Source: Bdellovibrionia bacterium
GTDB lineage: Bacteria; Bdellovibrionota; Bdellovibrionia; Bdellovibrionales; JAGQZY01
Direction of reading: 5' to 3'
Length of the DNA stretch: 64,000 bases
Assembly: GCA_030424715.1 (NCBI GenBank)
Contig: JAUHWH010000001.1
Location: forward strand, 744,001 to 808,000
Position 1 is the stretch's first letter. Each line of letters begins with the position of its first letter. Below are positions 1-64,000 of the stretch, piece by piece. The notes beneath the pieces were generated by a model. It made no database searches, had not been told where the DNA came from, and saw only the letters and a program-made list of their open reading frames with translations. The translations under genes and the position numbers were made by a program.

Positions 1-1
1 C

Positions 2-802
2 GCGATTTCTGGAGAACCTATGGACGAGAAGTTGTTTCATTCTCCTCTCCCTCGAACCTTTCAGTGGGCCGATGGGTCGGCTTTTCTTCACCACGTTAAG
101 TTGGTGCGGATGTCTCGTAACGCTGAGATGCCAGAGAGTCTTTACGAGGTGCCTCTGATGTACCAAGGCGGCGGCGATAATTTCTTGGGTCCAAAAGACG
201 ATATTCCACAAATCGATTTTTCCCACGGCACTGATTTTGAGGGAGAAGTGGGTGTTATTACCGATTTCGTGCCCATGGGGTGTTCGGCCGAAGATGCCTT
301 GGATAAAATTCTGTTTTGCCTCATCATCAACGATGTTTCCCTTCGGGGCCTGATCCCTGCGGAACTGAAAGCGGGCTTTGGCTTTTTTCATGGTAAGCCC
401 TCATCGGCCTTTGCTCCCTTTGCTCTCACTCTCGATGAGCTGGAGGGCGCCTGGAACAATGGGCGCATCGAACTCCCCCTCAACGTTGAGCTCAACGGCG
501 AGTATTTCGGGAACCCCAATGGAAAAGAAATGCACTTCCACTTTGGCCAACTGATTGCCCATGCGGCTCGCACTCGAAACTTAATGCCAGGAACCATCAT
601 CGGTAGCGGGACAGTTTCAAATGACAGCACCGAAGTGGGGTCCAGTTGTTTGCTCGAACGTCGAATGATTGAAAAAATCAATGACGGCGCCTTTAAGACA
701 CCATTTTTAAAGGTGGGTGATCGTGTCAAGATCACCATGAACGATCATGCGGGAAACAATCTGTTCGGCACTATTGAGCAGAAAGTGGTTCAGCACAGCT
801 GA
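2..802 (+). CDS. Fumarylacetoacetate hydrolase family protein (5' end cut by window edge)
   Basis: The frame is open to the left edge, and the first in-window Met (base 20) lies inside the conserved segment SPLPRTFQWADGSAFL, so the true start is outside the window. The visible 260 residues are the FAH catalytic fold. The pair E74/E76 (in DFEGEVG) and D105 (in NDVS) correspond to metal ligands of the family (numbered from the in-window Met). The family cleaves or hydrates acyl-pyruvate type substrates, with fumarylacetoacetate at the end of tyrosine breakdown the best known. The substrate cannot be told from this fragment. A role in Phe/Tyr catabolism would fit the aromatic amino acid hydroxylase at 34.3-36.0 kb, but that link is inference. 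Confidence 0.85.
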   Translation, partial: AISGEPMDEKLFHSPLPRTFQWADGSAFLHHVKLVRMSRNAEMPESLYEVPLMYQGGGDNFLGPKDDIPQIDFSHGTDFEGEVGVITDFVPMGCSAEDALDKILFCLIINDVSLRGLIPAELKAGFGFFHGKPSSAFAPFALTLDELEGAWNNGRIELPLNVELNGEYFGNPNGKEMHFHFGQLIAHAARTRNLMPGTIIGSGTVSNDSTEVGSSCLLERRMIEKINDGAFKTPFLKVGDRVKITMNDHAGNNLFGTIEQKVVQHS

Positions 803-823
803 TGCCGTGGTGTGCTGTGGGGG

Positions 824-845
824 CCAGCTCAATGGTCTGAGCTGG
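824..845. other. Perfect 8-bp stem hairpin between two genes
   Basis: CCAGCTCA (824-831), a 6-nt loop, then TGAGCTGG (838-845). It lies 22 bp after the FAH-family stop and about 40 bp before the next start. No T-run follows on either strand, so it is not a classical intrinsic terminator. It may be a mRNA 3'-end stabiliser or an operator. Confidence 0.45.
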
Positions 846-887
846 ACCTGGCATTGAGTTCTGGTAAGATCTCCTTGAGAGGTCCAA

Positions 888-2417
888 TTGCAAAAAGCAG
901 AGTTTCTTAAAACCTATAAAAAATATCAGCTGGGTAACCTACCCACCGAGCAGCAGCATCCGAAAACCCGTGGTTTGTCTGCATTGGCGCGAACTGATCT
1001 GTCAGCGGCCATCGCCACCCTAAAACAAGTGGATCTAGAGGCTCTTCATAAAGTTAAGGGAGCGACCGACCGAATCGAAGATCTCCGGGCTGCTGTGCAG
1101 CGAGTTCTGAACAGTGATGGTCGGATCTTTTTGTGTGGCTGTGGGGCGACGGGACGCCTGTCACTTTTGTCTGAGTTTCTTTATCGTGAAAAATACGCGA
1201 ATGACAAAGTGATTTCTTTTATGGCGGGTGGTGATGTCGCCCTTGTCCACTCTCTTGAGGGCTTCGAAGACTATCCAGATCTTGGTGAGCGCCACCTGAT
1301 GCAGATGGGTTTTACAGAGCACGACCTCCTGATTGCCTCCACTGAAGGGGGCGAGACGCCTTTTGTGATCGGTGCCACCGAGGCAGCAGCACGAATTTCA
1401 AAACATTCTCCCTTCTATTTGTACTGCAACCCCGATGTTGTTTTAATGGAGCAGGTCGAGCGCTCCAAACAAGTCTTGCAAAATTCGGCGATTGAAAAAA
1501 TAGAACTTTTCGTAGGGCCCATGGGATTATCAGGCAGCACACGCATGCAAGCCAGCACTGTTTTACAACTGGCTGTGGGAATGGCTTTGGTTGAAACCGA
1601 CCAGCCGGTGGCGACTTTGCTGCAAGAGTTCATCGATGAGGTCGAGCGGACAGACTTTTTGGCCTTAGCTCCCTTTATCAAAAAAGAAGTGGCGATCTAC
1701 GAAGCCGGCGAGCATGTGATGTATATGCCACGAGACTTTGCCATCACTGTGTTTACTGACACCACTGAGAGGTCTCCGACATTCAGTCTTCCCTCTTTTG
1801 AAAACAACCTATACACAGGAGCGAGGCCCTCTTTGTGTTATATCCTTATCCCATCGGCGAACGATGCTTCGGAAGCTTGGCGACAATTGTTGTTGCGTGA
1901 CCCTCATGCGTTGGAGTGGGGAGCTATCGACCCTCAGACCACAAGCCACTATCTTGATAGCTTTGATTTTAGCAAAAATTCGCTAGAGCTTAGAGAAGCG
2001 CGTCTCAATAATAAGCGACAGTACTTGTTTGAAATTCAGTTGCGGGGTGAGCAATTGGCGGTGTCCCTCGCAGGTATCGAGCACGAATGGAGCTTATCCA
2101 CCAAGCGTTCGCTCTTTCGGCACACCCTGCTAAAGTTGCTTCTCAATATTCACTCCACACTATTGATGGGGTTGATGGGGCGTTACGAGTCCAATATCAT
2201 GACCTGGGTGACCGCCACGAATGGTAAGCTGATTGATCGGGCCACTCGTTATGTGCAAATTCTTTTGCATGAGAGAAACATCCAGGTCGATTATTTGGAT
2301 ATTGTGGAGCGGGTTTATCAATTGAAAGAAAATCTGAGCAGCAGTGACTGTATTGTTATGAAGGTTTTAGAAAGTTTCGAAGATTCTCAGAAAGGTATGA
2401 AGGCTAATGAATATTGA
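888..2417 (+). CDS. Tandem-SIS sugar-phosphate protein, MurNAc-6-P etherase/GCKR-like
   Basis: Starts at TTG with a GAGAGG ribosome site 5 nt upstream; no nearby ATG fits. At 509 aa it is much longer than MurQ (about 300 aa) and closer to the two-SIS layout of glucokinase regulatory protein. The first SIS domain covers roughly residues 60-240: CGCGATGRLS (83-92), STEGGETPFVIGA (151-163) and the MurQ/GCKR signature GPMGLSGSTRMQA (210-222). The second half keeps the other signature, YESNIMTWVTATNGKL (about 418-433). MurQ enzymes remove lactate from N-acetylmuramic acid 6-phosphate during wall recycling, whereas GCKR-type proteins only bind sugar phosphates. Which applies here is open. It overlaps the next gene by 11 bp, so the two are probably cotranscribed. 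If it is an etherase, the lactate released could feed the neighbouring 2-hydroxyacid dehydrogenase (inference). Confidence 0.72.
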   Translation: MQKAEFLKTYKKYQLGNLPTEQQHPKTRGLSALARTDLSAAIATLKQVDLEALHKVKGATDRIEDLRAAVQRVLNSDGRIFLCGCGATGRLSLLSEFLYREKYANDKVISFMAGGDVALVHSLEGFEDYPDLGERHLMQMGFTEHDLLIASTEGGETPFVIGATEAAARISKHSPFYLYCNPDVVLMEQVERSKQVLQNSAIEKIELFVGPMGLSGSTRMQASTVLQLAVGMALVETDQPVATLLQEFIDEVERTDFLALAPFIKKEVAIYEAGEHVMYMPRDFAITVFTDTTERSPTFSLPSFENNLYTGARPSLCYILIPSANDASEAWRQLLLRDPHALEWGAIDPQTTSHYLDSFDFSKNSLELREARLNNKRQYLFEIQLRGEQLAVSLAGIEHEWSLSTKRSLFRHTLLKLLLNIHSTLLMGLMGRYESNIMTWVTATNGKLIDRATRYVQILLHERNIQVDYLDIVERVYQLKENLSSSDCIVMKVLESFEDSQKGMKANEY

Positions 2418-3783
2418 TCGTTTAAAAGAGTTTGTAAGTGTCTCAACGGATGCTCAAGATTTTCAGAAGTATGGCAAAGACTGGTCGATGAACTTCTCAG
2501 CCGACCCTTCGGCGATCGTGTTTCCTGAAAACCAAGCGGATGTGGTGAAGATTGTAGAGTGGGCCAACGAGACGAAAACGGCCCTGGTGCCCTCTGGTGG
2601 ACGCACCGGCTTAAGCTCTGCGGCGACGGCGTCGAACAAAGAAGTGGTGGTCTCTTTTGAAAAAATGAACAAAATCATCGCCTTTGATGAAACCGATCAG
2701 ATGGTGCGAGTGGAGCCCGGTGTGATCACCGAGGATTTACACAAGTTTGTCGAAGAAAAGGGGTACTTTTTTCCCATAGATTTGGCGGCAAAGGGTTCTT
2801 GTCATATCGGCGGCAACGTGGCAACCAACGCCGGTGGCTTACGCGTGTTGCGATACGGAATGATGCGAAACTGGGTCTCGGGCCTCACTGTGGTTACTGG
2901 TGCGGGGCAGGTCCTCCATCTCAATAAGAGTTTGGTAAAAAATGCCACGGGTTTTGATTTAAAAAACTTGTTCGTTGGCAGCGAGGGCACGCTGGGCTTT
3001 ATCACAGAGGTGGAATTGAAAGTGGCTCGTCCTCCAGAAGAGACCACGGTACTTGTTTTGGGATTAGAGAAAATGGGCCACGTCATCGATGTGTATCGAC
3101 ACTTCAAAAACAATACTGAGCTCTCGGCTTGCGAGGTGTTCTCTGAGTTTGCTTTGCAAAAAGTGACGGAGATGCACGACCTGCAGCGCCCTTTTGAGTC
3201 CGAGGCGCCGTTTTACTTGCTCCTAGAGGTTGAGCATCCGACCGGTGACTACTCTGAAGTTTTGGCTCCTCTTTTTGAACACTGTTTCGAGAAGGGCTGG
3301 ATCCACGATGGCGTGATCTCACAATCGCCACAGCAGGCCCAGAATCTGTGGAACTTGCGTGAGTTCGTCAGTGAGTCTTTGAGCCCCATGAGTCCCTACC
3401 GCAACGATGTCTCTGTGAGAACACCGAATATCCCGGCCTTTACCGAAGAGATTGAGCAGGCTTATCGTAAGGAGTATCCCGATTTTGGCGTCGCCTGGTT
3501 TGGGCACATTGGGGACGGCAATCTGCATATTGATATTTTAAAACCAGAGGGCATGGATAAAGCGGAATTCATCAAAAAGTGCAAAGCCAGTGATCAAACC
3601 TTGTTTTCGGTAGTGGCAAAATACGACGGCTCAATCAGTGCCGAGCATGGCGTTGGTTTGTTGAAGAAAGACTATCTACATTACTCGCGTAGCGCCGCTG
3701 AAATTGAAATCATGAAGGGGATCAAAAAAGTCTTTGATCCCAAGGGCATTCTCAATCCAGGAAAGATTTTCAGCGCTCCCTGA
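2407..3783 (+). CDS. FAD-binding 2-hydroxyacid dehydrogenase (D-lactate/D-2-hydroxyglutarate type)
   Basis: 458 aa, the usual length for the GlcD/D-2-hydroxyglutarate dehydrogenase family (PCMH-type FAD domain plus FAD-oxidase C domain). The FAD-binding segment has PSGGRTGLS near residue 61, GGNVATNAGG near 136 and NLFVGSEGTLGF near 190. The C-terminal half has FGHIGDGNLH, SAEHGVGLLKK and the family ending DPKGILNPGKIF. It oxidises a D-2-hydroxy acid to a 2-oxo acid, passing electrons to quinone or an electron-transfer protein. No signal peptide or iron-sulfur cysteines are visible, so it is probably cytoplasmic or peripheral. Its ATG lies inside the last 11 bp of the SIS gene. The exact substrate (lactate, glycolate or 2-hydroxyglutarate) is not decided by sequence. 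Confidence 0.86.
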   Translation: MNIDRLKEFVSVSTDAQDFQKYGKDWSMNFSADPSAIVFPENQADVVKIVEWANETKTALVPSGGRTGLSSAATASNKEVVVSFEKMNKIIAFDETDQMVRVEPGVITEDLHKFVEEKGYFFPIDLAAKGSCHIGGNVATNAGGLRVLRYGMMRNWVSGLTVVTGAGQVLHLNKSLVKNATGFDLKNLFVGSEGTLGFITEVELKVARPPEETTVLVLGLEKMGHVIDVYRHFKNNTELSACEVFSEFALQKVTEMHDLQRPFESEAPFYLLLEVEHPTGDYSEVLAPLFEHCFEKGWIHDGVISQSPQQAQNLWNLREFVSESLSPMSPYRNDVSVRTPNIPAFTEEIEQAYRKEYPDFGVAWFGHIGDGNLHIDILKPEGMDKAEFIKKCKASDQTLFSVVAKYDGSISAEHGVGLLKKDYLHYSRSAAEIEIMKGIKKVFDPKGILNPGKIFSAP

Positions 3784-3806
3784 GAGCTCGTCTCCAAAGC
3801 TTTTTT

Positions 3807-5381
3807 CTAAGGATCCACTCGATAGTGAATATGAGGCTCTTGGTCTTTGTGTTCATCGAGTTCGATCAGCTTCACGGTTAAGTTTCGAGGGCCTGCCGAG
3901 ATAACAAAGTCTTCTATGATATCGAGAACATCCTGATGAATGTAATAGGTGTTCGAAGCATCAATGGTCACATGGCGATCATCGGGGATTTTCGAGAGCA
4001 CTCGTAAAAGAGCGGCCTTTTTGAAAAAGGTGACATCCTCTGAGAGCTCAATAACGATATGACCATCTTTCTTAATTTCATCGTCGACGACAATTGGAAT
4101 TTGAAAGTTCTGGTACAAGATCACAAAAATAGAAACAGCGAGCCCAATTCCGATTCCAGTTAATAGATCAGTAAAAACAATACCGAGGACGGTTGCAATA
4201 AAGGGGAAGAATTGCTTGAAACCCTGTTGATATTTTTTAACAAACAATGAAGGTTTCGCCAGCTTGTAACCCACAACCAATAGAATTGCGGCAAGGGTGG
4301 CCAGAGGAATCATGCTCAAAAGGCCTGGAATAGCCACGACGGCGATAAGAATAATAAAACCATGCAATATAGCAGACAGCTTTGTTTGGCCACCGGCTTG
4401 GGCGTTGACCGAGCTTCGAACGATCACCTGAGTGATGGGCAGCCCACCAATGAGACCAGAGATAATGTTCCCGACCCCCTGAGCTTTTAGCTCACGGTTG
4501 GTTGGGGTGACTCGACGATGGGGGTCTTGTTTGTCACTGGCCTCGACACACAAGAGTGTTTCCAGCGAACCAACAATGGCAATAACAATCCCAATTCCAT
4601 AAACTTTCGGATTGAAGATGTGGGAGAAGTCCGGGAGTCGAAAATTATCTAAAAACGAATCGAGGCTATCGCTGATCGGAATATTCACCAGCTGGCCGGC
4701 CGCCAGTTGCAGTGACTCTATATTAACAAATAAGCGATTCAGACTAATTCCGACCACGACGGCAACCAGTGGTCCTTGCACGAGACTAAAAATACTAAAT
4801 TGCTTTATCCAATTTGTTTCCCACAGTACCAGAATGGATAGAGAGATGAGAGCGATAAGCATTGGTCCATAACTGACATGTTCTAAAATATGGAAGATCT
4901 CAGAAAAAGTATTTTCATTGTCACTCTGAATAAAATTCAGATCACCTTCAGGAACGACATCATAACCAAAAGCATGGGGTATTTGCTTTAAAAAAATAAT
5001 GATTCCGATCCCGGCAAGCATGCCATTAATGACGGCTGACGGGAAGTAGTAGGCTATAATACCCGTTTTTAGAAAACCCATGATGATTTGAACGATACCG
5101 GAGATAACCACCGCTAAAAGGAAGATCTCGAAACTTCCGAGATCTTGAATAGCACCAAGAACGATAACGGCCAGACCCGCAGCGGGTCCGCTGACTCCGA
5201 GGGCTGAGCCACTGAGAGAACCAACGACAATACCACCAATAATTCCAGCAATAAGACCAGAAAACAGGGGCGCGCCCGATGCCAAGGCAATACCCAAACA
5301 AAGGGGCATGGCGACTAAGAAAACAATGAGACTGGCTGGCAAATCACTCTTGAGGGTTTGAAGACTCATTTTCTTTTTCAC
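3807..5381 (-). CDS. SulP-family anion transporter with STAS domain
   Basis: About 524 aa with ten or more hydrophobic segments. The N-terminal SulP signature region (DLPASLIVFLVAMPLCLGIALA, near residues 12-33) and the GVSGPAAGLAV motif are present, and a C-terminal STAS-like domain covers roughly residues 420-510. The GTG at 5381 is chosen because a GGGGAG site precedes it by 8 nt and it overlaps the carbonic anhydrase stop as GTGA, the usual sign of translational coupling. A GTG nine bases upstream is possible but sits on the ribosome site. SulP proteins carry sulfate, bicarbonate or other anions. Coupling to a carbonic anhydrase argues for bicarbonate exchange or uptake (inference from context). 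Confidence 0.88.
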   Translation of the reverse strand: MKKKMSLQTLKSDLPASLIVFLVAMPLCLGIALASGAPLFSGLIAGIIGGIVVGSLSGSALGVSGPAAGLAVIVLGAIQDLGSFEIFLLAVVISGIVQIIMGFLKTGIIAYYFPSAVINGMLAGIGIIIFLKQIPHAFGYDVVPEGDLNFIQSDNENTFSEIFHILEHVSYGPMLIALISLSILVLWETNWIKQFSIFSLVQGPLVAVVVGISLNRLFVNIESLQLAAGQLVNIPISDSLDSFLDNFRLPDFSHIFNPKVYGIGIVIAIVGSLETLLCVEASDKQDPHRRVTPTNRELKAQGVGNIISGLIGGLPITQVIVRSSVNAQAGGQTKLSAILHGFIILIAVVAIPGLLSMIPLATLAAILLVVGYKLAKPSLFVKKYQQGFKQFFPFIATVLGIVFTDLLTGIGIGLAVSIFVILYQNFQIPIVVDDEIKKDGHIVIELSEDVTFFKKAALLRVLSKIPDDRHVTIDASNTYYIHQDVLDIIEDFVISAGPRNLTVKLIELDEHKDQEPHIHYRVDP

Positions 5382-5974
5382 TGCGAGCACTCCCCAGTTT
5401 CGTTGAGTTGTGTATTAAAGGTCACTTCTGCCGTGGTGAAATCATAAACCATCCCAAAAACCTTGAGACTTCCATTTTGCAGTCCCTCTCTGACAAAAGG
5501 ATATGTGAACAACGCCTTCAGTTGAGTTGTGACATTCCAAGAAATGAGCTCTTCAAGTGACTGTCCTTCAACTTCAGCGGCGTGGGTCTGTCGATAATTC
5601 TCTAAGGCCTTGTGCACCAAAGGAAGAGACTTAATGTGTTCAAGGTCTTTTAATCCGCCCATAGCTCCGCAGGAAGCATGGCCGCAAACCACAATTTCAG
5701 GTATTCCAAGGACCGAAATGCCATATTCTAAAGTCAGAGCTTCGTTGGAAGGGTGGGCCGGGTCATAAGGAGGGATGAGATTGCCGGCATTTCGAATGAT
5801 AAAAAGCTCTCCCCCTTGAGTTTGGGAAAACTCTTGCGGACAAATACGAGAGTCCGAGCAGGTGACCAGCAGCGTATGGGGTTCTTGCCCCGATTTTAGA
5901 GACTGATAGTGGCTCTCGTGATTTTGAAAGACATTTTCTTTATAGCTTTGAATTTTTTTTAAAAGTAAAGACAT
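5378..5974 (-). CDS. Beta-class carbonic anhydrase
   Basis: 198 aa from the ATG at 5974, which has GAGGA 8 nt upstream; the longer reading frame to 6064 adds a non-homologous tail. Zinc and active-site residues of the beta class are all visible: C39, D41 and R43 in CSDSR, then H99 and C102 in GHASCG. It interconverts CO2 and bicarbonate in the cytoplasm. It is the first gene of a two-gene unit with the SulP transporter (GTGA overlap), suggesting that bicarbonate made or consumed here is the transported ion. The C-terminal region (FGMVYDFTTAEV) is typical of bacterial members. Confidence 0.93.
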   Translation of the reverse strand: MSLLLKKIQSYKENVFQNHESHYQSLKSGQEPHTLLVTCSDSRICPQEFSQTQGGELFIIRNAGNLIPPYDPAHPSNEALTLEYGISVLGIPEIVVCGHASCGAMGGLKDLEHIKSLPLVHKALENYRQTHAAEVEGQSLEELISWNVTTQLKALFTYPFVREGLQNGSLKVFGMVYDFTTAEVTFNTQLNETGECSQ

Positions 5975-6194
5975 AGTATGATCCTCGGTAAATCGTGTTT
6001 GCACAGAGAGGCAGGCGGACGCTTGTAAGTCGCGGTCATTGGCTGCTAGGCGACGGTGTTTCAATTCTGCAATTCCACTGGATTATGCCCAAGGAGCCAT
6101 CAAAACGCAACTTCGAAGATGGCCTGCAATGGTTTGAATTCTATAGCCTTTTGAGATTAAACTTCGGGCTTACACACAAATTCCAGGAGTTTCA

Positions 6195-8360
6195 GTGGGG
6201 TTCGGTTCAATAAAAGAGGGGTGTCTCGCCATTTTGGCGATTGCAGGATGTGCCCTATTTGTTTCTTCAGAGATCATTTTCGGAGACCAAGTCATCACTT
6301 GGGATTTGTATGACTACTCCTTGCCCTATATTCTTTATCTAAAAGACGCTCTTTTCTCGGGGACTTTCCCTCTCTGGAACCCCTTTATACTGGCTGGCGA
6401 AGCTCTGTTCTCTCAGCCAGCGGCTTTTGTGTATAATCCCTTTTACTTTATCGTCATTGGACTCTCTAGCTTTTGGAGCACCTATTATTCTCTGCAACTG
6501 ACAATGGTTCTTCTTTCAATCCTTGGGGGTGCCGGGGTTTACGGTTTTCTGATTCGTTGGCCTCTGAGTCGATCCGTTGCAACATTCGGAGGGGCGGTCT
6601 ATGCGTGCACGGCTTTTGGCCCGATATTAGGGCAGCCTCCCTTAGTGGTCTCCATCGCTCTTTTCCCATGGGTTTTGGTTCTCAGTCGACGACTCATCGA
6701 AGAGGGCCGGCGCTGGCAACCTCTTTCGGTGTTCGCCGGATCTTTGTTTCTGGGCTTTCTATTGCTGTCTTCTTATTTCGCAACGTCACTCTATATTTTG
6801 TTGTTCGTTTTCCTCTACGTTCTTTTTGAAATATTCGTGCAACGAAAATCGTTCGACAACTCTGATCGAAGAGTGGTGCTATTAAAATTTGTTACCGTGG
6901 GTGCATTCGGTCTTCTTTTGGCTGCCGTTTACCTCATGCCAGCAATATACAACCGGATCTTTTTTTATGCTGATTTGGCGGGTGACTTTATTTCGCCGGA
7001 GCCTCGAATGCGTGGGTTGTTGGTGACCCGTGACCAGATTGTCGACATCATCAGTAGCCCCAGAGTGCTGGCCTCAGTCTTGTTTGATCTCAAGGTTCTC
7101 GCCCCCGACCGAGCGACGTGGACGATTGGTATAGGGCAGTTCTTCGCCTTTTTAGGACTGTGGGGGCTGGCGTACTATAAGCAGAAACCTCGTCTTCGTT
7201 TTTTTAGTATCGCGACCCTGGTTTTGATTTTCTATGTTTTGGGGCCGGGAAGTTTGGTTTTTGAATTCGTTTACTATGTTGTACCAATCCTTAAGAATAT
7301 TCGTTATCCAGTCTTTGCCTTCTTTTTGCTGCAGTTTTGTTTAATTGTTCTGGGTGCTGTGGTTCTAGACTCGCTTCTCTCGAAGGATAGCCAAGTTGCA
7401 ATCTCTTTTCGAAAGAGCCGGATGGTTTTTGCAGTGCTGTTCGTTTTGTCTTTGTTACTTTCTGTTTTGAAAAGTTCTGAATTCGTGACCGTCTCTATTG
7501 TGCTAGGTTTGCTGACGGCAATTTCCTGGAACCAAGGTAAAATCTTTTATCGGTTCGACTGGGCTAGAAACGCCTTTGTCTTTCTTCTTTTTTGTGAGCT
7601 ATTGTTTTTTGTACACTCCACTGGAATATATCGAGGTCGAGCCCTTAACATTATTGAGAGCGCCAGTATCAAGCCAAACAATTTTTCGCTGGAGAATCGG
7701 GTTCAAGAGGTGCATCAAGTCGGGGGCGATCGTCTCTTTGATGAAAGAAACCTCTATGACTTTTCTAGCAAGGCGTGGATTACCGAGAAAAAGCCATTCA
7801 ACCATGGTTACTCCACGTCGGATTCTCCGCTGTATTGGTATCTCAAATCTCACAATTTCTTACGGCGTATTTTTCATTCACCGACAAAGGTTTTAAAAAC
7901 TTCGCTGCCGGAGCGGACTGAGTTTACATCGGACGCCGCATACCTTGAGGCCCTCGCCACAGCGATCCCCCGACGGGTGTCGGATGGTGTGTTTGTCTCA
8001 GACACCGATGGGGGGCCGGTCGCCACGACGGGCAGCCCCCTTGAAGAATGCGATATTTCTGATATTCGAATCAGCCCCAATAGCTTTCAGGTCACCGCGA
8101 CTTCTAAAGGGGGGTGCCTGTTGTTCTTGAGTAACAAGTTCTTTCCGGGGTGGAAGGTGGCCGTTGATGGGGCTGAGGCACAGCTCCTTAACATCAATCG
8201 GTTGTTTATGGGTTCGTTCGTACCGGGAGGGGAGCGTGAGGTGCGCTTTTACTTCTCTCCCCCCATATTTTGGTACGGACTTACTATTTCAGTGTCAGCA
8301 CTTCTACTTCTTATCGGCATCACTCTGCGGGGTTGTGTCCTTGCTCGGCGCGTAGCGTAA
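6195..8360 (+). CDS. YfhO-like multispan membrane protein (GT-C type)
   Basis: 721 aa starting at GTG with AGGAG 6 nt upstream. Around twelve hydrophobic spans fill residues 10-480 and one closes the protein (about 690-712), with a soluble segment between. The first loop has WDLYDYSLPYI and FPLWNPFILAGE, and the tail has NKFFPGWKVAVDG. Both are typical of YfhO/GT-C-like proteins that transfer sugars from polyprenyl-phosphate donors outside the membrane. The next gene encodes a GtrB/DPM1-like synthase that would make such a donor, so the two probably form a surface-glycan decoration module. Acceptor unknown. Confidence 0.72.
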   Translation: MGFGSIKEGCLAILAIAGCALFVSSEIIFGDQVITWDLYDYSLPYILYLKDALFSGTFPLWNPFILAGEALFSQPAAFVYNPFYFIVIGLSSFWSTYYSLQLTMVLLSILGGAGVYGFLIRWPLSRSVATFGGAVYACTAFGPILGQPPLVVSIALFPWVLVLSRRLIEEGRRWQPLSVFAGSLFLGFLLLSSYFATSLYILLFVFLYVLFEIFVQRKSFDNSDRRVVLLKFVTVGAFGLLLAAVYLMPAIYNRIFFYADLAGDFISPEPRMRGLLVTRDQIVDIISSPRVLASVLFDLKVLAPDRATWTIGIGQFFAFLGLWGLAYYKQKPRLRFFSIATLVLIFYVLGPGSLVFEFVYYVVPILKNIRYPVFAFFLLQFCLIVLGAVVLDSLLSKDSQVAISFRKSRMVFAVLFVLSLLLSVLKSSEFVTVSIVLGLLTAISWNQGKIFYRFDWARNAFVFLLFCELLFFVHSTGIYRGRALNIIESASIKPNNFSLENRVQEVHQVGGDRLFDERNLYDFSSKAWITEKKPFNHGYSTSDSPLYWYLKSHNFLRRIFHSPTKVLKTSLPERTEFTSDAAYLEALATAIPRRVSDGVFVSDTDGGPVATTGSPLEECDISDIRISPNSFQVTATSKGGCLLFLSNKFFPGWKVAVDGAEAQLLNINRLFMGSFVPGGEREVRFYFSPPIFWYGLTISVSALLLLIGITLRGCVLARRVA

Positions 8361-8434
8361 TTTATGTGCAGGGGGTCCTTTGTCCTCACCAAAGATGGTG
8401 GTAGAAAATGTCCTTCGACTAAAGAGAGGCTCAG

Positions 8435-9364
8435 TTGAAACTCAGTATCGTGACTCCTTGTTTCAACGAGGAGCAAAATGTAGAAGCTCTGTACCAGCAG
8501 GTCAAAAAGGTGGTGGCGACGGTCGAAGGTTGCACCTACGAGCACATTTTTATCGACAACGCCTCGGAGGATAAAACGGTGCCTCTTCTTAAGGAGATGG
8601 CACAGCAAGATCCGAACGTAAAAGTCATTGTCAACAGTCGCAATTTTGGTCACATCCGATCGCCCTTTCACGGCCTTTTACAAGCCTCAGGTGACGCCGT
8701 CATGTTGCTGGTGGCGGACTTCCAAGACCCTCCTGAATTGATCCCTCAATTCATAGAGCAGTGGCGCGCTGGTAATGAAATTGTGATTGGCGTAAAAAAA
8801 ACCAGTGCTGAGTCCAGACTGATGTTCTTTATCCGGTCATCCTACTATCGGTTGATCAATCGGCTCTCTGAAACTCAGGTGGCCAAAAACTTCACCGGGT
8901 TTGGACTCTACGATAAAAAAATCATTAATATTTTAAAAGAAATCCCAGACCCCTATCCTTATTTTCGAGGTCTTCTTTTTGAGTTAGGGTTTGATGTTGC
9001 CAAAATTTATTACGATCAACCGGTCCGCAAGCGCGGGATAACCAAAAATAACTTTTACACTCTGTACGACATCGCCATGCTGGGGATCGTGAGTCACTCC
9101 AAGGTGCCGCTCAGAATCGCAACCATGCTTGGTTTTTTCTCATCAGGACTGACCTTTCTAATTGGCTTTGGTTATTTGATTGCGAAGCTGATTTTTTGGG
9201 ACTCCTTTGCCCTCGGTACAGCACCCATTATCCTGGGGATCTTTTTCTTCGCGTCTGTACAATTGTTTTTTATCGGAATCCTCGGCGAGTACCTTGGTTT
9301 CATTTACACCAAAGTCAGCGCAAAGCCGTTAGTTATCGAACGCGAACGGGTGAACTTTCCATAA
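8435..9364 (+). CDS. GtrB/DPM1-like polyprenyl-phosphate glycosyltransferase (GT2)
   Basis: 309 aa from TTG at 8435, with AGAGAGG about 6 nt upstream. An N-terminal GT2 domain has IVTPCFNEEQNV (5-16), the nucleotide-sugar region IDNASEDKT (40-48) and the metal-binding segment DFQDPPE (95-101). Two C-terminal transmembrane helices (about 228-255 and 263-290) are characteristic of GtrB/ArnC/DPM synthases, which attach a sugar to undecaprenyl phosphate on the inner face of the membrane. It follows the YfhO-like gene by 74 bp on the same strand and probably supplies its lipid-linked donor. Confidence 0.86.
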   Translation: MKLSIVTPCFNEEQNVEALYQQVKKVVATVEGCTYEHIFIDNASEDKTVPLLKEMAQQDPNVKVIVNSRNFGHIRSPFHGLLQASGDAVMLLVADFQDPPELIPQFIEQWRAGNEIVIGVKKTSAESRLMFFIRSSYYRLINRLSETQVAKNFTGFGLYDKKIINILKEIPDPYPYFRGLLFELGFDVAKIYYDQPVRKRGITKNNFYTLYDIAMLGIVSHSKVPLRIATMLGFFSSGLTFLIGFGYLIAKLIFWDSFALGTAPIILGIFFFASVQLFFIGILGEYLGFIYTKVSAKPLVIERERVNFP

Positions 9365-9514
9365 ACCTGGATCCTTTTAAGGTGGTGACGTTGGGTTAGA
9401 CATCGGCTGCTGAGATGATGGTTTTATAAAACAAGCGACATTCTTAAAACACTGAAATCACTTGATTTTTATTAGCAAAGGGGACCACTGATTCTTTGCA
9501 CTGGACAGCAAACC

Positions 9515-9528
9515 CGCACGCCTGGAAC
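9515..9528 (+). repeat. Att-like copy of the tRNA-Ser anticodon arm, left side of island
   Basis: CGCACGCCTGGAAC is identical to 11687-11700 in tRNA-Ser (anticodon stem 5' side plus the whole 7-nt loop CTGGAAC). Similarity stops on both sides. The right border copy (14198) begins exactly at CTGGAAC, so the loop is the only part shared by all three copies, as expected for a tyrosine-recombinase crossover core. A chance match cannot be excluded. Confidence 0.5.
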
Positions 9529-9639
9529 TCCCTTGATAGGGACTCTACTAAAGTCGTAAGTAAATATTTTTTTATAATTTTAATAACATAGATGTGGCTC
9601 CTCTCTTGGTTGTTCAAGGGTTTTAATAGTTCTTAAGGG

Positions 9640-9664
9640 GTGTCATATTTCACAAATGTGACAC
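9640..9664. promoter_or_regulatory. 11-bp inverted repeat upstream of secreted-protein gene
   Basis: GTGTCATATTT (9640-9650), CAC, AAATGTGACAC (9654-9664). The arms pair over 11 positions with one T-G wobble. It lies 53 bp before the first possible start of the next gene, with no T-run, which fits an operator for a dimeric regulator better than a terminator. It is not a clean Crp or Fnr site. Confidence 0.45.
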
Positions 9665-9716
9665 ATCAAGCGAGGGCTATCATAGACTTTCGCACAGTAG
9701 CTTATTGTGAAATCCA

Positions 9717-10835
9717 GTGAGAAAATTACTCATGGAAAAAGTAATAGTTTTTATAGCTTCAATCGTTTTATTACCATTTATATCATCTGCAGAAGCCACA
9801 AGGCCTGGTGCTGCCACAGCCCCTGATAGAGCTCAAACGACAGGTGTTTTTTCAAACCATCTTGGATGTATGAATCGAGTCTACCCCCCTATCGCAAGAA
9901 GACTTAATTTAGACATAGAGGAAGGAGGTACTCCAGAGACGGACACCTCTATTTTCTATGGTAGTAATTCTGGTACTGGAGGATTTTTTACAATACGACC
10001 TAACATGGCCACCTTTGATAATGTGCCTTTGTACTCTGGGGGCCAAGGTTTGCCAGGTTATCCATTATCTTACACCGATGGGAATGGCGGTGAGTATGTT
10101 TCACACTATTATGTTGAAGATGGAAGAGGTCGTTCATCAAGTCTCGGTTATCCTGCTGGTAATATGAAAGAAAACAATCCAGGAGTTCCATTCTATCCAC
10201 TTGGTGAGCGTCGAAGTCGAGTCGATAATTCGGTAGCAATTGGAGCGATTGCGAGTGAACTTGTCCCTGCAATAGAGGGAATGCCTAATTCTATAAACGA
10301 ATTTCTACGTTACCTACAAGAATCCCGAAGTTTGAGAGAAGGAGATAGGGAAAGGTATATTGGAAGAGCTAGGGAAGCGCTTTGCGTTTGTATGCAGACC
10401 AATGAGCCCTCAATCGTTCAAGCAGCTAGAGGCGCAGCAAATCAATTGAATATTAACGACGATGAGATGTTGGGCTGTCAGGAACCTCTCGTTTCCGAGT
10501 TTAACTTTTTTAACTATATCATGACTCATTTAGTTCCCCAGGCTCAAGCTAAACATGGAAAAAATAGAAGAGTAGCATCCAAAAAAGAAGCTAAATTCGA
10601 GATAAAGCCCTCCGACCCACCGTTATCTGTTCGTCTTATAAGAAAAAAAGATAAGATTCATTTGAAAGTCTGTGGAATGATTAGCCGTTCTATTTACGAT
10701 GTGAAATCACAGAGGTTAATATCGCAAAAAAAATCCTGTAGTAAAAAAGAAATGTCTACGGGAGGAAGAATTGCTAATCTTGAAAAATGGGTGGCTAGAA
10801 TTACAGACGATAAGATTATGATAAAATCTAAATAA
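9717..10835 (+). CDS. Secreted protein of unknown function (island)
   Basis: Not recognised. 372 aa from GTG at 9717, or 367 aa from ATG at 9732; neither has a strong ribosome site. The N-terminus is a signal peptide (basic residues, hydrophobic VIVFIASIVLLPFI, then SSAEA as a likely cleavage site). The mature part starts Gly/Pro/Ser-rich, has scattered cysteines (including CVCM and LGCQEP) and a Lys-rich C-terminal third (about 280-372). Codon choice is strongly AT-rich compared with genes before 9.4 kb, consistent with acquired DNA. A palindrome precedes it and recombinase debris follows. Confidence 0.6.
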   Translation: MRKLLMEKVIVFIASIVLLPFISSAEATRPGAATAPDRAQTTGVFSNHLGCMNRVYPPIARRLNLDIEEGGTPETDTSIFYGSNSGTGGFFTIRPNMATFDNVPLYSGGQGLPGYPLSYTDGNGGEYVSHYYVEDGRGRSSSLGYPAGNMKENNPGVPFYPLGERRSRVDNSVAIGAIASELVPAIEGMPNSINEFLRYLQESRSLREGDRERYIGRAREALCVCMQTNEPSIVQAARGAANQLNINDDEMLGCQEPLVSEFNFFNYIMTHLVPQAQAKHGKNRRVASKKEAKFEIKPSDPPLSVRLIRKKDKIHLKVCGMISRSIYDVKSQRLISQKKSCSKKEMSTGGRIANLEKWVARITDDKIMIKSK

Positions 10836-10878
10836 TATTTTTAGGTAAACATAATGGTCCTTTTGTTTAACAAGCCAT

Positions 10879-11160
10879 TCAATCGACCTTTTTAAGATAG
10901 ATGGCTTTCGATACCAGGCTAGACAATTCCCTCTGCTTATTCTCTATTGAGTCCACATAAATCTGAAGAGTCTCAAGCTTTGAGTGACAACTGAATTTCA
11001 GCACTTCTCTAAGGTTGATGTTATTTTTCTGAGCTTCATTGACAGCCACAGTTACGGAGCTATGGCGAAAACTATGAGGATGAATAGCAACATTGTTATC
11101 CTCTCCCAATTTCTTGATGATTTTATATATTCCATATCGAGTGATACGCTGGCTATCCGA
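10879..11160 (-). pseudogene. Tyrosine recombinase, C-terminal fragment (minus strand)
   Basis: The in-frame segment runs from 11160 to the stop at 10879, with a TGA immediately upstream. It shows the catalytic HSFRHS box, then SCHSKLETLQIYVDS, where CHS replaces the usual GHS and Y is the nucleophile position. About 93 residues remain; the SAM-like DNA-binding domain and the first catalytic Arg are missing, so it cannot act as a complete integrase. Its broken end abuts a second recombinase fragment in the opposite orientation. Confidence 0.72.
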
Positions 11161-11165
11161 TCAAG

Positions 11166-11572
11166 GGACCTATGATAGAAAAACAAGAAAGTTTAAAAAT
11201 CATCCCAAACGTGGCAAAAGGTTAAAAATGTATATCCCTGATGAACTTTTTAATATGCTTGGTGCTAAAACCAGAGTCTCTGATGAGGACTTTGTTGTTA
11301 AGTCACCACGGTCCAATTATTTGTCTTATGATGGGTATTACCGAGCTTTAAAACGCTATTGTCGAGAGCTTGGGATTACTAAAATTGGAACTCATGGATT
11401 GAGGCATTCAACATCAGAACTGTATACGAAGTTCGGTGCAAGTCGTGATGACCTCCGTATTTTATTTGGTCATTCTAATAGCAAAGTGACTGATATTTAC
11501 ATCCATGACAAAGGTCAAAGATTGGCTGCAGTAGCGGATAATATTAGTCTACTTGGATGCGCTGGTTCATAG
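11166..11572 (+). pseudogene. Tyrosine recombinase, C-terminal fragment (plus strand)
   Basis: Recombinase-like sequence begins at about 11166 (TYDRKTRKFKNHPKRGKRLK, the beta-hairpin with the catalytic Lys region) and runs to the stop at 11572. It has HGLRHS with the H-x-x-R box and LFGHSNSKVTDIYIH with the late His and Tyr nucleophile. The core-binding domain and first catalytic Arg are absent. The open frame extends left to 11093, but those residues read through the antisense of the other fragment. Its 3' end points at tRNA-Ser 90 bp away, the usual integrase/tRNA arrangement. Confidence 0.75.
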
Positions 11573-11587
11573 CTGTTTCTAGTTGAT

Positions 11588-11609
11588 ATGTTCCACAAAA
11601 TGTTCCACA
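11588..11609 (+). repeat. Two direct copies of ATGTTCCACA
   Basis: ATGTTCCACA at 11588-11597 and again at 11600-11609, a 12-bp period, between the recombinase relic and tRNA-Ser. Direct repeats of this size beside an att site could be integrase arm-binding sites (inference). Confidence 0.4.
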
Positions 11610-11661
11610 GTGACGATTTTGGAGGCTACTCAAGCCTCTAAGTATTTTAAATCATTATAGC

Positions 11662-11752
11662 GGAGAGGTGGCAGAGTGGTTGAATGCGCACGCCTGGAAC
11701 GCGTGTAGGCGTTAATAGCGTCTCGAGAGTTCGAATCTCTCTCTCTCCGCCA
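11662..11752 (+). tRNA. tRNA-Ser (anticodon GGA)
   Basis: 91 nt including an encoded CCA. Acceptor GGAGAGG (11662-11668) pairs with TCTCTCC (11742-11748), discriminator G, then CCA. Anticodon stem CACGC/GCGTG encloses the loop CTGGAAC with anticodon GGA (11696-11698). A long variable arm (about TAGGCGTTAATAGCGTCTC) marks it as class II serine. T stem GAGAG/CTCTC holds the loop TTCGAAT. It reads UCC and UCU codons. Its 3' half is duplicated at 14198, so it is the integration site of a mobile element. Confidence 0.96.
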
Positions 11753-11833
11753 GTCCTTTTTTCTTTAGTTATTCCAGACCTTTAAACAATAAAGAAAGCT
11801 TTGTGAGCCAGACGGTAAATAATTAAATTTTTT

Positions 11834-11867
11834 GCAACCTTTCACTAACTTGTTACAAGTACTCTAT
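11834..11867 (+). promoter_or_regulatory. Possible ECF-type promoter before the sigma gene
   Basis: GCAACCTTT (11834-11842) resembles the AAC-containing -35 boxes recognised by ECF sigma factors, and a plausible -10 zone lies at about 11857-11863, right before the ATG at 11868. This would suggest autoregulation and a very short leader. It is inference from one site: no second copy was seen before the other island genes. Confidence 0.35.
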
Positions 11868-12395
11868 ATGGGTGCATCTTTAGATTGGGACAACATAGTT
11901 GATAGTCTTGGGCCGAAGCTTTACCGTTATTTTGGTGCTCGGTTTGGTGATGCTATTGCTGATGACTTAACTCAAGAAACTCTGGTTCGTCTCGTTACCA
12001 AATTCAATCAAGGTGGCTTTGATGATTCTAAAGGTACTATTGAGATGTTTGCCTTTGGTATTGCTCGTTTTGTTCGTCTTGAAGAGTTAAAGCGATTTCC
12101 AAGTGCTCCGGTATTCGAAATTGATGATTCAAAAACTGCAGATTCAAGCTGCGCCATTGAGAATTTTGAATATGCCAGCGACATCTATTTACTAAGAAAG
12201 GGTGTTGCTTCTCTCTCTGAACCTGAACAAGAAATCATATTATTGATGGTGGATCATGAGTGGGGACTTCAAAAAATCTCTGAGCACATGGAAATGCCTC
12301 TTGGTACAGTAAAGAGTCATATTCACAGAGCCAAAAAGAATATTTCAAGTTTTATGAATGAAAAAGTGGGAGAGTCTTATGGACGACTTAGATAA
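11868..12395 (+). CDS. ECF-like RNA polymerase sigma factor (island)
   Basis: 175 aa from ATG at 11868; the upstream TTG at 11832 lies on the putative promoter box. Region 2 is seen in YFGARFGDAIADDLTQETLVRL (about 18-40), with the DDLTQET core typical of ECF factors. Region 4 is LSEPEQEIILL followed by the helix-turn-helix ISEHMEMPLGTVKSHIHRAKK (about 142-162). There is no region 1 or 3. It would direct polymerase to a small regulon, most simply its own operon. The next gene overlaps its 3' end by 17 bp and encodes a one-span membrane protein, matching the sigma/anti-sigma arrangement. It lies directly after tRNA-Ser inside the att-bounded segment. Confidence 0.87.
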   Translation: MGASLDWDNIVDSLGPKLYRYFGARFGDAIADDLTQETLVRLVTKFNQGGFDDSKGTIEMFAFGIARFVRLEELKRFPSAPVFEIDDSKTADSSCAIENFEYASDIYLLRKGVASLSEPEQEIILLMVDHEWGLQKISEHMEMPLGTVKSHIHRAKKNISSFMNEKVGESYGRLR

Positions 12396-12657
12396 ATTTT
12401 TAGAAAAATCTAGAGAAAAGAAGCCCTCAGAATTTCAAATGAAAAAATGGAAGAGCGCCGTTCAACAACAGAAAAAAGATAAATTATCAAAACGAAATAA
12501 CTCATCAAACGTCAGGTACTGGACTCAGATGACAGCTGCTGTACTGGTTGGCATTGTCGTGGGTGGACTTCTATTCGGGGATTTAGAGCAAGATGAAAAA
12601 AAACAAAAAATTGCATACGAAGATGCAACCATCGAGGTTGTTTACACCAAGTTGTAG
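12379..12657 (+). CDS. Putative single-span anti-sigma factor (island)
   Basis: 92 aa from ATG at 12379, preceded by GGGAGAG; an earlier in-frame ATG at 12358 has no such site. The charged N-terminal part (about residues 1-48) would be cytoplasmic. One transmembrane helix (MTAAVLVGIVVGGLLFG, near 51-67) follows, then about 22 periplasmic residues. No zinc-binding HxxxCxxC motif is present. Position and topology, not sequence similarity, suggest that it holds the preceding sigma factor at the membrane. The 17-bp overlap indicates translational coupling. Confidence 0.6.
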   Translation: MDDLDKFLEKSREKKPSEFQMKKWKSAVQQQKKDKLSKRNNSSNVRYWTQMTAAVLVGIVVGGLLFGDLEQDEKKQKIAYEDATIEVVYTKL

Positions 12658-12696
12658 TAAGAGCGCTCTGTTTAAATGTAAACAACAGGAGAAAAA

Positions 12697-13575
12697 ATGA
12701 AAACGATTCTAATTCTAACCGTTCTATTATTAGGCGCCCAAGCCTGGGCTGATTCTCGATCCAATGATTTTGGCAGCCATAGTGGGGAGGTCAAAAACTT
12801 AACTAATCAAAAATTAAGAGAGCAACTTGTAATAGAAGGTAATATATATGTTTTAAATGGATCGGGTGAAAAGCTCCTGTTCGAAGCCCGTGAAGAGCGA
12901 ACCTGGAAATTCGCCAAAGATGGTGATCTGCTAAGTCATTGGTCTTTTAAGGCAGATAAAGTCGAGCCAATTGCTCTAAAGCATCGATGGAAATTAGGAA
13001 ATGATGGACGACTTCATGTCGATATTAAACAGTATTCATCAATGGAGAAGGACCCTTCGGATAAAGACCCTAAAGTGGGTAAACTTGTTAAAGAAAAGAA
13101 ATTTGTTCTTTCGAATTTTGAGCCTATCACGTGGAAAGTACGTCAAACTAAAGAGGAAACAGTGGTGGTAAGACTAACTCCTCGTCTGATCAGAAAACAA
13201 GAAGCGCAACAGGTGGGGCGAATTCCAATTAGTGGAAAGAATATGATCATGGCTGATAACAAAGGTTTTGTTTGGACTCCAGATGCGACTTTTAGTGGTC
13301 AATTTGTATCATTGAAAACCAACCGAGGCACAGTTCACTTGAGTTACCAAAAATTTAGTGGCGCAAAAGAATTAGGAACCGCGAGTGAGAATAAAATGAG
13401 AGTAAACTTAGGTAAAAAACATTATCTAAACCTAATTAGCACAGCTCCACTTTTACCCCATGGTCTGGAGGCCAAAGTCTACGGTAAAGTTGATTTAAGC
13501 TCCAAGGCACAGCCTGGATCTACTCATATTATTTCAAGTGACCAAGAAAAAGAATTTCTATCATCAATAAAATAG
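12697..13575 (+). CDS. Secreted protein of unknown function in sigma-factor operon
   Basis: Not recognised. 292 aa from ATG with an AGGAG site 6 nt upstream. A clear signal peptide (MKTILILTVLLLGAQAWA) is cleaved near residue 18. The mature protein has no cysteines and no further membrane segment; its alternating hydrophobic/polar stretches suggest a beta-rich periplasmic or surface protein. It follows the anti-sigma candidate by 39 bp and precedes the repeat lipoprotein by 21 bp, so all four genes look cotranscribed. It may be a structural or signal-sensing partner of the repeat lipoprotein (inference). Confidence 0.6.
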   Translation: MKTILILTVLLLGAQAWADSRSNDFGSHSGEVKNLTNQKLREQLVIEGNIYVLNGSGEKLLFEAREERTWKFAKDGDLLSHWSFKADKVEPIALKHRWKLGNDGRLHVDIKQYSSMEKDPSDKDPKVGKLVKEKKFVLSNFEPITWKVRQTKEETVVVRLTPRLIRKQEAQQVGRIPISGKNMIMADNKGFVWTPDATFSGQFVSLKTNRGTVHLSYQKFSGAKELGTASENKMRVNLGKKHYLNLISTAPLLPHGLEAKVYGKVDLSSKAQPGSTHIISSDQEKEFLSSIK

Positions 13576-13596
13576 AACTTTTAATTACGGGGAAAA

Positions 13597-14028
13597 ATGC
13601 GTCATATATTTAGATTAATTTGTTTTTTTGTTGTTGGTTGTTCAATTGCTTCGAAGAAAAGCCCGACCCAATCTGAGCAAACAAACCTAAAGATTTCAAT
13701 AGAGAAAAAGCTGAGCAAAATTGTTGAAACTGCTACCGCTTGTTTTTCTTGTGAAGGCAGCACCAACCCTGGTGGGCCATGCTACTCGGGGCCCGGCGGA
13801 GCTATTTCAACGAGTCCCAGTGGAGCCTGTTATGGTGGACCCGGCGGTAATTTGTACGCCGGTCCTGGCGGTAATCTTTATTCTGGCCCTAGTGGAAATT
13901 GTCACTCAGGACCGGGCGGAAACTGTTACGCAGGTCCTGGTGGGAATTGTGCAAATGGCATCGAAAATGATGATTGCCCCAAAATTTGCGGTGTTTGTTC
14001 AATGAACCTTCTTAGAAAAAAGAAGTAA
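13597..14028 (+). CDS. Cys/Gly-rich GPGG-repeat lipoprotein (island)
   Basis: 143 aa. The N-terminus (MRHIFRLICFFVVGCS) has a lipobox-like VVGC, predicting a lipid-anchored Cys at residue 15. Residues about 46-118 are a tandem octapeptide array of the form G-P-G/S-G-N/A-C/L-Y-A/S, with about eight units; six or so carry Cys or Leu at the same place. Extra cysteines flank it (CFSC before; CPKICGVC near the C-terminus), about twelve in all. Regular Cys spacing suggests disulfide cross-linking or metal binding on the cell surface. Last gene of the sigma-factor operon; function unknown. Confidence 0.65.
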   Translation: MRHIFRLICFFVVGCSIASKKSPTQSEQTNLKISIEKKLSKIVETATACFSCEGSTNPGGPCYSGPGGAISTSPSGACYGGPGGNLYAGPGGNLYSGPSGNCHSGPGGNCYAGPGGNCANGIENDDCPKICGVCSMNLLRKKK

Positions 14029-14034
14029 TGTGAG

Positions 14035-14066
14035 TTTGGGAAACTTTTGGGAAACTTTTGGGAAAC
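14035..14066 (+). repeat. Three TTTGGGAAAC repeats on an 11-bp period
   Basis: Copies at 14035-14044, 14046-14055 and 14057-14066, each one helical turn apart, so all face the same side of the DNA. They lie just after the repeat lipoprotein and about 130 bp before the right border, consistent with integrase arm-type or regulatory protein sites (inference). Confidence 0.5.
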
Positions 14067-14197
14067 CACGAACCCAAAATGACCACCACTACCCGAAAAC
14101 AACCAAAAAGAAGAAACGTGGACAACCGATTAAAATTATTTAATTGATTAGAAAATTCGGGGGTTTATACGAGCCCTCGAAAACCGCCGGTTGTGGA

Positions 14198-14254
14198 CTG
14201 GAACGCGTGTAGGCGTTAATAGCGTCTCGAGAGTTCGACTCTCTTTCTCCGCCA
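14198..14254 (+). repeat. Right border: duplicated 3' half of tRNA-Ser
   Basis: 41 bp (14198-14238) are identical to 11694-11734 of tRNA-Ser, from the anticodon loop into the T loop. The remaining acceptor part (to GCCA, 14254) is also present but 2 nt shorter, so this copy could not complete a normal acceptor stem. This is the displaced original 3' end expected when an element integrates into a tRNA gene. Ordinary chromosomal sequence resumes right after it. Confidence 0.88.
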
Positions 14255-14269
14255 ATTCATTGGTTACCG

Positions 14270-15256
14270 CTAGACTTCGTTTTTTCCCGCATGAATAAAG
14301 GTGACTGGCTCCTGAAAAGTTTTTAGGTGAAGGTCTCGTTGAGGGAACGGGATTTCGATGCCGTTGTCTTTAAACTTCTGCCAAATACTAAACAAAACAT
14401 CACTCTTGGGTTGAAACCGACCTTGTTTAACGTCTGAAACCCAAAAGTGTAGGAGAAAGTCGACCGAGCTGTCGCCAAAGCTGGTGAGAAAACAGTTGGG
14501 GTGGGGGTCTTTAATGGTGCCTGGATATTCGTTGGCAGCCTCTAGAATGAGCCCATGGGCTTTGTTGATGTCTGAGCCGTAGGATACTCCAACTTCAATA
14601 TCGACTCTTCCGGCAGTGTTGCTCAAGGTGTAGTTGACCACTTTGTTGGTCATCATGTCTTCATTGGGGACGATGATCTCTTTGGAATCAAAGGTTTCAA
14701 GCAACGTATAACGAGCGCTGATCCTTCTGACGAACCCCATAGTTCCATCGCCCAATTCAATGAGGTCTCCGAGGTCGATGGTCTTTTCTGACAACAGGAT
14801 CATCCCACTCACAAAATTAGAGGCCGTTTTCTGCAAACCAAAACCTAAACCGATCCCGATGGCACCACCAAAAACCGAAAACACTGTTAGATCTATGCCG
14901 ATTATTCGTAAAACAATGAGTAAGGCGACAAAGTAAAGAGCCATTTGGGCAATCTTAGTAAACAGCACTCGGGTGGCGTTGCGCATGCGGCGGATTTTGA
15001 AAATACGATTTTCAATAAATGAAGAAATAATAGCTGTGATCCAAATAGAGGTGAGGACCAAAAGGAAGCTTGAGAATAAACTGTATAGGCTAAGCTTATA
15101 GGTCCCGACCTTAAAGGTGAATTCGTCACTTCCGAGATAAGACTCGAGAACCTGCAGATGTCCAAAAAAGATGGAATAAACGAATAAGGACAACAGACCC
15201 AAAAACAAAAATTTTCCGGTGGTCGAGCTCGGCTTCATAAAATTTGGAATATTCAT
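14270..15256 (-). CDS. MscS-family mechanosensitive channel
   Basis: 328 aa, somewhat longer than E. coli MscS. Three transmembrane segments precede the pore helix, seen as VFGGAIGIGLGFGLQKTASNF (about 130-150) with the small-residue packing of MscS TM3. It is followed by the beta domain (LGDLIELGDGTMGFVRRISARYTLLE) and EIIVPNEDMM, then the alpha/beta C-terminal vestibule. It releases small solutes when membrane tension rises. It is the first gene to the right of the island border, on the opposite strand, and looks unaffected by the insertion. Confidence 0.92.
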   Translation of the reverse strand: MNIPNFMKPSSTTGKFLFLGLLSLFVYSIFFGHLQVLESYLGSDEFTFKVGTYKLSLYSLFSSFLLVLTSIWITAIISSFIENRIFKIRRMRNATRVLFTKIAQMALYFVALLIVLRIIGIDLTVFSVFGGAIGIGLGFGLQKTASNFVSGMILLSEKTIDLGDLIELGDGTMGFVRRISARYTLLETFDSKEIIVPNEDMMTNKVVNYTLSNTAGRVDIEVGVSYGSDINKAHGLILEAANEYPGTIKDPHPNCFLTSFGDSSVDFLLHFWVSDVKQGRFQPKSDVLFSIWQKFKDNGIEIPFPQRDLHLKTFQEPVTFIHAGKNEV

Positions 15257-15546
15257 AGGACTCGATCATAGTTGAAAGTGGTTGGGTTGGGTTACCCTTA
15301 TTGGAAATTAATGCTCGGCGCAAATTGGTGGGAGACGGAGAGCTTGCGAGCGAGCCGATGTTGTTCAATTTTTCTCCGCAGGCGCCCCTCTTCGCTGCAA
15401 GGTCGAGTGGGGTTGGCTTTCATCTAAGCTGTTCTATGGATTGCGGATGTGATTTTCGCTTTTTGGATGCGAAGTATCGTTTGGTTGGGACAGACAGAAG
15501 CAATGGTTTCTCATCGAAAGGGGAAAACCAAATAAGCGTTTTCTTT

Positions 15547-16293
15547 TCAAGAATTCATTAAGACCTGAATCTTTTCTAGCAAATATTCGCTAGTCAGTCC
15601 TTGGTCCACAGCACAGCTTGCGACGTAGTCGGGCTCCGTGGCGATAGTGATTAGACCAGCATTAGTGGCTAGTTTTTGAAAGACCTCCGGGGTTTCCGGG
15701 GCCACGGATCGGAAGGTGTTAAAATAGTCCAAATCGATATCGAGGATATAGGGAGAAGAGAGCAAGCCGGGTTCTTTGGCTTGATTCAACAGTTCTTCGA
15801 AGGCGGCGAGAGCCTGAGATAGAAACGACGATTCCAGAACGCAGTCGTGATCGGGTGTAAGGCCCCCACAAGCCGATGTGCTTTCCGGGACGGGATGGCA
15901 GGCGATCTTGTGTTCATTGTAAATGGCCAAGTCAGTGAGGGCGGCATTGTGGGCAATCACAAAAGCTGAGGATAGGATGTTGGACTTTATGGCCGCCACA
16001 ATATGTTCATCGTTGTTGAGCTTGGCCACGGCCGCTTCAACAGTTGTCGGGTTAGAAGAGTCGATGGCTTGTATCAAAGTCTCTTGTTGAGCGTCGAACT
16101 GGCTGGTGGAAATATCTTTGCCATGGGTTTTGGCAATCCAGCGACGAAAGGGTCGCGAGGTGTCTGTATGGTGGTCGAGAGTGATAAGCCGTGGAGGGTG
16201 GTCCAACCCAGCTCTGTAAGCAGCCCAGGCAGGAAGAACCTTATGGTGACTGTCGACGGTGTAAATGGAACCTTGTAAAGGGGTGTTGGACAT
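15547..16293 (-). CDS. UPF0489 family protein (arginase-like fold suspected)
   Basis: 248 aa. Early residues VDSHHKVLPAW and ITLDHHTDT, and the later motif YILDIDLDYF (about 187-196), are characteristic of UPF0489, a family of uncharacterised proteins. The His/Asp-rich motifs resemble metal ligands of arginase/deacetylase-like hydrolases, so a metal-dependent hydrolase is plausible. It starts 17 bp after the tautomerase gene, which suggests a two-gene transcript. Family recognition is fairly firm; biochemical role unknown. Confidence 0.75.
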   Translation of the reverse strand: MSNTPLQGSIYTVDSHHKVLPAWAAYRAGLDHPPRLITLDHHTDTSRPFRRWIAKTHGKDISTSQFDAQQETLIQAIDSSNPTTVEAAVAKLNNDEHIVAAIKSNILSSAFVIAHNAALTDLAIYNEHKIACHPVPESTSACGGLTPDHDCVLESSFLSQALAAFEELLNQAKEPGLLSSPYILDIDLDYFNTFRSVAPETPEVFQKLATNAGLITIATEPDYVASCAVDQGLTSEYLLEKIQVLMNS

Positions 16294-16310
16294 ATCGTTT
16301 CGGGCTAGCG

Positions 16311-16622
16311 CTATTTTTTGTAAACGCCGAGGTCCACAATTTCCACCGAGAGGGTTCCTTCACTGATCAAGCCTTTGGCTCGTTCATAGAGGTTCGCGGC
16401 GATTTGCTCTTTTAAGGTGGGGCTGCGACCAGGCAATAGTTTTAAGGTGATGGCCGTGTGCTCGTTATCGTTCTGTTCGCCGGCCTGTGAAAATGCGGGT
16501 GTGTAACATCGGGTTTTCACCGCCGCCATTGAGACCGTTTCTTGTTCACCCACAAGGTGATGCAGGTCTTTTACAACATCAGAAGAAAGGGCTTGGGAAC
16601 TCTCGATAATTAAATGGGGCAT
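16311..16622 (-). CDS. 5-carboxymethyl-2-hydroxymuconate isomerase-like tautomerase
   Basis: 103 aa from the ATG at 16622, which is preceded by GAGGA 8 nt upstream; the longer frame to 16733 adds a non-homologous basic tail. The start PHLIIESS gives the N-terminal proline (after Met removal) that is the catalytic base of the tautomerase superfamily, and the length and C-terminal helix fit the CHMI family. CHMI acts in homoprotocatechuate breakdown, but no other gene of that pathway is nearby, so the true substrate is open. Confidence 0.76.
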   Translation of the reverse strand: MPHLIIESSQALSSDVVKDLHHLVGEQETVSMAAVKTRCYTPAFSQAGEQNDNEHTAITLKLLPGRSPTLKEQIAANLYERAKGLISEGTLSVEIVDLGVYKK

Positions 16623-16766
16623 AACTTGGATCCTCGACTTTCTCGGAGATATAACAGAGGGTTTTCTCTGCGTCCACTCGTTTGAGGGTCCTCGGGAGCG
16701 TGGTCTTTTGAGTGCGTGACTTGTGTGATACAAAGACTATTCTGACGACAAAAAGGGGTTTGAACG

Positions 16767-17288
16767 ATGAGAGCGGTACTGTTGATTCTATGGATTGTCA
16801 TTGGCCTTCAGGTGGGGCATGCGAATGATAAAATGACTTCGATCACCGGAGAAATCGAGCGGATTAATTCTATGAGGGAGTCACTGGTGGGGGCTGTTCA
16901 GGGGAAGGTCGATCAAAAAACGTTCGGTGCGGTTTGTAAACCGGTGGGCCAAGCTCTTAAAACCTTTGCTAAGGAAAATGGTCTTAAAATAAGCCAGGTG
17001 TCTTTTAGGTACAGAAACCCAAAGCACAAGCCTGATAAGAAACAGGCTCAAGTTCTTCGGAGAATGGAGAGAGAAGAAGAAATAACGTCTGTCTGGATGG
17101 ACGAGCCGCAAGGTCTCCATTATTATCGAAGGATCGTGGTCAGAGCTGCTTGTCTGAATTGCCACGGTTCAAAGAAAGCCCGGCCTCAATTTATAAAAGA
17201 CAAGTATCCCGCTGATAAAGCCTTCGGATTCAAAGTTGGTGATCTCCGTGGAGTTTACTCGGTCTTGATTCCAAAAAAGAGAGACTAA
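16767..17288 (+). CDS. DUF3365 (Tll0287-like) haem-binding periplasmic protein
   Basis: 173 aa with a signal peptide (MRAVLLILWIVIGLQVGHA). The C-terminal part has a single c-type haem motif CLNCH (about 131-135) after YRRIVVRAA, and ends GDLRGVYSVLIP, which is the DUF3365 pattern (C-terminal haem site in a PAS-like fold). Known members are periplasmic haem proteins proposed to sense redox state or gases, often as stand-alone domains. It stands alone here, divergent from the tautomerase gene. Confidence 0.8.
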   Translation: MRAVLLILWIVIGLQVGHANDKMTSITGEIERINSMRESLVGAVQGKVDQKTFGAVCKPVGQALKTFAKENGLKISQVSFRYRNPKHKPDKKQAQVLRRMEREEEITSVWMDEPQGLHYYRRIVVRAACLNCHGSKKARPQFIKDKYPADKAFGFKVGDLRGVYSVLIPKKRD

Positions 17289-17392
17289 GTCAAATTAGCT
17301 TCGACCTCAAAGCGTCAAATCTTTATTCGAACCGTTTCTTAATTTAAGAAGCCCCTGCTTGTTGGTGCGGCATAGACCTATCGTCAGAGTTA

Positions 17393-20300
17393 CTACTTAT
17401 CACTCTTATTGTTTGTCTCTTCGAGGATGGGACGTCTTTTGGGGTTAATGAGGCTGTGCACGCAGGGGATGACGATGAGGGTGAACACTGTGCTCAGAGA
17501 GACACCACCGATCACGGTCAAAGCCATGGGCACGCGGGTTTCACTTCCCGGGCCCAGGGATAGGGCGGCAGGAACAGCCGCGGCCAGGGTGGCTGCTGTG
17601 GTCATTAAAATCGGACGCAAGCGAGTCGGGCAGGCCTCTATCAGTGCCTCTTGCAGATCTAATCCTTGATCACGCAGCTGGTTGGTAAACTCCACTAAAA
17701 GAATGGAGTTTTTCTTTACAATCCCCATGGTGAGAAGAATACCAATGGCACTGTAAACATTCAGAGATTGGCCGCCGAGCAAGAGGCCCATGAACGATCC
17801 GATAAGTCCAAATGGAATTGCCAAAAACACAATCGCGGGGTCCAAAAATGAATTAAACTGAATGGCTAGCACCATATAGGCGATCAAAAGACCCAATAAC
17901 ATAATGGTTAGGGTTTCTGCTAATTTACTGTCTGGGGTTTCTTGAAACCGAATAAAGTAATCCGGAGGCATCACGGAGCTCGCAATTTCACGAACTTTCG
18001 CCACGGCGGTACCCAAGGTGACGCCGGTGGCTAAGTTACTATCCACACGCAGTCCACGAAGGCGATCCTCACGATAGATTTGTTGGGGACCACGGGTCGC
18101 GACACTGTCCACCACCTGGCTGAGGGGCACCAGTTCTGACCGATTGTTACGGACATACACGTTATCGATGTCGGTTTTTTGTTGGCGATTGTCCTCTTTG
18201 AGCTGGACCCACAGATCAAATCGGCGAGACCCATCGGTGTATTGTCCCGCGACCACTCCACCAAACGTGGCATTAATCACATCGGCAATTTCAGAGACTT
18301 CAACCCCGCTGCGAATGGCTTTTTCGCGGTTCGGATTGATTTGAACCTCGGGTAAATCGAGAACGTCATCGGAGCGCACACCCACCGTGAGCTTTGATTC
18401 GTCCATCTGCTGTTTCATCTCATAAAACAGCTCTTTTTGCTTTTTCGGGTCGGGGCCATTGATAGTGAATTCTAGTGGACTGCCACGTCGCCCACCAAAG
18501 GGGCTGCCGAAACGATCGCGCACAAAAACCTGAATGCCTTTAAGGTTCTTTACTTGTGCCCGCAGATCATCTGCAATTTCAAATTGCGAGCGGCTGCGGT
18601 CTTTGCGGTTTTTTAAGATCACCACGCCGTTGCCTCGGTTGCTTTGTCCGCCTTCGCCAAAACCACCAACGGCCATAAATTGTTTTTCAAAGCCATCAAG
18701 GTTTTTAGCGATATTTTCAAACTCTGCAACCTTGCGAGTGGTGTATTCTAAAGATGAGCCTTCCGGTGCCACAAAGACCAGAAACAAAACCCCTCGGTCT
18801 TGCGAGGGCGCAAATTCCGTGGGTAGTTTTTTTAAAGTCCATAGTGATGCCAAAAAGACCATCAAGGACAATGAGACCACGAGGCCTCGACGGTTCAAAG
18901 ACCAGATAAGACTCTTTGAGTACAGGTTTTTGAGTTTTTCTATGGTGGCTTCAAAGGCTTTGCCAAAGCGAGTGCGGCGTTCTTCCAGTTTTAAAAATTG
19001 CGAGCAGCGCATGGGCGCCAAGGTTAGGGCTTCGAGCGAGCTTAAAACAACCGCTACGGAAATCGTCACCGCAAACTCAAAGAAAAATCGACCTTCGATG
19101 CTGTTCATGAACGTGATCGGAATAAAAACAGAGACCAAGGCGGCGGTCGTCGCGATCACCGCAAAAGAGATTTCTCTTGAGCCTTTAAAGGCAGCGTTGA
19201 CCCGACTCCATCCCATCTGCATATAACGGACGATGTTCTCTAGCATGATAATGGCGTCATCAACGACCACACCAATCGCCAAGGCGAGTCCCAACAGCGA
19301 GAATGTATTAAGGGTAAAGCCAAACCAGTTGATAAAAATAAAAGTGCCAATGATCGCCGTGGGTATCGCGAGCAGGATATTGACCGTCGCGGACCAAGAC
19401 CCAAGAAAGAGCCAACAGATAAGAGAGGTCAGGAGGGCCGATAGTAGCAGGGTGTATACGAGTTCGTCGACGGACTCTCGTATAAACTGGGTGCGATCAA
19501 AATTGACGCCAACCACAACTCCCTTAGGAAGATCACGATTGATCTCATCAATGCGTTTCATCACGCGGTCTGCGGTAGCTGCGGCGTTGACGCCCGTTTG
19601 CTTTTGAATGGCGGCAGCAAGAGCGGGCTGACCATTCAAGCGCGAGATACGCCGTAAGTTTTCAATGCCCTCGTAGATTTCGGCCACATCCTTGAGCCGT
19701 AAATCCACAAAGTTGGGGGCGCCGCCGCGACGACTGATAACCATGTTTTGAAACTCTTTAACTTGGGTGGCTTCGCCCATAATTCGCAGGGTCTGTTCCG
19801 AATCACCGAGCTCCAGCCTTCCGGCAGGCAGTTCTTTATGTTCTCTTCGAATACTTTCTACCACATCTTTGGCGGTCAATTGGTAACGCTCCAGCTTTTC
19901 GGCAATCAAATCAATTCGTAAAATTGGCTCGTGATAGCCGAGGGCGCGAATCTCCGCAACGCCTTCGACAGTCGATAGGCGGTCTCGGATTTGATCACGA
20001 AACAGAATCATCAAGTCTCGATCTTCAACGCCTACGGCCTGCACGTTAACGTACATGATCGGGTCATCCGATGAGTTTGATTTGGTCACCACAGGAGGAT
20101 TCAAGGTGTCAGGCAGTTGTCTTTGGGCGCGCCCCAGTAAGGTCTGCACTTCTTGCAGGGCGAAGTCGATGTCTATGTTTAGTTCAAATTCTAATTGGAT
20201 GTTGGCATTGCCCCGTTCGGCTGGCGAAGTGATACTGCGAATGCCCTCCATGGAGACCAGTACGCTTTCAACCTCTTCAATGACGTCTTTTTCAATAACA

Positions 20301-20470
20301 GCCGGGGTTGCCCCATCATAGCCATAGCTGATTCCGATACGAGGAAAGTCAACATCGGGGTTTTCATTGATTCCCATTTGAAAGAAAGACAGGCCGCCAA
20401 AAAAAATCAAGGCGAACATAAGGATCCACGCGAACACGGGCTTTTTTATAGAGAGCGAGCTGATAGTCAC
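17393..20470 (-). CDS. RND efflux transporter, HAE-1/AcrB family
   Basis: 1025 aa, the full length of AcrB-type pumps. It starts MTISSLSIKKPVFAW, and the first helix is followed by the usual ENPDVDFP segment. Proton-relay residues are present: the DD pair in GVVVDDAIIMLEN (TM4) and a Lys in MGIVKKNSILLVEF (TM10). Two large periplasmic porter loops lie between TM1-2 and TM7-8. The GTG start overlaps the stop of the TolC-like gene as GTGA. It would drive proton-coupled export through that channel. No periplasmic adaptor gene is next to either gene, so an adaptor must be encoded elsewhere. Confidence 0.95.
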   Translation of the reverse strand: MTISSLSIKKPVFAWILMFALIFFGGLSFFQMGINENPDVDFPRIGISYGYDGATPAVIEKDVIEEVESVLVSMEGIRSITSPAERGNANIQLEFELNIDIDFALQEVQTLLGRAQRQLPDTLNPPVVTKSNSSDDPIMYVNVQAVGVEDRDLMILFRDQIRDRLSTVEGVAEIRALGYHEPILRIDLIAEKLERYQLTAKDVVESIRREHKELPAGRLELGDSEQTLRIMGEATQVKEFQNMVISRRGGAPNFVDLRLKDVAEIYEGIENLRRISRLNGQPALAAAIQKQTGVNAAATADRVMKRIDEINRDLPKGVVVGVNFDRTQFIRESVDELVYTLLLSALLTSLICWLFLGSWSATVNILLAIPTAIIGTFIFINWFGFTLNTFSLLGLALAIGVVVDDAIIMLENIVRYMQMGWSRVNAAFKGSREISFAVIATTAALVSVFIPITFMNSIEGRFFFEFAVTISVAVVLSSLEALTLAPMRCSQFLKLEERRTRFGKAFEATIEKLKNLYSKSLIWSLNRRGLVVSLSLMVFLASLWTLKKLPTEFAPSQDRGVLFLVFVAPEGSSLEYTTRKVAEFENIAKNLDGFEKQFMAVGGFGEGGQSNRGNGVVILKNRKDRSRSQFEIADDLRAQVKNLKGIQVFVRDRFGSPFGGRRGSPLEFTINGPDPKKQKELFYEMKQQMDESKLTVGVRSDDVLDLPEVQINPNREKAIRSGVEVSEIADVINATFGGVVAGQYTDGSRRFDLWVQLKEDNRQQKTDIDNVYVRNNRSELVPLSQVVDSVATRGPQQIYREDRLRGLRVDSNLATGVTLGTAVAKVREIASSVMPPDYFIRFQETPDSKLAETLTIMLLGLLIAYMVLAIQFNSFLDPAIVFLAIPFGLIGSFMGLLLGGQSLNVYSAIGILLTMGIVKKNSILLVEFTNQLRDQGLDLQEALIEACPTRLRPILMTTAATLAAAVPAALSLGPGSETRVPMALTVIGGVSLSTVFTLIVIPCVHSLINPKRRPILEETNNKSDK

Positions 20471-21690
20471 AGGAGTTCGCCCGCTAAAACTTTCATCTGA
20501 ATCCAGAGGAGCTTGGCGTAGAGCACCTCTTGGTTGTACTCCCGTTGAATCTGAATTTGGTCTTCTAGTATGCGAAGCACCTCAAGCTGGGTGATCAGGC
20601 CGCGATTCACTTCTTTTTTGTACTCTTGGTAATTTTTCTTCGCCAGAGAGAGTGCTAGCTTTAGCTTTTCTATGGTCTCTTTTTGCAAAGCCAGCTGTTT
20701 TTCCAGGGAGCTGAAATCGTTTTTGATTGTTCTTTTGAGATCACTCAAGCGATTTTCGATCTGAGTCATTTGCAATGAGGCAATTCTCTTTTGGGCGAGG
20801 TCTTTGCCTCCCGCATAGATGTTCCACCTCACATTAACGGCAACATCCCAGGTGGAGTCCTGTAAAATCCCGGCGCGATCAAGGTAGTAGTTAGCTCCGA
20901 GGTCAACGGAGGGTAGAAAGCGCCCTCTCTCGACGCCGATGCTTTTTTCAGCCGCCTTCAGCTCGAGCTCGGTGGCCGCGATGGTCGGTGAGTCTATAAT
21001 CTGACTCTTCCAACGAGGAGGAACGGTCAGCGAAGACAATGGGAGTTCATCAATCAACACAGTGTCGGCGGCTTTGCCCGTTAAGTTGTGTAAGCGAATT
21101 TGAGCCGCCTGGCGGTCGCGAGAAAGTCGCGATTCATCGGCGGTGACTCGAGCCAGTTGGGCTTGGGCCGCGAGCACATCGGTTTGTTTGTTTTGGCCAA
21201 TTTTGGCTCGCCCTCTAAGAGTTTTGACTTGCTCGGCCAAGGTTTGTTTTTGCTGGTCGAGCGTTTCACCGTCCTTTTGGATTCGAAGGAGGTCGAAAAA
21301 GGCCTGGGCCACTCGGTTATAGAGGGCCAATTGCTCCTGACGCTGTTGCAGAGCTGCAATTTTGGGGCGTGTTTGAGCCACTCCAATGGCAAAGTACTCT
21401 GAGCCCCCTTGAAAAATGGGCTGGGTCAGATTGAGAAAAGCGGAGTGTTGGTAGCCTTCACCAAAGGGGCCAACGTCGACCTGATCTCGCCAAGTGTTTT
21501 CTGAGTTCGCGGAAACCTCTGGTAGAACAGAGCCTATGGCCTGGCTCTTTTCAGCTTTGGCAATTTCTACAGCCAACATCCTGTCTTTGATCGTGGCGGT
21601 GTTAAGAATGGCTGACTCGTAGTATTCAGACAGGGTGGCCGCGGGGGACCATTGGGGGATGAAAAGACACAGGACAACGAGAGCAACCAT
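20467..21690 (-). CDS. TolC-like outer-membrane efflux protein
   Basis: 407 aa with a short signal peptide (MVALVVLCLFIPQWSPAA). The two-fold repeat of the OEP family is visible: LTQPIFQGGSEY near 90 and the counterpart VRWNIYAGGKD near 285, each followed by long coiled-coil helices, the second by 300-370. It forms the outer-membrane duct for the RND pump that follows. A TGA lies two codons upstream in frame, so this ATG is the only practical start although its ribosome site is weak. Confidence 0.9.
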   Translation of the reverse strand: MVALVVLCLFIPQWSPAATLSEYYESAILNTATIKDRMLAVEIAKAEKSQAIGSVLPEVSANSENTWRDQVDVGPFGEGYQHSAFLNLTQPIFQGGSEYFAIGVAQTRPKIAALQQRQEQLALYNRVAQAFFDLLRIQKDGETLDQQKQTLAEQVKTLRGRAKIGQNKQTDVLAAQAQLARVTADESRLSRDRQAAQIRLHNLTGKAADTVLIDELPLSSLTVPPRWKSQIIDSPTIAATELELKAAEKSIGVERGRFLPSVDLGANYYLDRAGILQDSTWDVAVNVRWNIYAGGKDLAQKRIASLQMTQIENRLSDLKRTIKNDFSSLEKQLALQKETIEKLKLALSLAKKNYQEYKKEVNRGLITQLEVLRILEDQIQIQREYNQEVLYAKLLWIQMKVLAGELL

Positions 21691-21758
21691 TGGTCAGTCT
21701 TATAACAAAAAACACAGGGGTGCAAAAAAGAATCGTGTTTCCCTCGAAAGGAGAGGAG

Positions 21759-22610
21759 TTACTGTTTGGTTGTGGCAAATATGTGAATGTTGATGCCCTC
21801 GGCAATGACCGGAATCAGCAGACCAGTCTTGTCGGACAAGATGTTTTGATCACCACTCACGTCATTGGTCGAAAGGTTGTTGGACTCGATCATCCCAGAT
21901 TCGCTCAGGACATGCCGTAGAATAACAAATCCCATGGAGCGACAGATCTCATCGCCGCTTTTGTTTTTTAACCCAGGACTGTTTGATTTAATAGTGTCCA
22001 GAGTCGCTTGATCGCAGAGTATGGAAAAAGTATTAGATACTTTACCCACTTTTAAGGTGATGACGGCGGCAAAATCAGAGTCCACACGTGTGCCTTTTTG
22101 TTTCAGGCTGGTGGTTCCGATGCGAACGTCCTGACTGGCTACAGACCCTTTCAGGAAACTCATTGTCGATGAAACCAATGAGTTAAGTACGTTGGCCGAG
22201 ACCATCTTTTCGGTGGTTCCGAGCTTCAGTTGGTTCTCAACCATCTCAACGAGCTGTTCGGCCTTAAAGGGTTTGGCGAGAAAGTTAACGAATTTATACT
22301 CCTTCTCAATCTCATGAGTGGCTGCTCCGGAGACAATAATGATTGGGGTGGTTTCATTGAAGGAGTTTTGCCGAGCGGACTGGATAAAGGCGCCGCCTTC
22401 TTTTTTTGGCATATTGAGATCTGTGAGAATACAGTGGAAGGCCTGGTGGTTGATCTTTGTCGTGGCATCGACGCCGTCTTTTGCCTCCACAATTTTGATG
22501 TCTTTTTTAAAGTGGTCTCGCAGTATCTCACAGATGGACTCACGCATATCGAGGTCATCTTCAACGACCAGAACCCATTTGTGGTTTTTTGATTGCAGCA
22601 ACATGTTCAA
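21759..22610 (-). CDS. Response regulator with REC and CheX-like domain
   Basis: 283 aa. The REC domain (about 12-130) has VLVVEDDLD with the acidic pair, ILTDLNMP with the phospho-Asp, and LAKPFK with the conserved Lys. The rest (about 135-283) resembles the CheX/CheC phosphatase fold (VSANVLNSLVSSTMSFL, then two small beta-rich repeats). CheX-type domains dephosphorylate CheY or, in fusions, act as signalling modules. It sits beside the efflux genes with no kinase nearby. The C-terminal assignment is by pattern and less certain than REC. Confidence 0.75.
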   Translation of the reverse strand: MNMLLQSKNHKWVLVVEDDLDMRESICEILRDHFKKDIKIVEAKDGVDATTKINHQAFHCILTDLNMPKKEGGAFIQSARQNSFNETTPIIIVSGAATHEIEKEYKFVNFLAKPFKAEQLVEMVENQLKLGTTEKMVSANVLNSLVSSTMSFLKGSVASQDVRIGTTSLKQKGTRVDSDFAAVITLKVGKVSNTFSILCDQATLDTIKSNSPGLKNKSGDEICRSMGFVILRHVLSESGMIESNNLSTNDVSGDQNILSDKTGLLIPVIAEGINIHIFATTKQ

Positions 22611-22721
22611 TCCTTCTCAGTCTCTATTAACATACATTTAACAAAATGAAGTTCAATAAGAATTCTATCATACATTACACCCAAGCAGCCACACTACATA
22701 TATTTTGTTTAGTCCGCCACG

Positions 22722-22734
22722 CCTCAAATTGAGG
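22722..22734. other. Short perfect palindrome in intergenic gap
   Basis: CCTCAA-A-TTGAGG. It lies in the 269-bp gap (22611-22879) that holds no supported gene: the region upstream of the REC-CheX gene and downstream of the small barrel protein. It could be an operator, or chance. Confidence 0.3.
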
Positions 22735-22879
22735 GATTCTGTCGGGCGCTTGGGTGCCTGTTCCCAAAGCCTGATAACCACCATTAAGTGAAAGAGAGGT
22801 TATTGCTGTTCGACGTTTTCCTTTGAGGTGTAAGAGGCAACGAGTCATCGACGGGGTCAGAGGTGCGACTATGGGCATA

Positions 22880-23434
22880 CTATTCTTTTACAGCTTTTCG
22901 AAACCAACGGTCGGGGTATTCAAACTCAAAAGGGAAGCTCATTGTTAGAGCCAGAGAGTCGAGATTGAGCCGGGCATCGAACTCAGTGTTGTTGACCGCT
23001 TGGCGTAAGCCGCCGCGCACCTGCATGGATCGCAATCCCACCCAAAAGCTTTCTGAAAATTCATAGGACAGCTCAAAGCCTATACCGGTGTGGTCGTCTC
23101 TAAAGTCATAGGCGCCCACAATAATGTAGGTCCGCAATGGGATATTCCACTCATAGCCTAGACCAAAACCGAGCATGGGGACGAACTGGGTGTCCTGATT
23201 CTCCGCTTGAAAGAAGTTTCCTTCTAAAATCGCGGTTAAATGAATGTAGCTCCGCGCTATACCGTAGCGGGCGCCGAAGTTGGCAAGTAGGCCGCTACCC
23301 TCGAACTTGGCGTCTGTGCTATTAACAATGGTGGTTCCATTGGCTTGACCCACAGAAAGACTGGGCTCAAAAACGGTGATGGCGTGGCTGTATGATGCTG
23401 AAATAAAAAGCGAAATGCAGAGTAGAGTTTTCAT
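22880..23434 (-). CDS. Small outer-membrane beta-barrel-like protein
   Basis: 184 aa with signal peptide MKTLLCISLFISASYSHA. The mature sequence alternates hydrophobic and polar residues with aromatic strand ends (LGFGLGYEW, GIGFELSYEFSES, LALTMSFPFEFEY), as in 8-strand OmpW/OmpA-type barrels. It does not end in the classical terminal Phe, so membrane insertion is uncertain. Family not recognised. Confidence 0.6.
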   Translation of the reverse strand: MKTLLCISLFISASYSHAITVFEPSLSVGQANGTTIVNSTDAKFEGSGLLANFGARYGIARSYIHLTAILEGNFFQAENQDTQFVPMLGFGLGYEWNIPLRTYIIVGAYDFRDDHTGIGFELSYEFSESFWVGLRSMQVRGGLRQAVNNTEFDARLNLDSLALTMSFPFEFEYPDRWFRKAVKE

Positions 23435-23580
23435 TACTCTATCATCCTACAATCCTGAGGGGCGAGCAACTGGGGGGCGGACCTTAGCCCCGGGATCGGG
23501 GGGTGAATTTGGTGGCTCAAGGGTGTGTGACTGTTCTATTTGTGAAATCTTCTTGCAAACGATAGTGAATCGGCTAGGTT

Positions 23581-23619
23581 CCATAGCCATAGCCATAGCC
23601 ATAGCCATAGCCATAGCCA
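23581..23619 (+). repeat. Hexanucleotide tandem repeat (CCATAG)6 before lipoprotein gene
   Basis: Six perfect CCATAG units plus CCA. It ends one base before the GGGAG ribosome site (23621-23625) of the gene starting at 23633, so it lies in the 5' leader or promoter. Slipped-strand mispairing would alter leader or promoter spacing, not the reading frame. Confidence 0.9.
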
Positions 23620-23632
23620 CGGGAGACCAAAT

Positions 23633-24451
23633 ATGAAGACAATAGCATATGTATTAGCCTTGGGATTTTTAATCAGCTGCTCTGCCGGAGGCGGAGGTGG
23701 CAATGGCACCGACAGGTTCGCGGGGCCAGAGCCGCGAGGGACCTTTCAGGCCAACAAAGACTCGGAGAACGAATTTGCTCCGGCTTGCTCTTTCGACTCT
23801 GAGTACAAGCTCGACAGCCGTTTGAAACCTGGCATGAGTGTGAGCTATTTCTATCTGAGGCTCGGAAAAAATAACGTCATCTTGGGGGCCGATCAACAGA
23901 TCGTGCTCACTATCGATCAGGTGCTTCTCGCTGAGAAAACCGTGGTGAAAACCTATCGCGTTTCGAAAAACGGTCTCCAACTTTCGCTGCAAGAAAAGTG
24001 TATTCAATCATCCAAAGGACCGCCTGCGGGTGAAGTTTGCGAAACCATCAGCCAGGACGGTGTGCCTCTCGAAAGTTTATCGGAGCCTTCAAGCCAACGA
24101 CTGGATCGCTACTGTTATGTTCGATCTAACGAAACCGGGGAAGTGGAAACATCTGGAACGAAAGGTGTCTACACATTTTCTTCTGGTCTTCAGGTGGAAG
24201 CCTATCGTCGCGATGAAACAATAACCGGAACCATTGTGTGCCGGTCTTATGGCCAAGACGAACCTTCTAAACCTGTGGAGCTCGGTGCTGGCACTTCACG
24301 CCGTGTTGATATTAGTAGTGTCGACATCCCAGCGGTCCATGGTAACACATGCGGTGCTGCCGAATCGGTGTTCTCTTTTCATGAAGTGTTGAATGAAAAG
24401 GGCGAGCGGGTGGATTTCTATCGCAGTGAAAAAACAGACTTTAAGTTTTAA
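23633..24451 (+). CDS. Lipoprotein of unknown function
   Basis: 272 aa, with lipobox LISC placing the lipid-anchored Cys at residue 16, followed by a flexible SAGGGGGNGTD linker. GGGAG ends 7 nt before the ATG. The mature domain has about eight cysteines and beta-rich pattern but no recognised family. The preceding (CCATAG)6 repeat makes it a candidate for variable expression. The next gene, an outer-membrane protein candidate, starts 24 bp after its stop, so the two may be cotranscribed. Confidence 0.7.
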   Translation: MKTIAYVLALGFLISCSAGGGGGNGTDRFAGPEPRGTFQANKDSENEFAPACSFDSEYKLDSRLKPGMSVSYFYLRLGKNNVILGADQQIVLTIDQVLLAEKTVVKTYRVSKNGLQLSLQEKCIQSSKGPPAGEVCETISQDGVPLESLSEPSSQRLDRYCYVRSNETGEVETSGTKGVYTFSSGLQVEAYRRDETITGTIVCRSYGQDEPSKPVELGAGTSRRVDISSVDIPAVHGNTCGAAESVFSFHEVLNEKGERVDFYRSEKTDFKF

Positions 24452-24475
24452 AGGATTGTTTGTTAGAATAGCAAG

Positions 24476-25255
24476 ATGAGACGAATCGTACTGCTTGCTA
24501 TTGTTGTTTTTTCTTGTCCTGTCTTGGGCCAGCAGACCTCGGCGAACCTAAATCAAGTGGCGGTTTCTCAAGGGATATCGTCGCCGGCAATTACAAATAC
24601 GGCCCTCTTCTCAAAGGGCTTCACCAAAGAAAACCCAGTGGCAGCTTCCTATCAGAATGGCTACCGAGCCACGGGCGTCGCCGACGGGTCTGACACCACA
24701 AGTTTTGGCGTTGACCTGGGAGTTGGGGATACCACCTATGGCATGGCCATCGGAGCCTACTCCAACAGCTGTGATGGCTGTGAAGCCTTTGTTCGTGGCG
24801 CTTTAAGTGCGATTTGGGGTGGCTTTGGTTTTGGCTTCGGCGTGCAAGAGGATTTGTACACAGTTGGTATGCTCTTTAACCCAAACGGCATGCATCGGGT
24901 GGGGGTGGTCGCCGAGTTCGAAGACCCCAACGGAATCAATAACAATCGCAATGCCTTTGGTGTGGGTTATTCGTTTGTTCTTCCGCAGTTCACATTTTCT
25001 TTAGATATGTCAAAGCAAAGTCTTGAGAACGACCTGTTATCAGACAGTGCAGTCATGCTCACTCCCGGAGTGGCTGTGCGGGTGGATGTTTTTACGGTGT
25101 CTCTGTCTTACGATGTCTTTTTGAGCAACGCAGACCGCACCTACAACGAACAGCTCTGGGTGGGTGTGAGTGCTCGCCCTTTTTCTAATTGGGAGTTCAC
25201 CTTCTATGGTGAGTACGTTGACCGCTGGACATTAATGACGACCTACTTTTTCTAG
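24476..25255 (+). CDS. Outer-membrane beta-barrel candidate
   Basis: 259 aa with signal peptide MRRIVLLAIVVFSCPVLGQ. The mature part is Gly/aromatic-rich with many alternating strands (GGFGFGFGVQEDLYTVGML, FAVGYSF-like, FTVSLSYDVFL) and ends in YFF, the aromatic terminal signature recognised by the BAM complex. Family not identified. It follows the repeat-controlled lipoprotein and shares a CTAG stop overlap with the convergent TfoX-N gene. Confidence 0.65.
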   Translation: MRRIVLLAIVVFSCPVLGQQTSANLNQVAVSQGISSPAITNTALFSKGFTKENPVAASYQNGYRATGVADGSDTTSFGVDLGVGDTTYGMAIGAYSNSCDGCEAFVRGALSAIWGGFGFGFGVQEDLYTVGMLFNPNGMHRVGVVAEFEDPNGINNNRNAFGVGYSFVLPQFTFSLDMSKQSLENDLLSDSAVMLTPGVAVRVDVFTVSLSYDVFLSNADRTYNEQLWVGVSARPFSNWEFTFYGEYVDRWTLMTTYFF

Positions 25256-25665
25256 GTCGACTTCGGGAAAATCCCTAACAAAGGATCGTCGCGATGGATG
25301 GCGGTGACGATATCGTCAATAGCGCTGTCAAAGGCATCAGTATCCTGGGGGAGATAGAGCCATTTCTTCAATACAGGATGCTGCTTTAGAATGGCCCACT
25401 TTTTTTTAAGACGATCATGATGGGCATATTCGGTTGGTAGCAAAATGCCGTTCCAGATGTCGAAATCAAAAGTTTGTCCTCGGTACTCGCGGTCTCCCGG
25501 CGACTCGGCCAGTAGCATCACCATTTTACCATGGCAATAGACAGCTAGGCCCCCAAACATTCGTTTGGTAAAAAAACTAGGTTCCGCCTCGAGGTCTTCA
25601 TAGACCCAGGCGAGTTGAAAGACTTTTTTCTTTTTTTTAACAGCCTTTTTCTTTTTTTTAGCCAC
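25252..25665 (-). CDS. TfoX N-terminal domain protein
   Basis: 137 aa from GTG at 25665 (AGG nearby), overlapping the CinA-like stop by 8 bp. It begins with two Lys runs (KKKKKAVKKKKK), then the TfoX-N core with MFGGLAVYCHGKMVMLL near 45 and a short alpha/beta tail. TfoX-N domains occur in competence regulators and in many stand-alone proteins of unknown role. The basic leader could bind nucleic acid. No competence gene lies nearby. A longer frame to 25710 exists but has no ribosome site. Confidence 0.7.
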   Translation of the reverse strand: MAKKKKKAVKKKKKVFQLAWVYEDLEAEPSFFTKRMFGGLAVYCHGKMVMLLAESPGDREYRGQTFDFDIWNGILLPTEYAHHDRLKKKWAILKQHPVLKKWLYLPQDTDAFDSAIDDIVTAIHRDDPLLGIFPKST

Positions 25666-26794
25666 GCTGAACCTGAAGAAAACATTTTTCAATGACATAG
25701 AGCTGTCCAATCATCGAAGTCACAGGAAAGCGGCTGGGTATCTCAATCGTTTGGATCTCGTCATTGAATGAGAGGTGGGCGCTATGCTCTGATGCCGCAA
25801 ATAGACTGATAAAAAGGTTGTTCTTTGAGGAGTCCAGACCCACGTGAGACAAAATCCCCTGAACTTCATGTTGTGAAAAGTAACGAAAAGATTTGTGCTC
25901 AAAGCACTGGTACCTTAAATGGTCGGAGTGGAAGTCTTCTTTAAGTTTTTCTAAGAACAGACCCGAAGTCAGGTGATCGATAACAAAAACGTGATCAAAT
26001 TTTTTCAAATGGTCGTGAAACCGAAATCGGATGTCTTCGATACTTTTGCCGACGAGCCAGGGGCCGAGCTTCTCCTCGAGCCGAGCCAAGCGGACGCTAG
26101 CGGTGGCGGGTGGTGAGATCGGCAGCCAAACCTTCACCTCCACGTAGGGTTTATGCAATCGAAACCCGAAGGAGAAATCATCCCCCAATAGGCTCTCCGT
26201 GATATGGGCAATTTCCGACTCAGGGGCTCCCAAGCAAATCCACGTCTTTAATTCTTTGTCCGGTTGGGGTTTGATCTGATCGACAATAAGTGGAGCGAGG
26301 TGTTCATTGAACATGGCCTGTAGCTCATAGGGTGGTCCCGGCAAAGAAGCTAAAAAGCCTTTCGGGGTTTTCATAAAAAAGCCGGGGGCAACACCTTTCG
26401 AGTTTCCGAGTGCTACCGCACCTTTAGGCACAAGGGCTTGCCTCTTGTGACCTTCGCGAAGGGTCACTCGTCGGCCTTGCAATTTTTCTTTGATCACCAG
26501 CCACTGGGTTTCGTCGTGGGCTAATGGAGCCGAGGACCATTCACTAAGAGCCTCACGTGTGGTGTCATCTTTCGTGGGGCCGAGTCCCCCGCAGACCAGT
26601 ATGAAATTACAATGCTGGCCCAAGAAATTCATACTGTTGAGGATTTCGTCTCGCTCGTCACGGCAACTGAGATGATAAAGGGTTTGGGCGCCCAGTTTTG
26701 AGAGTTGTGTTGATAGCCAGGCCGCGTTTCGGTTTGTGATCTGTCCTTCGACCACTTCGTTGCCTATAGCTAACACGCCAACCAGAGTTTCCAT
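25658..26794 (-). CDS. CinA-like protein: MoaB/MPT-binding domain with degenerate amidase domain
   Basis: 378 aa from METLVGVLAIGNEVVEGQI (ATG 26794); the longer frame would run into motB. The N-terminal MoaB-like domain is well kept: LVCGGLGPTKDDTTREA (about 66-82), GVAPGF and LPGPPYELQAMF. The C-terminal part aligns in position with the nicotinamide-nucleotide amidase domain, but the usual ESCTGG active-site motif reads DHLTSG, so amidase activity is doubtful. CinA proteins act in pyridine nucleotide recycling and are often tied to competence. It lies 44 bp after motB and overlaps the TfoX-N gene. Confidence 0.78.
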   Translation of the reverse strand: METLVGVLAIGNEVVEGQITNRNAAWLSTQLSKLGAQTLYHLSCRDERDEILNSMNFLGQHCNFILVCGGLGPTKDDTTREALSEWSSAPLAHDETQWLVIKEKLQGRRVTLREGHKRQALVPKGAVALGNSKGVAPGFFMKTPKGFLASLPGPPYELQAMFNEHLAPLIVDQIKPQPDKELKTWICLGAPESEIAHITESLLGDDFSFGFRLHKPYVEVKVWLPISPPATASVRLARLEEKLGPWLVGKSIEDIRFRFHDHLKKFDHVFVIDHLTSGLFLEKLKEDFHSDHLRYQCFEHKSFRYFSQHEVQGILSHVGLDSSKNNLFISLFAASEHSAHLSFNDEIQTIEIPSRFPVTSMIGQLYVIEKCFLQVQRG

Positions 26795-26837
26795 GGGCTC
26801 AGAATTAGCAGAGAATTTGACGGTTGTCGCCACAAAT

Positions 26838-27635
26838 TTAGTGTTTGATAACGATCTCAATCCGACGATTTTTTTTGCGATTGATATCGGAGTTGTTACG
26901 AACCAAGGGCTGTGTTGGGCCATGGGCTTGAATGGTAATCCGTTTTGGCTCAACGTCACCTTTTTTCATCAAGGCTTGGGCGAGGGTGTTGGCGCGAGCA
27001 GCAGAAAACTCCCAGTTCGACTTGAATTTTGGGGTTTTTATAATTTTGTCGTCTGAGTGCCCTGCGACGATAATATCGCCGTCGATATCTTGCATGACCT
27101 CTGAAAGTTTGTCGAGCATGGGCACAAAACCGCCGTTGAGTTTCGTGCGCTTTTGAGAAAACGCTGCGGTCTCAGCAATACGAAGCACAAGGTTACCATC
27201 TTTTTTGTCGATCTCAATTTTACCTTGTTTCCACTCTTGTTCAAATTTGTTCATAATTTTGCTAATGTTCTGCTTTAAGCGCTTCTCTCGGTTGAGCTGC
27301 GCGATACGATCTTGCTTTTCCATTTTGTTTTTTATTTGCTGGAGCTGTGGGTCGAGAAGGTTAGCCGTCGCACCACCAACACTCATGGGAGATCGTGAAC
27401 CACCGGCGCTGTGTTCCTGTTTGATAAAACTAGAGCCTTTTGGCGGTTCATCAAAAATATTTTTACGTTGCACTCCGAAAGCCATTTTCAGTGAGCCAGA
27501 CACTTTGCGAAAGCGAGTGGCATCGATTTCAGCCATCGACAAAAGAAGTACGAAAAATGTCAAAAGCAACGACATAAGATCGGCAAAAGTGGCCATCCAT
27601 GCCGGTGCACCTGCTTTGGGTTCGTCCTTGGCCAT
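26838..27635 (-). CDS. motB: Flagellar stator protein MotB
   Basis: 265 aa. A single N-terminal transmembrane helix has PAWMATFADLMSLLLTFFVLL, with D19 the ion-binding aspartate. A plug/linker follows, then an OmpA-like peptidoglycan-binding domain (about 150-265) with VAGHSDD, SAARANTLAQAL and NRRIEI. It anchors the stator to the wall and, with MotA, converts ion flow into rotation. It starts 2 bp after the motA stop, an obvious operon. Confidence 0.95.
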   Translation of the reverse strand: MAKDEPKAGAPAWMATFADLMSLLLTFFVLLLSMAEIDATRFRKVSGSLKMAFGVQRKNIFDEPPKGSSFIKQEHSAGGSRSPMSVGGATANLLDPQLQQIKNKMEKQDRIAQLNREKRLKQNISKIMNKFEQEWKQGKIEIDKKDGNLVLRIAETAAFSQKRTKLNGGFVPMLDKLSEVMQDIDGDIIVAGHSDDKIIKTPKFKSNWEFSAARANTLAQALMKKGDVEPKRITIQAHGPTQPLVRNNSDINRKKNRRIEIVIKH

Positions 27636-27637
27636 TG

Positions 27638-28411
27638 TTACGCCGCCTTCGTGATATCTTCAGACTGTCTTTTAAGATGAGCTGGTAGATATTCTCTAAG
27701 TGAATCTTTAATAATTTTTGCATTAAGACCAGAGGAGATTCCCATAATCGCATCGATACAAAGGTTATAATTCTTTTCTTCTTCTTCACTGCGAAGAGAG
27801 AGTTTGTCGGCGATCGGGGCGGCAATAACGTTGGCGATCACGGCACCATACAAAGTGGTGAGAAGTGCGACGGCCATCGCCGGTCCAATGGATTTTGGAT
27901 CTTTCATGTTCGATAACATTTGTACCAGACCAATCAAGGTACCAATCATACCCATGGCAGGCGAAACATCAGCCAGCGCTTCAAAAATTTTTCGACCTTG
28001 TTGGTGACGAGTGATGGTGAGGTCTCGCTCTTTGGTGAGAATATCTCGGATGACCTGAGGGTCGTAACCATCAACAAGCATCATAATTCCGCGCTCAAGA
28101 AAGTCGTTCGAAATGTCAAATGACTCGAGGGCCAGAATCCCGCTCTTCTTTGCCGCTTTCGCGAGTTCGTAGACTTGGTCGATAAGGTCTTCAGAGCGGT
28201 CTGTTTTAGAGGAGAAAGCTTTAAAAGCAACTTTGAGAGCGTTGGGCAGTTGTTTGATACTGAATTTCATACAAACAACAAAAATCGAGCCCCCGATTAC
28301 GATTAAGATGGAAGTCACGTCGATAAACATCATCGGATTCGGTCCAATGAGAATGGCCATCATTATAACGGCAAATGCGCCTACCAGTCCTATCAGCGTT
28401 GCTATATCCAC
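27638..28411 (-). CDS. motA: Flagellar stator protein MotA (PomA-like)
   Basis: 257 aa from GTG with GAGGA 6 nt upstream. Four transmembrane helices: two near residues 1-50 and two near 145-200, with a large cytoplasmic loop between. The second pair contains PAMGMIGTLIGLVQML and the proline equivalent to E. coli P173. The start MDIATLIGLVGAFAVIMMAI is closer to sodium-type PomA than to E. coli MotA, so a sodium motor is possible (inference). A sigma-28-like promoter lies just upstream. Confidence 0.95.
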   Translation of the reverse strand: MDIATLIGLVGAFAVIMMAILIGPNPMMFIDVTSILIVIGGSIFVVCMKFSIKQLPNALKVAFKAFSSKTDRSEDLIDQVYELAKAAKKSGILALESFDISNDFLERGIMMLVDGYDPQVIRDILTKERDLTITRHQQGRKIFEALADVSPAMGMIGTLIGLVQMLSNMKDPKSIGPAMAVALLTTLYGAVIANVIAAPIADKLSLRSEEEEKNYNLCIDAIMGISSGLNAKIIKDSLREYLPAHLKRQSEDITKAA

Positions 28412-28445
28412 GTTAATCCTCGTTTGTTAAAGTTCTCTAAGAATT

Positions 28446-28473
28446 TTATCGGTTTAAGGGCTACGAAAGTTGA
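28446..28473 (-). promoter_or_regulatory. Sigma-28 (FliA)-type promoter before motAB
   Basis: On the minus strand: -35 TCAACTTT (28473-28466) and -10 ACCGATAA (28453-28446), separated by 12 nt. The consensus is TAAAGTTT-N11-GCCGATAA, so 6/8 and 7/8 positions match. It ends about 35 bp before the motA GTG, in the right orientation. Confidence 0.65.
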
Positions 28474-28577
28474 CTCGGCTTAGGTCGAAAAGCGACGAAT
28501 TCAACAATCTTTTGCCCTCGCTTTGAGTTTGCCAAAAGCCAAGGGATTTTGTATGTTTGAGCAACTTTGGAGGCTTT

Positions 28578-29042
28578 ATGAAGTTTATGATGAGTTTCGT
28601 TTTGATTCTTGGTTTTTCTCTGATTGCATCGGCTGGACAAAAGTCGACCACGACTGAGAAAACGAAATTTGGTGGAGAGATCACTCAGTCTGAGGTGACG
28701 ACACTCGAAAAAGTGGTTTCTGACTACAAAACCTATAAAGGGAAGGTCGTCACTCTCGAAGCCACTCCGAAAAAGGTTTGTCAAAAATCGGGTTGCTGGA
28801 TGGTCTTACAAGATGGTGATCAGATGGTTCGCACTCTCTTTAAAGACTATGGATTCTCTGTCCCGGCCCACATTGTTGGCAAAAAGGTTCGGGTCCAAGG
28901 TCAAATGGAGCAAAAAAAGATTTCGGCTGCGACTCTCCGACATTTTATGAAAGATGAAGGCCGAAAGATGGCCGATATCCAAAAAGTGAAAACCGGTGCG
29001 GTAAAATTTCAGTTTATCGCAGATGCCGTTGAGATTCTTTAG
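28578..29042 (+). CDS. DUF4920 periplasmic protein
   Basis: 154 aa from ATG at 28578 (GGAGG 4 nt upstream). A signal peptide (MKFMMSFVLILGFSLIASAG) precedes an OB-like domain with the DUF4920 motif VCQKSGCWMVL (about 66-76) and YGFSVPAHIVGKKV. The paired cysteines may bind a metal or form a disulfide. Function unknown. It is followed by nth after 20 bp on the same strand. Confidence 0.8.
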   Translation: MKFMMSFVLILGFSLIASAGQKSTTTEKTKFGGEITQSEVTTLEKVVSDYKTYKGKVVTLEATPKKVCQKSGCWMVLQDGDQMVRTLFKDYGFSVPAHIVGKKVRVQGQMEQKKISAATLRHFMKDEGRKMADIQKVKTGAVKFQFIADAVEIL

Positions 29043-29062
29043 ATCCTAAAACGAGTATTGAG

Positions 29063-29716
29063 ATGTTGAAAAAAGAGCGAGCCTTATATATCCAAAAAAA
29101 ATTGGCTCGCCTTTATCCGAAAACTCCCATCCCACTGGATCACACGGACAACTACACACTTCTGGTTGCGGTGTTGTTGTCGGCCCAATGCACCGATGAG
29201 AGGGTCAATCTGGTGACGCCGAAACTTTTTGCCATGGCGGACAGCCCGCAACAGATGGTGAAGCGAACGCCCGACGAGATCCGTGAGATCATTCGGCCTT
29301 GTGGTTTGAGTCCACGCAAATCAAAAGCCATTCACGAGCTTTCTAAAATCATCTTAGAGAAACACGACGGGCAAGTACCACGAAGTTTTGAGGAGCTAGA
29401 AGCTTTGCCAGGCGTTGGCCACAAAACCGCCAGCGTTGTGATGAGCCAAGGTTTTGGGGTTCCGGCCTTTCCTGTGGACACTCATATTCATCGTTTGGCA
29501 CAACGATGGCGTCTCACCAACGGCAAAAATGTTGAGCAAACAGAAAAAGATTTAAAAGCTTTATTTCCGAAACGGAATTGGAACAAGCTTCATTTGCAAA
29601 TCATTTTTTACGGGCGCGAGTACTGCAAAGCGCGGTCCTGCTTTGGTTTGGAATGTCCTATATGCACGACTCTCTATCCGAAGCGCAAAAAGCCCATCAC
29701 TGTTTTGAAAGCCTAG
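29063..29716 (+). CDS. nth: Endonuclease III
   Basis: 217 aa, normal length. The helix-hairpin-helix LPGVGHKTASVVM carries the catalytic K121, and FPVDTHIHR carries D139, so it is a bifunctional glycosylase/AP lyase for oxidised pyrimidines. The C-terminal iron-sulfur loop has C188, C193, C198 and C201 (C-x4-C-x4-C-x2-C), not the E. coli C-x6-C-x2-C-x5-C, so cluster binding may be altered. It converges on metH. Confidence 0.92.
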   Translation: MLKKERALYIQKKLARLYPKTPIPLDHTDNYTLLVAVLLSAQCTDERVNLVTPKLFAMADSPQQMVKRTPDEIREIIRPCGLSPRKSKAIHELSKIILEKHDGQVPRSFEELEALPGVGHKTASVVMSQGFGVPAFPVDTHIHRLAQRWRLTNGKNVEQTEKDLKALFPKRNWNKLHLQIIFYGREYCKARSCFGLECPICTTLYPKRKKPITVLKA

Positions 29717-29784
29717 GCAACAAGAGACTCAAAGCTTCGGGGTGGTCCGAGGCATGGCGGGGCTTTCGGTACAGCTGCTGTCGC

Positions 29785-32700
29785 TTAGTAACTAAGATTG
29801 GTCGCCAACCACTTCTCAATATGTTCGGGACTCATGGCTTTGCGACGGCCGTAATCGGCCACCTGGGTTCGATCCAGTTTACCAACATGAAAATATCGCG
29901 AGTCGGGGTGCAGAAAGTAATACCCCGACACGGAGCTCGGAGGATTCATGGCAAAGGTTTCGGTGAGAGACACACCAATCGCATTTTCCACGTCCATGAG
30001 GTCCCAAAGCGCCTGCTTTTCGGTATGGTCGGGGCAAGAGGGGTAGCCGACGGCAGGACGAATCCCTTGGTATTTTTCGTCGATGAGGTCTTGGCGGCCC
30101 CAGTCCTCTTGGATATTGTAGGCTTCTTTACGCACTTTTTCGTGAAGACGTTCTGCAAAGGCTTCGGCCAGTCGATCACCAACGGCTTTCATCATGATGG
30201 ACGAATAGTCGTCTAAGTTTTTTTCAAACTCATTGGCCATATCGTCCACCTCTTTACCCGCTGAAGTCACGAAGGCGCCAATGGAATCGCGAACGCCGCT
30301 GCTCTCTCCTGCAACAAAGTCAGCGAGGCAAAAGTGGGGGGAGCCCTCTTTTTTCTTGCCCTGCTGTCGTAAAAAATGAAAGCGAGAGATCTCGTTTTCA
30401 GAGTTGGAGTCTAGAATCACCACATCATTTGAATCTCGATAGGCGGGCCAAATGCCATATATCCCCTTAGGCTGAACTCGGCCATCTTTTTTTATGGTCT
30501 GTAGCATGTCCTGAGCATCATCAAAAAGCTTGCGAGCTTGTTCGCCGTATTTTTCACTTTCAAAGATTTTTGGGAAAATACCTTTGATTTGCCAGGCCCA
30601 GAAGAAAGGAGACCAATCAATATAAGGAACCAGTTCATCCACCGACATTTCCACAGGGAACACGCCAAACTCGTTGGGTAGAGGCGTCGGGTTCGGATTT
30701 TTCCGCATCCAGTTGTTGGTATTGGCGTAACTGTACGGGATCAGATTCACGTTGTCGTCTTTTTTACTAAGATAGCTTTCTCGAAGTTTTTTGTAACTGG
30801 CTTTGTAGTCTGTCTTTGTAGTTTCAGCGGTCTCTTCGTTCAAAATTCTGTTGCAAACGTCGACAACGAGCGAAGCGTCGCTCACATGACCGACAAGATG
30901 GGAGTACTCGGTATCAATTTTTACTGCGGTATGAATACGACTGGTCGTAGCACCACCGAGTAAAAGGGGCGTGGTGATCCCTTGTTTTTCCATTTCACGG
31001 GCGTTCATTATCATTTCATCAAGGGAGGGGGTGATAAGGCCGCTCATGCCGATAATGGCGGCATTGTGCTCTTTTGCAGCCGCGATGATCTGCTCACAAC
31101 TCACCATCACTCCTAGATCCACCACATTATATCCGTTGCAAGCGAGAACCACACCGACGATGTTTTTCCCGATATCATGAACGTCACCCTTGACTGTGGC
31201 GATGACAAAGGTCTTTTGAGCGTCGCCCGCTTTTTTCTCTTTCTCCATGAAGGGTTCGAGATACGCGACGGCCTTCTTCATAACACGAGCACTTTTTACG
31301 ACCTGGGGTAAAAACATCTTGCCGGCACCAAAAAGATCGCCCACTTGTTTCATGCCGTCCATCAACGGACCTTCTATGACTTTTAAGGGAGACTGAAGGT
31401 CTGCGCGCGCTTCTTCGGTATCTTGATCAACAAACTCGGTAATTCCATGAACGAGCGCGTGGCGCATGCGATGAGCGTAATCGTTTTCTCTCCAGGAGAG
31501 GTCTTGTTTTTGTTCCTGACCTTTTTCGCCTTTAAACTTAGCGGCATATTCAGTGAGTCGCTCGGTGGCGTCATCTCGTCGATTCAAAATGACATCTTCG
31601 ACTCTGGTGAGAAGCTCTGGAGGAATATCTTCATAAACGGTGAGCATGCCGGCGTTGACGATTCCCATGTCCAAGCCAGCACGGGTGGCATGGAATAAAA
31701 ACACACTGTGCATGGCTTCTCGGACAATGTTATTCCCGCGAAATGAAAACGACACATTACTAATGCCGCCGCTGGCCTTGGCCAAGGGACAAAGTCTTTT
31801 GATCTCTCGCACCGCTTCGATAAAATCCACGGCATAGCTATTGTGCTCATCGATGCCCGTGGCAACCGTCAACACATTGGGGTCAAAGATGATGTCCTCT
31901 GGAGGAAAGTTCACCTCGTCGGTTAGTATTTTATAGGCTCGTTGGCAAATGCGAACCTTGTCATCTTTTGTCGCTGCTTGTCCCTTTTCGTCAAAGGCCA
32001 TAACCACGACAGCGGCCCCATAGGTTAAAATCGTGCGAGCCTGTTCTTTAAAAGCCTCTTCGCCCTCTTTCAAGCTGATGGAGTTGACGATGGCTTTCCC
32101 CTGAACATTCTTGAGACCCGTTTCTAAAACGCTCCACTTTGAACTATCGATCATAATGGGCACACGGGAGATGTCGGGCTCTGAACCGACCAATCTGAGA
32201 AACTTCTCCATGGCGGCTTCGCCGTCAATCATCCCTTCGTCAAAGTTAATGTCGACCACGTTGGCGCCGTTCTCAACCTGCTGCCTGGCGATATCTAGGG
32301 CGGCTTCGTAATTTTTTTCAGAAATGAGACGGCGAAATTTTGGTGAGCCCATGACATTGGTTCTCTCGCCGACCATCACAAAGGTTTGGCTATTTTCGAT
32401 GGTGTCGATGTTGTAAGGCTCAAGTCCACTGAGCCGCATTTTTTGTTGTGGTGAAACCAAGGTGCGGGGTGCTTTGGCCTGGGTCTTCTCGCGAATGGCG
32501 CGAATGTGTTCTGGTGTTGTGCCACAACAGCCCCCAACGATATTGACGTAACCGCTATCGACCATATCGAGCAAAGCTTCGGAGGTGTGTTCGGGGGTCT
32601 CATCGTAGCCAGTTTCACTGAGTGGGTTTGGCAGACCCGCATTGGGGTAGCAACTGACGTAGCAATCGGCAAGGTCGCTGAGCTCACGAATGTAAGGTTT

Positions 32701-33432
32701 CAACTCATTGGCTCCGAAGGCGCAGTTCATGCCGACCGCAAGAGGTTTGGCGTGCCGCACGGAGTTCCAAAAAGCTTCAATGGTTTGTCCAGAGAGGGTG
32801 CGCCCTGATTTATCGGTGATGGTGGCCGACAGGATCATTGGTAGAGAAGTGTTTTGTCGTTTAAAAACATTGTCGGCCGCTTTGATGCAGGCCTTAAGGT
32901 TCAGGGTGTCGATAAAGGTTTCGGCCAAGAGTAAGTCCACCCCTCCATCCATGAGAGCGGTAATTTGCTCTTCAAAATTTTCCATGAGTTCATCAAAAGA
33001 GATGTCGCGGTGGCCCGGGTCGTTCACGTCCGGAGAGATCGATGTAATTTTAGTGGTTGGTCCCATGGACCCTGCGATCCACACAGGTCTATCAAACTCA
33101 TCAGCGGTCTCGCGGGCAATAAGGGCAGATTGTTTGTTAAGTTCGTAGGTGTACTCTTCGCAAGAGAAATCCGCTTGCGAGACTCGGGTGCCGCTGAAAG
33201 TGTTAGTGCTTAAAATATCAGAGCCGGCTTCAAGGAAAGCGCGATGCATGGCCTTGACGAGATCAGGTGAGGCTAAGCTCAAAAAGTCGTTGTTGCCCTG
33301 GAGTTTCGCGGGATGACCCTTAAAGCGTTCGCCGTAGAAGTCCTGCTCGGAGAGCTTCATCTTTTGAAAGCTGGTTCCGATACCACCATCGAAATAGAGA
33401 ATGCGTTTTTTAAGTTCTTCTTTTATATCCAT
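29785..33432 (-). CDS. metH: Cobalamin-dependent methionine synthase
   Basis: 1215 aa from ATG at 33432 (AGGGAC 9 nt upstream). All four modules are in order: homocysteine domain (about 1-325; zinc ligands C237, C302, C303), pterin domain (about 350-620), cobalamin cap and Rossmann domain (about 640-885; DVHDIG with ligand H752), and the reactivation domain (to 1215; RPAVGYP motif). It transfers methyl from methyltetrahydrofolate to homocysteine. No cobalamin or SAM riboswitch could be drawn in the 153-bp upstream gap. Confidence 0.97.
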
Positions 33433-33585
33433 CAAAATTTTGTCCCTGCACATTCAGTGCCCACAAAGTCCCACTTGGTTCTGAGCCATTAAGACTATAG
33501 GTATAGCGAATTTTATGGATAATTTCATTGAGTAATGGGGATCGTCTAAGACTCGTTGCAGAAATCCTGTCGCCGGTGATGGCTA

Positions 33586-34290
33586 CTACTCTTTTATCTT
33601 CCGGACCGTTTGTTGCACAATCATCTCGAGTTTGTGAAGCTCGTCATTGGTTGGCTTTGCACGCAGGATCAATTGCTTTAACATCGTCAGAGCATTCCAG
33701 CGGGGTTGTGATTCCAAGTCAAAGTTGAGGCTCTTTAGCCAAAGGGTCAAAAAAGGCTCGGGATCGACAATGGGTTCCGGAGCGGGGGGAACCGATGGTG
33801 GAGCTGTGGTCTTAAATCGCTGATAGAAGGTGAGCACCGCTACAAGCACCGAGTGAGAGAGGTTCATGCTCTGCAGGTCGCCAGGTAGGTCAAAAAAGGC
33901 CATGCGGTGAACCATGTCGAGGTCTTCGGCTGACAGGCCGTGGTCTTCAGCACCGAAAATAAAAAACAGAGGTTGTTTGAAATCTATTAAGGGCTCGCTT
34001 AGAAGCTCTTCAAGGGGAACGCTGGGCCGGCGTTTGCCTTGTCGGCGACTAAATCCGACGCGCAGACCATCGGGCTCGGATTGATAAAAGTCATCCCAAC
34101 TTGAGTAAATGGTGACGTTCTCAAGAGGCCCTTGGCCTTGGGCGGCGCCTTGCTTGGCCTCTTCGTTGAGCTCGCATTGCGGACGGACTAAGATCAGGCG
34201 TTCAATCCCGTAATTGCAGAGAATACGCGAGACCAAACCAATGTTTCTTGGATACTTTGATCCAACCAATACGACGTTGAGACTGTTCAT
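33586..34290 (-). CDS. TrmJ-like SpoU-family RNA 2'-O-methyltransferase
   Basis: 234 aa. SPOUT motifs are in order: PRNIGLVSRILCNYGI (about 14-29), FIFGAEDHGLSAEDL (about 108-122, motif 2) and SMNLSHSVLVAVLTFYQ (about 139-155, motif 3 of the trefoil knot). The C-terminal tail fits TrmJ/LasT-type enzymes, which methylate tRNA position 32 or an rRNA ribose with SAM. Its ATG overlaps the aromatic hydroxylase stop by 4 bp (ATGA), so it is the last gene of the hldD-hydroxylase-methyltransferase unit. Confidence 0.85.
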   Translation of the reverse strand: MNSLNVVLVGSKYPRNIGLVSRILCNYGIERLILVRPQCELNEEAKQGAAQGQGPLENVTIYSSWDDFYQSEPDGLRVGFSRRQGKRRPSVPLEELLSEPLIDFKQPLFFIFGAEDHGLSAEDLDMVHRMAFFDLPGDLQSMNLSHSVLVAVLTFYQRFKTTAPPSVPPAPEPIVDPEPFLTLWLKSLNFDLESQPRWNALTMLKQLILRAKPTNDELHKLEMIVQQTVRKIKE

Positions 34291-36035
34291 ATCTCTTGAT
34301 CGGCCAAAGCCAGTCCGTCATTGATCACACTGGCGTTTTGGTTTTCTTTTTGAGCAATCATTTTTAAACTATTCACCAGTTGCTCTCTTAAAGATTCTCC
34401 GTTCGGCATTTTATAGGTGAGCTCGGTTAACTCAAGGCGGGTCAGCCAATCAGAGGGAAAGTCGCTTTCAAGACCGTGAAAAAGGGCGGTGGCGGTGTCG
34501 ACACTGGGATTACCGGATTGTCGCAGATCGCGAATTTTCTGGTAGTACTGGTTTAGACCGGCTTCTTTTTTGGATTGGACTCTTTTAGGTACGGTCTTTT
34601 TTGCGAATGAGTCCGTGTGCCCATAACTTTTACGATCAGCGGGGCCAGCAAAAACAGATTCAATTTTTGAGCCGACAGCCATGTCAAAAACGCCCCATTC
34701 TGGCATGAACAGCGTCTTACCACGGAATGTGACGGTGCAATCATCAAATGAAAGCAAACAAAGTTCTTTGCGAGGTGTCCGTTGGGAGCCTTTAAGAACA
34801 CCCTCGACGCGGACACCAGACTCATAGTTCAAGACACAAGATTGACCAACCACCAAGCCAAGGCTGGCGAGGTCTTCAGTGGAGGCCCAGGAGAGACAAT
34901 CTTCGAAACCTTCCACAAAGCCAAGCGGGGAGCTAAACCCATGGCTGTGATAGTCTTTGTCATGCCCCTTGATCTCATGACCACCAATGCAAAGCTGGGT
35001 GGGGCCTTCTAAGCGAAAGAAAACGCACTCCCCCTCATCGGCGATGTAATCCACAACCTTGCCGGAGATTTGCAGACCTGAGTTCAGCTGAATGCTATTC
35101 ACCGTTTTTGCTTCAATCGCTCGATCAAGACCAAATGTGCCACCCTTTTTATAGGCTAGTTGGAGTGAGAGTTCGTGTAGGACCCGTGTTAGTTCTTCAA
35201 AAGATTTAGCCACAAACAGTTGTGGTTGTGGTTCCGTAATATCGTAGCTGTATTTTACGCAGTCGACACTTAGGGGTATCTTTTTCACATGGGGTTTCAG
35301 ACACTGCTTGGCCTCTCCATAGGAGGATAGCAAGCCTGCTCCGTATATCTTCGGATCATCCAGAGAGCCGATAAGTCCATATTCGGCAGTCCACCAGTTC
35401 ATCCGACCGAGCAAGGTGGCCTCAGAGGTCACGGTCATGTTTTTTGTGATGGAGTCGAGCTTTTCGTTGGCCGCTTGAATTTGTTTGTCTGTGGAGTCTG
35501 GGTGCTCTTTGATGTCGGAAAGTTCGCGAATGGCTTCATAAAGTGCGAGGTCTTCGCTGGACACGATGGCATTTTTTGCGACGGTAGCATAAAGCTTAAG
35601 ATACTTAGCAAATTCTTTATTAACCAATATCGGGGCGTGCCCCGCGGCTTCATGAACAATATCGGGGGCCGGAGTGTATAGGATATGAGCCAGCGACCTC
35701 ATGTCAGAAGCGATGGGCAAAATACCTAAGCTTTGCATCTCCATAAACGCGGCCGGTGGAATAAACCCGCTGACTGGAATGGCCGACCAGTCGAACTCCT
35801 GTAGTTTTTTGCAGATGCTATCGATGCTAGGGATTTCATCGACGGTGATTCCGGTTTTTTGTAACCCATCAAGGTAACAATCATGGGCGTGGGTTTTCAA
35901 AAAATTTTTCAACTGTCTCAGGGTATAGCGCCAGACCGCATGATCCATGGGCTGGTACTGATTGGTGTCTTGTTCGACGATGAACTCTTGAAGATGTTCG
36001 GGTATCGACTGCTTTAGTTGTTCAATATTTTCCAC
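34287..36035 (-). CDS. phhA: Long-form aromatic amino acid hydroxylase (phenylalanine 4-monooxygenase type)
   Basis: 582 aa from GTG at 36035, which has GAGGA 7 nt upstream and lies 11 bp after the hldD stop; the frame to 36104 would overlap hldD by 59 bp. The catalytic domain is N-terminal, with no ACT domain: iron ligands H128 and H133 in VHEAAGHAP and E218 in WWTAEYGL. It hydroxylates an aromatic amino acid (Phe to Tyr most likely) using tetrahydropterin and O2. The C-terminal 250 or so residues go beyond the typical 260-300 aa bacterial enzyme and match nothing I recognise. They are rich in short beta stretches. Confidence 0.88.
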   Translation of the reverse strand: MENIEQLKQSIPEHLQEFIVEQDTNQYQPMDHAVWRYTLRQLKNFLKTHAHDCYLDGLQKTGITVDEIPSIDSICKKLQEFDWSAIPVSGFIPPAAFMEMQSLGILPIASDMRSLAHILYTPAPDIVHEAAGHAPILVNKEFAKYLKLYATVAKNAIVSSEDLALYEAIRELSDIKEHPDSTDKQIQAANEKLDSITKNMTVTSEATLLGRMNWWTAEYGLIGSLDDPKIYGAGLLSSYGEAKQCLKPHVKKIPLSVDCVKYSYDITEPQPQLFVAKSFEELTRVLHELSLQLAYKKGGTFGLDRAIEAKTVNSIQLNSGLQISGKVVDYIADEGECVFFRLEGPTQLCIGGHEIKGHDKDYHSHGFSSPLGFVEGFEDCLSWASTEDLASLGLVVGQSCVLNYESGVRVEGVLKGSQRTPRKELCLLSFDDCTVTFRGKTLFMPEWGVFDMAVGSKIESVFAGPADRKSYGHTDSFAKKTVPKRVQSKKEAGLNQYYQKIRDLRQSGNPSVDTATALFHGLESDFPSDWLTRLELTELTYKMPNGESLREQLVNSLKMIAQKENQNASVINDGLALADQEI

Positions 36036-36045
36036 AGATTTGTCC

Positions 36046-37011
36046 TCATAAAAAGGGGTCTTCTTTGTCAAGGTATTGAATGTAGTCGGTGATTCCATCC
36101 TCAAGCCTCCATTGGGGTTGACTGAAGCCCTGACTTAAAAAGCGTTCCATTTTGGCCTCAGTGAAATACTGATAGCGTGGCCGAATGTCCTCTGGGACAT
36201 CGATCCAATCAATCTTCATATCTTTATTCATTTCACTGAAAACCTGACGAGCGAGATCAAGCCAACTTCTGGCTTGCCCATAACCCATGTTGAAGATTCC
36301 GGAGAACCCTTTGCCGTCCATGATTTCGCTAATCCAGCGGGTGATATCTTTGACGTAGACAAAGTCGCGTAACTGCTCGCCGTCTTTGTAATCGGGATTG
36401 TGAGAGCGAAACAGTTTAAGGCTTCCGTTCACTTTGATCTGTCGATAGGCCTTGAAGACCACACTGCTCATGTCTTTTTTGTAGTATTCATTGGGCCCGT
36501 AAACGTTGAAAAAACGCAGTCCCATCCAAAAAGGCGGAAAGTCTTTCTGTTCTAAGACCCACTGGTCAAAGTTCAGTTTGGAGTCACCGTAGGGATTCAA
36601 AGGTTTCAGAAGTTCAGGACTGGTTTGATCGTCGAAGCCTTGTTGGCCGTCTCCGTAGCAAGCACCACTGCTGGCGTAAATAAAACGAGCATCATTGTCA
36701 CGACAGTACTCAAATAGTTTTTGGGTGTAGAGCGTGTTGTTTCTATACAGAAAGTCCACGTCCATCTCGGTGGTGGAGGAGCAAGCACCCATATGAATGA
36801 TCCACTCAATGTTCTCCGTTGGCTTCTTCGCCAAATAGTCGAGAAATTCGGTGTGTCTCATAAACGAGTTAAACTTTCGCTTGTCCAAAATTCCGGGGCG
36901 CGCTTGTGAGGGAACAGAGTCGACGCAAAGGATATCGGTGATCCCCCTTTGATTGAGTTCCCAAACGATAGCGCTTCCGATAAAGCCAGTGGCACCAGTA
37001 ACTACGATCAT
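36046..37011 (-). CDS. hldD: ADP-L-glycero-D-manno-heptose 6-epimerase
   Basis: 321 aa short-chain extended Rossmann protein. NAD site VTGATGFIGSA (4-14), HMGACSSTTEMD typical of HldD, SGACYGDG, and the catalytic YGDSKL (Y-x3-K) near 141. It makes ADP-L-glycero-D-manno-heptose for the LPS inner core, evidence for a Gram-negative envelope. First gene of a three-gene unit with the aromatic hydroxylase and the SpoU methyltransferase. Confidence 0.95.
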   Translation of the reverse strand: MIVVTGATGFIGSAIVWELNQRGITDILCVDSVPSQARPGILDKRKFNSFMRHTEFLDYLAKKPTENIEWIIHMGACSSTTEMDVDFLYRNNTLYTQKLFEYCRDNDARFIYASSGACYGDGQQGFDDQTSPELLKPLNPYGDSKLNFDQWVLEQKDFPPFWMGLRFFNVYGPNEYYKKDMSSVVFKAYRQIKVNGSLKLFRSHNPDYKDGEQLRDFVYVKDITRWISEIMDGKGFSGIFNMGYGQARSWLDLARQVFSEMNKDMKIDWIDVPEDIRPRYQYFTEAKMERFLSQGFSQPQWRLEDGITDYIQYLDKEDPFL

Positions 37012-37036
37012 GATGAATGGAGTCCTTTTTTCATTA

Positions 37037-37055
37037 AGAGGGATTAAGTCCCTCT
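37037..37055. promoter_or_regulatory. 7-bp hairpin in hldD leader
   Basis: AGAGGGA (37037-37043), TTAAG loop, TCCCTCT (37049-37055). It sits about 26 bp upstream of the hldD start and could be a leader hairpin or operator. No T-run follows. Confidence 0.4.
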
Positions 37056-37166
37056 ATTTGCTAATGAATCTGTTCTAATGGAGGCCCGAGGGGCAGACAA
37101 GAAAAGTTCGGGGGCGGCGCGCAAACCAGGCGCCAGATCTCCAGAAAGGGCTCCAGACGCCGCTGC

Positions 37167-38288
37167 CTATACGAATTTGATTGGGGCCAGTCCCCCCAGC
37201 GGTGTTTTCATATTGGTGGTTTGGCCTTGGTACAGCCGTGATCCGTAATTTTGCACCTCGCCGTCAAAGGTGAAAAAGCGTAAATCAAACTTCATGGTGT
37301 GCTCTTGACCTTCGTATTTGAAAGTTCGTTTCCCCGCGGGACAAAACTCTTGAGCAATAAAATCCGGTAAAAAGATTTTTTCGAAAGCCTTACGTGAAAT
37401 ACCTTTGCCGGCAAAAGCGCCCTTGCTGCCATAGGATTGGCTGGGTTTAAAAAAGTATTTTTTTCGTTGTGACCAAAGCGCCTCAGCACTTTCAAACTCA
37501 GAAAATAAACGAGTCTCAGGGATGATGCCGGCCAATTCGGGAGACACCTTTAGCAATTGTTCTCGCATGGGGGTGAGTCTCTTTTTATCAGCCATTAAAA
37601 AATACTCGCGAGGATTCGGAGAAAATAATTTGTTCTTTTCGAAATAGTCAGACCGCATGGGCTTTGAATTTTCAGACTCAAAGTAAAAGTCGGTGTTGCG
37701 GTTGTAAACGTTGGCTTTGGCATCCGAGGGGTAGCTTTGTTCAGAAACTATGTTTGTCGGGTAGCCTTTTTTGGTGAGCCATTCTTTGAAAATCAGAAAC
37801 TCAAAATAAAGTCCTTCATTCTCAGGATCTTTATCGAAGACACTGATCTCGTCTCCCTTACGAAGCTGGAAGGCTTGTGAAAAACTATCGAACAAAGAGT
37901 CAAACTGTGGGGGGATGCAGTGGTCAGATTGCGCGCACCTTTGTAAAATTGTCGGTAGATAGAGCGAAGCATTGGTATTGATTTCTATGAGTTTCAGGCC
38001 TTGTTCATCGGAATAGTGAAAGTCAAAACAGGTCAGAATGCTGGGTGTCTGGGGCCATTCGTCGAAGTCCTCGGGAAGCGGAAGGGTCTCCTGATAGGCC
38101 GGTGAGCTTTTGATATCATAAACTTTCGACACAAATTTATTCACCCGCGAGAGAACATCGCTCGGTAATTCTAAAACAAATGGAGAAAAGAGGTTGGGGT
38201 TAATAAGATTGCGAGACTTTATTTCTTTAAAAGACTCGGGGTAACAGAATTTTATAAAGGCCATGAGGCCATCGAGGTGGTTTGACAT
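37167..38288 (-). CDS. ATP-grasp-like protein of unknown substrate
   Basis: 373 aa. Early in the protein, GLKLIEINTNASLYLP (about 98-113) looks like a metal/acid cluster. The later YFFKPSQSYGSKGAFAGKGIS (about 278-298) looks like the ATP-binding Lys and Gly-rich loop, and FIAQEFCPAG plus KFDLRFFTFDGEVQNYGSRLYQG complete an ATP-grasp layout of the glutathionylspermidine-synthase/circularly permuted type. It would ligate a carboxylate to an amine or thiol. It stands between the peroxiredoxin and hldD on the same strand, with a 42-bp gap to the peroxiredoxin. Assignment by motif order only. Confidence 0.62.
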   Translation of the reverse strand: MSNHLDGLMAFIKFCYPESFKEIKSRNLINPNLFSPFVLELPSDVLSRVNKFVSKVYDIKSSPAYQETLPLPEDFDEWPQTPSILTCFDFHYSDEQGLKLIEINTNASLYLPTILQRCAQSDHCIPPQFDSLFDSFSQAFQLRKGDEISVFDKDPENEGLYFEFLIFKEWLTKKGYPTNIVSEQSYPSDAKANVYNRNTDFYFESENSKPMRSDYFEKNKLFSPNPREYFLMADKKRLTPMREQLLKVSPELAGIIPETRLFSEFESAEALWSQRKKYFFKPSQSYGSKGAFAGKGISRKAFEKIFLPDFIAQEFCPAGKRTFKYEGQEHTMKFDLRFFTFDGEVQNYGSRLYQGQTTNMKTPLGGLAPIKFV

Positions 38289-38330
38289 TAGAGGAGCGAC
38301 TCCTGTTGCAGGAGTCGCCTTGAATCAAAA

Positions 38331-38855
38331 TTAATTAACGGCAACGTGTTTTTCACCAGGAGTCCAACCGGCACCACAAAGCTCACCCGATTGAAGTCCC
38401 TGTAGAACTCGAAGGATTTCTCCGGCATCGCGACCAACGCTGAGATTGTGGATACCCATGTATTGCACGGTTCCTTCAGGATCGATAATGTAGGTGCCTC
38501 GTGTGGCGATACCTTCGTCTTCGAGAAGAACACCATAGTCTCTGCTGACTCGCTTGGTAACATCACCAATCAGCGGGTAACCAAGGTCTTTGAGGTCGTC
38601 TTGAATCCAGCGCTTGTGAGAGTGAACAGAATCAATGCTGCAGCCAAGAACCTCGGCGCCGAGTTCTTTGAACTTTGGCAGGGCATCTCTAAACTGGGTG
38701 ATCTCAGTCGGGCAAACAAAAGTGAAATCCAAGGGGTAAAAAAACAAAACCGTCCATTTTCCTTTGAAATCATTGAGGTTGATATCTTTAAATTCACCAC
38801 CGTCAACCACTGCTGGGGCAGTGAATTGGGGGGCGGGTTGACCGATCATGGGCAT
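38331..38855 (-). CDS. Typical 2-Cys peroxiredoxin (AhpC/Prx1 type)
   Basis: 174 aa. Peroxidatic C48 in DFTFVCPTE and resolving C160 in GELCGAGWTPGEK, the C-terminal arm of dimer-of-dimer Prx1/AhpC enzymes. It reduces hydrogen peroxide and alkyl hydroperoxides in the cytoplasm. The likely reductant is the thioredoxin system (a thioredoxin reductase lies at 62.4 kb) since no AhpF is present. The ATP-grasp-like gene follows after 42 bp. Confidence 0.94.
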   Translation of the reverse strand: MPMIGQPAPQFTAPAVVDGGEFKDINLNDFKGKWTVLFFYPLDFTFVCPTEITQFRDALPKFKELGAEVLGCSIDSVHSHKRWIQDDLKDLGYPLIGDVTKRVSRDYGVLLEDEGIATRGTYIIDPEGTVQYMGIHNLSVGRDAGEILRVLQGLQSGELCGAGWTPGEKHVAVN

Positions 38856-38973
38856 AGCCAGCTCCTTGTGTGTTTATGTTAAGGGTCTATATGTAGAGGT
38901 TTCGAGCAGGTGAGTCAAAAGGGAATTGAATTCCTGAAATCATTCGTCTAGGTTCTCAGCAAAGAGGTGGCCC

Positions 38974-39744
38974 ATGAAGCTTGTGACTTGGAACGTAAAT
39001 GGAATCAGAGCCTGCCAAAAAAAGGGTTTTCTGGACTTTTTTGAGCGGGAAAAACCTGAAATTCTCTGCCTTCAAGAAACCAAAGCCCATGCCGAGCAGT
39101 TGGATGAGTCTCTTATTAACCCAATGAGCTATGACAGCTTTTGGACCTCAGCGTCGACACGCAACGGCTATTCCGGAACCGTCACTTACACCTGTCTACC
39201 GGTGGAAAATGTGGAGCATGGCATTGGTATTAAAAAGTTCGACGATGAGGGGCGTTTTGTGGTCACTCAGATTCACGATATTTTGCTCTATAATGTCTAT
39301 TTTCCGAACGGCTCGGCCCGCGAAGAGAGGCACCTTTATAAACAAGAGTTTTTAAGAAAGTTCATGCGCCATCTCATGAAAAAATTAGCGGCTGGGCAAA
39401 AGGTGATCGTCGTCGGTGACTACAACGTCGCTCACCGTGACATAGACGTTCATGATCCCGTTCGCTTGAGCAAAGTCAGTGGTTTTTTGCCAGAAGAGCA
39501 AGAATGGTTCTCACAGTTTTTGGATGCTGGCTTTGTTGATACGTTTCGATATTTTCATCCCGATGAAAAAGAGCGCTTCAGCTGGTGGTCTTATCGCGAG
39601 ATGGCTCGCCCCGCGAACCGCGGATGGCGGATTGATTATATTTGTGTTTCTGAGAATTTAGTCCCCCAATTAAAGGCCGCCGACATATTGGACCAGCAAA
39701 TGGGCTCTGATCATTGCCCTGTGATGCTGGAACTAGAGGTGTGA
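38974..39744 (+). CDS. xthA: Exodeoxyribonuclease III
   Basis: 256 aa. The EEP nuclease motifs are in order: TWNVNGIRA, ILCLQETKAH (metal-binding Glu), GDYNVAHRDID, and the final GSDHCPV with catalytic Asp/His. It is the main AP endonuclease and 3' phosphatase in base excision repair. fxsA begins on its stop codon (TGATG). Confidence 0.94.
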   Translation: MKLVTWNVNGIRACQKKGFLDFFEREKPEILCLQETKAHAEQLDESLINPMSYDSFWTSASTRNGYSGTVTYTCLPVENVEHGIGIKKFDDEGRFVVTQIHDILLYNVYFPNGSAREERHLYKQEFLRKFMRHLMKKLAAGQKVIVVGDYNVAHRDIDVHDPVRLSKVSGFLPEEQEWFSQFLDAGFVDTFRYFHPDEKERFSWWSYREMARPANRGWRIDYICVSENLVPQLKAADILDQQMGSDHCPVMLELEV

Positions 39745-40262
39745 TGTTCTTGCGTCTGCTGTTTCTCCTTACTTTTATCCCTTTCGCCGAGATCTACTTT
39801 CTGGTGCAAATGAGTGATGCGATTGGGTTTACCAATACTCTTGCTGTGGTGTTTGCGACCGGCGTTCTGGGGGCCTGGCTTTTGCGAAAGCAGGGGCACT
39901 CTATTCTCATGGAAATTCAGCGGCAAGGAGCTCAAAATCAGCTTCCCTCCGAGGCTCTCGCAAAAGGGTTTTTCACTTTTGTTGGTGGTTTGCTCTTGCT
40001 GACCCCGGGTGTGCTTACCGATGTTCTAGGTTTGAGTTTGATCTTTCCACTCACTCAATCACTATGGAAGCGTTATTTCATGGGCCAGTGGCAGCGTGGT
40101 ATTCAACAAGGAAGCGTCAGAGTTTACACCGCAGGCAGCCCCTTTCGTGGGAGCCCGCCGGAGTCTCCTGTTGAGCCCCAACGCCCGGCTCGCTTTGAGG
40201 ACGTCATCGATATCGAAGCTCAGGCGTCGAAAACGGTAGAGAAAAAAGAAGAAGACTTCTGA
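39744..40262 (+). CDS. fxsA: FxsA family membrane protein
   Basis: 172 aa from the ATG that shares its A with the xthA stop. Two to three hydrophobic segments (LRLLFLLTFIPFAEIYFL, NTLAVVFATGVLGAWLLR, GGLLLLTPGVLTDVLGL) with the FxsA pattern, then a polar C-terminal tail. In E. coli overexpression FxsA relieves phage T7 exclusion by F plasmid, but its normal role is unknown. Confidence 0.88.
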   Translation: MFLRLLFLLTFIPFAEIYFLVQMSDAIGFTNTLAVVFATGVLGAWLLRKQGHSILMEIQRQGAQNQLPSEALAKGFFTFVGGLLLLTPGVLTDVLGLSLIFPLTQSLWKRYFMGQWQRGIQQGSVRVYTAGSPFRGSPPESPVEPQRPARFEDVIDIEAQASKTVEKKEEDF

Positions 40263-40476
40263 TCGTCTACGCCGCGGAGAATTAAAAAAACTTTCGAGTC
40301 AAAATGACCCATGATTTTTGACCGACTATCTCAAGTCCGTTTGAATTCACTGTCCTTGTTTTCACTTGTGACAATATTTCTCACCCTGAAAAAGACAGTC
40401 AGCGTGGCCAGTAACCCCCATTTACAAACCAGTCAGAGTGGTTTTAAAAATGAAGTCCAACAAAAGGGGTTATATT

Positions 40477-41022
40477 ATGAAATCTATAGTTTTTGCATTT
40501 ACATTTTTGGTGTGTGCCCAGGGAATGTCTCAATCATTGATGCCTTCGGACTCGGCGGCTTTTGGTGTTCCAATGAACTTGCCAGGAATTATCAACGAGG
40601 CGACCGTCGAAAACATCATGTGTGAGGACAAACTTGAGATCAAAGATCATATGGGGCGAATGGGCTTTATCATTCGAAGCTTGCGAGAAATGGTGAGTGA
40701 TATCGTCGAGGGCAATAACGCCGATGAAATTCGAGCGATTGTTATGACTGACGTGCAGGTCCTTAGAACACACCTGACTGCGGTGCTTCCGAAAACACCT
40801 TTGAAGATCAAAAATATTAACCCAAAAGATGTGCAAAGTAACAAAATCATCTTTCAAAGATATTTAGTGAAAATGATTAGCTACACTATTGATATTGAAG
40901 CCGAATTGTTGAGAAAGCCCTTAACGGTCGAGCAAACCCAGGCGCAGAGTTTAAAAATTGCAGGTCTTATCGTCAACATCAATGAAACTGTTGAAGAAGC
41001 CCATAACTTGTTTCGCTTTTAG
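40477..41022 (+). CDS. Secreted small helical protein, cytochrome b562-like
   Basis: 181 aa from ATG at 40477 (AGGGG upstream); the frame to 40438 adds a basic tail before the signal peptide (MKSIVFAFTFLVCAQGMSQS). The mature part is predominantly helical with amphipathic pattern and ends INETVEEAHNLFRF, like the last helix of cytochrome b562, where a His ligates haem. A Met ligand near the first helix cannot be confirmed. Convergent with the exchanger gene, overlapping by 4 bp. Confidence 0.5.
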   Translation: MKSIVFAFTFLVCAQGMSQSLMPSDSAAFGVPMNLPGIINEATVENIMCEDKLEIKDHMGRMGFIIRSLREMVSDIVEGNNADEIRAIVMTDVQVLRTHLTAVLPKTPLKIKNINPKDVQSNKIIFQRYLVKMISYTIDIEAELLRKPLTVEQTQAQSLKIAGLIVNINETVEEAHNLFRF

Positions 41023-41954
41023 TTGAGCAGTAGCCGAATAACATAGCCATTGTAGGCTAAAAACATGAGCAGTCCGACCAGTCTTCGGGCTGCTGAGCTT
41101 TTAATTATATAGAGTAGGGCGACCGAAGCAGTGGCTCCAGCCATCATGTAGAAATCAAAACTTAAAAAGTTTCCATCCACTGACAGTGAAAAAAAGCTAG
41201 CGGTGATGCCAGGGATCGCCAAGGTATTAAAGATGTTGGAGCCAATGACGTTGGCGATAGCAATTTCACTGTGCCCACGAACCGCGGCGGCCACCGACGT
41301 TGCTAATTCAGGAAGCCCTGTACCGGCCGAGATAATAGTGATGGCAATCACTCGTTCAGAGAGCCCCGCAAGGGTGCCTAGTGCCACTCCACCGGAGAGT
41401 GCTAATTCGGCCCCCATGATCAGGCCACCAAAGCTGAGTCCAAAAAAAGTCAGAGTTCGTAGCAGGCTCTTAGAGTCTAGATTTTCAAAGGAGTGGTCTT
41501 CCTCCTCACGTTCTCTAAAGAAGGAGAAAAGCAAGAACAGCCCCAGTGTCCCCAGTAGCATCGCGGCTTCACCCGAAGAGAGAAGCAGGTCGGTGAGAGA
41601 CAAATAGAAAATGGCGCTTGCAAAAACAAGGACATACCAAGAAACACGGGTGCCACTCACCTTTCCAGCGGGCTGGAGAAGAAGAGAGAGTCCTCCTACG
41701 GCCAAAATGTTAAAAACGTTGGATCCCATAACGTTACCAACGGAAATGTCACTGTTCCCTTTGAATCCAGCAAGAAAGCTGGTGACCAGTTCGGGGGCGG
41801 AAGTTCCGGCAGCGATGATTGTTACCGCTATCACCCCGGTGGGGATCTTCCAGCGTCTCGCCAGGCGAACCGAGGTTTCTACCAGTTTGTCACCAGATAA
41901 AATCAGAAGGACAAATCCAGCCAACAGATAAAACACGTTTTCTAATACGACCAC
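41019..41954 (-). CDS. Ca2+/cation antiporter (YrbG-like)
   Basis: About 311 aa from GTG at 41954 (AGGA 7 nt upstream); starts at 41975 or 41990 are possible. Ten or so transmembrane helices carry the two inverted alpha repeats: GTSAPELVTS...GNVMGSNVFNI and GTGLPELATS...ANVIGSNIFNT. The conserved acidic residues that bind the ion are present in both. It exchanges Ca2+ or another cation against Na+ or H+ across the inner membrane. Confidence 0.93.
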   Translation of the reverse strand: MVVLENVFYLLAGFVLLILSGDKLVETSVRLARRWKIPTGVIAVTIIAAGTSAPELVTSFLAGFKGNSDISVGNVMGSNVFNILAVGGLSLLLQPAGKVSGTRVSWYVLVFASAIFYLSLTDLLLSSGEAAMLLGTLGLFLLFSFFREREEEDHSFENLDSKSLLRTLTFFGLSFGGLIMGAELALSGGVALGTLAGLSERVIAITIISAGTGLPELATSVAAAVRGHSEIAIANVIGSNIFNTLAIPGITASFFSLSVDGNFLSFDFYMMAGATASVALLYIIKSSAARRLVGLLMFLAYNGYVIRLLLN

Positions 41955-42034
41955 GGACCAAATCCTATACGACATTTGTAGGGGAGTCACTCTTGAAGCT
42001 AGCCTTCGGCGGCTCTTGTGCTAGCATTGAGAGA

Positions 42035-42499
42035 ATGCGTCTTTTTTCCTTTCTCATGGTTATTGCCATTTCTTTGTTGCCTGGTCCGGTCTGGGGCCTT
42101 TGTGTGAGCGCCAGTCAGGCCAACCTTCGAGCTAAACCTTCTGCGAAATCAAAGTTGCTGTGGACGGCGGGGCGATACATGCCCCTCGTGCTCGAGAAAG
42201 ATCAGGGGGGGTGGCTTCTGGTGAAAGATGTTGATGGCCAACGGGCTTGGATCTCTCGGAACCATGTTTCAGATGATATCGATTGTGCTGTGATTCGGGT
42301 GAATCAATCCAGTTTGCGAAGTGGACCTGGGACAGAGTTCAAAAAAACGCCACTACAATCTGCTTTTAAATACACGCCCTTTCGAAAGCTACAGCGCGAG
42401 GGAGCCTGGTTGTATTTGCAGGATTTGTATGGGCAAAAGCACTGGGTTATTGAGGGTAATTTGTGGGAACCCCTGGCTTACACGCAGCTTAACTACTAA
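42035..42499 (+). CDS. Secreted protein with two SH3b domains
   Basis: 154 aa from ATG at 42035, first residues MRLFSFLMVIAISLLPGPVWG being a signal peptide; the longer frame to 41819 is the antisense of the exchanger gene. Two bacterial SH3 domains follow: one with ANLRAKPSAKSKLL (about 28-41) and one with SSLRSGPGTEFKKT (about 90-103), the usual NLRSGPG hallmark. Such modules bind peptidoglycan or peptides in the periplasm. Confidence 0.85.
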   Translation: MRLFSFLMVIAISLLPGPVWGLCVSASQANLRAKPSAKSKLLWTAGRYMPLVLEKDQGGWLLVKDVDGQRAWISRNHVSDDIDCAVIRVNQSSLRSGPGTEFKKTPLQSAFKYTPFRKLQREGAWLYLQDLYGQKHWVIEGNLWEPLAYTQLNY

Positions 42500-42890
42500 C
42501 TATATTGCTCTTAAAGTTAGCAAAGACGTGTAACATATCATTATTGGTAATCCATTGTTTGCGAATTGTTTTATTGTATTAATAGGTTAATGGGCTTTCG
42601 GGCCGATTATAGGAAAACGCGCTAACGTTTTTCGTAAGATACTGACATGTCATTTTAGATTGAATTAAAGTCGCGTCAGCACTGGGTTTTATCGCCTTTC
42701 TGTACATTACTTAAAATTAAATTGTGGAAACCTAGACATGACAAAGGCCCGGAATTTCTAGTGTTTTTGGGGTTTAACCGAAATTCGACTTGCCTTTTTT
42801 CTCGCCGCTGTGTCTAAATAGATCAGTTCCAAAGATGGGGCTGAATTAGAATTACTAATACCGACATTAATCATTGTTATAGGGGGGGAG
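42500..42890. other. 391-bp gap without a supported gene
   Basis: AT-rich intergenic stretch between the SH3b and DksA-like genes. A GGGGGGAG ribosome site abuts the next start. A promoter is expected here, for example near TTGCGA(17 nt)TATTAAT at about 42560-42588, but boxes are not convincing. A short minus-strand frame at 42758-42964 overlaps the next gene and is not supported. Confidence 0.5.
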
Positions 42891-43259
42891 ATGTCAAAAA
42901 TTAGTAAAAGTTTGGTGGACGAGTGCAAAGCAAAGCTTTTGTCATCCAAGGAAGACTTACTCAACAGAGTTCAAGACATTCGCAAGAATTTGCACACTGA
43001 CGAGAAAGGCGGAGACGAGGCCGACCAAACAGTAAGAGTTCTTAATGAGAGTGAGGTCCTCGGGCAGCACGACCGTATAAGAAAGCAACTTTTTGAGATC
43101 GAACAAGCTTTAGCCAGAATCGAAGGTGGAACCTACGGGATCTGTGAAGAGACAGAGGAATATATAGAGGCTGACCGTTTGTTAGCGATTCCTTGGACTC
43201 GTCTTGGCATCGAAGGTGCTGAAATCCGCGAGAGTCTTAAACGAAAGTACGCTCGATAA
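42891..43259 (+). CDS. DksA/TraR-family protein with degenerate zinc finger
   Basis: 122 aa. An N-terminal coiled coil (about 5-70) ends in ALARIEGGTYGICEETEEYI, the DksA family junction, and then RLLAIPWTRLGIEGAEI matches the RL-AIP-T-LCVECQ region. Of the four zinc cysteines only the first remains (CEET for CEEC; GIEG for CVEC), so zinc is probably not bound. DksA-like proteins enter the RNA polymerase secondary channel and adjust transcription. The acidic loop tip at the coiled-coil end is GGDEADQ. Confidence 0.85.
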   Translation: MSKISKSLVDECKAKLLSSKEDLLNRVQDIRKNLHTDEKGGDEADQTVRVLNESEVLGQHDRIRKQLFEIEQALARIEGGTYGICEETEEYIEADRLLAIPWTRLGIEGAEIRESLKRKYAR

Positions 43260-43278
43260 GGAATCGACAAAGATTATG

Positions 43279-43303
43279 GACACCTCGAATGTTAAGGGGT
43301 GTC
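43279..43303. terminator. Weak hairpin between convergent genes
   Basis: GACACC (43279-43284) and GGTGTC (43298-43303) form a 6-bp stem with a 13-nt loop in the gap between the DksA-like and YkgJ genes. There is no strong T-run, so termination is only suggested. Confidence 0.35.
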
Positions 43304-43338
43304 TTCGTAAGTCTCGCGAGTTTCTGTGAGCGGATTGA

Positions 43339-43773
43339 CTACAAATACTGTTCTTCGGAACGGCTCTGAATCGCGAGTTGTTCTCGGATTTCTTTTTTTG
43401 ACCACAGCTTGCCTTTACCGACTCCGGGACAAAACGCAGCCACTTCTTTATTCCAAGTTTTTGCACCCATGACCTCGGGCCAAAAGGGCCAAGTACGGCA
43501 TTGCGTGGGGCGTCCGTCATAGATCCCACAGCGACGGCCTTCAAGAAAATGGCAGCGCCCTTCGGCGCCATCAACAAGGTGGTAGACGCCTTCGTCTTGG
43601 GTGCAATACTGCCGGGTGAATTCGTCTGTCGAAAGATTCAATGTTTTGGCCATACGCACACGATCTTCTGTGGTCATATAGACGTAGCCATAGCCTTCGT
43701 GGGAGACGCAGCATTTTCCGGACCCTTGGCATTCAAAGCGAATGCCCTTGTCCCACCAAGGCGCCTTTGTCAT
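43339..43773 (-). CDS. YkgJ-family cysteine cluster protein
   Basis: 144 aa. FECQGSGKCCVSHEGY (residues 13-28), CHFLEGRRCGIYDGRPTQCRTWPFWP (about 74-99) and AAFCPG give the C-x5-CC...C-x7-C-x9-C pattern of UPF0153/YkgJ, thought to bind Zn2+ or an iron-sulfur cluster. Function unknown. Its ATG overlaps the preceding DUF481 stop (TAATG). Confidence 0.87.
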   Translation of the reverse strand: MTKAPWWDKGIRFECQGSGKCCVSHEGYGYVYMTTEDRVRMAKTLNLSTDEFTRQYCTQDEGVYHLVDGAEGRCHFLEGRRCGIYDGRPTQCRTWPFWPEVMGAKTWNKEVAAFCPGVGKGKLWSKKEIREQLAIQSRSEEQYL

Positions 43774-44564
43774 TAAAACTTAGCGAGAAGCGAGGTTGTG
43801 AATGTGTAATCCGTCAGACGGTTGCCTGCCTCTGCTGGTGTGGAGCGATAGTGCCCTTCATAAGCCACCTTCAAAGAGAACATATCGGTAAGAATGGAAG
43901 TCAGGTAAGGGCTGTAGTTAATAAACTGATCTTCTGGGTTGGTGACACTGGGTTTGTATTCAACCCAGGCTCCGAGACTAAAAGATTTGCTGTGGTTATA
44001 GATCGCCTCGGCATATATACGAAGCAAATGAAATTCGGGAGAGATATTTTTTCCCACACCAAGTTCTTTGCCGGGAACCGGCGGCTTTGTAAGCAGCTGG
44101 CGATTGTATTGGTAACCAAGTTCAAAAAATTGCTGATAGGTTTTAGAGTTGGCCGTGTAGTACTTACCACCCAAATCAATCATTTGTTCTTCTCGGACCC
44201 CGATAAAGCGGTTTCCGGCCCAACCGTATCCGGTGAACATTTTGAACCACTTCGGTGTAATAACTCGTTCGTAACGAAGCTTGGCCGCCCAGTTTTCAGC
44301 AGTGATCTTATTCTCCTGTCGATTGGGTTCCGTGGCTGTTGGGGCGTCGACGATACCACTGGCTTGAATGTAGTGCGCTGTAAACTTAAGACTGTCGTGT
44401 TGCCAGTTGTAAACGCTTTGCTGCTTAATGCTGATGGTTTCAGATTCTGCGTTTCCGCCCACAAGAACGTAACCAAGCTCACTTTGGTTTTCCAGGCCAA
44501 GGGGGTCGTTGACGGCCAGAGCCAGATTAGAAAAGAGAACAATACACAAGAGTAAACGCAACAT
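43773..44564 (-). CDS. DUF481 outer-membrane protein
   Basis: 263 aa with signal peptide MLRLLLCIVLFSNLALA and AAAGGA upstream. The mature barrel has ELGYVLVGGNAESETISIKQ, WAAKLRYER, and repeated aromatic strands, ending LLAKF with terminal Phe. It is the DUF481 (YdiY-like) pattern, a 10-12 strand barrel of unknown role, induced by salt or acid in some species. Coupled with the YkgJ gene. Confidence 0.82.
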   Translation of the reverse strand: MLRLLLCIVLFSNLALAVNDPLGLENQSELGYVLVGGNAESETISIKQQSVYNWQHDSLKFTAHYIQASGIVDAPTATEPNRQENKITAENWAAKLRYERVITPKWFKMFTGYGWAGNRFIGVREEQMIDLGGKYYTANSKTYQQFFELGYQYNRQLLTKPPVPGKELGVGKNISPEFHLLRIYAEAIYNHSKSFSLGAWVEYKPSVTNPEDQFINYSPYLTSILTDMFSLKVAYEGHYRSTPAEAGNRLTDYTFTTSLLAKF

Positions 44565-44660
44565 TTTTATGTCCTTTCGAATGGGGGAAATTCCATGGTT
44601 ATTTCGTAAAGCTGCTTCTAAGGGCTGCCCACCAAAGGGTCACCCCTTAATGCGAGCGGT

Positions 44661-45695
44661 CTATGATTTTTGGCTCTGGAGGAGGCACCCAGCCAATTTA
44701 AAGAGGACTCTGGCGCCCACATTGGCGTCCCATCCCTCAAAATCGTATTCTGATTCTGGGGCCACTTCACAAAGGTCAAAGCCCACTACCTTTTTTGAAG
44801 TCTGGGTGAGGAGGTAAAGCATGGTTTCGACTTGTTGAAAGCTCAGCCCTCCAGGCACCGGGGTTCCTGTGTTGGGGCACAAATCTGGGGTCAATCCATC
44901 GATATCAAAGGAGATATACACATGCTCAGAGAGATGAGCAAAGGCCTCATTACAAATGGCCTGCCAGCTGTCTCCCTGAGCCAGCCGTAGGGACGTTTGA
45001 GAGTCGTAAAAAGTATGAATCTGTGGGTTTTCAAAACTCATTTCTTGTTCTTGGGGGCAAAAATCCCGGATCCCCAGCTGCACCAAAGATGTTGGTTTTA
45101 ACTCGTTCATCACATTGTACATGATCGACGCATGGGAGTGGGTGTAGCCTTGATAAGCCACTCGTAAATCCATGTGGGCGTCGATATGCAGGACACTAAG
45201 GTCTTCATATTTCTCTGATAGAGCTTTGATAAGCCCAAAGGGAGAGGAGTGATCGCCCCCAATCGCGGCCGCCCATTGGTTTTGCTTTAAAACTTTTTGG
45301 CTGGCCTGGTAAAGCCAATCATTGACTTCGAGAGAGGCCCGATTGATTTCGGATTGAATGGTGCGATCTTCAGAGTCGAGGGGTTCTTCTTTCTCGATTT
45401 TGTCCCTCAGGTGAAGAGCTTTCTCTTTAAGAAGCTTGGATCGATTCAGCAAATGAATGTCTGTGGGTTGTTGAAACAGTCCCTCTTTGTAAAACTCACC
45501 ATAAAGAGCGTCGACCAAGTCCAACTGCTTGCTTGCCGCCATGATAGCGTCAGGCCCAAGAGACGTGCCATGCCCAAAAGAGGTGGTTACCTCCCAGGGG
45601 ACGGGTATAAAAACCAACGAGGCTTCCTCTTCAGTAAAGGGGAGAGCAAAAATGCCGGAATCTCTTAAGCCGGTGGCGTTAGGATCAAAGTTCAT
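44661..45695 (-). CDS. speB: Agmatinase (ureohydrolase family)
   Basis: 344 aa. Two manganese sites are complete: GGDHSS, DAHMDLR, THSHASIM and SFDIDGLTPDLCPNTGTPVPGG. It is longer than typical 300 aa agmatinases because of an insertion near residues 75-125. Agmatinase (agmatine to putrescine plus urea) is preferred over arginase because arginine decarboxylase SpeA is encoded 0.7 kb upstream on the same strand. Specificity cannot be proved by motifs alone. Confidence 0.85.
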   Translation of the reverse strand: MNFDPNATGLRDSGIFALPFTEEEASLVFIPVPWEVTTSFGHGTSLGPDAIMAASKQLDLVDALYGEFYKEGLFQQPTDIHLLNRSKLLKEKALHLRDKIEKEEPLDSEDRTIQSEINRASLEVNDWLYQASQKVLKQNQWAAAIGGDHSSPFGLIKALSEKYEDLSVLHIDAHMDLRVAYQGYTHSHASIMYNVMNELKPTSLVQLGIRDFCPQEQEMSFENPQIHTFYDSQTSLRLAQGDSWQAICNEAFAHLSEHVYISFDIDGLTPDLCPNTGTPVPGGLSFQQVETMLYLLTQTSKKVVGFDLCEVAPESEYDFEGWDANVGARVLFKLAGCLLQSQKS

Positions 45696-45750
45696 GGAGA
45701 AGTTTTAGCAGCTCTTCTTTGCCATCGACAAGATCATTTGTGAGAAATCT

Positions 45751-46359
45751 CTACAAGATCGCCTTGGCTAGAAAAAGAGTCAGCACGAGTAGGATCGAAA
45801 CCATTATGGTCATTTTCTCGAAATTACCTTCAATCCAGGTCTGCGCTCTCGGGCCCATAAAATAGATGATGGCCCCCAAAATAAAGTAGCGCAGGCCACG
45901 GGACAATACGGACGCGGCGATAAACGGAATCAGAGGAGCACCGACAACACCGCCTGAGATGGTGAATATCTTAAACGGGATAGGGCTAAAGCCAGCAATA
46001 AACAGCGAGACAAAGGTGGCCTGATCCCCTTGTAGGTTGGCAATCACCGCTAGAAAGGCTTCTTCTGAAAACACGAAACTATAAAAGAAAGGTGAAATCG
46101 CCGACCAGGCATAGACGCCAATAAAGTACCCAGCGATGGCACCAAGGACGGAAAATAGAGTAGTGATAAAGGCAAAATAAAAGCTCTTCTTTGGCTTCGC
46201 AAATCCCATGGCGAGCAACAGGGGGTCAACGGGGAGTGGAAACACCGAAGCTTCGGCAAATGACAAGATCGCTAAAGACTGGACGGCTCTTGGGTGTTGG
46301 GCCCAGCGAAGAGTCCAATCATAAAGCGCCCGAATCCAAGACATAATTTTTTTAAACAT
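45751..46359 (-). CDS. DedA/YqaA-like (VTT) membrane protein
   Basis: 202 aa with five or so hydrophobic segments. The E-x-x-x-P-x-P motif of the VTT/DedA superfamily is in FAEASVFPLPVDPLLLAMG (about 35-53), and GFSPIPFKIFTISGGVVG (about 124-141) is the second re-entrant half. DedA proteins are implicated in lipid carrier recycling and proton-dependent transport. It lies between speA and speB with 11 bp to speA, so a place in the polyamine operon is likely, though a functional link is unproven. Confidence 0.8.
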   Translation of the reverse strand: MFKKIMSWIRALYDWTLRWAQHPRAVQSLAILSFAEASVFPLPVDPLLLAMGFAKPKKSFYFAFITTLFSVLGAIAGYFIGVYAWSAISPFFYSFVFSEEAFLAVIANLQGDQATFVSLFIAGFSPIPFKIFTISGGVVGAPLIPFIAASVLSRGLRYFILGAIIYFMGPRAQTWIEGNFEKMTIMVSILLVLTLFLAKAIL

Positions 46360-46370
46360 GGCAAATGTTA

Positions 46371-48287
46371 CTAAAGGCTCTCGGGCTCTTCAAGATAAGT
46401 GTAGCCGGAAAGACCATTTTGGTAGTAGCGCATCAAGGTGCGCGCCTCAATTTTGGTCATTCGTCCTTCGAGGATCGAATGTTCAGCCGCTTTGCGGATA
46501 CGACCGGTTAGTTTTTCAAGGTTATACTGCACGTAGGACAGAACCTCACCAACGGTGTCTCCTTCGACAACATCGTTAACACTATAGCCATTTTCACCAA
46601 TAGAGACATGCACGGCATCGGTGTCGCCAAACAGGTTGTGCAAATCTCCCAAGATCTCTTGGTAGGCGCCGACCAAGAACACCCCCAAGTAGTAGGGGGT
46701 GTCAGGCGAATAACCATGCACCGGTAAGGTGTTCCGAGGTTCGCCGGCTTCCACATCAATGAACTTGGCAATTTTACCATCGGAGTCACAGGTCATGTCC
46801 ACAAGGGTGACCTCTTTTTCGGGTTTCTTGTCAAGGCGATGGATTGGGAGAACAGGGAACATGTGGCCCACCGCCCACGAGTCAGGCAGTGATTGAAAGA
46901 CCGAGAAATTACAGAAGTAGGTGTCTGACAAAAGCTTCTTTAGATTTTCGTAAAGGTCTTCGTGTTCTTTACTGTTTTTAATCATTTTACACATGCGGGT
47001 GGCGATCGACCAAAAGTACTGCTCGATCTTTGCTTTTTCTGCCAGAGAAAGAATACCAAATGTGAAGAGCTGCAATGAGTTGTCGTGAATGTCCACTAGG
47101 TCATGATAAAACTCGTTGGCGTTATTGAGATCAAGAGTTTCGTAGATGTCCTTGAGCTCAATCAGCACCTTGTGTTCTTCTTTGCTAACGGCCGGAGGCG
47201 CATCCGTTTTCTCCACTCGGTTCAACCCAATCACATCAAAGATCAGAGCCGAGTGATGGGCAACCAGTGCGCGTCCCGCCTCAGTGACGATGTTTGGGCT
47301 TTTTACAGCCTTTTCATCGCAAACCTCTTGAATGATCGAGACCACATCATTGGCGTACTCTTGTACGTTGTAGTTGACCGAACTGTCCGTGGTGGCCGAG
47401 CCGTCGTAGTCCACGCCAAGGCCGCCGCCGACATCGAGGTAAGTGGGGTCAGCGCCCATTCGCACCAGTTCGGCGAAAACTTGCGCCCCTTCTTTTAGGG
47501 AGTTTTTAATGGTTTTAATGGACGGCACTTGCGAGCCGATGTGAAAATGGATGAGATCTAGAGCCCCGAGCTGTTTTTCTTTCTGAAGGATTTCAAAGGC
47601 TTTAAAAATCTCGGAAGTGGTGAGTCCAAATTTCGAGCGCGCGCCCGCTGAGTCCACCCAGCGGCCGGAGGCTTTCGACTGCAGTTTCGCCCGCAAACCA
47701 ATCTTGGGTTGGATCCTAAACTTTTTTGCTGCCTTCACGATGAGATCAAGCTCCTCGAGGCGCTCCACTACAATAATGGTGTTGCGACCGAGTTTGCGAG
47801 ACAGAACCGCGGTCTCGATATACTCCTCATCTTTAAATCCATTGCATAAGATAAGGGCTTGCGGGTTGGTCATCATCGCCAACACAACAAGCAGCTCTGG
47901 TTTGCTCCCGCACTCGAGGCCAAGGTTATAGCGTTCGCCAATTTCAACCACTTCTTCAATGAGGTGGCGCTGTTGGTTGACCTTGATGGGGTAGACGCCC
48001 TGGTATTGGCCTTTATACTCATACTTTTCAATGGCGTTGTAGAAGCAATCATTAAGCAGTTTGATTCTTTCATGGATCACATCAGGGAACCGCAGCAGCA
48101 TCGGGCAGCGTATACCCCGTTCTTGCAGTTCTTCGGTGAGCTCTAGGAGGTCCACGTGGGGCTTGTCTTTACCTTGGGGACACACGATAAGATTGCCGGC
48201 TTCATTGATATCGAAATAGCCAGCACCCCAAGTGTCGACCCCATAAAGCTCTTTGGCTTTTTCTAGATCCCAATTCTTCACATCCAC
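46371..48287 (-). CDS. speA: Biosynthetic arginine decarboxylase
   Basis: 638 aa from GTG at 48287, directly behind the leuS stop. A fold type III PLP enzyme: the Schiff-base lysine is K102 in YPIKVNQQ, followed by GLECGSKPEL, the Gly-rich phosphate loop DVGGGLGVDYDG, and EAGRALVAHHS. It converts arginine to agmatine, which the agmatinase further down would turn into putrescine. The C-terminal insertions are those of the long biosynthetic SpeA class. Confidence 0.96.
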   Translation of the reverse strand: MDVKNWDLEKAKELYGVDTWGAGYFDINEAGNLIVCPQGKDKPHVDLLELTEELQERGIRCPMLLRFPDVIHERIKLLNDCFYNAIEKYEYKGQYQGVYPIKVNQQRHLIEEVVEIGERYNLGLECGSKPELLVVLAMMTNPQALILCNGFKDEEYIETAVLSRKLGRNTIIVVERLEELDLIVKAAKKFRIQPKIGLRAKLQSKASGRWVDSAGARSKFGLTTSEIFKAFEILQKEKQLGALDLIHFHIGSQVPSIKTIKNSLKEGAQVFAELVRMGADPTYLDVGGGLGVDYDGSATTDSSVNYNVQEYANDVVSIIQEVCDEKAVKSPNIVTEAGRALVAHHSALIFDVIGLNRVEKTDAPPAVSKEEHKVLIELKDIYETLDLNNANEFYHDLVDIHDNSLQLFTFGILSLAEKAKIEQYFWSIATRMCKMIKNSKEHEDLYENLKKLLSDTYFCNFSVFQSLPDSWAVGHMFPVLPIHRLDKKPEKEVTLVDMTCDSDGKIAKFIDVEAGEPRNTLPVHGYSPDTPYYLGVFLVGAYQEILGDLHNLFGDTDAVHVSIGENGYSVNDVVEGDTVGEVLSYVQYNLEKLTGRIRKAAEHSILEGRMTKIEARTLMRYYQNGLSGYTYLEEPESL

Positions 48288-50669
48288 CTACTTCGCAATC
48301 ACATTCAAAATCTTACCGGGAACATAGATGATTTTACGTATTGTGGCATCCCCAATAGCATTTTTTACAGCATCAATATCGTTGGCAAGAGCCATGGCTT
48401 CGTCTTGTTGGGTTTCACTGGTGATGTCGATGATTCCACGCTTTTTACCATTCACTTGCACCGCTATGGCTACCGAATCTTCCTGAAGCAGCTTTTCATC
48501 AAAGCTGGGCCACGCCGCCAGCGAGGCAAAGCCTTTTTCGCCCATAGTGGCCCAAATCTCTTCACATAAGTGGGGGGCAAAAGGAGTGAGAAGCAGCACA
48601 AGAGTTTTCAGTCCCTGTTTGGGCGCGACACCCTCTTTATAAAATTCATTGACCAAGATCATTAGGGCGCTAATTGCGGTGTTGAAATCTAGGTTTTCAA
48701 TGTCGGTGCCCACTTTGGCCGTGGTTTTGTGGAGTAGTTTGTTGAGATTTTCAGAGATCTCCGTGTCGTCGCCTTTAAAGTGTCCCTCGTCGTTTACACA
48801 AAGGCGCCAGACGCGCTCAAGAAACTTGCGAACACCATTAATCCCATTGGGGTTCCAGGGTTTGTCGCGATCCATTGGTCCAAGAAACAGAATAAAGCAG
48901 CGCAGAGCATCGGCACCGTAGGTGTCTCGAACATCATCGGGGTTGACCACATTGCCGCGAGATTTTGACATTTTCTCACCGTCCAGACCGAGGAGCATTC
49001 CTTGATGAGCCAACTTCTGAAAGGGTTCGGGCGAACTCACTAAGCCTGCATCAAAAAGCACCTGCTGCCAAAAACGAGAGTAAAGAAGATGACTGACCGT
49101 GTGTTCGGGACCACCCACATAAAGATCCACCGGCATCCAATATTTTTGCTTTTCGAGGTCGGCAAACATATCAGAATTGTGGGGATCAAAATATCTCATG
49201 AAGTACCAAGAGGAGCCGGCGGTCCCTGGCATGGTGTCGGTCTCTCGCTCGCCACCATCATGGTTCACCCAATCTTGATTTTGAGAAAGGGGTGGTTTGC
49301 CGTCGGCGGTGGGCTCGTAATTGGCGACTTCCGGAAGTACCACCGGTAGCTCGCTAAATGGAACCTCCTGTGGCTCGCCGTCTTTGTGAAGAATAGGGAA
49401 GGGCTCTCCCCAGTACCTCTGGCGACTGAAAAGCCAGTCTCGCAGTTTGTAGTTTAAAGTCTTTTTACCCAACCCCTTTTCTTCGAGGTGGGTGGAAATC
49501 TTTTCGATGGCTTCTTGTTTGTCGAGTCCATCTAAGAACTGTGAGTTGCAAAGCTTACCATCGCCCATAAATGGGAGATCCGCTTCACTTTCAAGCACTC
49601 GTAAGATGGGAATTTCAAATTTCGTGGCAAATTCAAAATCACGATCATCGTGACCAGGCACTGCCATGATCGCGCCCGTTCCGTAATCCATGAGTACGTA
49701 GTCGGCTATCCAAATCGGCACCTTGTCACCCGTGAGCGGGTGAGTGGCAAAGGCTCCGGTAAAGACTCCTGTCTTTTCAGTGTCAGACTTTCTATCCAGT
49801 TCGGACTTGCTGGCCGCTTGAGCGACGTAGTCGTCCACCGTCTGCTTTTGCTCCTCGGTGGTGATTTTAGCCACCAGGGGGTGCTCCGGCGAAAGGACCA
49901 TAAAGGTCACACCAAAAAGGGTGTCGGGGCGGGTGGTGAAGACTTCGATACGATCTTCAAAACCTTCAATACCAAATGACACTTCAGCGCCGGTGGACTT
50001 TCCAATCCAATTGCGTTGTCCCTCTTTTGTGCGATGGGGCCAATCGATGGTTTCAAGGCCAGCGAGGAGCTTTTCAGCGTAGTCGGTGATTCGCAACATC
50101 CATTGCTTCATCGGTTTGCGGACCACGGGGTGACCGCCGCGCTCGCTTTTACCATCGACAACCTCTTCGTTGGCGAGCACAGTCTTTAACTCCGGGCACC
50201 AGTTGACCGGTACCTCTTTTTGATAGGCCAATCCCTTTTTAAACAGCTCAAGAAAAATAAACTGGGTCCATTTGTAAAACTCAGGTTCACAGGTGGCGAT
50301 CTCCGCACTCCAATCAAAACTAAAACCAAAGCTTTTCAGTTGGCGGCGAAAATTTTCAATGGCTTTTTTCGTGGTGATCGCTGGGTGGACACCGGTTTGA
50401 ATGGCATATTGTTCTGCCGGCAGTCCAAAGGCATCGTAGCCCATGGGATGCAGAACATTGAAGCCTTTTTGGCGTTTGTAGCGAGCCACCACATCGGTGG
50501 GAGTGTATGAGGCCATATGACCAACGTGCAGCCCACTGCCCGAGGGATAAGGAAACATGTCCAGAGCGTAAAACTTTGGTTTTTTTGATGGATACTCGGC
50601 ATGAAACGCGGAACTTTCTTCCCAGGCTTTTTGCCACTTCGAATCTATGGAATTGTGATTGTAAGACAT
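48288..50669 (-). CDS. leuS: Leucyl-tRNA synthetase
   Basis: 793 aa. Class I signature PYPSGSGLHVGHMASYTP near residue 40 and KMSKSRGNV near 570. The CP1 editing domain (about 220-400) has TTRPDTLFGVTFMVLSPEHP, and the catalytic core motif SSWYFMRYFDP is present. It charges tRNA-Leu. Shorter than E. coli LeuS (860 aa), typical of other bacteria. speA follows without a gap. Confidence 0.97.
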   Translation of the reverse strand: MSYNHNSIDSKWQKAWEESSAFHAEYPSKKPKFYALDMFPYPSGSGLHVGHMASYTPTDVVARYKRQKGFNVLHPMGYDAFGLPAEQYAIQTGVHPAITTKKAIENFRRQLKSFGFSFDWSAEIATCEPEFYKWTQFIFLELFKKGLAYQKEVPVNWCPELKTVLANEEVVDGKSERGGHPVVRKPMKQWMLRITDYAEKLLAGLETIDWPHRTKEGQRNWIGKSTGAEVSFGIEGFEDRIEVFTTRPDTLFGVTFMVLSPEHPLVAKITTEEQKQTVDDYVAQAASKSELDRKSDTEKTGVFTGAFATHPLTGDKVPIWIADYVLMDYGTGAIMAVPGHDDRDFEFATKFEIPILRVLESEADLPFMGDGKLCNSQFLDGLDKQEAIEKISTHLEEKGLGKKTLNYKLRDWLFSRQRYWGEPFPILHKDGEPQEVPFSELPVVLPEVANYEPTADGKPPLSQNQDWVNHDGGERETDTMPGTAGSSWYFMRYFDPHNSDMFADLEKQKYWMPVDLYVGGPEHTVSHLLYSRFWQQVLFDAGLVSSPEPFQKLAHQGMLLGLDGEKMSKSRGNVVNPDDVRDTYGADALRCFILFLGPMDRDKPWNPNGINGVRKFLERVWRLCVNDEGHFKGDDTEISENLNKLLHKTTAKVGTDIENLDFNTAISALMILVNEFYKEGVAPKQGLKTLVLLLTPFAPHLCEEIWATMGEKGFASLAAWPSFDEKLLQEDSVAIAVQVNGKKRGIIDITSETQQDEAMALANDIDAVKNAIGDATIRKIIYVPGKILNVIAK

Positions 50670-50762
50670 GGGCGGATCCTATCAATCAGTGGACCTAGAC
50701 TCAAGTCTTCAAAGCCAAGAGTTTTTACTGATAAATTGCCGATTGGGTCTTAAAATAGAGGG

Positions 50763-51728
50763 ATGGGCGATACTGACAAAATCTTACTGGTCGATGACGA
50801 TCACGATAATTTAAAAATTGTTCGAACTCTTCTTGAGAAGGCCGGTTACGGCGTGCAAACCGCAGACTCCGGCAAGGCCGGTTTGCTGGCCCTCGAAACC
50901 TACCAGCCCGACTTGGTCTTGCTCGATGTAAACATGCCAGAGATGGATGGCCTTGAAACCATTGAGCTTTTAAAAACCAAAGAAGATCCTCCCGCCGTGG
51001 TCTTTGTAACGGCCAACACCACCACGGAGGATGTAATCAAGGGGCTCGATGCGGGTGCCCTCGACTATATCGCCAAGCCCTTCTCTGGGATGGAGCTGTT
51101 GGCTCGGGTTCGGACCCAGTTACGGATGAAGAAATTACAAGATGAGCTTCGGCAAGCCAATGAGAAACTGCAAGGTTTGGTGGAGATCGATGACCTCACC
51201 GGGCTATACAACATGCGCTCGATCTACGACAAAGTGGACCAAGAAATCGAAAGAGCCCGGCGCTATGGTCATGGTGTCGCGGCGATCATGCTTGATATGG
51301 ATCACTTTAAGGGCGTGAACGACAATCATGACCATCTTTTTGGGAGCCACGTTTTAAAAGGGGTGGGGGCTTTAATTCGGCAGAACATCCGAACCCATGA
51401 CTTCGCGGCTCGCTATGGGGGCGATGAGTTTCTAATCTGTTTGTCCCAAATCTCTGTCGAAGGAGCGCGGGTGTTTTGCGAACGCCTGCGGGAGGTGCTG
51501 GAAAAGCATTTGTTTAAAAGCGGAGATGATGAAATTCGCCTGACCGCCAGCATGGGCTGTACCATCATTGTCGACGGCAGGTCTTTGATCGATGGTCGTT
51601 CTTTAGTGCGTCACGCCGATCACGGCCTTTATCAATCCAAAAAAGAGGGACGCAATCGTGTGACCTTCACCGAGATCTTCGATGAGTCGGTCGACATCAT
51701 CTCTGAATCCACAGCCAAACGCCGTTAG
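50763..51728 (+). CDS. REC-GGDEF response regulator diguanylate cyclase
   Basis: 321 aa. REC domain with D11-13, phospho-acceptor D55 (LVLLDVNMP) and K105, then a short coiled linker and a GGDEF domain starting at DDLTGLYN. The active site is intact (GGDEF, 219-223), and the inhibitory I-site RTHD (210-213) lies five residues before it, so product inhibition is expected. Phosphorylation would stimulate c-di-GMP synthesis (PleD/WspR type). No cognate kinase adjacent. Confidence 0.95.
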   Translation: MGDTDKILLVDDDHDNLKIVRTLLEKAGYGVQTADSGKAGLLALETYQPDLVLLDVNMPEMDGLETIELLKTKEDPPAVVFVTANTTTEDVIKGLDAGALDYIAKPFSGMELLARVRTQLRMKKLQDELRQANEKLQGLVEIDDLTGLYNMRSIYDKVDQEIERARRYGHGVAAIMLDMDHFKGVNDNHDHLFGSHVLKGVGALIRQNIRTHDFAARYGGDEFLICLSQISVEGARVFCERLREVLEKHLFKSGDDEIRLTASMGCTIIVDGRSLIDGRSLVRHADHGLYQSKKEGRNRVTFTEIFDESVDIISESTAKRR

Positions 51729-51825
51729 TCCAAGGGAATGAAGCGGGTTCGTCTCGGTCGGTAGCTTTGAACTCAGCAAAATGACTCGACAATGACCGTG
51801 GTCGGCGCCCGAAAAAACGGGGGGC

Positions 51826-53577
51826 TTACATGCGTTCGGGGGCGGGGATTCCTAAGAGACCAAGGCCCTCTGCCAAAGCGGTGCGCGTGGCGGCCACTAA
51901 GCCAAGGCGAGCGGCTTTCAGGTTCGCGTCTTCAATTTTACCGATCGGGCACGACTGGTAAAAGCTGTTAAACAATTTGGCTAGGTCGTACAAGTAAGTG
52001 CAAATTCCCGAAGTCTTATAGGCCTCCAGAGACTTGAACATGGCATGATTGAATTGACTGAGATGAATCATCAGTTCGGTTTCTCTTTCGTGGGTTAATA
52101 AATCCCAATTGGGGTTGGTTTTAGAGTCTGCACCGAACTTTTTCAATAGAGAGTTGATGCGAGCGTGAGAATACTGAATGTAGGGGCCGGACTCGCCATC
52201 AAGGCGCAGCCACTCTTTCATATCAAAAACAATTTTTTTGTTCGAGTCCATACGGTTCATGCCGTACTTGATGGCTCCTTGGGCAACATCATTGGCCGTT
52301 TTATCGATCTCCTCACTTGACCATTCTCCTTGGTAGCGAGCCAGGTAATCGGTTTTAACGGCCTCTTTCATACTTTCGATAAGATCCGTGATGGGAATGA
52401 TGTTTCCCTTGCGAGAGCTCATGGCGCCGTCCGGAAGTTCAACAAAATTGTACTTTAAATGCTTACACTTTTCAGGGTCACCTAAACCAAGCTTTCCAAA
52501 AGCGGTAAAGACTTGTTTAAAGTGTAGCTCTTGCCGCATGTCCACGATCACGATGTTTTCTTGCGGGTCAAATTCTGCAAATTTTCGACGAGCGAGCTCC
52601 AAATCTTTTGTGGAATAGAGCCCGTTACCATCGGATTTTAGAAACATGCAAAAGCCAAGTTTTTCATCTTCGAGGTTGATTCCTATGGCTCCTTGGTCTT
52701 CCACCAATTTGCCTTCGTCGTAGAGGGATTTCACGAGCTTCACAGATTCCGAGTCGACGTCAGACTCCCAGTACCACTTGTCAAAAGTCACGCCTGCCCA
52801 AGCGTAAATGGTTTCCATAAGGTCAAGAGACCACTGGCGGGTTTCTCCCCAAAGGTCAAAAAACTCGCCCTCCTTTTGTTCAATTTGTCTGAGGATTTCT
52901 GTGAGTTGCTGACGATTGAAGTCTTCTTTATCTGTGCCTTTTTCGTCTTCCAGTTTGTTGTGAGCCGCGGAGTACATACGCCCAAGCCACTGACCTTTTT
53001 CAACATCAGGTATGGGTTCGTTGTTGTGAAACTTCAAATACCAAAGGCATTTCGCGACATGAGTGCCAACGTCTCCGGGAAAGGTGCAAGAGACGACATT
53101 GTTCCCACAATATTGAAAAAGCAAAATCAAAGAGTGTCCAAAACAAAGATTACGCATATGTCCGACATGCAATTCTTTGTGGGTGTTGGGTTGCGAGTAT
53201 TCAATAAGAAAGGGCTTTTCGGTGGAGAGTTCGATCTTAAAGTAGCTTTTGTCCACCATCGGATGCAGAACCGTCTCACCCCAAAATTTCGGTTTGAAAA
53301 AAAAGTTAAGATAAGGTCCAACGCCACGAACCTTGCTGGTGAGGGAGTCATCGGACCACTGCGCGGCCAATTGGTCAGCGATGGCCTTCGGGTTTTGACC
53401 AAGGGGCTTTGCTAACTTGAAGCAAGGAAACGCCATATGACCCATCTGCAAATTGGGGACGGGCCCGAGATCACTTAAAATGCTGTCGGTGCTGACTTCA
53501 ATTTGAAAAGCACTTTCAATTTGCTTAGCGATCACTTGTGCCACTTGGTTTCTTAATGGATCTTGTAGAGTGTTCAT
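51826..53577 (-). CDS. argS: Arginyl-tRNA synthetase
   Basis: 583 aa from ATG at 53577 (AAGGGA 5 nt upstream). An N-terminal Add-1 domain precedes the class I site: PNTHKELHVGHMRN (HIGH as HVGH, about 123-136). The KMSKS loop reads MSSRKG, as in many bacterial ArgS. The C-terminal DALR anticodon-binding domain has YSHARINSLL. It charges tRNA-Arg. Confidence 0.96.
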   Translation of the reverse strand: MNTLQDPLRNQVAQVIAKQIESAFQIEVSTDSILSDLGPVPNLQMGHMAFPCFKLAKPLGQNPKAIADQLAAQWSDDSLTSKVRGVGPYLNFFFKPKFWGETVLHPMVDKSYFKIELSTEKPFLIEYSQPNTHKELHVGHMRNLCFGHSLILLFQYCGNNVVSCTFPGDVGTHVAKCLWYLKFHNNEPIPDVEKGQWLGRMYSAAHNKLEDEKGTDKEDFNRQQLTEILRQIEQKEGEFFDLWGETRQWSLDLMETIYAWAGVTFDKWYWESDVDSESVKLVKSLYDEGKLVEDQGAIGINLEDEKLGFCMFLKSDGNGLYSTKDLELARRKFAEFDPQENIVIVDMRQELHFKQVFTAFGKLGLGDPEKCKHLKYNFVELPDGAMSSRKGNIIPITDLIESMKEAVKTDYLARYQGEWSSEEIDKTANDVAQGAIKYGMNRMDSNKKIVFDMKEWLRLDGESGPYIQYSHARINSLLKKFGADSKTNPNWDLLTHERETELMIHLSQFNHAMFKSLEAYKTSGICTYLYDLAKLFNSFYQSCPIGKIEDANLKAARLGLVAATRTALAEGLGLLGIPAPERM

Positions 53578-53663
53578 GGAATCCCTTCTGGTTTCAACGA
53601 GATATACCAATAATCAGGCACAAAGAGAATGACATTTTTTGCTTTTTGAAGCTTAATAGGCCC

Positions 53664-54704
53664 ATGAAAAACACATCCCTTGAAGAGCTGAGCCTGCCTT
53701 ACGAGCTGAAAAGCCACAATGCCTTTATCCTGAAGATCGATAGCCAAGCTCTTAAGAACAACCCCCTAAAAGACCCCAGCCATCGCCACAACTACGTGCT
53801 TGCCCCTAAGGGGGATATTGAAAACCCACCGGTGATTTTTCATCTGTCGGGTTACTTTTCAACGGGGTATCAAAACTTTACTGCGAAGACCTTGAATCTG
53901 AATTTTGTGCAAAAATTGGATCAGCAAGTTGTGCAAAAAAAGGCCCCGGCGGCGGTCCACGTTTTTGTAGAAGCCACCACCTATTGGGGTGGCTCTCAAT
54001 TTATAAATAGTCCGGGCTGTGGGCAGTATTCCGATTATATTTTAAAAGAACTCTATCCCGCGGTGGTGGAGCAGTTTGCGGTCAGCTCTAAAGCGACACG
54101 GACCTGTGTGATGGGTGGATCTAGCGGAGGTTACGGCGCATTGGCGTTGGTCAGTGTTAAGGGCTCGCCCTTCGGTGTCGCCTTTGCGACGGCACCGGAT
54201 AGTTATTTCGAAGCCAGCCTTCTACCAGAGCTTTTTAAAGTGGCACCCGAGCTATTGAAGTACAAAAGCCTTGCACCTATTAAAAAGAAAATTGCTGCGG
54301 GAGAGTTACAAGAGAAAAAGTCGTTCTTCAATTTGGCGAATGCCTTGGCCATGGCTCATTGCTACTCTCCCAAAGAAGCCTTCCGTAAGGACTTCTTGGA
54401 GTTCCCCATCGATTTACACACGGGGCGCGTGAAGTCCAAATTGTGGAAAAGTTGGTTGAAACATGATCCTGTTCACTTTTTAAAAGCTCGCAAAAAAAAT
54501 CTTCAGGGTAAACAGCTCTTTATAGACGTTGGCAAATACGATAACTTCTGTTTGCAGTTTGGTGCCAGGCAAATTGCCGAGGTTCTCAAAGAGGCAAAAG
54601 TGAAACACAGCTATACAGAGTTTCCGGGCAATCATTTTGGGCTGAGCGAAAGACGTTTGGGCTTTTTAGAAAAACTCGCCACCAGTTGGAAGAGCCATGT
54701 CTGA
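53664..54704 (+). CDS. Esterase D-like alpha/beta hydrolase
   Basis: 346 aa from ATG at 53664; the longer frame to 53538 is antisense of argS. The nucleophile elbow GGSSGGYG (about 151-158, G-x-S-x-G) is followed by an Asp in IDVGKYDNF (about 290) and the His in PGNHFG near 318, giving a Ser-Asp-His triad. The gene overlaps the CDF transporter by 8 bp. The putative-esterase fold suits S-formylglutathione or siderophore ester hydrolysis, but the substrate is unknown. Confidence 0.78.
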   Translation: MKNTSLEELSLPYELKSHNAFILKIDSQALKNNPLKDPSHRHNYVLAPKGDIENPPVIFHLSGYFSTGYQNFTAKTLNLNFVQKLDQQVVQKKAPAAVHVFVEATTYWGGSQFINSPGCGQYSDYILKELYPAVVEQFAVSSKATRTCVMGGSSGGYGALALVSVKGSPFGVAFATAPDSYFEASLLPELFKVAPELLKYKSLAPIKKKIAAGELQEKKSFFNLANALAMAHCYSPKEAFRKDFLEFPIDLHTGRVKSKLWKSWLKHDPVHFLKARKKNLQGKQLFIDVGKYDNFCLQFGARQIAEVLKEAKVKHSYTEFPGNHFGLSERRLGFLEKLATSWKSHV

Positions 54705-55701
54705 GAGCTCGCTTGATCCCCAGGTGCGTTCAGCATCTTTGATTACGATAGTCGTCGCGACGGTCCTATTTCTCACCAAGTTTGTGGCCTACCGCATGAC
54801 CCACTCGCAGGCTCTGTTCTCCGAAGCCATGGAGAGCATTGTGAACGTCTTGGCTGCGGCGATCGCGTTTTACGTAGTGTACTATGCTGCAAAACCTGCG
54901 GACAAAGACCACCCATATGGCCACGGCAAGGTGGAGTATTTGTCTGCCGGGCTTGAAGGAGGTTTGATCGCCTTTGCAGCCTTCTTGATAGTGATTGAAG
55001 CGGTCCAAGCCTTTTACAAGCAAGAGCCCCTGCACTCTTTAGAGGTGGGCGTCGGTTTGCTTGCCGCTACTGGTGTTGTGAATGTTTTCATGGGGCTTTA
55101 CTTAAAAAGGGTTGGAACTCAGAAACACTCTGCGGCTCTTGAAGCCAGTGGGCGCCATTTGATTGCTGACTTTTGGACAACGGTCGGTGTGGTGATTGGC
55201 CTGGGGCTGGTGTATGTCACCGAGATCTATTGGTTGGATATTGTCATCGCTATTCTCATTAGTATGCATCTTGTAAAAGAGGGCTATGAGCTGGTTCGAA
55301 AATCCATCGGTGGCTTGCTCGATGAAGAGCAAGAGTCGGTGATTCAAAAGATTCGTAAACTGATTAACAAAAACAAACAGCCGGGGATCATTCAAGTGCA
55401 TCATTTACGAGTGATGCGTTCGGGGCGTTACCACCACATTGACGCCCACGTGGTGGTGCCTGAGTTTTGGAGTGTAGAAGAAGCCCACGACAATACCAAT
55501 CTGTACGAACGCACGCTGTTTAAAGATTACGAATTTTCTGGAGAGATTCATTTTCACATCGATCCGTGCCGGCGCTTGTACTGTCAGTACTGCGACCTCA
55601 AAGACTGCCCCGTACGCAAAGAGCCCTTTCAATCTTATCGCGAAATGAGCGTCGACGAAATCACCGCCAAAGACGAACCCCGCGACGTCACCCAAAAATA
55701 A
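54697..55701 (+). CDS. Cation diffusion facilitator (CDF) transporter
   Basis: 334 aa with six transmembrane segments. The TM2 site reads SEAMESIVN (E for the usual D), the TM2-3 loop has HPYGHGKVEYL, and the TM5 site is HLIADFWTT (H-x3-D). A cytoplasmic domain starting at about 210 ends with a Cys-rich segment CRRLYCQYCDLKDC that may sense metal. It exports Zn2+, Fe2+ or a similar ion against protons. The altered TM2 residue may shift selectivity. Confidence 0.9.
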   Translation: MSESSLDPQVRSASLITIVVATVLFLTKFVAYRMTHSQALFSEAMESIVNVLAAAIAFYVVYYAAKPADKDHPYGHGKVEYLSAGLEGGLIAFAAFLIVIEAVQAFYKQEPLHSLEVGVGLLAATGVVNVFMGLYLKRVGTQKHSAALEASGRHLIADFWTTVGVVIGLGLVYVTEIYWLDIVIAILISMHLVKEGYELVRKSIGGLLDEEQESVIQKIRKLINKNKQPGIIQVHHLRVMRSGRYHHIDAHVVVPEFWSVEEAHDNTNLYERTLFKDYEFSGEIHFHIDPCRRLYCQYCDLKDCPVRKEPFQSYREMSVDEITAKDEPRDVTQK

Positions 55702-55822
55702 GCGCCCTATATGATACATCGGATTGAATTAAAGTTTCTCTACATCTCGCGCAGCGGTCGTGATCAGCCGGGAGTTTTCGTGCCATACACAGATTCTAGT
55801 CAAACGGTAATTATCGGGACGG

Positions 55823-56269
55823 TTACCAAGGAACTCCCGTTAAAAAACATCCGCCGGAAGACTGATATGAAAAAGTGACCGAGGGATCAAGGTTGCCAAA
55901 CCGGTCACGTGCTCGTACGATCAATGAGTTGCCGGCGGTGATTGTCAGAGTCCCCCTTAGTTCACGATAGTCACCAGAGATTCCACCATTACCTGATGAC
56001 AGCGCATTGATTCGTGCATAGTTGTCATTTGATGACTGGGTTCGGTCATTTTTCAAGATGTAATAGAGCGTGATGTCTTCAGGCAGAACCACTTCAAAAC
56101 TTCGTTCACTGCTTGTACCTACGGGGACGTAGCTTGCGGTGCAGCTGACCAGGTTACCGCCGCTCCCACTGCCTGAGGAAATATTAATTTTTTTCCAGGT
56201 CGGTGCCGCAATTACAGTAAGACTCGTAAAAAAGAGAATGATAATTTTAACAAACAACAGGTTTTTCAT
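55823..56269 (-). CDS. Small secreted protein of unknown function
   Basis: 148 aa from ATG at 56269 (AGGA 6 nt upstream). Signal peptide MKNLLFVKIIILFFTSLTVIAA. The mature domain looks beta-rich and Ser/Gly-rich at its start; the final stretch (GTLTITAGNSLIVRARDRFGNLDPSVTFSYQSSG) resembles bacterial Ig-like strands. Two cysteines (near 47 and 142) could form a disulfide. Not recognised. Confidence 0.6.
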   Translation of the reverse strand: MKNLLFVKIIILFFTSLTVIAAPTWKKINISSGSGSGGNLVSCTASYVPVGTSSERSFEVVLPEDITLYYILKNDRTQSSNDNYARINALSSGNGGISGDYRELRGTLTITAGNSLIVRARDRFGNLDPSVTFSYQSSGGCFLTGVPW

Positions 56270-56697
56270 AAAAATCCTCAACTGACCCTAAATACTGATC
56301 GGAAAGATAGCGATAATCTTGATGAAGTTTCCCAATATGAAACACAAAATTTAAATAGGGTCATAAGTGATATCGAGCTGGTACAAGGTTTGATTCAAAA
56401 ATAGACATCTGACTAATGATCTTCGCAAAGATACCATATTCACTGCGAAAAAAAACGGAGTTGGTTTGCCAAGCAATGGGCCTTTGATCGATAGGCTGAG
56501 TAACCTTCAGCAACGGCATACTGCGGGAGCGCCACTGCCGCTGCGGAGGTACGTAATTCCCACGCGACCCTCTTTGAGGAAAAAGATAAAGTATCAAGTT
56601 TGGCGACGAGCCCATGCCAGCTTTCAGTTCAGTGATCATGTCGGGGGTTGGCATAGCCAGAGTTGGGCTATGAAGGAAGAGCAGATGTCCGCGGGTT
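56270..56697. other. 428-bp stretch with no supported gene
   Basis: Short open frames on both strands (56361-56654 minus, 56466-56792 plus) have no ribosome site and no recognisable domain. The only structured element is the hairpin at 56652-56672. Confidence 0.5.
56652..56672. terminator. 7-bp hairpin downstream of the lipocalin-like gene
   Basis: CATAGCC (56652-56658), 7-nt loop, GGCTATG (56666-56672), 26 bp past the stop at 56698 (minus strand). No T-run, so it is only a possible terminator or mRNA end stabiliser. Confidence 0.4.
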
Positions 56698-57288
56698 CTA
56701 TGAGAGTGGGGTGGGGACGAAGTATTGGTAGGCGGGTTTGTCGCCGCAGGCTGAGGTGCCCTCTGCTTTTAATACTAAGACGCCGCCGATGACTTGAAAG
56801 GCGACGTCTTTGTAGACTATACCCAGGGCGGCGTAGGCTCCGTTGTCCGCCTGTTGCACAACAGTGCCGTCAAAAAACAAAGTCTTGTAGTCAAAGACTT
56901 GTATGTTTCCTTCGGTGATTCGATCTCTTTCGAGACAGAACAGTCGAGCACCACTCGCGAGTTCATGAAGACCCAGCCCGTACTCCTCGCAGCCCAAGCC
57001 ATTTTTGTATTGCACGCGGTAGTAACTATTGGTGAGATCAATTCTTAGTGTGGCTATATTAAAGTAGGATTCACCACCACTCTTGTGCAGGTCTTGTATT
57101 TCATTAGCTGGTAAAGGTTCACAACTTCGAACGACCGATGTCCAATAACCGTCAAGAAACGAAAAATCGTCGGCATCGGCTAAGGAACTCTGAAAAACGA
57201 CGAGAGCAAGAGCGAGGACCAGAAACACAGTGTTGGAGGTCAAAGAGGTCACGGGATGGAGGCAACGATTTGTAAACTTAAAAGCCAC
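56698..57288 (-). CDS. Secreted lipocalin-like protein of unknown function
   Basis: 196 aa from GTG at 57288, where AAGGAGG stands 5 nt upstream inside the end of ggt. One hydrophobic segment (VFLVLALALVVFQSSLADA) looks like a late signal peptide. The mature part opens LDGYWTSVVRSCEP, like the first strand of lipocalin/DUF-type barrels (G-x-W), with further beta strands and six cysteines (two pairs likely). No family named with confidence. It is translationally linked to ggt (11-bp overlap). Confidence 0.6.
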   Translation of the reverse strand: MAFKFTNRCLHPVTSLTSNTVFLVLALALVVFQSSLADADDFSFLDGYWTSVVRSCEPLPANEIQDLHKSGGESYFNIATLRIDLTNSYYRVQYKNGLGCEEYGLGLHELASGARLFCLERDRITEGNIQVFDYKTLFFDGTVVQQADNGAYAALGIVYKDVAFQVIGGVLVLKAEGTSACGDKPAYQYFVPTPLS

Positions 57289-58927
57289 TGGCGCCTCCTT
57301 CAGACCGGTAGTCATAACCGGCTTCTAGAAAGCCCTCTTTGTTGATACGAACGCCATTCACCCGCGCGCCCCAGCTGGGTTTCACTTTGTGTCCGAGGTT
57401 CTCAAGGGCTTTGATCGAAAGGGGTGGTAACTTTTTACTGTCCACATAGAGGATGTCCGGTTTGTATTGGTGGTGGACCCGAGGGGCGTGAATCGCCTCT
57501 TCCATATTGAAGTCCTGAGCCAAAACTCGGTACAGGGTCTGCAGCACACCCGAAATAATCCGTGGTCCGCCGGGTGCGCCGAGGGCCATCACAACTTTGC
57601 CTTTGCGAGCGACTAGGGTAGGCGACATAGAACTCAGTGGCCGCTTGCCTGCTTCAACAAAATTATTTGACCCCTGCACGAGACCAAACAGATTGGGTTC
57701 GTTAGGTCGAGTGGTAAAGTCGTCCATTTCGTTATTAAGGGCGATGCCATAGGTTTCGGTCGCAATTTTTGATCCAAAGACACCGTTGAGAGTGATGGTG
57801 ATGGCTATCCCATTGCCCTTGCTATCTAACACGCTGAAGTGAGTTGTTTGGTCAGATTCTTTGAATTCCACTTTGTTGACCGGTTCTATTTTCAACAGCT
57901 TGTCGGGCTCAATTTTTGCGACCCACTCACTGGCTTTTTTATCAGATAAAAACTCATCGGTGGGATTTTTCACGAAATCAGGGTCGCCCAGAAGATTGCG
58001 ATTGCGAAAGTTGATCTTCATCACTTCGGCAAAGTAGTGAAACTCTAAGGTGCTTAAGGGTTCAAGAGCCTCCATTTTGAGTTTCTCAAACATTTTAAGA
58101 CTGGCAGCGATCAGCAGACCTCCGCTCGAAGGCGGCGGCATCAGGTAGAGATCGTGACCTTTAAATTTTGTTTTAATAGGATCAAGCCATCGCACCTTGT
58201 AGTCCGAAAGATCCTTGCGAGTCATCACGCCACCTTCTTTTTTGATGGTGCTGACGATGTCCCGCGCGATTTGCCCTTGGTAAAAGGGGACAATGCCGCG
58301 ATTCCTCATCAATTTGAGTGCTTTGCTCAATTGCTTTTGTTTGACGATTTCGCCAGGCTTATAGGGGCGCCCCTTTTCGTTGAGAAAGTACTTTTTTCCA
58401 GCACTGTTGAACTCACCTTTAGAAATTCGCGCCCGTTGGGCGTTCTCTCCAGTGATGGCATGACCTTTGGCAGCCAGCTTAATGGGCGTGTCAAAAAGAA
58501 CGGCCCAATGGAGCTTTCCGTATTTTTTGTGAAGAGCCCACAGTCCTGCGGGAATGCCGGGGACGCCAATGGCATGGGGGCCTTTGATAGAAGCGTCAGG
58601 TTTTTTGTTCACAAAAAAAGTCTTATTAAATTCCGCTGGAGCCACTTCTCGGAAGTCGAGGGCTTTGACGGGATCCTTCCCCATTTTCACCATGGCAAAG
58701 CCACCGCCACCAAGAGAGGCATGGCGGGGATTGGTTACGGCAAGGGTCAAAGCGATGGCCACGGCGACATCCACCACATTGCCTTTTTTGCTCATGATCT
58801 CTTCAGCCACTTGGGCTGAAAGTGGGGTGGGTGTTGCCACCATCATTTTATGACCGAGCAAGGGGGCAGCCAAAGAAATTTGAGATGTTGTGCAAAACAC
58901 AAAAATGAAAAACAGGCGTGAAACCAT
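57278..58927 (-). CDS. ggt: Gamma-glutamyltranspeptidase
   Basis: 549 aa precursor. Signal peptide MVSRLFFIFVFCTTSQISLA. The substrate-binding R93 in DFREVAP and, after GPHAIGVPGIPAG, the autoprocessing site with nucleophile T361 in DQTTHFSVLDS. The small-subunit motif GNGIAITITLN and PLSSMSPT are present. In the periplasm it hydrolyses or transfers the gamma-glutamyl group of glutathione and similar compounds. It overlaps the lipocalin-like gene by 11 bp. Confidence 0.95.
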   Translation of the reverse strand: MVSRLFFIFVFCTTSQISLAAPLLGHKMMVATPTPLSAQVAEEIMSKKGNVVDVAVAIALTLAVTNPRHASLGGGGFAMVKMGKDPVKALDFREVAPAEFNKTFFVNKKPDASIKGPHAIGVPGIPAGLWALHKKYGKLHWAVLFDTPIKLAAKGHAITGENAQRARISKGEFNSAGKKYFLNEKGRPYKPGEIVKQKQLSKALKLMRNRGIVPFYQGQIARDIVSTIKKEGGVMTRKDLSDYKVRWLDPIKTKFKGHDLYLMPPPSSGGLLIAASLKMFEKLKMEALEPLSTLEFHYFAEVMKINFRNRNLLGDPDFVKNPTDEFLSDKKASEWVAKIEPDKLLKIEPVNKVEFKESDQTTHFSVLDSKGNGIAITITLNGVFGSKIATETYGIALNNEMDDFTTRPNEPNLFGLVQGSNNFVEAGKRPLSSMSPTLVARKGKVVMALGAPGGPRIISGVLQTLYRVLAQDFNMEEAIHAPRVHHQYKPDILYVDSKKLPPLSIKALENLGHKVKPSWGARVNGVRINKEGFLEAGYDYRSEGGASGF

Positions 58928-59131
58928 AAAAACCTCTTCTTTCCAATGAATTCAAAGGTTTAAAGCATGGATGTTGCTGGATTTCAATGATTCCACAGGT
59001 CTCTAAAATTATGACAAAGAATGGGTGCAGACCTTGTTGGCGAAGATCTCCAAAACACATCACTTTTCAAAGCAAATTGAAAAATATCCTGAAGGCTTGC
59101 CCCGTAAAAAAGGCTCTGATACTGAGGGGTT

Positions 59132-59791
59132 ATGGAAGACAGATTCACTGCTAATAATCCCTACGTTGAGCTTATGTATACTGAGTTCAAGGATTGGTCC
59201 TTTGACGAGAAGGCCGATAACAATCGTGGCTATTGGCGCGAGCGAGTCTTTCAATGTTCAGCAGAGACGCCGTTAGACCTCGAAATTGGTACTGGCAACG
59301 GGACGCACTTTGCAAAACTCAGCCAGGCCCATCCGGGTCGTGTCTTTGTAGGTCTTGAGCTTAAGTTTAAAACTCTGGTGCAAAGCATTCGGCGAGCGGT
59401 GCGGGCGGGATGTCAGAATGCTCGCATGGCGCGCTACCGTGCCGAAGGAATCAAAGAGCTTTTTGCACCTGGAGAAATCAACAATGTTTATATTCATTTT
59501 CCAGACCCATGGCCTAAGAAGCGGCATAATAAAAACCGGTTGATACAAGCGGAATTTTTATTGAACCTTCATGAAGTGATGCAAGAGGGTGGGGTTGTCG
59601 AGTTCAAAACGGACGATTACGATTATTTTAAATGGGCCGTCCGGTATTTCCGAGCGAGCCCTTTTACCATCAGTTTTTTTACTGAAGATCTCCATCATTC
59701 GTTTCGCAAAGATCAGAATTTTGTAACTCACTTTGAGTCTTTGTTTCTACAAAGGCAACAACCCATTTATTGCTGCCTTCTAAAAAAATAG
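59132..59791 (+). CDS. trmB: tRNA (guanine-N7-)-methyltransferase
   Basis: 219 aa. SAM loop LEIGTGNGTHFAKLS, the VFVGLELKFKT segment and the family motif IHFPDPWPKKRHNKNRL (about 124-140), then EFKTDDYDYF. It methylates G46 in the variable loop of tRNAs. It starts at ATG 59132, divergent from ggt by 204 bp. The two genes share an intergenic region with no clear operator. Confidence 0.94.
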   Translation: MEDRFTANNPYVELMYTEFKDWSFDEKADNNRGYWRERVFQCSAETPLDLEIGTGNGTHFAKLSQAHPGRVFVGLELKFKTLVQSIRRAVRAGCQNARMARYRAEGIKELFAPGEINNVYIHFPDPWPKKRHNKNRLIQAEFLLNLHEVMQEGGVVEFKTDDYDYFKWAVRYFRASPFTISFFTEDLHHSFRKDQNFVTHFESLFLQRQQPIYCCLLKK

Positions 59792-59804
59792 TATTCGCTG
59801 TTGA

Positions 59805-61217
59805 TTAATTACAAGCGAGGATATTTACATACCCGTAATCCATTGGTCGTTTGTCATTGGTGTTGGTCGATTGACCATCCCAGCGGCTGCAAATTTCACC
59901 AATCCGTTTGTTTTTTGCAAAGTATGAAGCCAGCCCCAATGCCAGAGGGTGTGGCTTGACCGATTGCTCGTTCGACCAAATTGTTTTCGCAGGGTCATCG
60001 AAAATACTACGCTGGAAAGTGGGGACCCCAGCAATATCATAGTGAAATCCGATAAAGGCCCGACCCGATTGGCAACTGATTTTCTGTGGATTCGGTTGGT
60101 TGTGCCGCTGGTTTGCAGCGATGGGGCATCGAATAGAAAAATCAGTTTTTAAAAGAAACACGATGGAGCTTCCTGGCGACAGGGCGTAAATCGTGGCACC
60201 CCGTTTGTTTTTAGAATTGGTTGGGATCGCTCCAACAATCACCCAATGAGAGGGCACTTCATGGGTTTCAATAAAAGACGCGAAGGGCTCCGAGCTTGAG
60301 CCATAGGTTGGGGTCATGGTTACGCTGGGTGCTGGTACCGTCATGGTGACAAAAGCCGTGGACTTGCCGGCATTAAAGATCTCATATTTTAGTAGGGGCT
60401 CGTCGATGCGTTCCATGGTTGGTTGACCGGAGAGAGCGAGTGTCTCTGGTGTTTCGATTACAGTGTCATGGTTTTGAATATAAAAGGATTTGCTGATCCA
60501 TATTTTTTTTGAGTCTTCTTGTCGTAATAGCAAACGACATTTTTCTAGGTTTTTAAAGGCGAATAGCTCATCCAGTAAGAAGTCAGAGAGCTTTGCCTGG
60601 GGCGACTGAGTGAAAGCGAAGTTGCTCGTATTTTCGCAAAGTGTTTCAACTCGCCCTAGTTCGAAGGGCAATTCGAGGCTGTTGTTACCTACGTCGGAGC
60701 GAAGAAGGTAGGTTTCGCCATTGGGCTTTAAGAACGGCAGTTCATAGTTGGAATAGTCTTCAATATCAGTGATGCGGACATCTAAAAGATTAACCTTAGC
60801 GACGGAACGCTCCTGGTGGAACAAGTGAATAGTGATATCACAGAGAACTGTAAGGCTCTTGGCGGTGGACGGGGCAAAGGCGCGCGAGGGGAGTATCTCT
60901 GTGACATCAAACTCAGTCTCGCTACTGAATGAGGTCTCCCGCTCAAGAACGTCTTGCTGTGAACTGCGGCGGCAAGAGCTGGTCACGAGGCTCGTGTCGT
61001 GACTTTGTGAATCTCCCACCACGTCGAGGGCAATTCGACTGGAGACGCGTAAGCTTTTAGTTTCTCTAATTCTCTGTATGGTTTGATCTTGATTTTCGAT
61101 TTCTGCACTAATCTGCAGTTCTTGGTCCGGCTGGACGGATGTTTCGTCCGAGCTACAAGAAATCAATCCAAAAACTAAAATACACAATACCTGATATAAA
61201 ACATGGGGCACTTTCAT
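59805..61217 (-). CDS. Large lipoprotein of unknown function
   Basis: 470 aa from ATG at 61217, after AAGGAGAG. Lipobox LISCS gives a lipid-anchored Cys at about residue 21. The mature part is polar, with several cysteine pairs and no recognised family. No repeats or second hydrophobic segment are evident. Convergent with trmB, 13 bp between the stops. Confidence 0.68.
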   Translation of the reverse strand: MKVPHVLYQVLCILVFGLISCSSDETSVQPDQELQISAEIENQDQTIQRIRETKSLRVSSRIALDVVGDSQSHDTSLVTSSCRRSSQQDVLERETSFSSETEFDVTEILPSRAFAPSTAKSLTVLCDITIHLFHQERSVAKVNLLDVRITDIEDYSNYELPFLKPNGETYLLRSDVGNNSLELPFELGRVETLCENTSNFAFTQSPQAKLSDFLLDELFAFKNLEKCRLLLRQEDSKKIWISKSFYIQNHDTVIETPETLALSGQPTMERIDEPLLKYEIFNAGKSTAFVTMTVPAPSVTMTPTYGSSSEPFASFIETHEVPSHWVIVGAIPTNSKNKRGATIYALSPGSSIVFLLKTDFSIRCPIAANQRHNQPNPQKISCQSGRAFIGFHYDIAGVPTFQRSIFDDPAKTIWSNEQSVKPHPLALGLASYFAKNKRIGEICSRWDGQSTNTNDKRPMDYGYVNILACN

Positions 61218-61350
61218 GGCCACTCTCCTTTGTTGGAGCTATGACAGAGCAATTGGCACGCCAGTTTGGATTTTCAAACGAGCTAAGGTAAATTTTTCAA
61301 ATCTTGCGTGATGTCTGGCAATGGCAACGCGCTGGGATGCTTCGGCGGGC

Positions 61351-61638
61351 CTACCAGTAGGTGGTTTCGACCAGTGCATTTTCGGTGAGTTTGATTTGGC
61401 AGCTCAAGCGTTCGCCGGTCTCAGCATTGTTTTTAGCCAATGTCTTTTTCTCAAGTTCATCAGGGGGTTCTAGGCCTGTGGTTGTGATCACCATCATTTT
61501 ACATTTTCCACAGATACCATCGCCGCCACAGCTTGAAGCTACGGGAATGTTGTTTTGTAAAAGATTTTTCATCAGAGTTTTGTCTGGATCCGCATCAATG
61601 ACCCTGTTGAGTTGCGGGCAGTTCACTTTAGTCATCAT
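61351..61638 (-). CDS. [2Fe-2S] ferredoxin (adrenodoxin-like)
   Basis: 95 aa. C37, C43, C46 and C80 (C-x5-C-x2-C-x33-C) match the adrenodoxin/plant ferredoxin fold: SSCGGDGICGKCKM then RLSCQI. It carries electrons for an unidentified partner. Start at 61638 or the adjacent 61635. It stands alone, divergent from the SDR gene. Confidence 0.88.
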   Translation of the reverse strand: MMTKVNCPQLNRVIDADPDKTLMKNLLQNNIPVASSCGGDGICGKCKMMVITTTGLEPPDELEKKTLAKNNAETGERLSCQIKLTENALVETTYW

Positions 61639-61687
61639 TCCCCCTGTGGTTGGAAGAAGTTGCTTCTTATGATATCCATTTCAATCT

Positions 61688-62362
61688 ATGGAAACAATGG
61701 CTTTTTTAGGATGTTCCAGGGGGCTCGGAAGAGCCGTGTGCCTTGAGTTTGACAGACAGAACCACCTCTTGGGGTCTCTATTGGTAGCCCGCTCTAAGGC
61801 GAGTCTTAATAGTCTTGCGCAAGAGATGAGCCATCAGCCTTGTTCGGTGGTGATGGACTTTTCAAAACGGGAAGCTGTAAAACCTCTTTTGGACCTGCTG
61901 GCTGAAACAAAAATGAATCGTCTGTTTTATTTTGCCGGTGGTGGTCCCCATGGGTTGTATTCCGACAAGGCTTGGAAGGATCATTTGTGGAGTTTGCAGG
62001 TCTCATTTTTGACCCCCAGTGAAATACTTCACGGGGTGCTCTCGCGGCCCGACTTATCCCATATCACTCAGTTGGTATTTGTTGGGTCTTTAATCGCAGA
62101 TTCTCAGGCTGATCCGGGGGCGGCTAGCTATGCTGCCGCCAAGCACGGCTTGAAAGGCCTGATAGAGACCGTGCAGAGTGAGAACCCCGACAGAGACATT
62201 CGTTTTTTTCGCCCCGGATATATGAACACCGATCTTCTCCCTAAAAAGGCTCGTCCTCGAGCCGAGGGGCGCCCCTTGCTGGAGCCGGCTGCGGCGGCCG
62301 AGGGGTTTGTGAAGTGGGTCATGACTCCCCAGGCCCCTAAAATTTTAGATATGGGCCTCTGA
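61688..62362 (+). CDS. Short-chain dehydrogenase/reductase
   Basis: 224 aa classical SDR fold, on the short side. Cofactor loop GCSRGLGRA (8-16; T-G-x3-G-x-G variant), FAGGG near 72-76, and the active site SYAAAKHGLKG (Y-x3-K about 140-144). LFVGS-like serine precedes it. NAD(P)(H)-dependent oxidoreductase, substrate unknown. Between the ferredoxin and thioredoxin reductase genes. Confidence 0.85.
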   Translation: METMAFLGCSRGLGRAVCLEFDRQNHLLGSLLVARSKASLNSLAQEMSHQPCSVVMDFSKREAVKPLLDLLAETKMNRLFYFAGGGPHGLYSDKAWKDHLWSLQVSFLTPSEILHGVLSRPDLSHITQLVFVGSLIADSQADPGAASYAAAKHGLKGLIETVQSENPDRDIRFFRPGYMNTDLLPKKARPRAEGRPLLEPAAAAEGFVKWVMTPQAPKILDMGL

Positions 62363-62445
62363 CACGACATATCCCAGCTTTCCAGCGAGGTGAACCCTCC
62401 GCGGGATTATGGTAGACCGAATTCTTTCCATCAAAGGAGAGTTCT

Positions 62446-63375
62446 ATGAGCCAAGTTGAAAATGTGATTATTGTGGGATCAGGCCCCGCGGGATTAACGG
62501 CCGCCATTTATGCATCTCGAGCCCTTTTAAAGCCATTGATGATTGAGGGCGAAGAAGTGGGCGGGCAGCTTATGACCACCACTGACGTTGAGAACTTTCC
62601 CGGCTTTCCCGAGGGAATCATGGGCCCCGAGCTGATGACCATTACCAAAAAGCAAGCCGAGCGATTCGGAACTCGCTTTATCTCGAAAAACGTTACGAAG
62701 GTCGATCTCGATCAAAAACCCTTTAAGGTTTGGATCGGCGATGAAGAATTTCAAACCAAGGCGATTATTGTTTCGACTGGGGCCAGTGCTAAATATCTTG
62801 GTTTAGAGTCTGAACGTCGATTACTTGGTCGAGGGGTTTCTGCCTGCGCCACTTGTGATGGTGCTTTTTTTAAAGATCAAACCGTGATGGTTATTGGTGG
62901 CGGAGACACCGCCATGGAAGAAGCCACTTTTCTCACGCGCTTTGCTTCGAAGGTGATCATTGTGCACCGGCGTGATGAGTTTAGAGCTAGTAAGATTATG
63001 GCGGATAAAGCTTTGAGCCATCCTAAAATTGAAGTCATGTGGAATTCCGCACTTGAAGAGGTTGTCGGCGATAAATTGGTCGAAGCTGCCAAGATCAAGA
63101 ATCTTAAATCTGGCGAGGTCCAGGAAATCCCGGTCGAAGGGGTTTTTATAGCCATTGGTCATAAGCCGAACACAGATTTGTTTACGGGCAAGGTCAAAAC
63201 CAACGAAGTGGGTTATATCATCACAGAAGGGCATAGCACCCGGACTTCGGTCGAAGGTCTGTTTGCTGCTGGGGACGTTGCTGATGACAAATACCGTCAG
63301 GCGATTACGGCCGCAGGTACAGGTTGTATGGCAGCTATTGATTGTGAGCGCTGGTTGGAGGAAAATAACCACTGA
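62446..63375 (+). CDS. trxB: Thioredoxin reductase
   Basis: 309 aa with AAAGGAGAG just upstream. FAD site VIIVGSGPAGLTAAIYA (7-23), redox pair CATC (about 135-138) and NADP site VIGGGDTAMEEA (about 152-163), then the FAD-loop GDVADD near 280. It keeps thioredoxin reduced and thereby supports the peroxiredoxin at 38.3 kb and other reductases. A response regulator starts 25 bp after its stop. Confidence 0.96.
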   Translation: MSQVENVIIVGSGPAGLTAAIYASRALLKPLMIEGEEVGGQLMTTTDVENFPGFPEGIMGPELMTITKKQAERFGTRFISKNVTKVDLDQKPFKVWIGDEEFQTKAIIVSTGASAKYLGLESERRLLGRGVSACATCDGAFFKDQTVMVIGGGDTAMEEATFLTRFASKVIIVHRRDEFRASKIMADKALSHPKIEVMWNSALEEVVGDKLVEAAKIKNLKSGEVQEIPVEGVFIAIGHKPNTDLFTGKVKTNEVGYIITEGHSTRTSVEGLFAAGDVADDKYRQAITAAGTGCMAAIDCERWLEENNH

Positions 63376-63400
63376 GCCTTTAAAGGGGCTGGAGGAAGCA

Positions 63401-63898
63401 GTGGCTAAGAAGATCAATACGGAAGATCTCGTTAAAAAAATTGAAAAAATCACCCGCGACCGCATCGTAAAAGAGAATGTGGTCGACCTTGGGCAGTACC
63501 GAGACCTTAAGCACACCAAGAACCCAAAAACGATTTTAGTTATCGAAGACGACGAGACGATGCGACGAGCACTGTCCCGTATTTTTGAGGCCGACGGTCA
63601 CACCGTGCGCGCCGCCGCCGACGGCACCCAACTTTCAACCGTTCTCGACGACCAGCCCATAGATTTGATTATTCTCGACATTGGGTTGCCGTGGATCAAT
63701 GGCTTTGAACTGGCGAAACTTCTGAAAGAACACAATGACTTAAAAGAGATTCCGTTGGTGTTCGTCAGTGCCAAAACCTCGGAACTTGATGTGAAACGTG
63801 GTTTTGAAGTTGGTGCTGACGACTACATTAAAAAGCCATTCAATATCGATCAGATGAAAAAATCGATTGATACCCTGTTGAAAATCAATCACTCCTAA
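63401..63898 (+). CDS. Single-domain response regulator
   Basis: 165 aa from GTG at 63401, preceded by GGAGG 5 nt away; earlier frames cover the trxB gene. A charged N-terminal helix (about 1-45) precedes the REC domain: acidic pair in VIEDDETM, phospho-Asp in LIILDIGLP, and Lys in IKKPF. No output domain follows. It is 25 bp behind trxB, so it may be cotranscribed. It may signal by protein contact, as CheY-like regulators do. Confidence 0.88.
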   Translation: MAKKINTEDLVKKIEKITRDRIVKENVVDLGQYRDLKHTKNPKTILVIEDDETMRRALSRIFEADGHTVRAAADGTQLSTVLDDQPIDLIILDIGLPWINGFELAKLLKEHNDLKEIPLVFVSAKTSELDVKRGFEVGADDYIKKPFNIDQMKKSIDTLLKINHS

Positions 63899-63915
63899 TA
63901 GAATGTTCCTGTAAA

Positions 63916-63951
63916 GTCGTTGCAGTCGTTGCGGTCGTTGCGGTCGTTGCG
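63916..63951 (+). repeat. 9-bp tandem repeat, four units
   Basis: GTCGTTGCA once, then GTCGTTGCG three times without spacers, 18 bp after the stop of the last response regulator. In one frame it would encode (Q-R-P) units on the minus strand, but no gene is supported there. It is a small minisatellite in the 3' intergenic region. Confidence 0.85.
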
Positions 63952-64000
63952 GTGGAAGCCCTTCCGATTGGTGAGCTCTATCGGCGCTTCGTGACACCAA

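Follow-up and report, generated by a model that had tools for sequence, protein, structure and literature searches.

A region of about 4.7 kb in the 64,000-nt stretch of DNA analysed here (the window), from a bacterium of the order Bdellovibrionales, running from about 9515 to 14254, is best explained as a decayed composite island in the tRNA-Ser(GGA) gene, made up of two elements with one on each side of the tRNA; we give this reading a probability of roughly 55 %. Both elements would have crossed over in the 7-nt anticodon loop CTGGAAC. Element A on the 5' side (about 9515–11694), with the integrase fragment int2 ending next to the tRNA, would have given the gene a new 5' half and upstream region and pushed the native promoter and 5' half out to about 9493–9528. 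Element B on the 3' side (11694–14198) would have given the new 3' half, brought in an ECF sigma operon and moved the native 3' half out to 14198–14254, leaving a working tRNA assembled entirely from element DNA. In the proposed order of events the integrases were lost afterwards, in element A by a deletion fusing two integrases head to head and in element B with none left, and this loss would have fixed the island in place.

Table 1. Features of the island and its ends (window coordinates)
Feature	Position	Strand	Basis
Probable -35 remnant of the native tRNA-Ser(GGA) promoter, TCTTTGCACTGGACAGCAA	9493..9511	+	PWM rank
Copy of tRNA-Ser nt 26-39, CGCACGCCTGGAAC; left end of island	9515..9528	+	exact match
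Predicted exported protein, 365 aa, no family, AT-rich, GC3 0.29	9738..10835	+	
int1, tyrosine integrase C-terminal fragment, pseudogene, open from 11109	10879..11160	-	PF00589
int2, tyrosine integrase C-terminal fragment, G075/G009 subfamily	11156..11572	+	PF00589
Direct repeat ATGTTCCACAAAATGTTCCACA, possible integrase arm-type sites	11587..11608	+	
Working tRNA-Ser(GGA)	11662..11752	+	ARAGORN, Rfam RF00005
Probable ECF promoter of sigma operon, TGCAACCTTT-N-ACAAG	11833..11862	+	motif in homologous operons
ECF sigma factor	11868..12395	+	TIGR02937, PF08281, PF04542
Probable anti-sigma factor, one transmembrane segment	12382..12657	+	position, sigma overlap, conserved in homologous operons
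Exported 292-aa protein, conserved third operon gene	12697..13575	+	signal peptide by eye
Exported 143-aa protein with GPGG repeats	13597..14028	+	not in homologous operons
Three tandem GGGAAACTTTT-type units, possible arm-type sites of right-hand element	14035..14066	+	
Displaced 3' half of tRNA-Ser(GGA), right end of island	14198..14254	+	95% over tRNA nt 33-91

The single tRNA that ARAGORN found in the window is this tRNA-Ser(GGA), and a search of the organism's own genome found no second tRNA-Ser(GGA) gene. The first-pass annotation had described a 41-bp duplication of its 3' half, and bases 11694–11734 do recur identically at 14198–14238. With up to three mismatches allowed, this sequence has two copies in the window and 0 are expected from 100 dinucleotide shuffles; a chance origin of the duplicated tRNA 3' part is excluded. 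The similarity runs on to the CCA end, 59 nt of the tRNA (11694–11752) matching 57 nt of the copy, and the copy has lost 2 nt of the T loop and carries one substitution, which makes it a pseudo-fragment rather than a working half. It starts at exactly the first base of the anticodon loop. Elsewhere in the 3.13 Mb genome, a match of comparable length was found in tRNA-Ser(TGA) only. Two Rfam matches, to sX4 (11651–11812, below its threshold) and to a plastid UTR, were merely the tRNA and were rejected.

Both sides of the tRNA are foreign in composition. Between the copies (11753–14197) the GC content is 0.396, compared with 0.480 (sd 0.014, minimum 0.447) in equal windows outside, and GC3 is 0.29–0.37 in island genes versus 0.47–0.56 in flanking genes, as the earlier description of AT-rich coding between the copies had it. 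The left side (9515–11661) is equally AT-rich, at 0.390 versus 0.480 (sd 0.014) outside, and holds integrase remnants, so that confinement of the island to the 2.5 kb right of the tRNA is not upheld. Together with the repeats at 11587–11608 and the tRNA-core and native-promoter remnant at 9493–9528, this composition and these remnants extend the island leftwards to about 9515, and the left boundary first proposed is probably wrong. An empty site would accordingly have its join within the anticodon loop, between about 9528 and about 14205, instead of linking 11752 to 14255. A search for such a site, made with DNA and with the MscS protein of the flank, found no close relative; no empty site was seen, which counts against the two-element explanation. 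No synteny was seen on either side of tRNA-Ser(GGA) in G001, the one other genome of the genus, or by tblastn of the window genes against the tRNA-Ser loci of relatives; all of these comparisons except that with G001 cross genera, and the genomes compared include many fragmented drafts.

The left end of the island is probably marked by a short remnant. The putative displaced 5' fragment at the far end comprises tRNA nt 26–39 only, that is, the 5' anticodon stem and the 7-nt loop, and stops exactly where the anticodon loop ends. With at most one mismatch allowed, this sequence occurs nowhere else in the 3.13 Mb genome apart from the tRNA itself, and shuffling gave P 0.003 for such a 14-nt match in the 2.3 kb region. 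A -35 position weight matrix (PWM) was built from the tRNA-Ser(GGA) upstream regions of five genomes (G001, G002, G004, G005 and G008); the adjoining stretch ranked 5th of 127,964 window positions with it, and the region upstream of the intact tRNA scored poorly. The exact motif ACTNGACAGCAA, as in G002 and G004, has one match in the window with 0.00 expected. Pairwise alignments of the left flank with the promoters of relatives taken singly were not significant (P about 0.1 each), and the significance of the promoter match comes from the combined profile and the exact motif only. This evidence, which is good, inconclusive and recognised post hoc, suggests that the native tRNA-Ser(GGA) began at about 9493–9528; about 65 bp of its 5' half, from the -10 box to tRNA nt 25, would have been deleted later. 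The unique 14-nt core adjoining a native-type promoter remnant, together with the displaced 3' half, argues for insertions on both sides. The shortness of the left remnant (14 nt and a -35-like stretch) counts against them, as does the tRNA sequence, which is too conserved in the order to separate native from imported.

The promoter also bears on the explanation first proposed, a single element at 11694–14254 whose left end is the intact native tRNA. The integrase debris on the left would then be either an unrelated older element or the element's own lost integrase. A plain tRNA with a displaced 3' fragment is the usual signature of such islands, found in 3760 of the 3919 islands in Islander (PMC4383910). 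However, the region upstream of the tRNA is without the native-type promoter seen at 9493, and the 5' end of the tRNA adjoins AT-rich DNA, int2 and repeats, precisely the arrangement of a related element in G075, making this explanation rather unlikely. What stands of it is the anatomy of an integrative element, with a displaced 3' fragment and foreign composition; the tRNA as an intact attL is not supported. The absence of a complete integrase between the copies was also borne out; two C-terminal integrase fragments are found a little beyond this interval, on the left side of the tRNA. Apart from the left boundary, the idea of an integrase-dependent island is supported.

These two fragments, int1 and int2, lie head to head with a junction at about 11155–11170, and both are without the N-terminal half. 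int2 is 34–40% identical to integrases of G075, G009 and G026 (metagenome-assembled genomes labelled Bdellovibrionales, Proteobacteria and Bdellovibrionales, respectively), and these were its only matches at E<=1e-8 among 119 genomes searched. The G075 integrase as query against 141 genomes of the order recovered the same set. None of the subfamily was found in viral contigs, and phages had only distant integrases, about 26% identical. The int2 subfamily is rare. The G075 integrase is intact and stops 108 bp short of tRNA-Ser(GGA), oriented like its counterpart in the window; HTH_17 excisionase-like and AAA_25 helicase-like genes precede it. ATGTTCC direct repeats lie between integrase and tRNA in both, as ATGTTCCACAAAATGTTCCACA in the window and ATGTTCCCTTTTATGTTCCCT in G075, and at no other surveyed tRNA-Ser(GGA) locus. 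The window has the G075 layout with a truncated integrase, int2 stopping just 5' of the tRNA with the repeats between, and this layout marks the tRNA as the point where a 5'-side element joins. The integrase fragments of G026 adjoin tRNA-Arg. The organism's own genome also carries an intact integrase directly after tRNA-Ser(GCT) (L061, G000:C15:668850-669368).

The right-hand end differs from this junction. The fragment at 14198 follows three GGGAAACTTTT-type units and is taken as the end of a 3'-side element with a different type of integrase. The repeat motifs at the two right-hand junctions differ, ATGTTCC at the tRNA and GGGAAAC at 14198, as two different integrases would lead one to expect; this favours two elements. 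A similar TGGAAACTTTTTGGAAACT lies 3' of tRNA-Ser(GGA) in the same-genus G001 and 3' of tRNA-Ser(GCT) in G047. Matching arm-like repeats at the left ends of elements A and B were not seen by eye, a point against the two-element explanation. In G001 (L024), TGGAAACTTTTTGGAAACT stands 53 bp after the tRNA, and DUF3800-like, phage Gp37-like and TcmP-like genes were recognised by eye downstream of it; another island may possibly lie 3' of the same tRNA there.

A single insertion would account for some of the same features. In this alternative, one 4.7 kb element carrying a complete rescue tRNA-Ser inserted once in the native anticodon loop, leaving the native halves at its ends. Consistent with it are the uniform composition on both sides of the tRNA and the arrangement in G009, where a displaced 5' half is followed about 140 bp on by a whole tRNA-Ser(GGA) gene of divergent sequence (77% identity with that of the window), with an int2-type integrase; the 3' half lies on another contig, and its acceptor strand CCTTTCC pairs with GGAAAGG of the 5' half. 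In the window, however, int2 and its repeats abut the tRNA in the junction-like manner of G075 rather than marking an end at 9515 or 14198, the tRNA and position 14198 have unlike repeat motifs, and the left and right native remnants are preserved very unequally. We consider a single insertion improbable on this basis. Under either the two-element or the one-element explanation the working tRNA-Ser(GGA) is imported DNA, and it is probably element-derived. Two elements remain the preferred explanation, for which the equal AT-richness of both sides and the integrase fragments directly 5' of the tRNA also argue. So do the nearest relatives of int2, found in G075 in the order excisionase, integrase, ATGTTCC repeats and tRNA-Ser(GGA), and in G009 beside a split tRNA-Ser(GGA).

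Repeated traces of insertion at tRNA-Ser(GGA) across the order are also in favour of insertions on both sides. In G009 the native gene is split into a 5' half (L036 8834–9101, G009:C33), which has the related integrase near it, and a 3' half at a contig end (L043/L059 1–254, G009:C95). AGGTGAAC repeats occur near both halves, and the element contains an AbiGi-like gene. A displaced 5' half was found in G018, an integrase-like ORF 150 bp 3' of the tRNA in G003, an integrase remnant 1 kb 5' of it in G060, and an exact 21-nt 3' fragment in G091. In G029 (L030 9757–9900) 19 nt of the tRNA-Ser 5' end are repeated 147 bp before the intact tRNA-Ser(GGA) starts, and a structured-looking non-coding stretch follows this repeated piece. 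An apparently split tRNA in G023 was an assembly gap of N and was discarded, and short tRNA matches in G008, G038, G044, G047 and G026 belonged to other tRNA-Ser(GCT) genes and were not fragments.

The sigma factor, anti-sigma factor and two exported-looking proteins previously described between the copies were confirmed as ORFs. A search for the 292-aa protein gave homologues in 12 further genomes of the order, or 13 of 141 with the organism's own; at the homologous loci the sigma gene stands beside the 292-aa gene, and most also have an anti-sigma-like gene. Judged from sequence, the three genes are a recurrent, conserved Bdellovibrionales ECF operon. The motif TGCAACYTTT-N-CAA was found upstream of the sigma gene in 10 of 13 operons (loci with the motif: L054, L055, L056, L134, L135, L137-L140) and once in the window, at 11833, suggesting that the operon probably switches itself on via its own ECF promoter. 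The GPGG-repeat gene is specific to the copy of the operon in the window, and its product also bears cysteines. Structure predictions made without an alignment were poor (pLDDT 48 for the 292-aa and 47 for the 143-aa protein). For the 365-aa protein left of the tRNA, no homologue was found in 140 other genomes of the order.

The distribution of this cargo is uneven. The operon is absent from G002, G003 and G004, the other three genomes of the organism's family, and from the same-genus G001; the cargo was not found in the genome-contig and viral-contig collections, nor island DNA in plasmids. The examined stretches of the homologous operon loci are without tRNA-Ser; the G006 operon has a tRNA-Ser(TGA) about 6 kb away, and one homologous locus adjoins tRNA-Glu/Lys. 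Cargo without a duplicated tRNA end, which by the first-pass annotation would refute the insertion, does occur in other genomes; it indicates that the operon also lives elsewhere and nothing more, and the insertion here is not refuted by it. The chromosomal position of the operon, away from tRNA-Ser, in other genera would also suit an origin without any mobile element, in which an ordinary chromosomal operon came to be flanked by a second tRNA 3' half through chance or a segmental duplication. Against this, the fragment starts exactly at the anticodon loop, integrase remnants are adjacent, the composition is foreign and the cargo is missing from the organism's own family, and such an origin is highly improbable.

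A single island of the kind first described would be nothing unusual. If elements were inserted on both sides, successive integrations can fully replace a single-copy, presumably essential tRNA gene and leave both native halves as scraps. tRNA-Ser(GGA) would then be an integration hot spot of the Bdellovibrionales, with a rare 5'-side integrase subfamily, and an ECF sigma operon would be moving as self-regulated cargo under a conserved promoter of its own. That the only tRNA-Ser(GGA) was replaced wholesale by mobile DNA, promoter included, and that this double-displacement route is recurrent in the Bdellovibrionales is put forward tentatively, at somewhat less than even odds.

Among known systems, the island represents, in well-preserved form, a type of genomic island already known, and it is larger than the first description had it. 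The anticodon loop is one standard site of tyrosine integrases in tRNA genes, used by 2083 of 3919 Islander islands; 5'-fragment displacement accounts for 159 of the 3919, and 125 are tandem (PMC4383910). With Islander class A, which uses the anticodon-loop site, the window shares an intact tRNA with a displaced 3' fragment from the anticodon loop, the order and orientation of the fragments (both +), foreign composition and a length above 2 kb. At 2.5 kb (or 4.7 kb) it falls within the Islander-style range of 2–200 kb, and the fragment extends to the CCA. It differs in having no complete integrase, for which Islander would reject it, and in the probable further 5'-side element; as only the int1 and int2 fragments are present and none lies within 11753–14197, it is called a decayed island rather than an Islander island proper. 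With the Islander 5'-fragment islands it shares a probable fragment of the tRNA 5' part at the left end and an integrase ending beside the tRNA 5' side, but the fragment is cut to nt 26–39, the integrase is broken and a 3'-fragment island is combined with it at the same gene.

Tycheposons of Prochlorococcus, as they are cited in PMC10872708, are tRNA-bordered tyrosine-recombinase elements with cargo, a likeness that concerns the single-insertion alternative only; in the window the recombinases are broken and the tRNA is internal rather than at the border, and membership is not claimed. The element on contig G075:C83 (JALZUS010000083.1, from the Bdellovibrionales metagenome-assembled genome) differs in its intact integrase and its excisionase-like HTH_17 and helicase-like AAA_25 genes, with the left end off the contig and no 3'-side element seen, but it shares with the window the same integrase subfamily, the same layout of integrase, repeat and tRNA, and the same tRNA.
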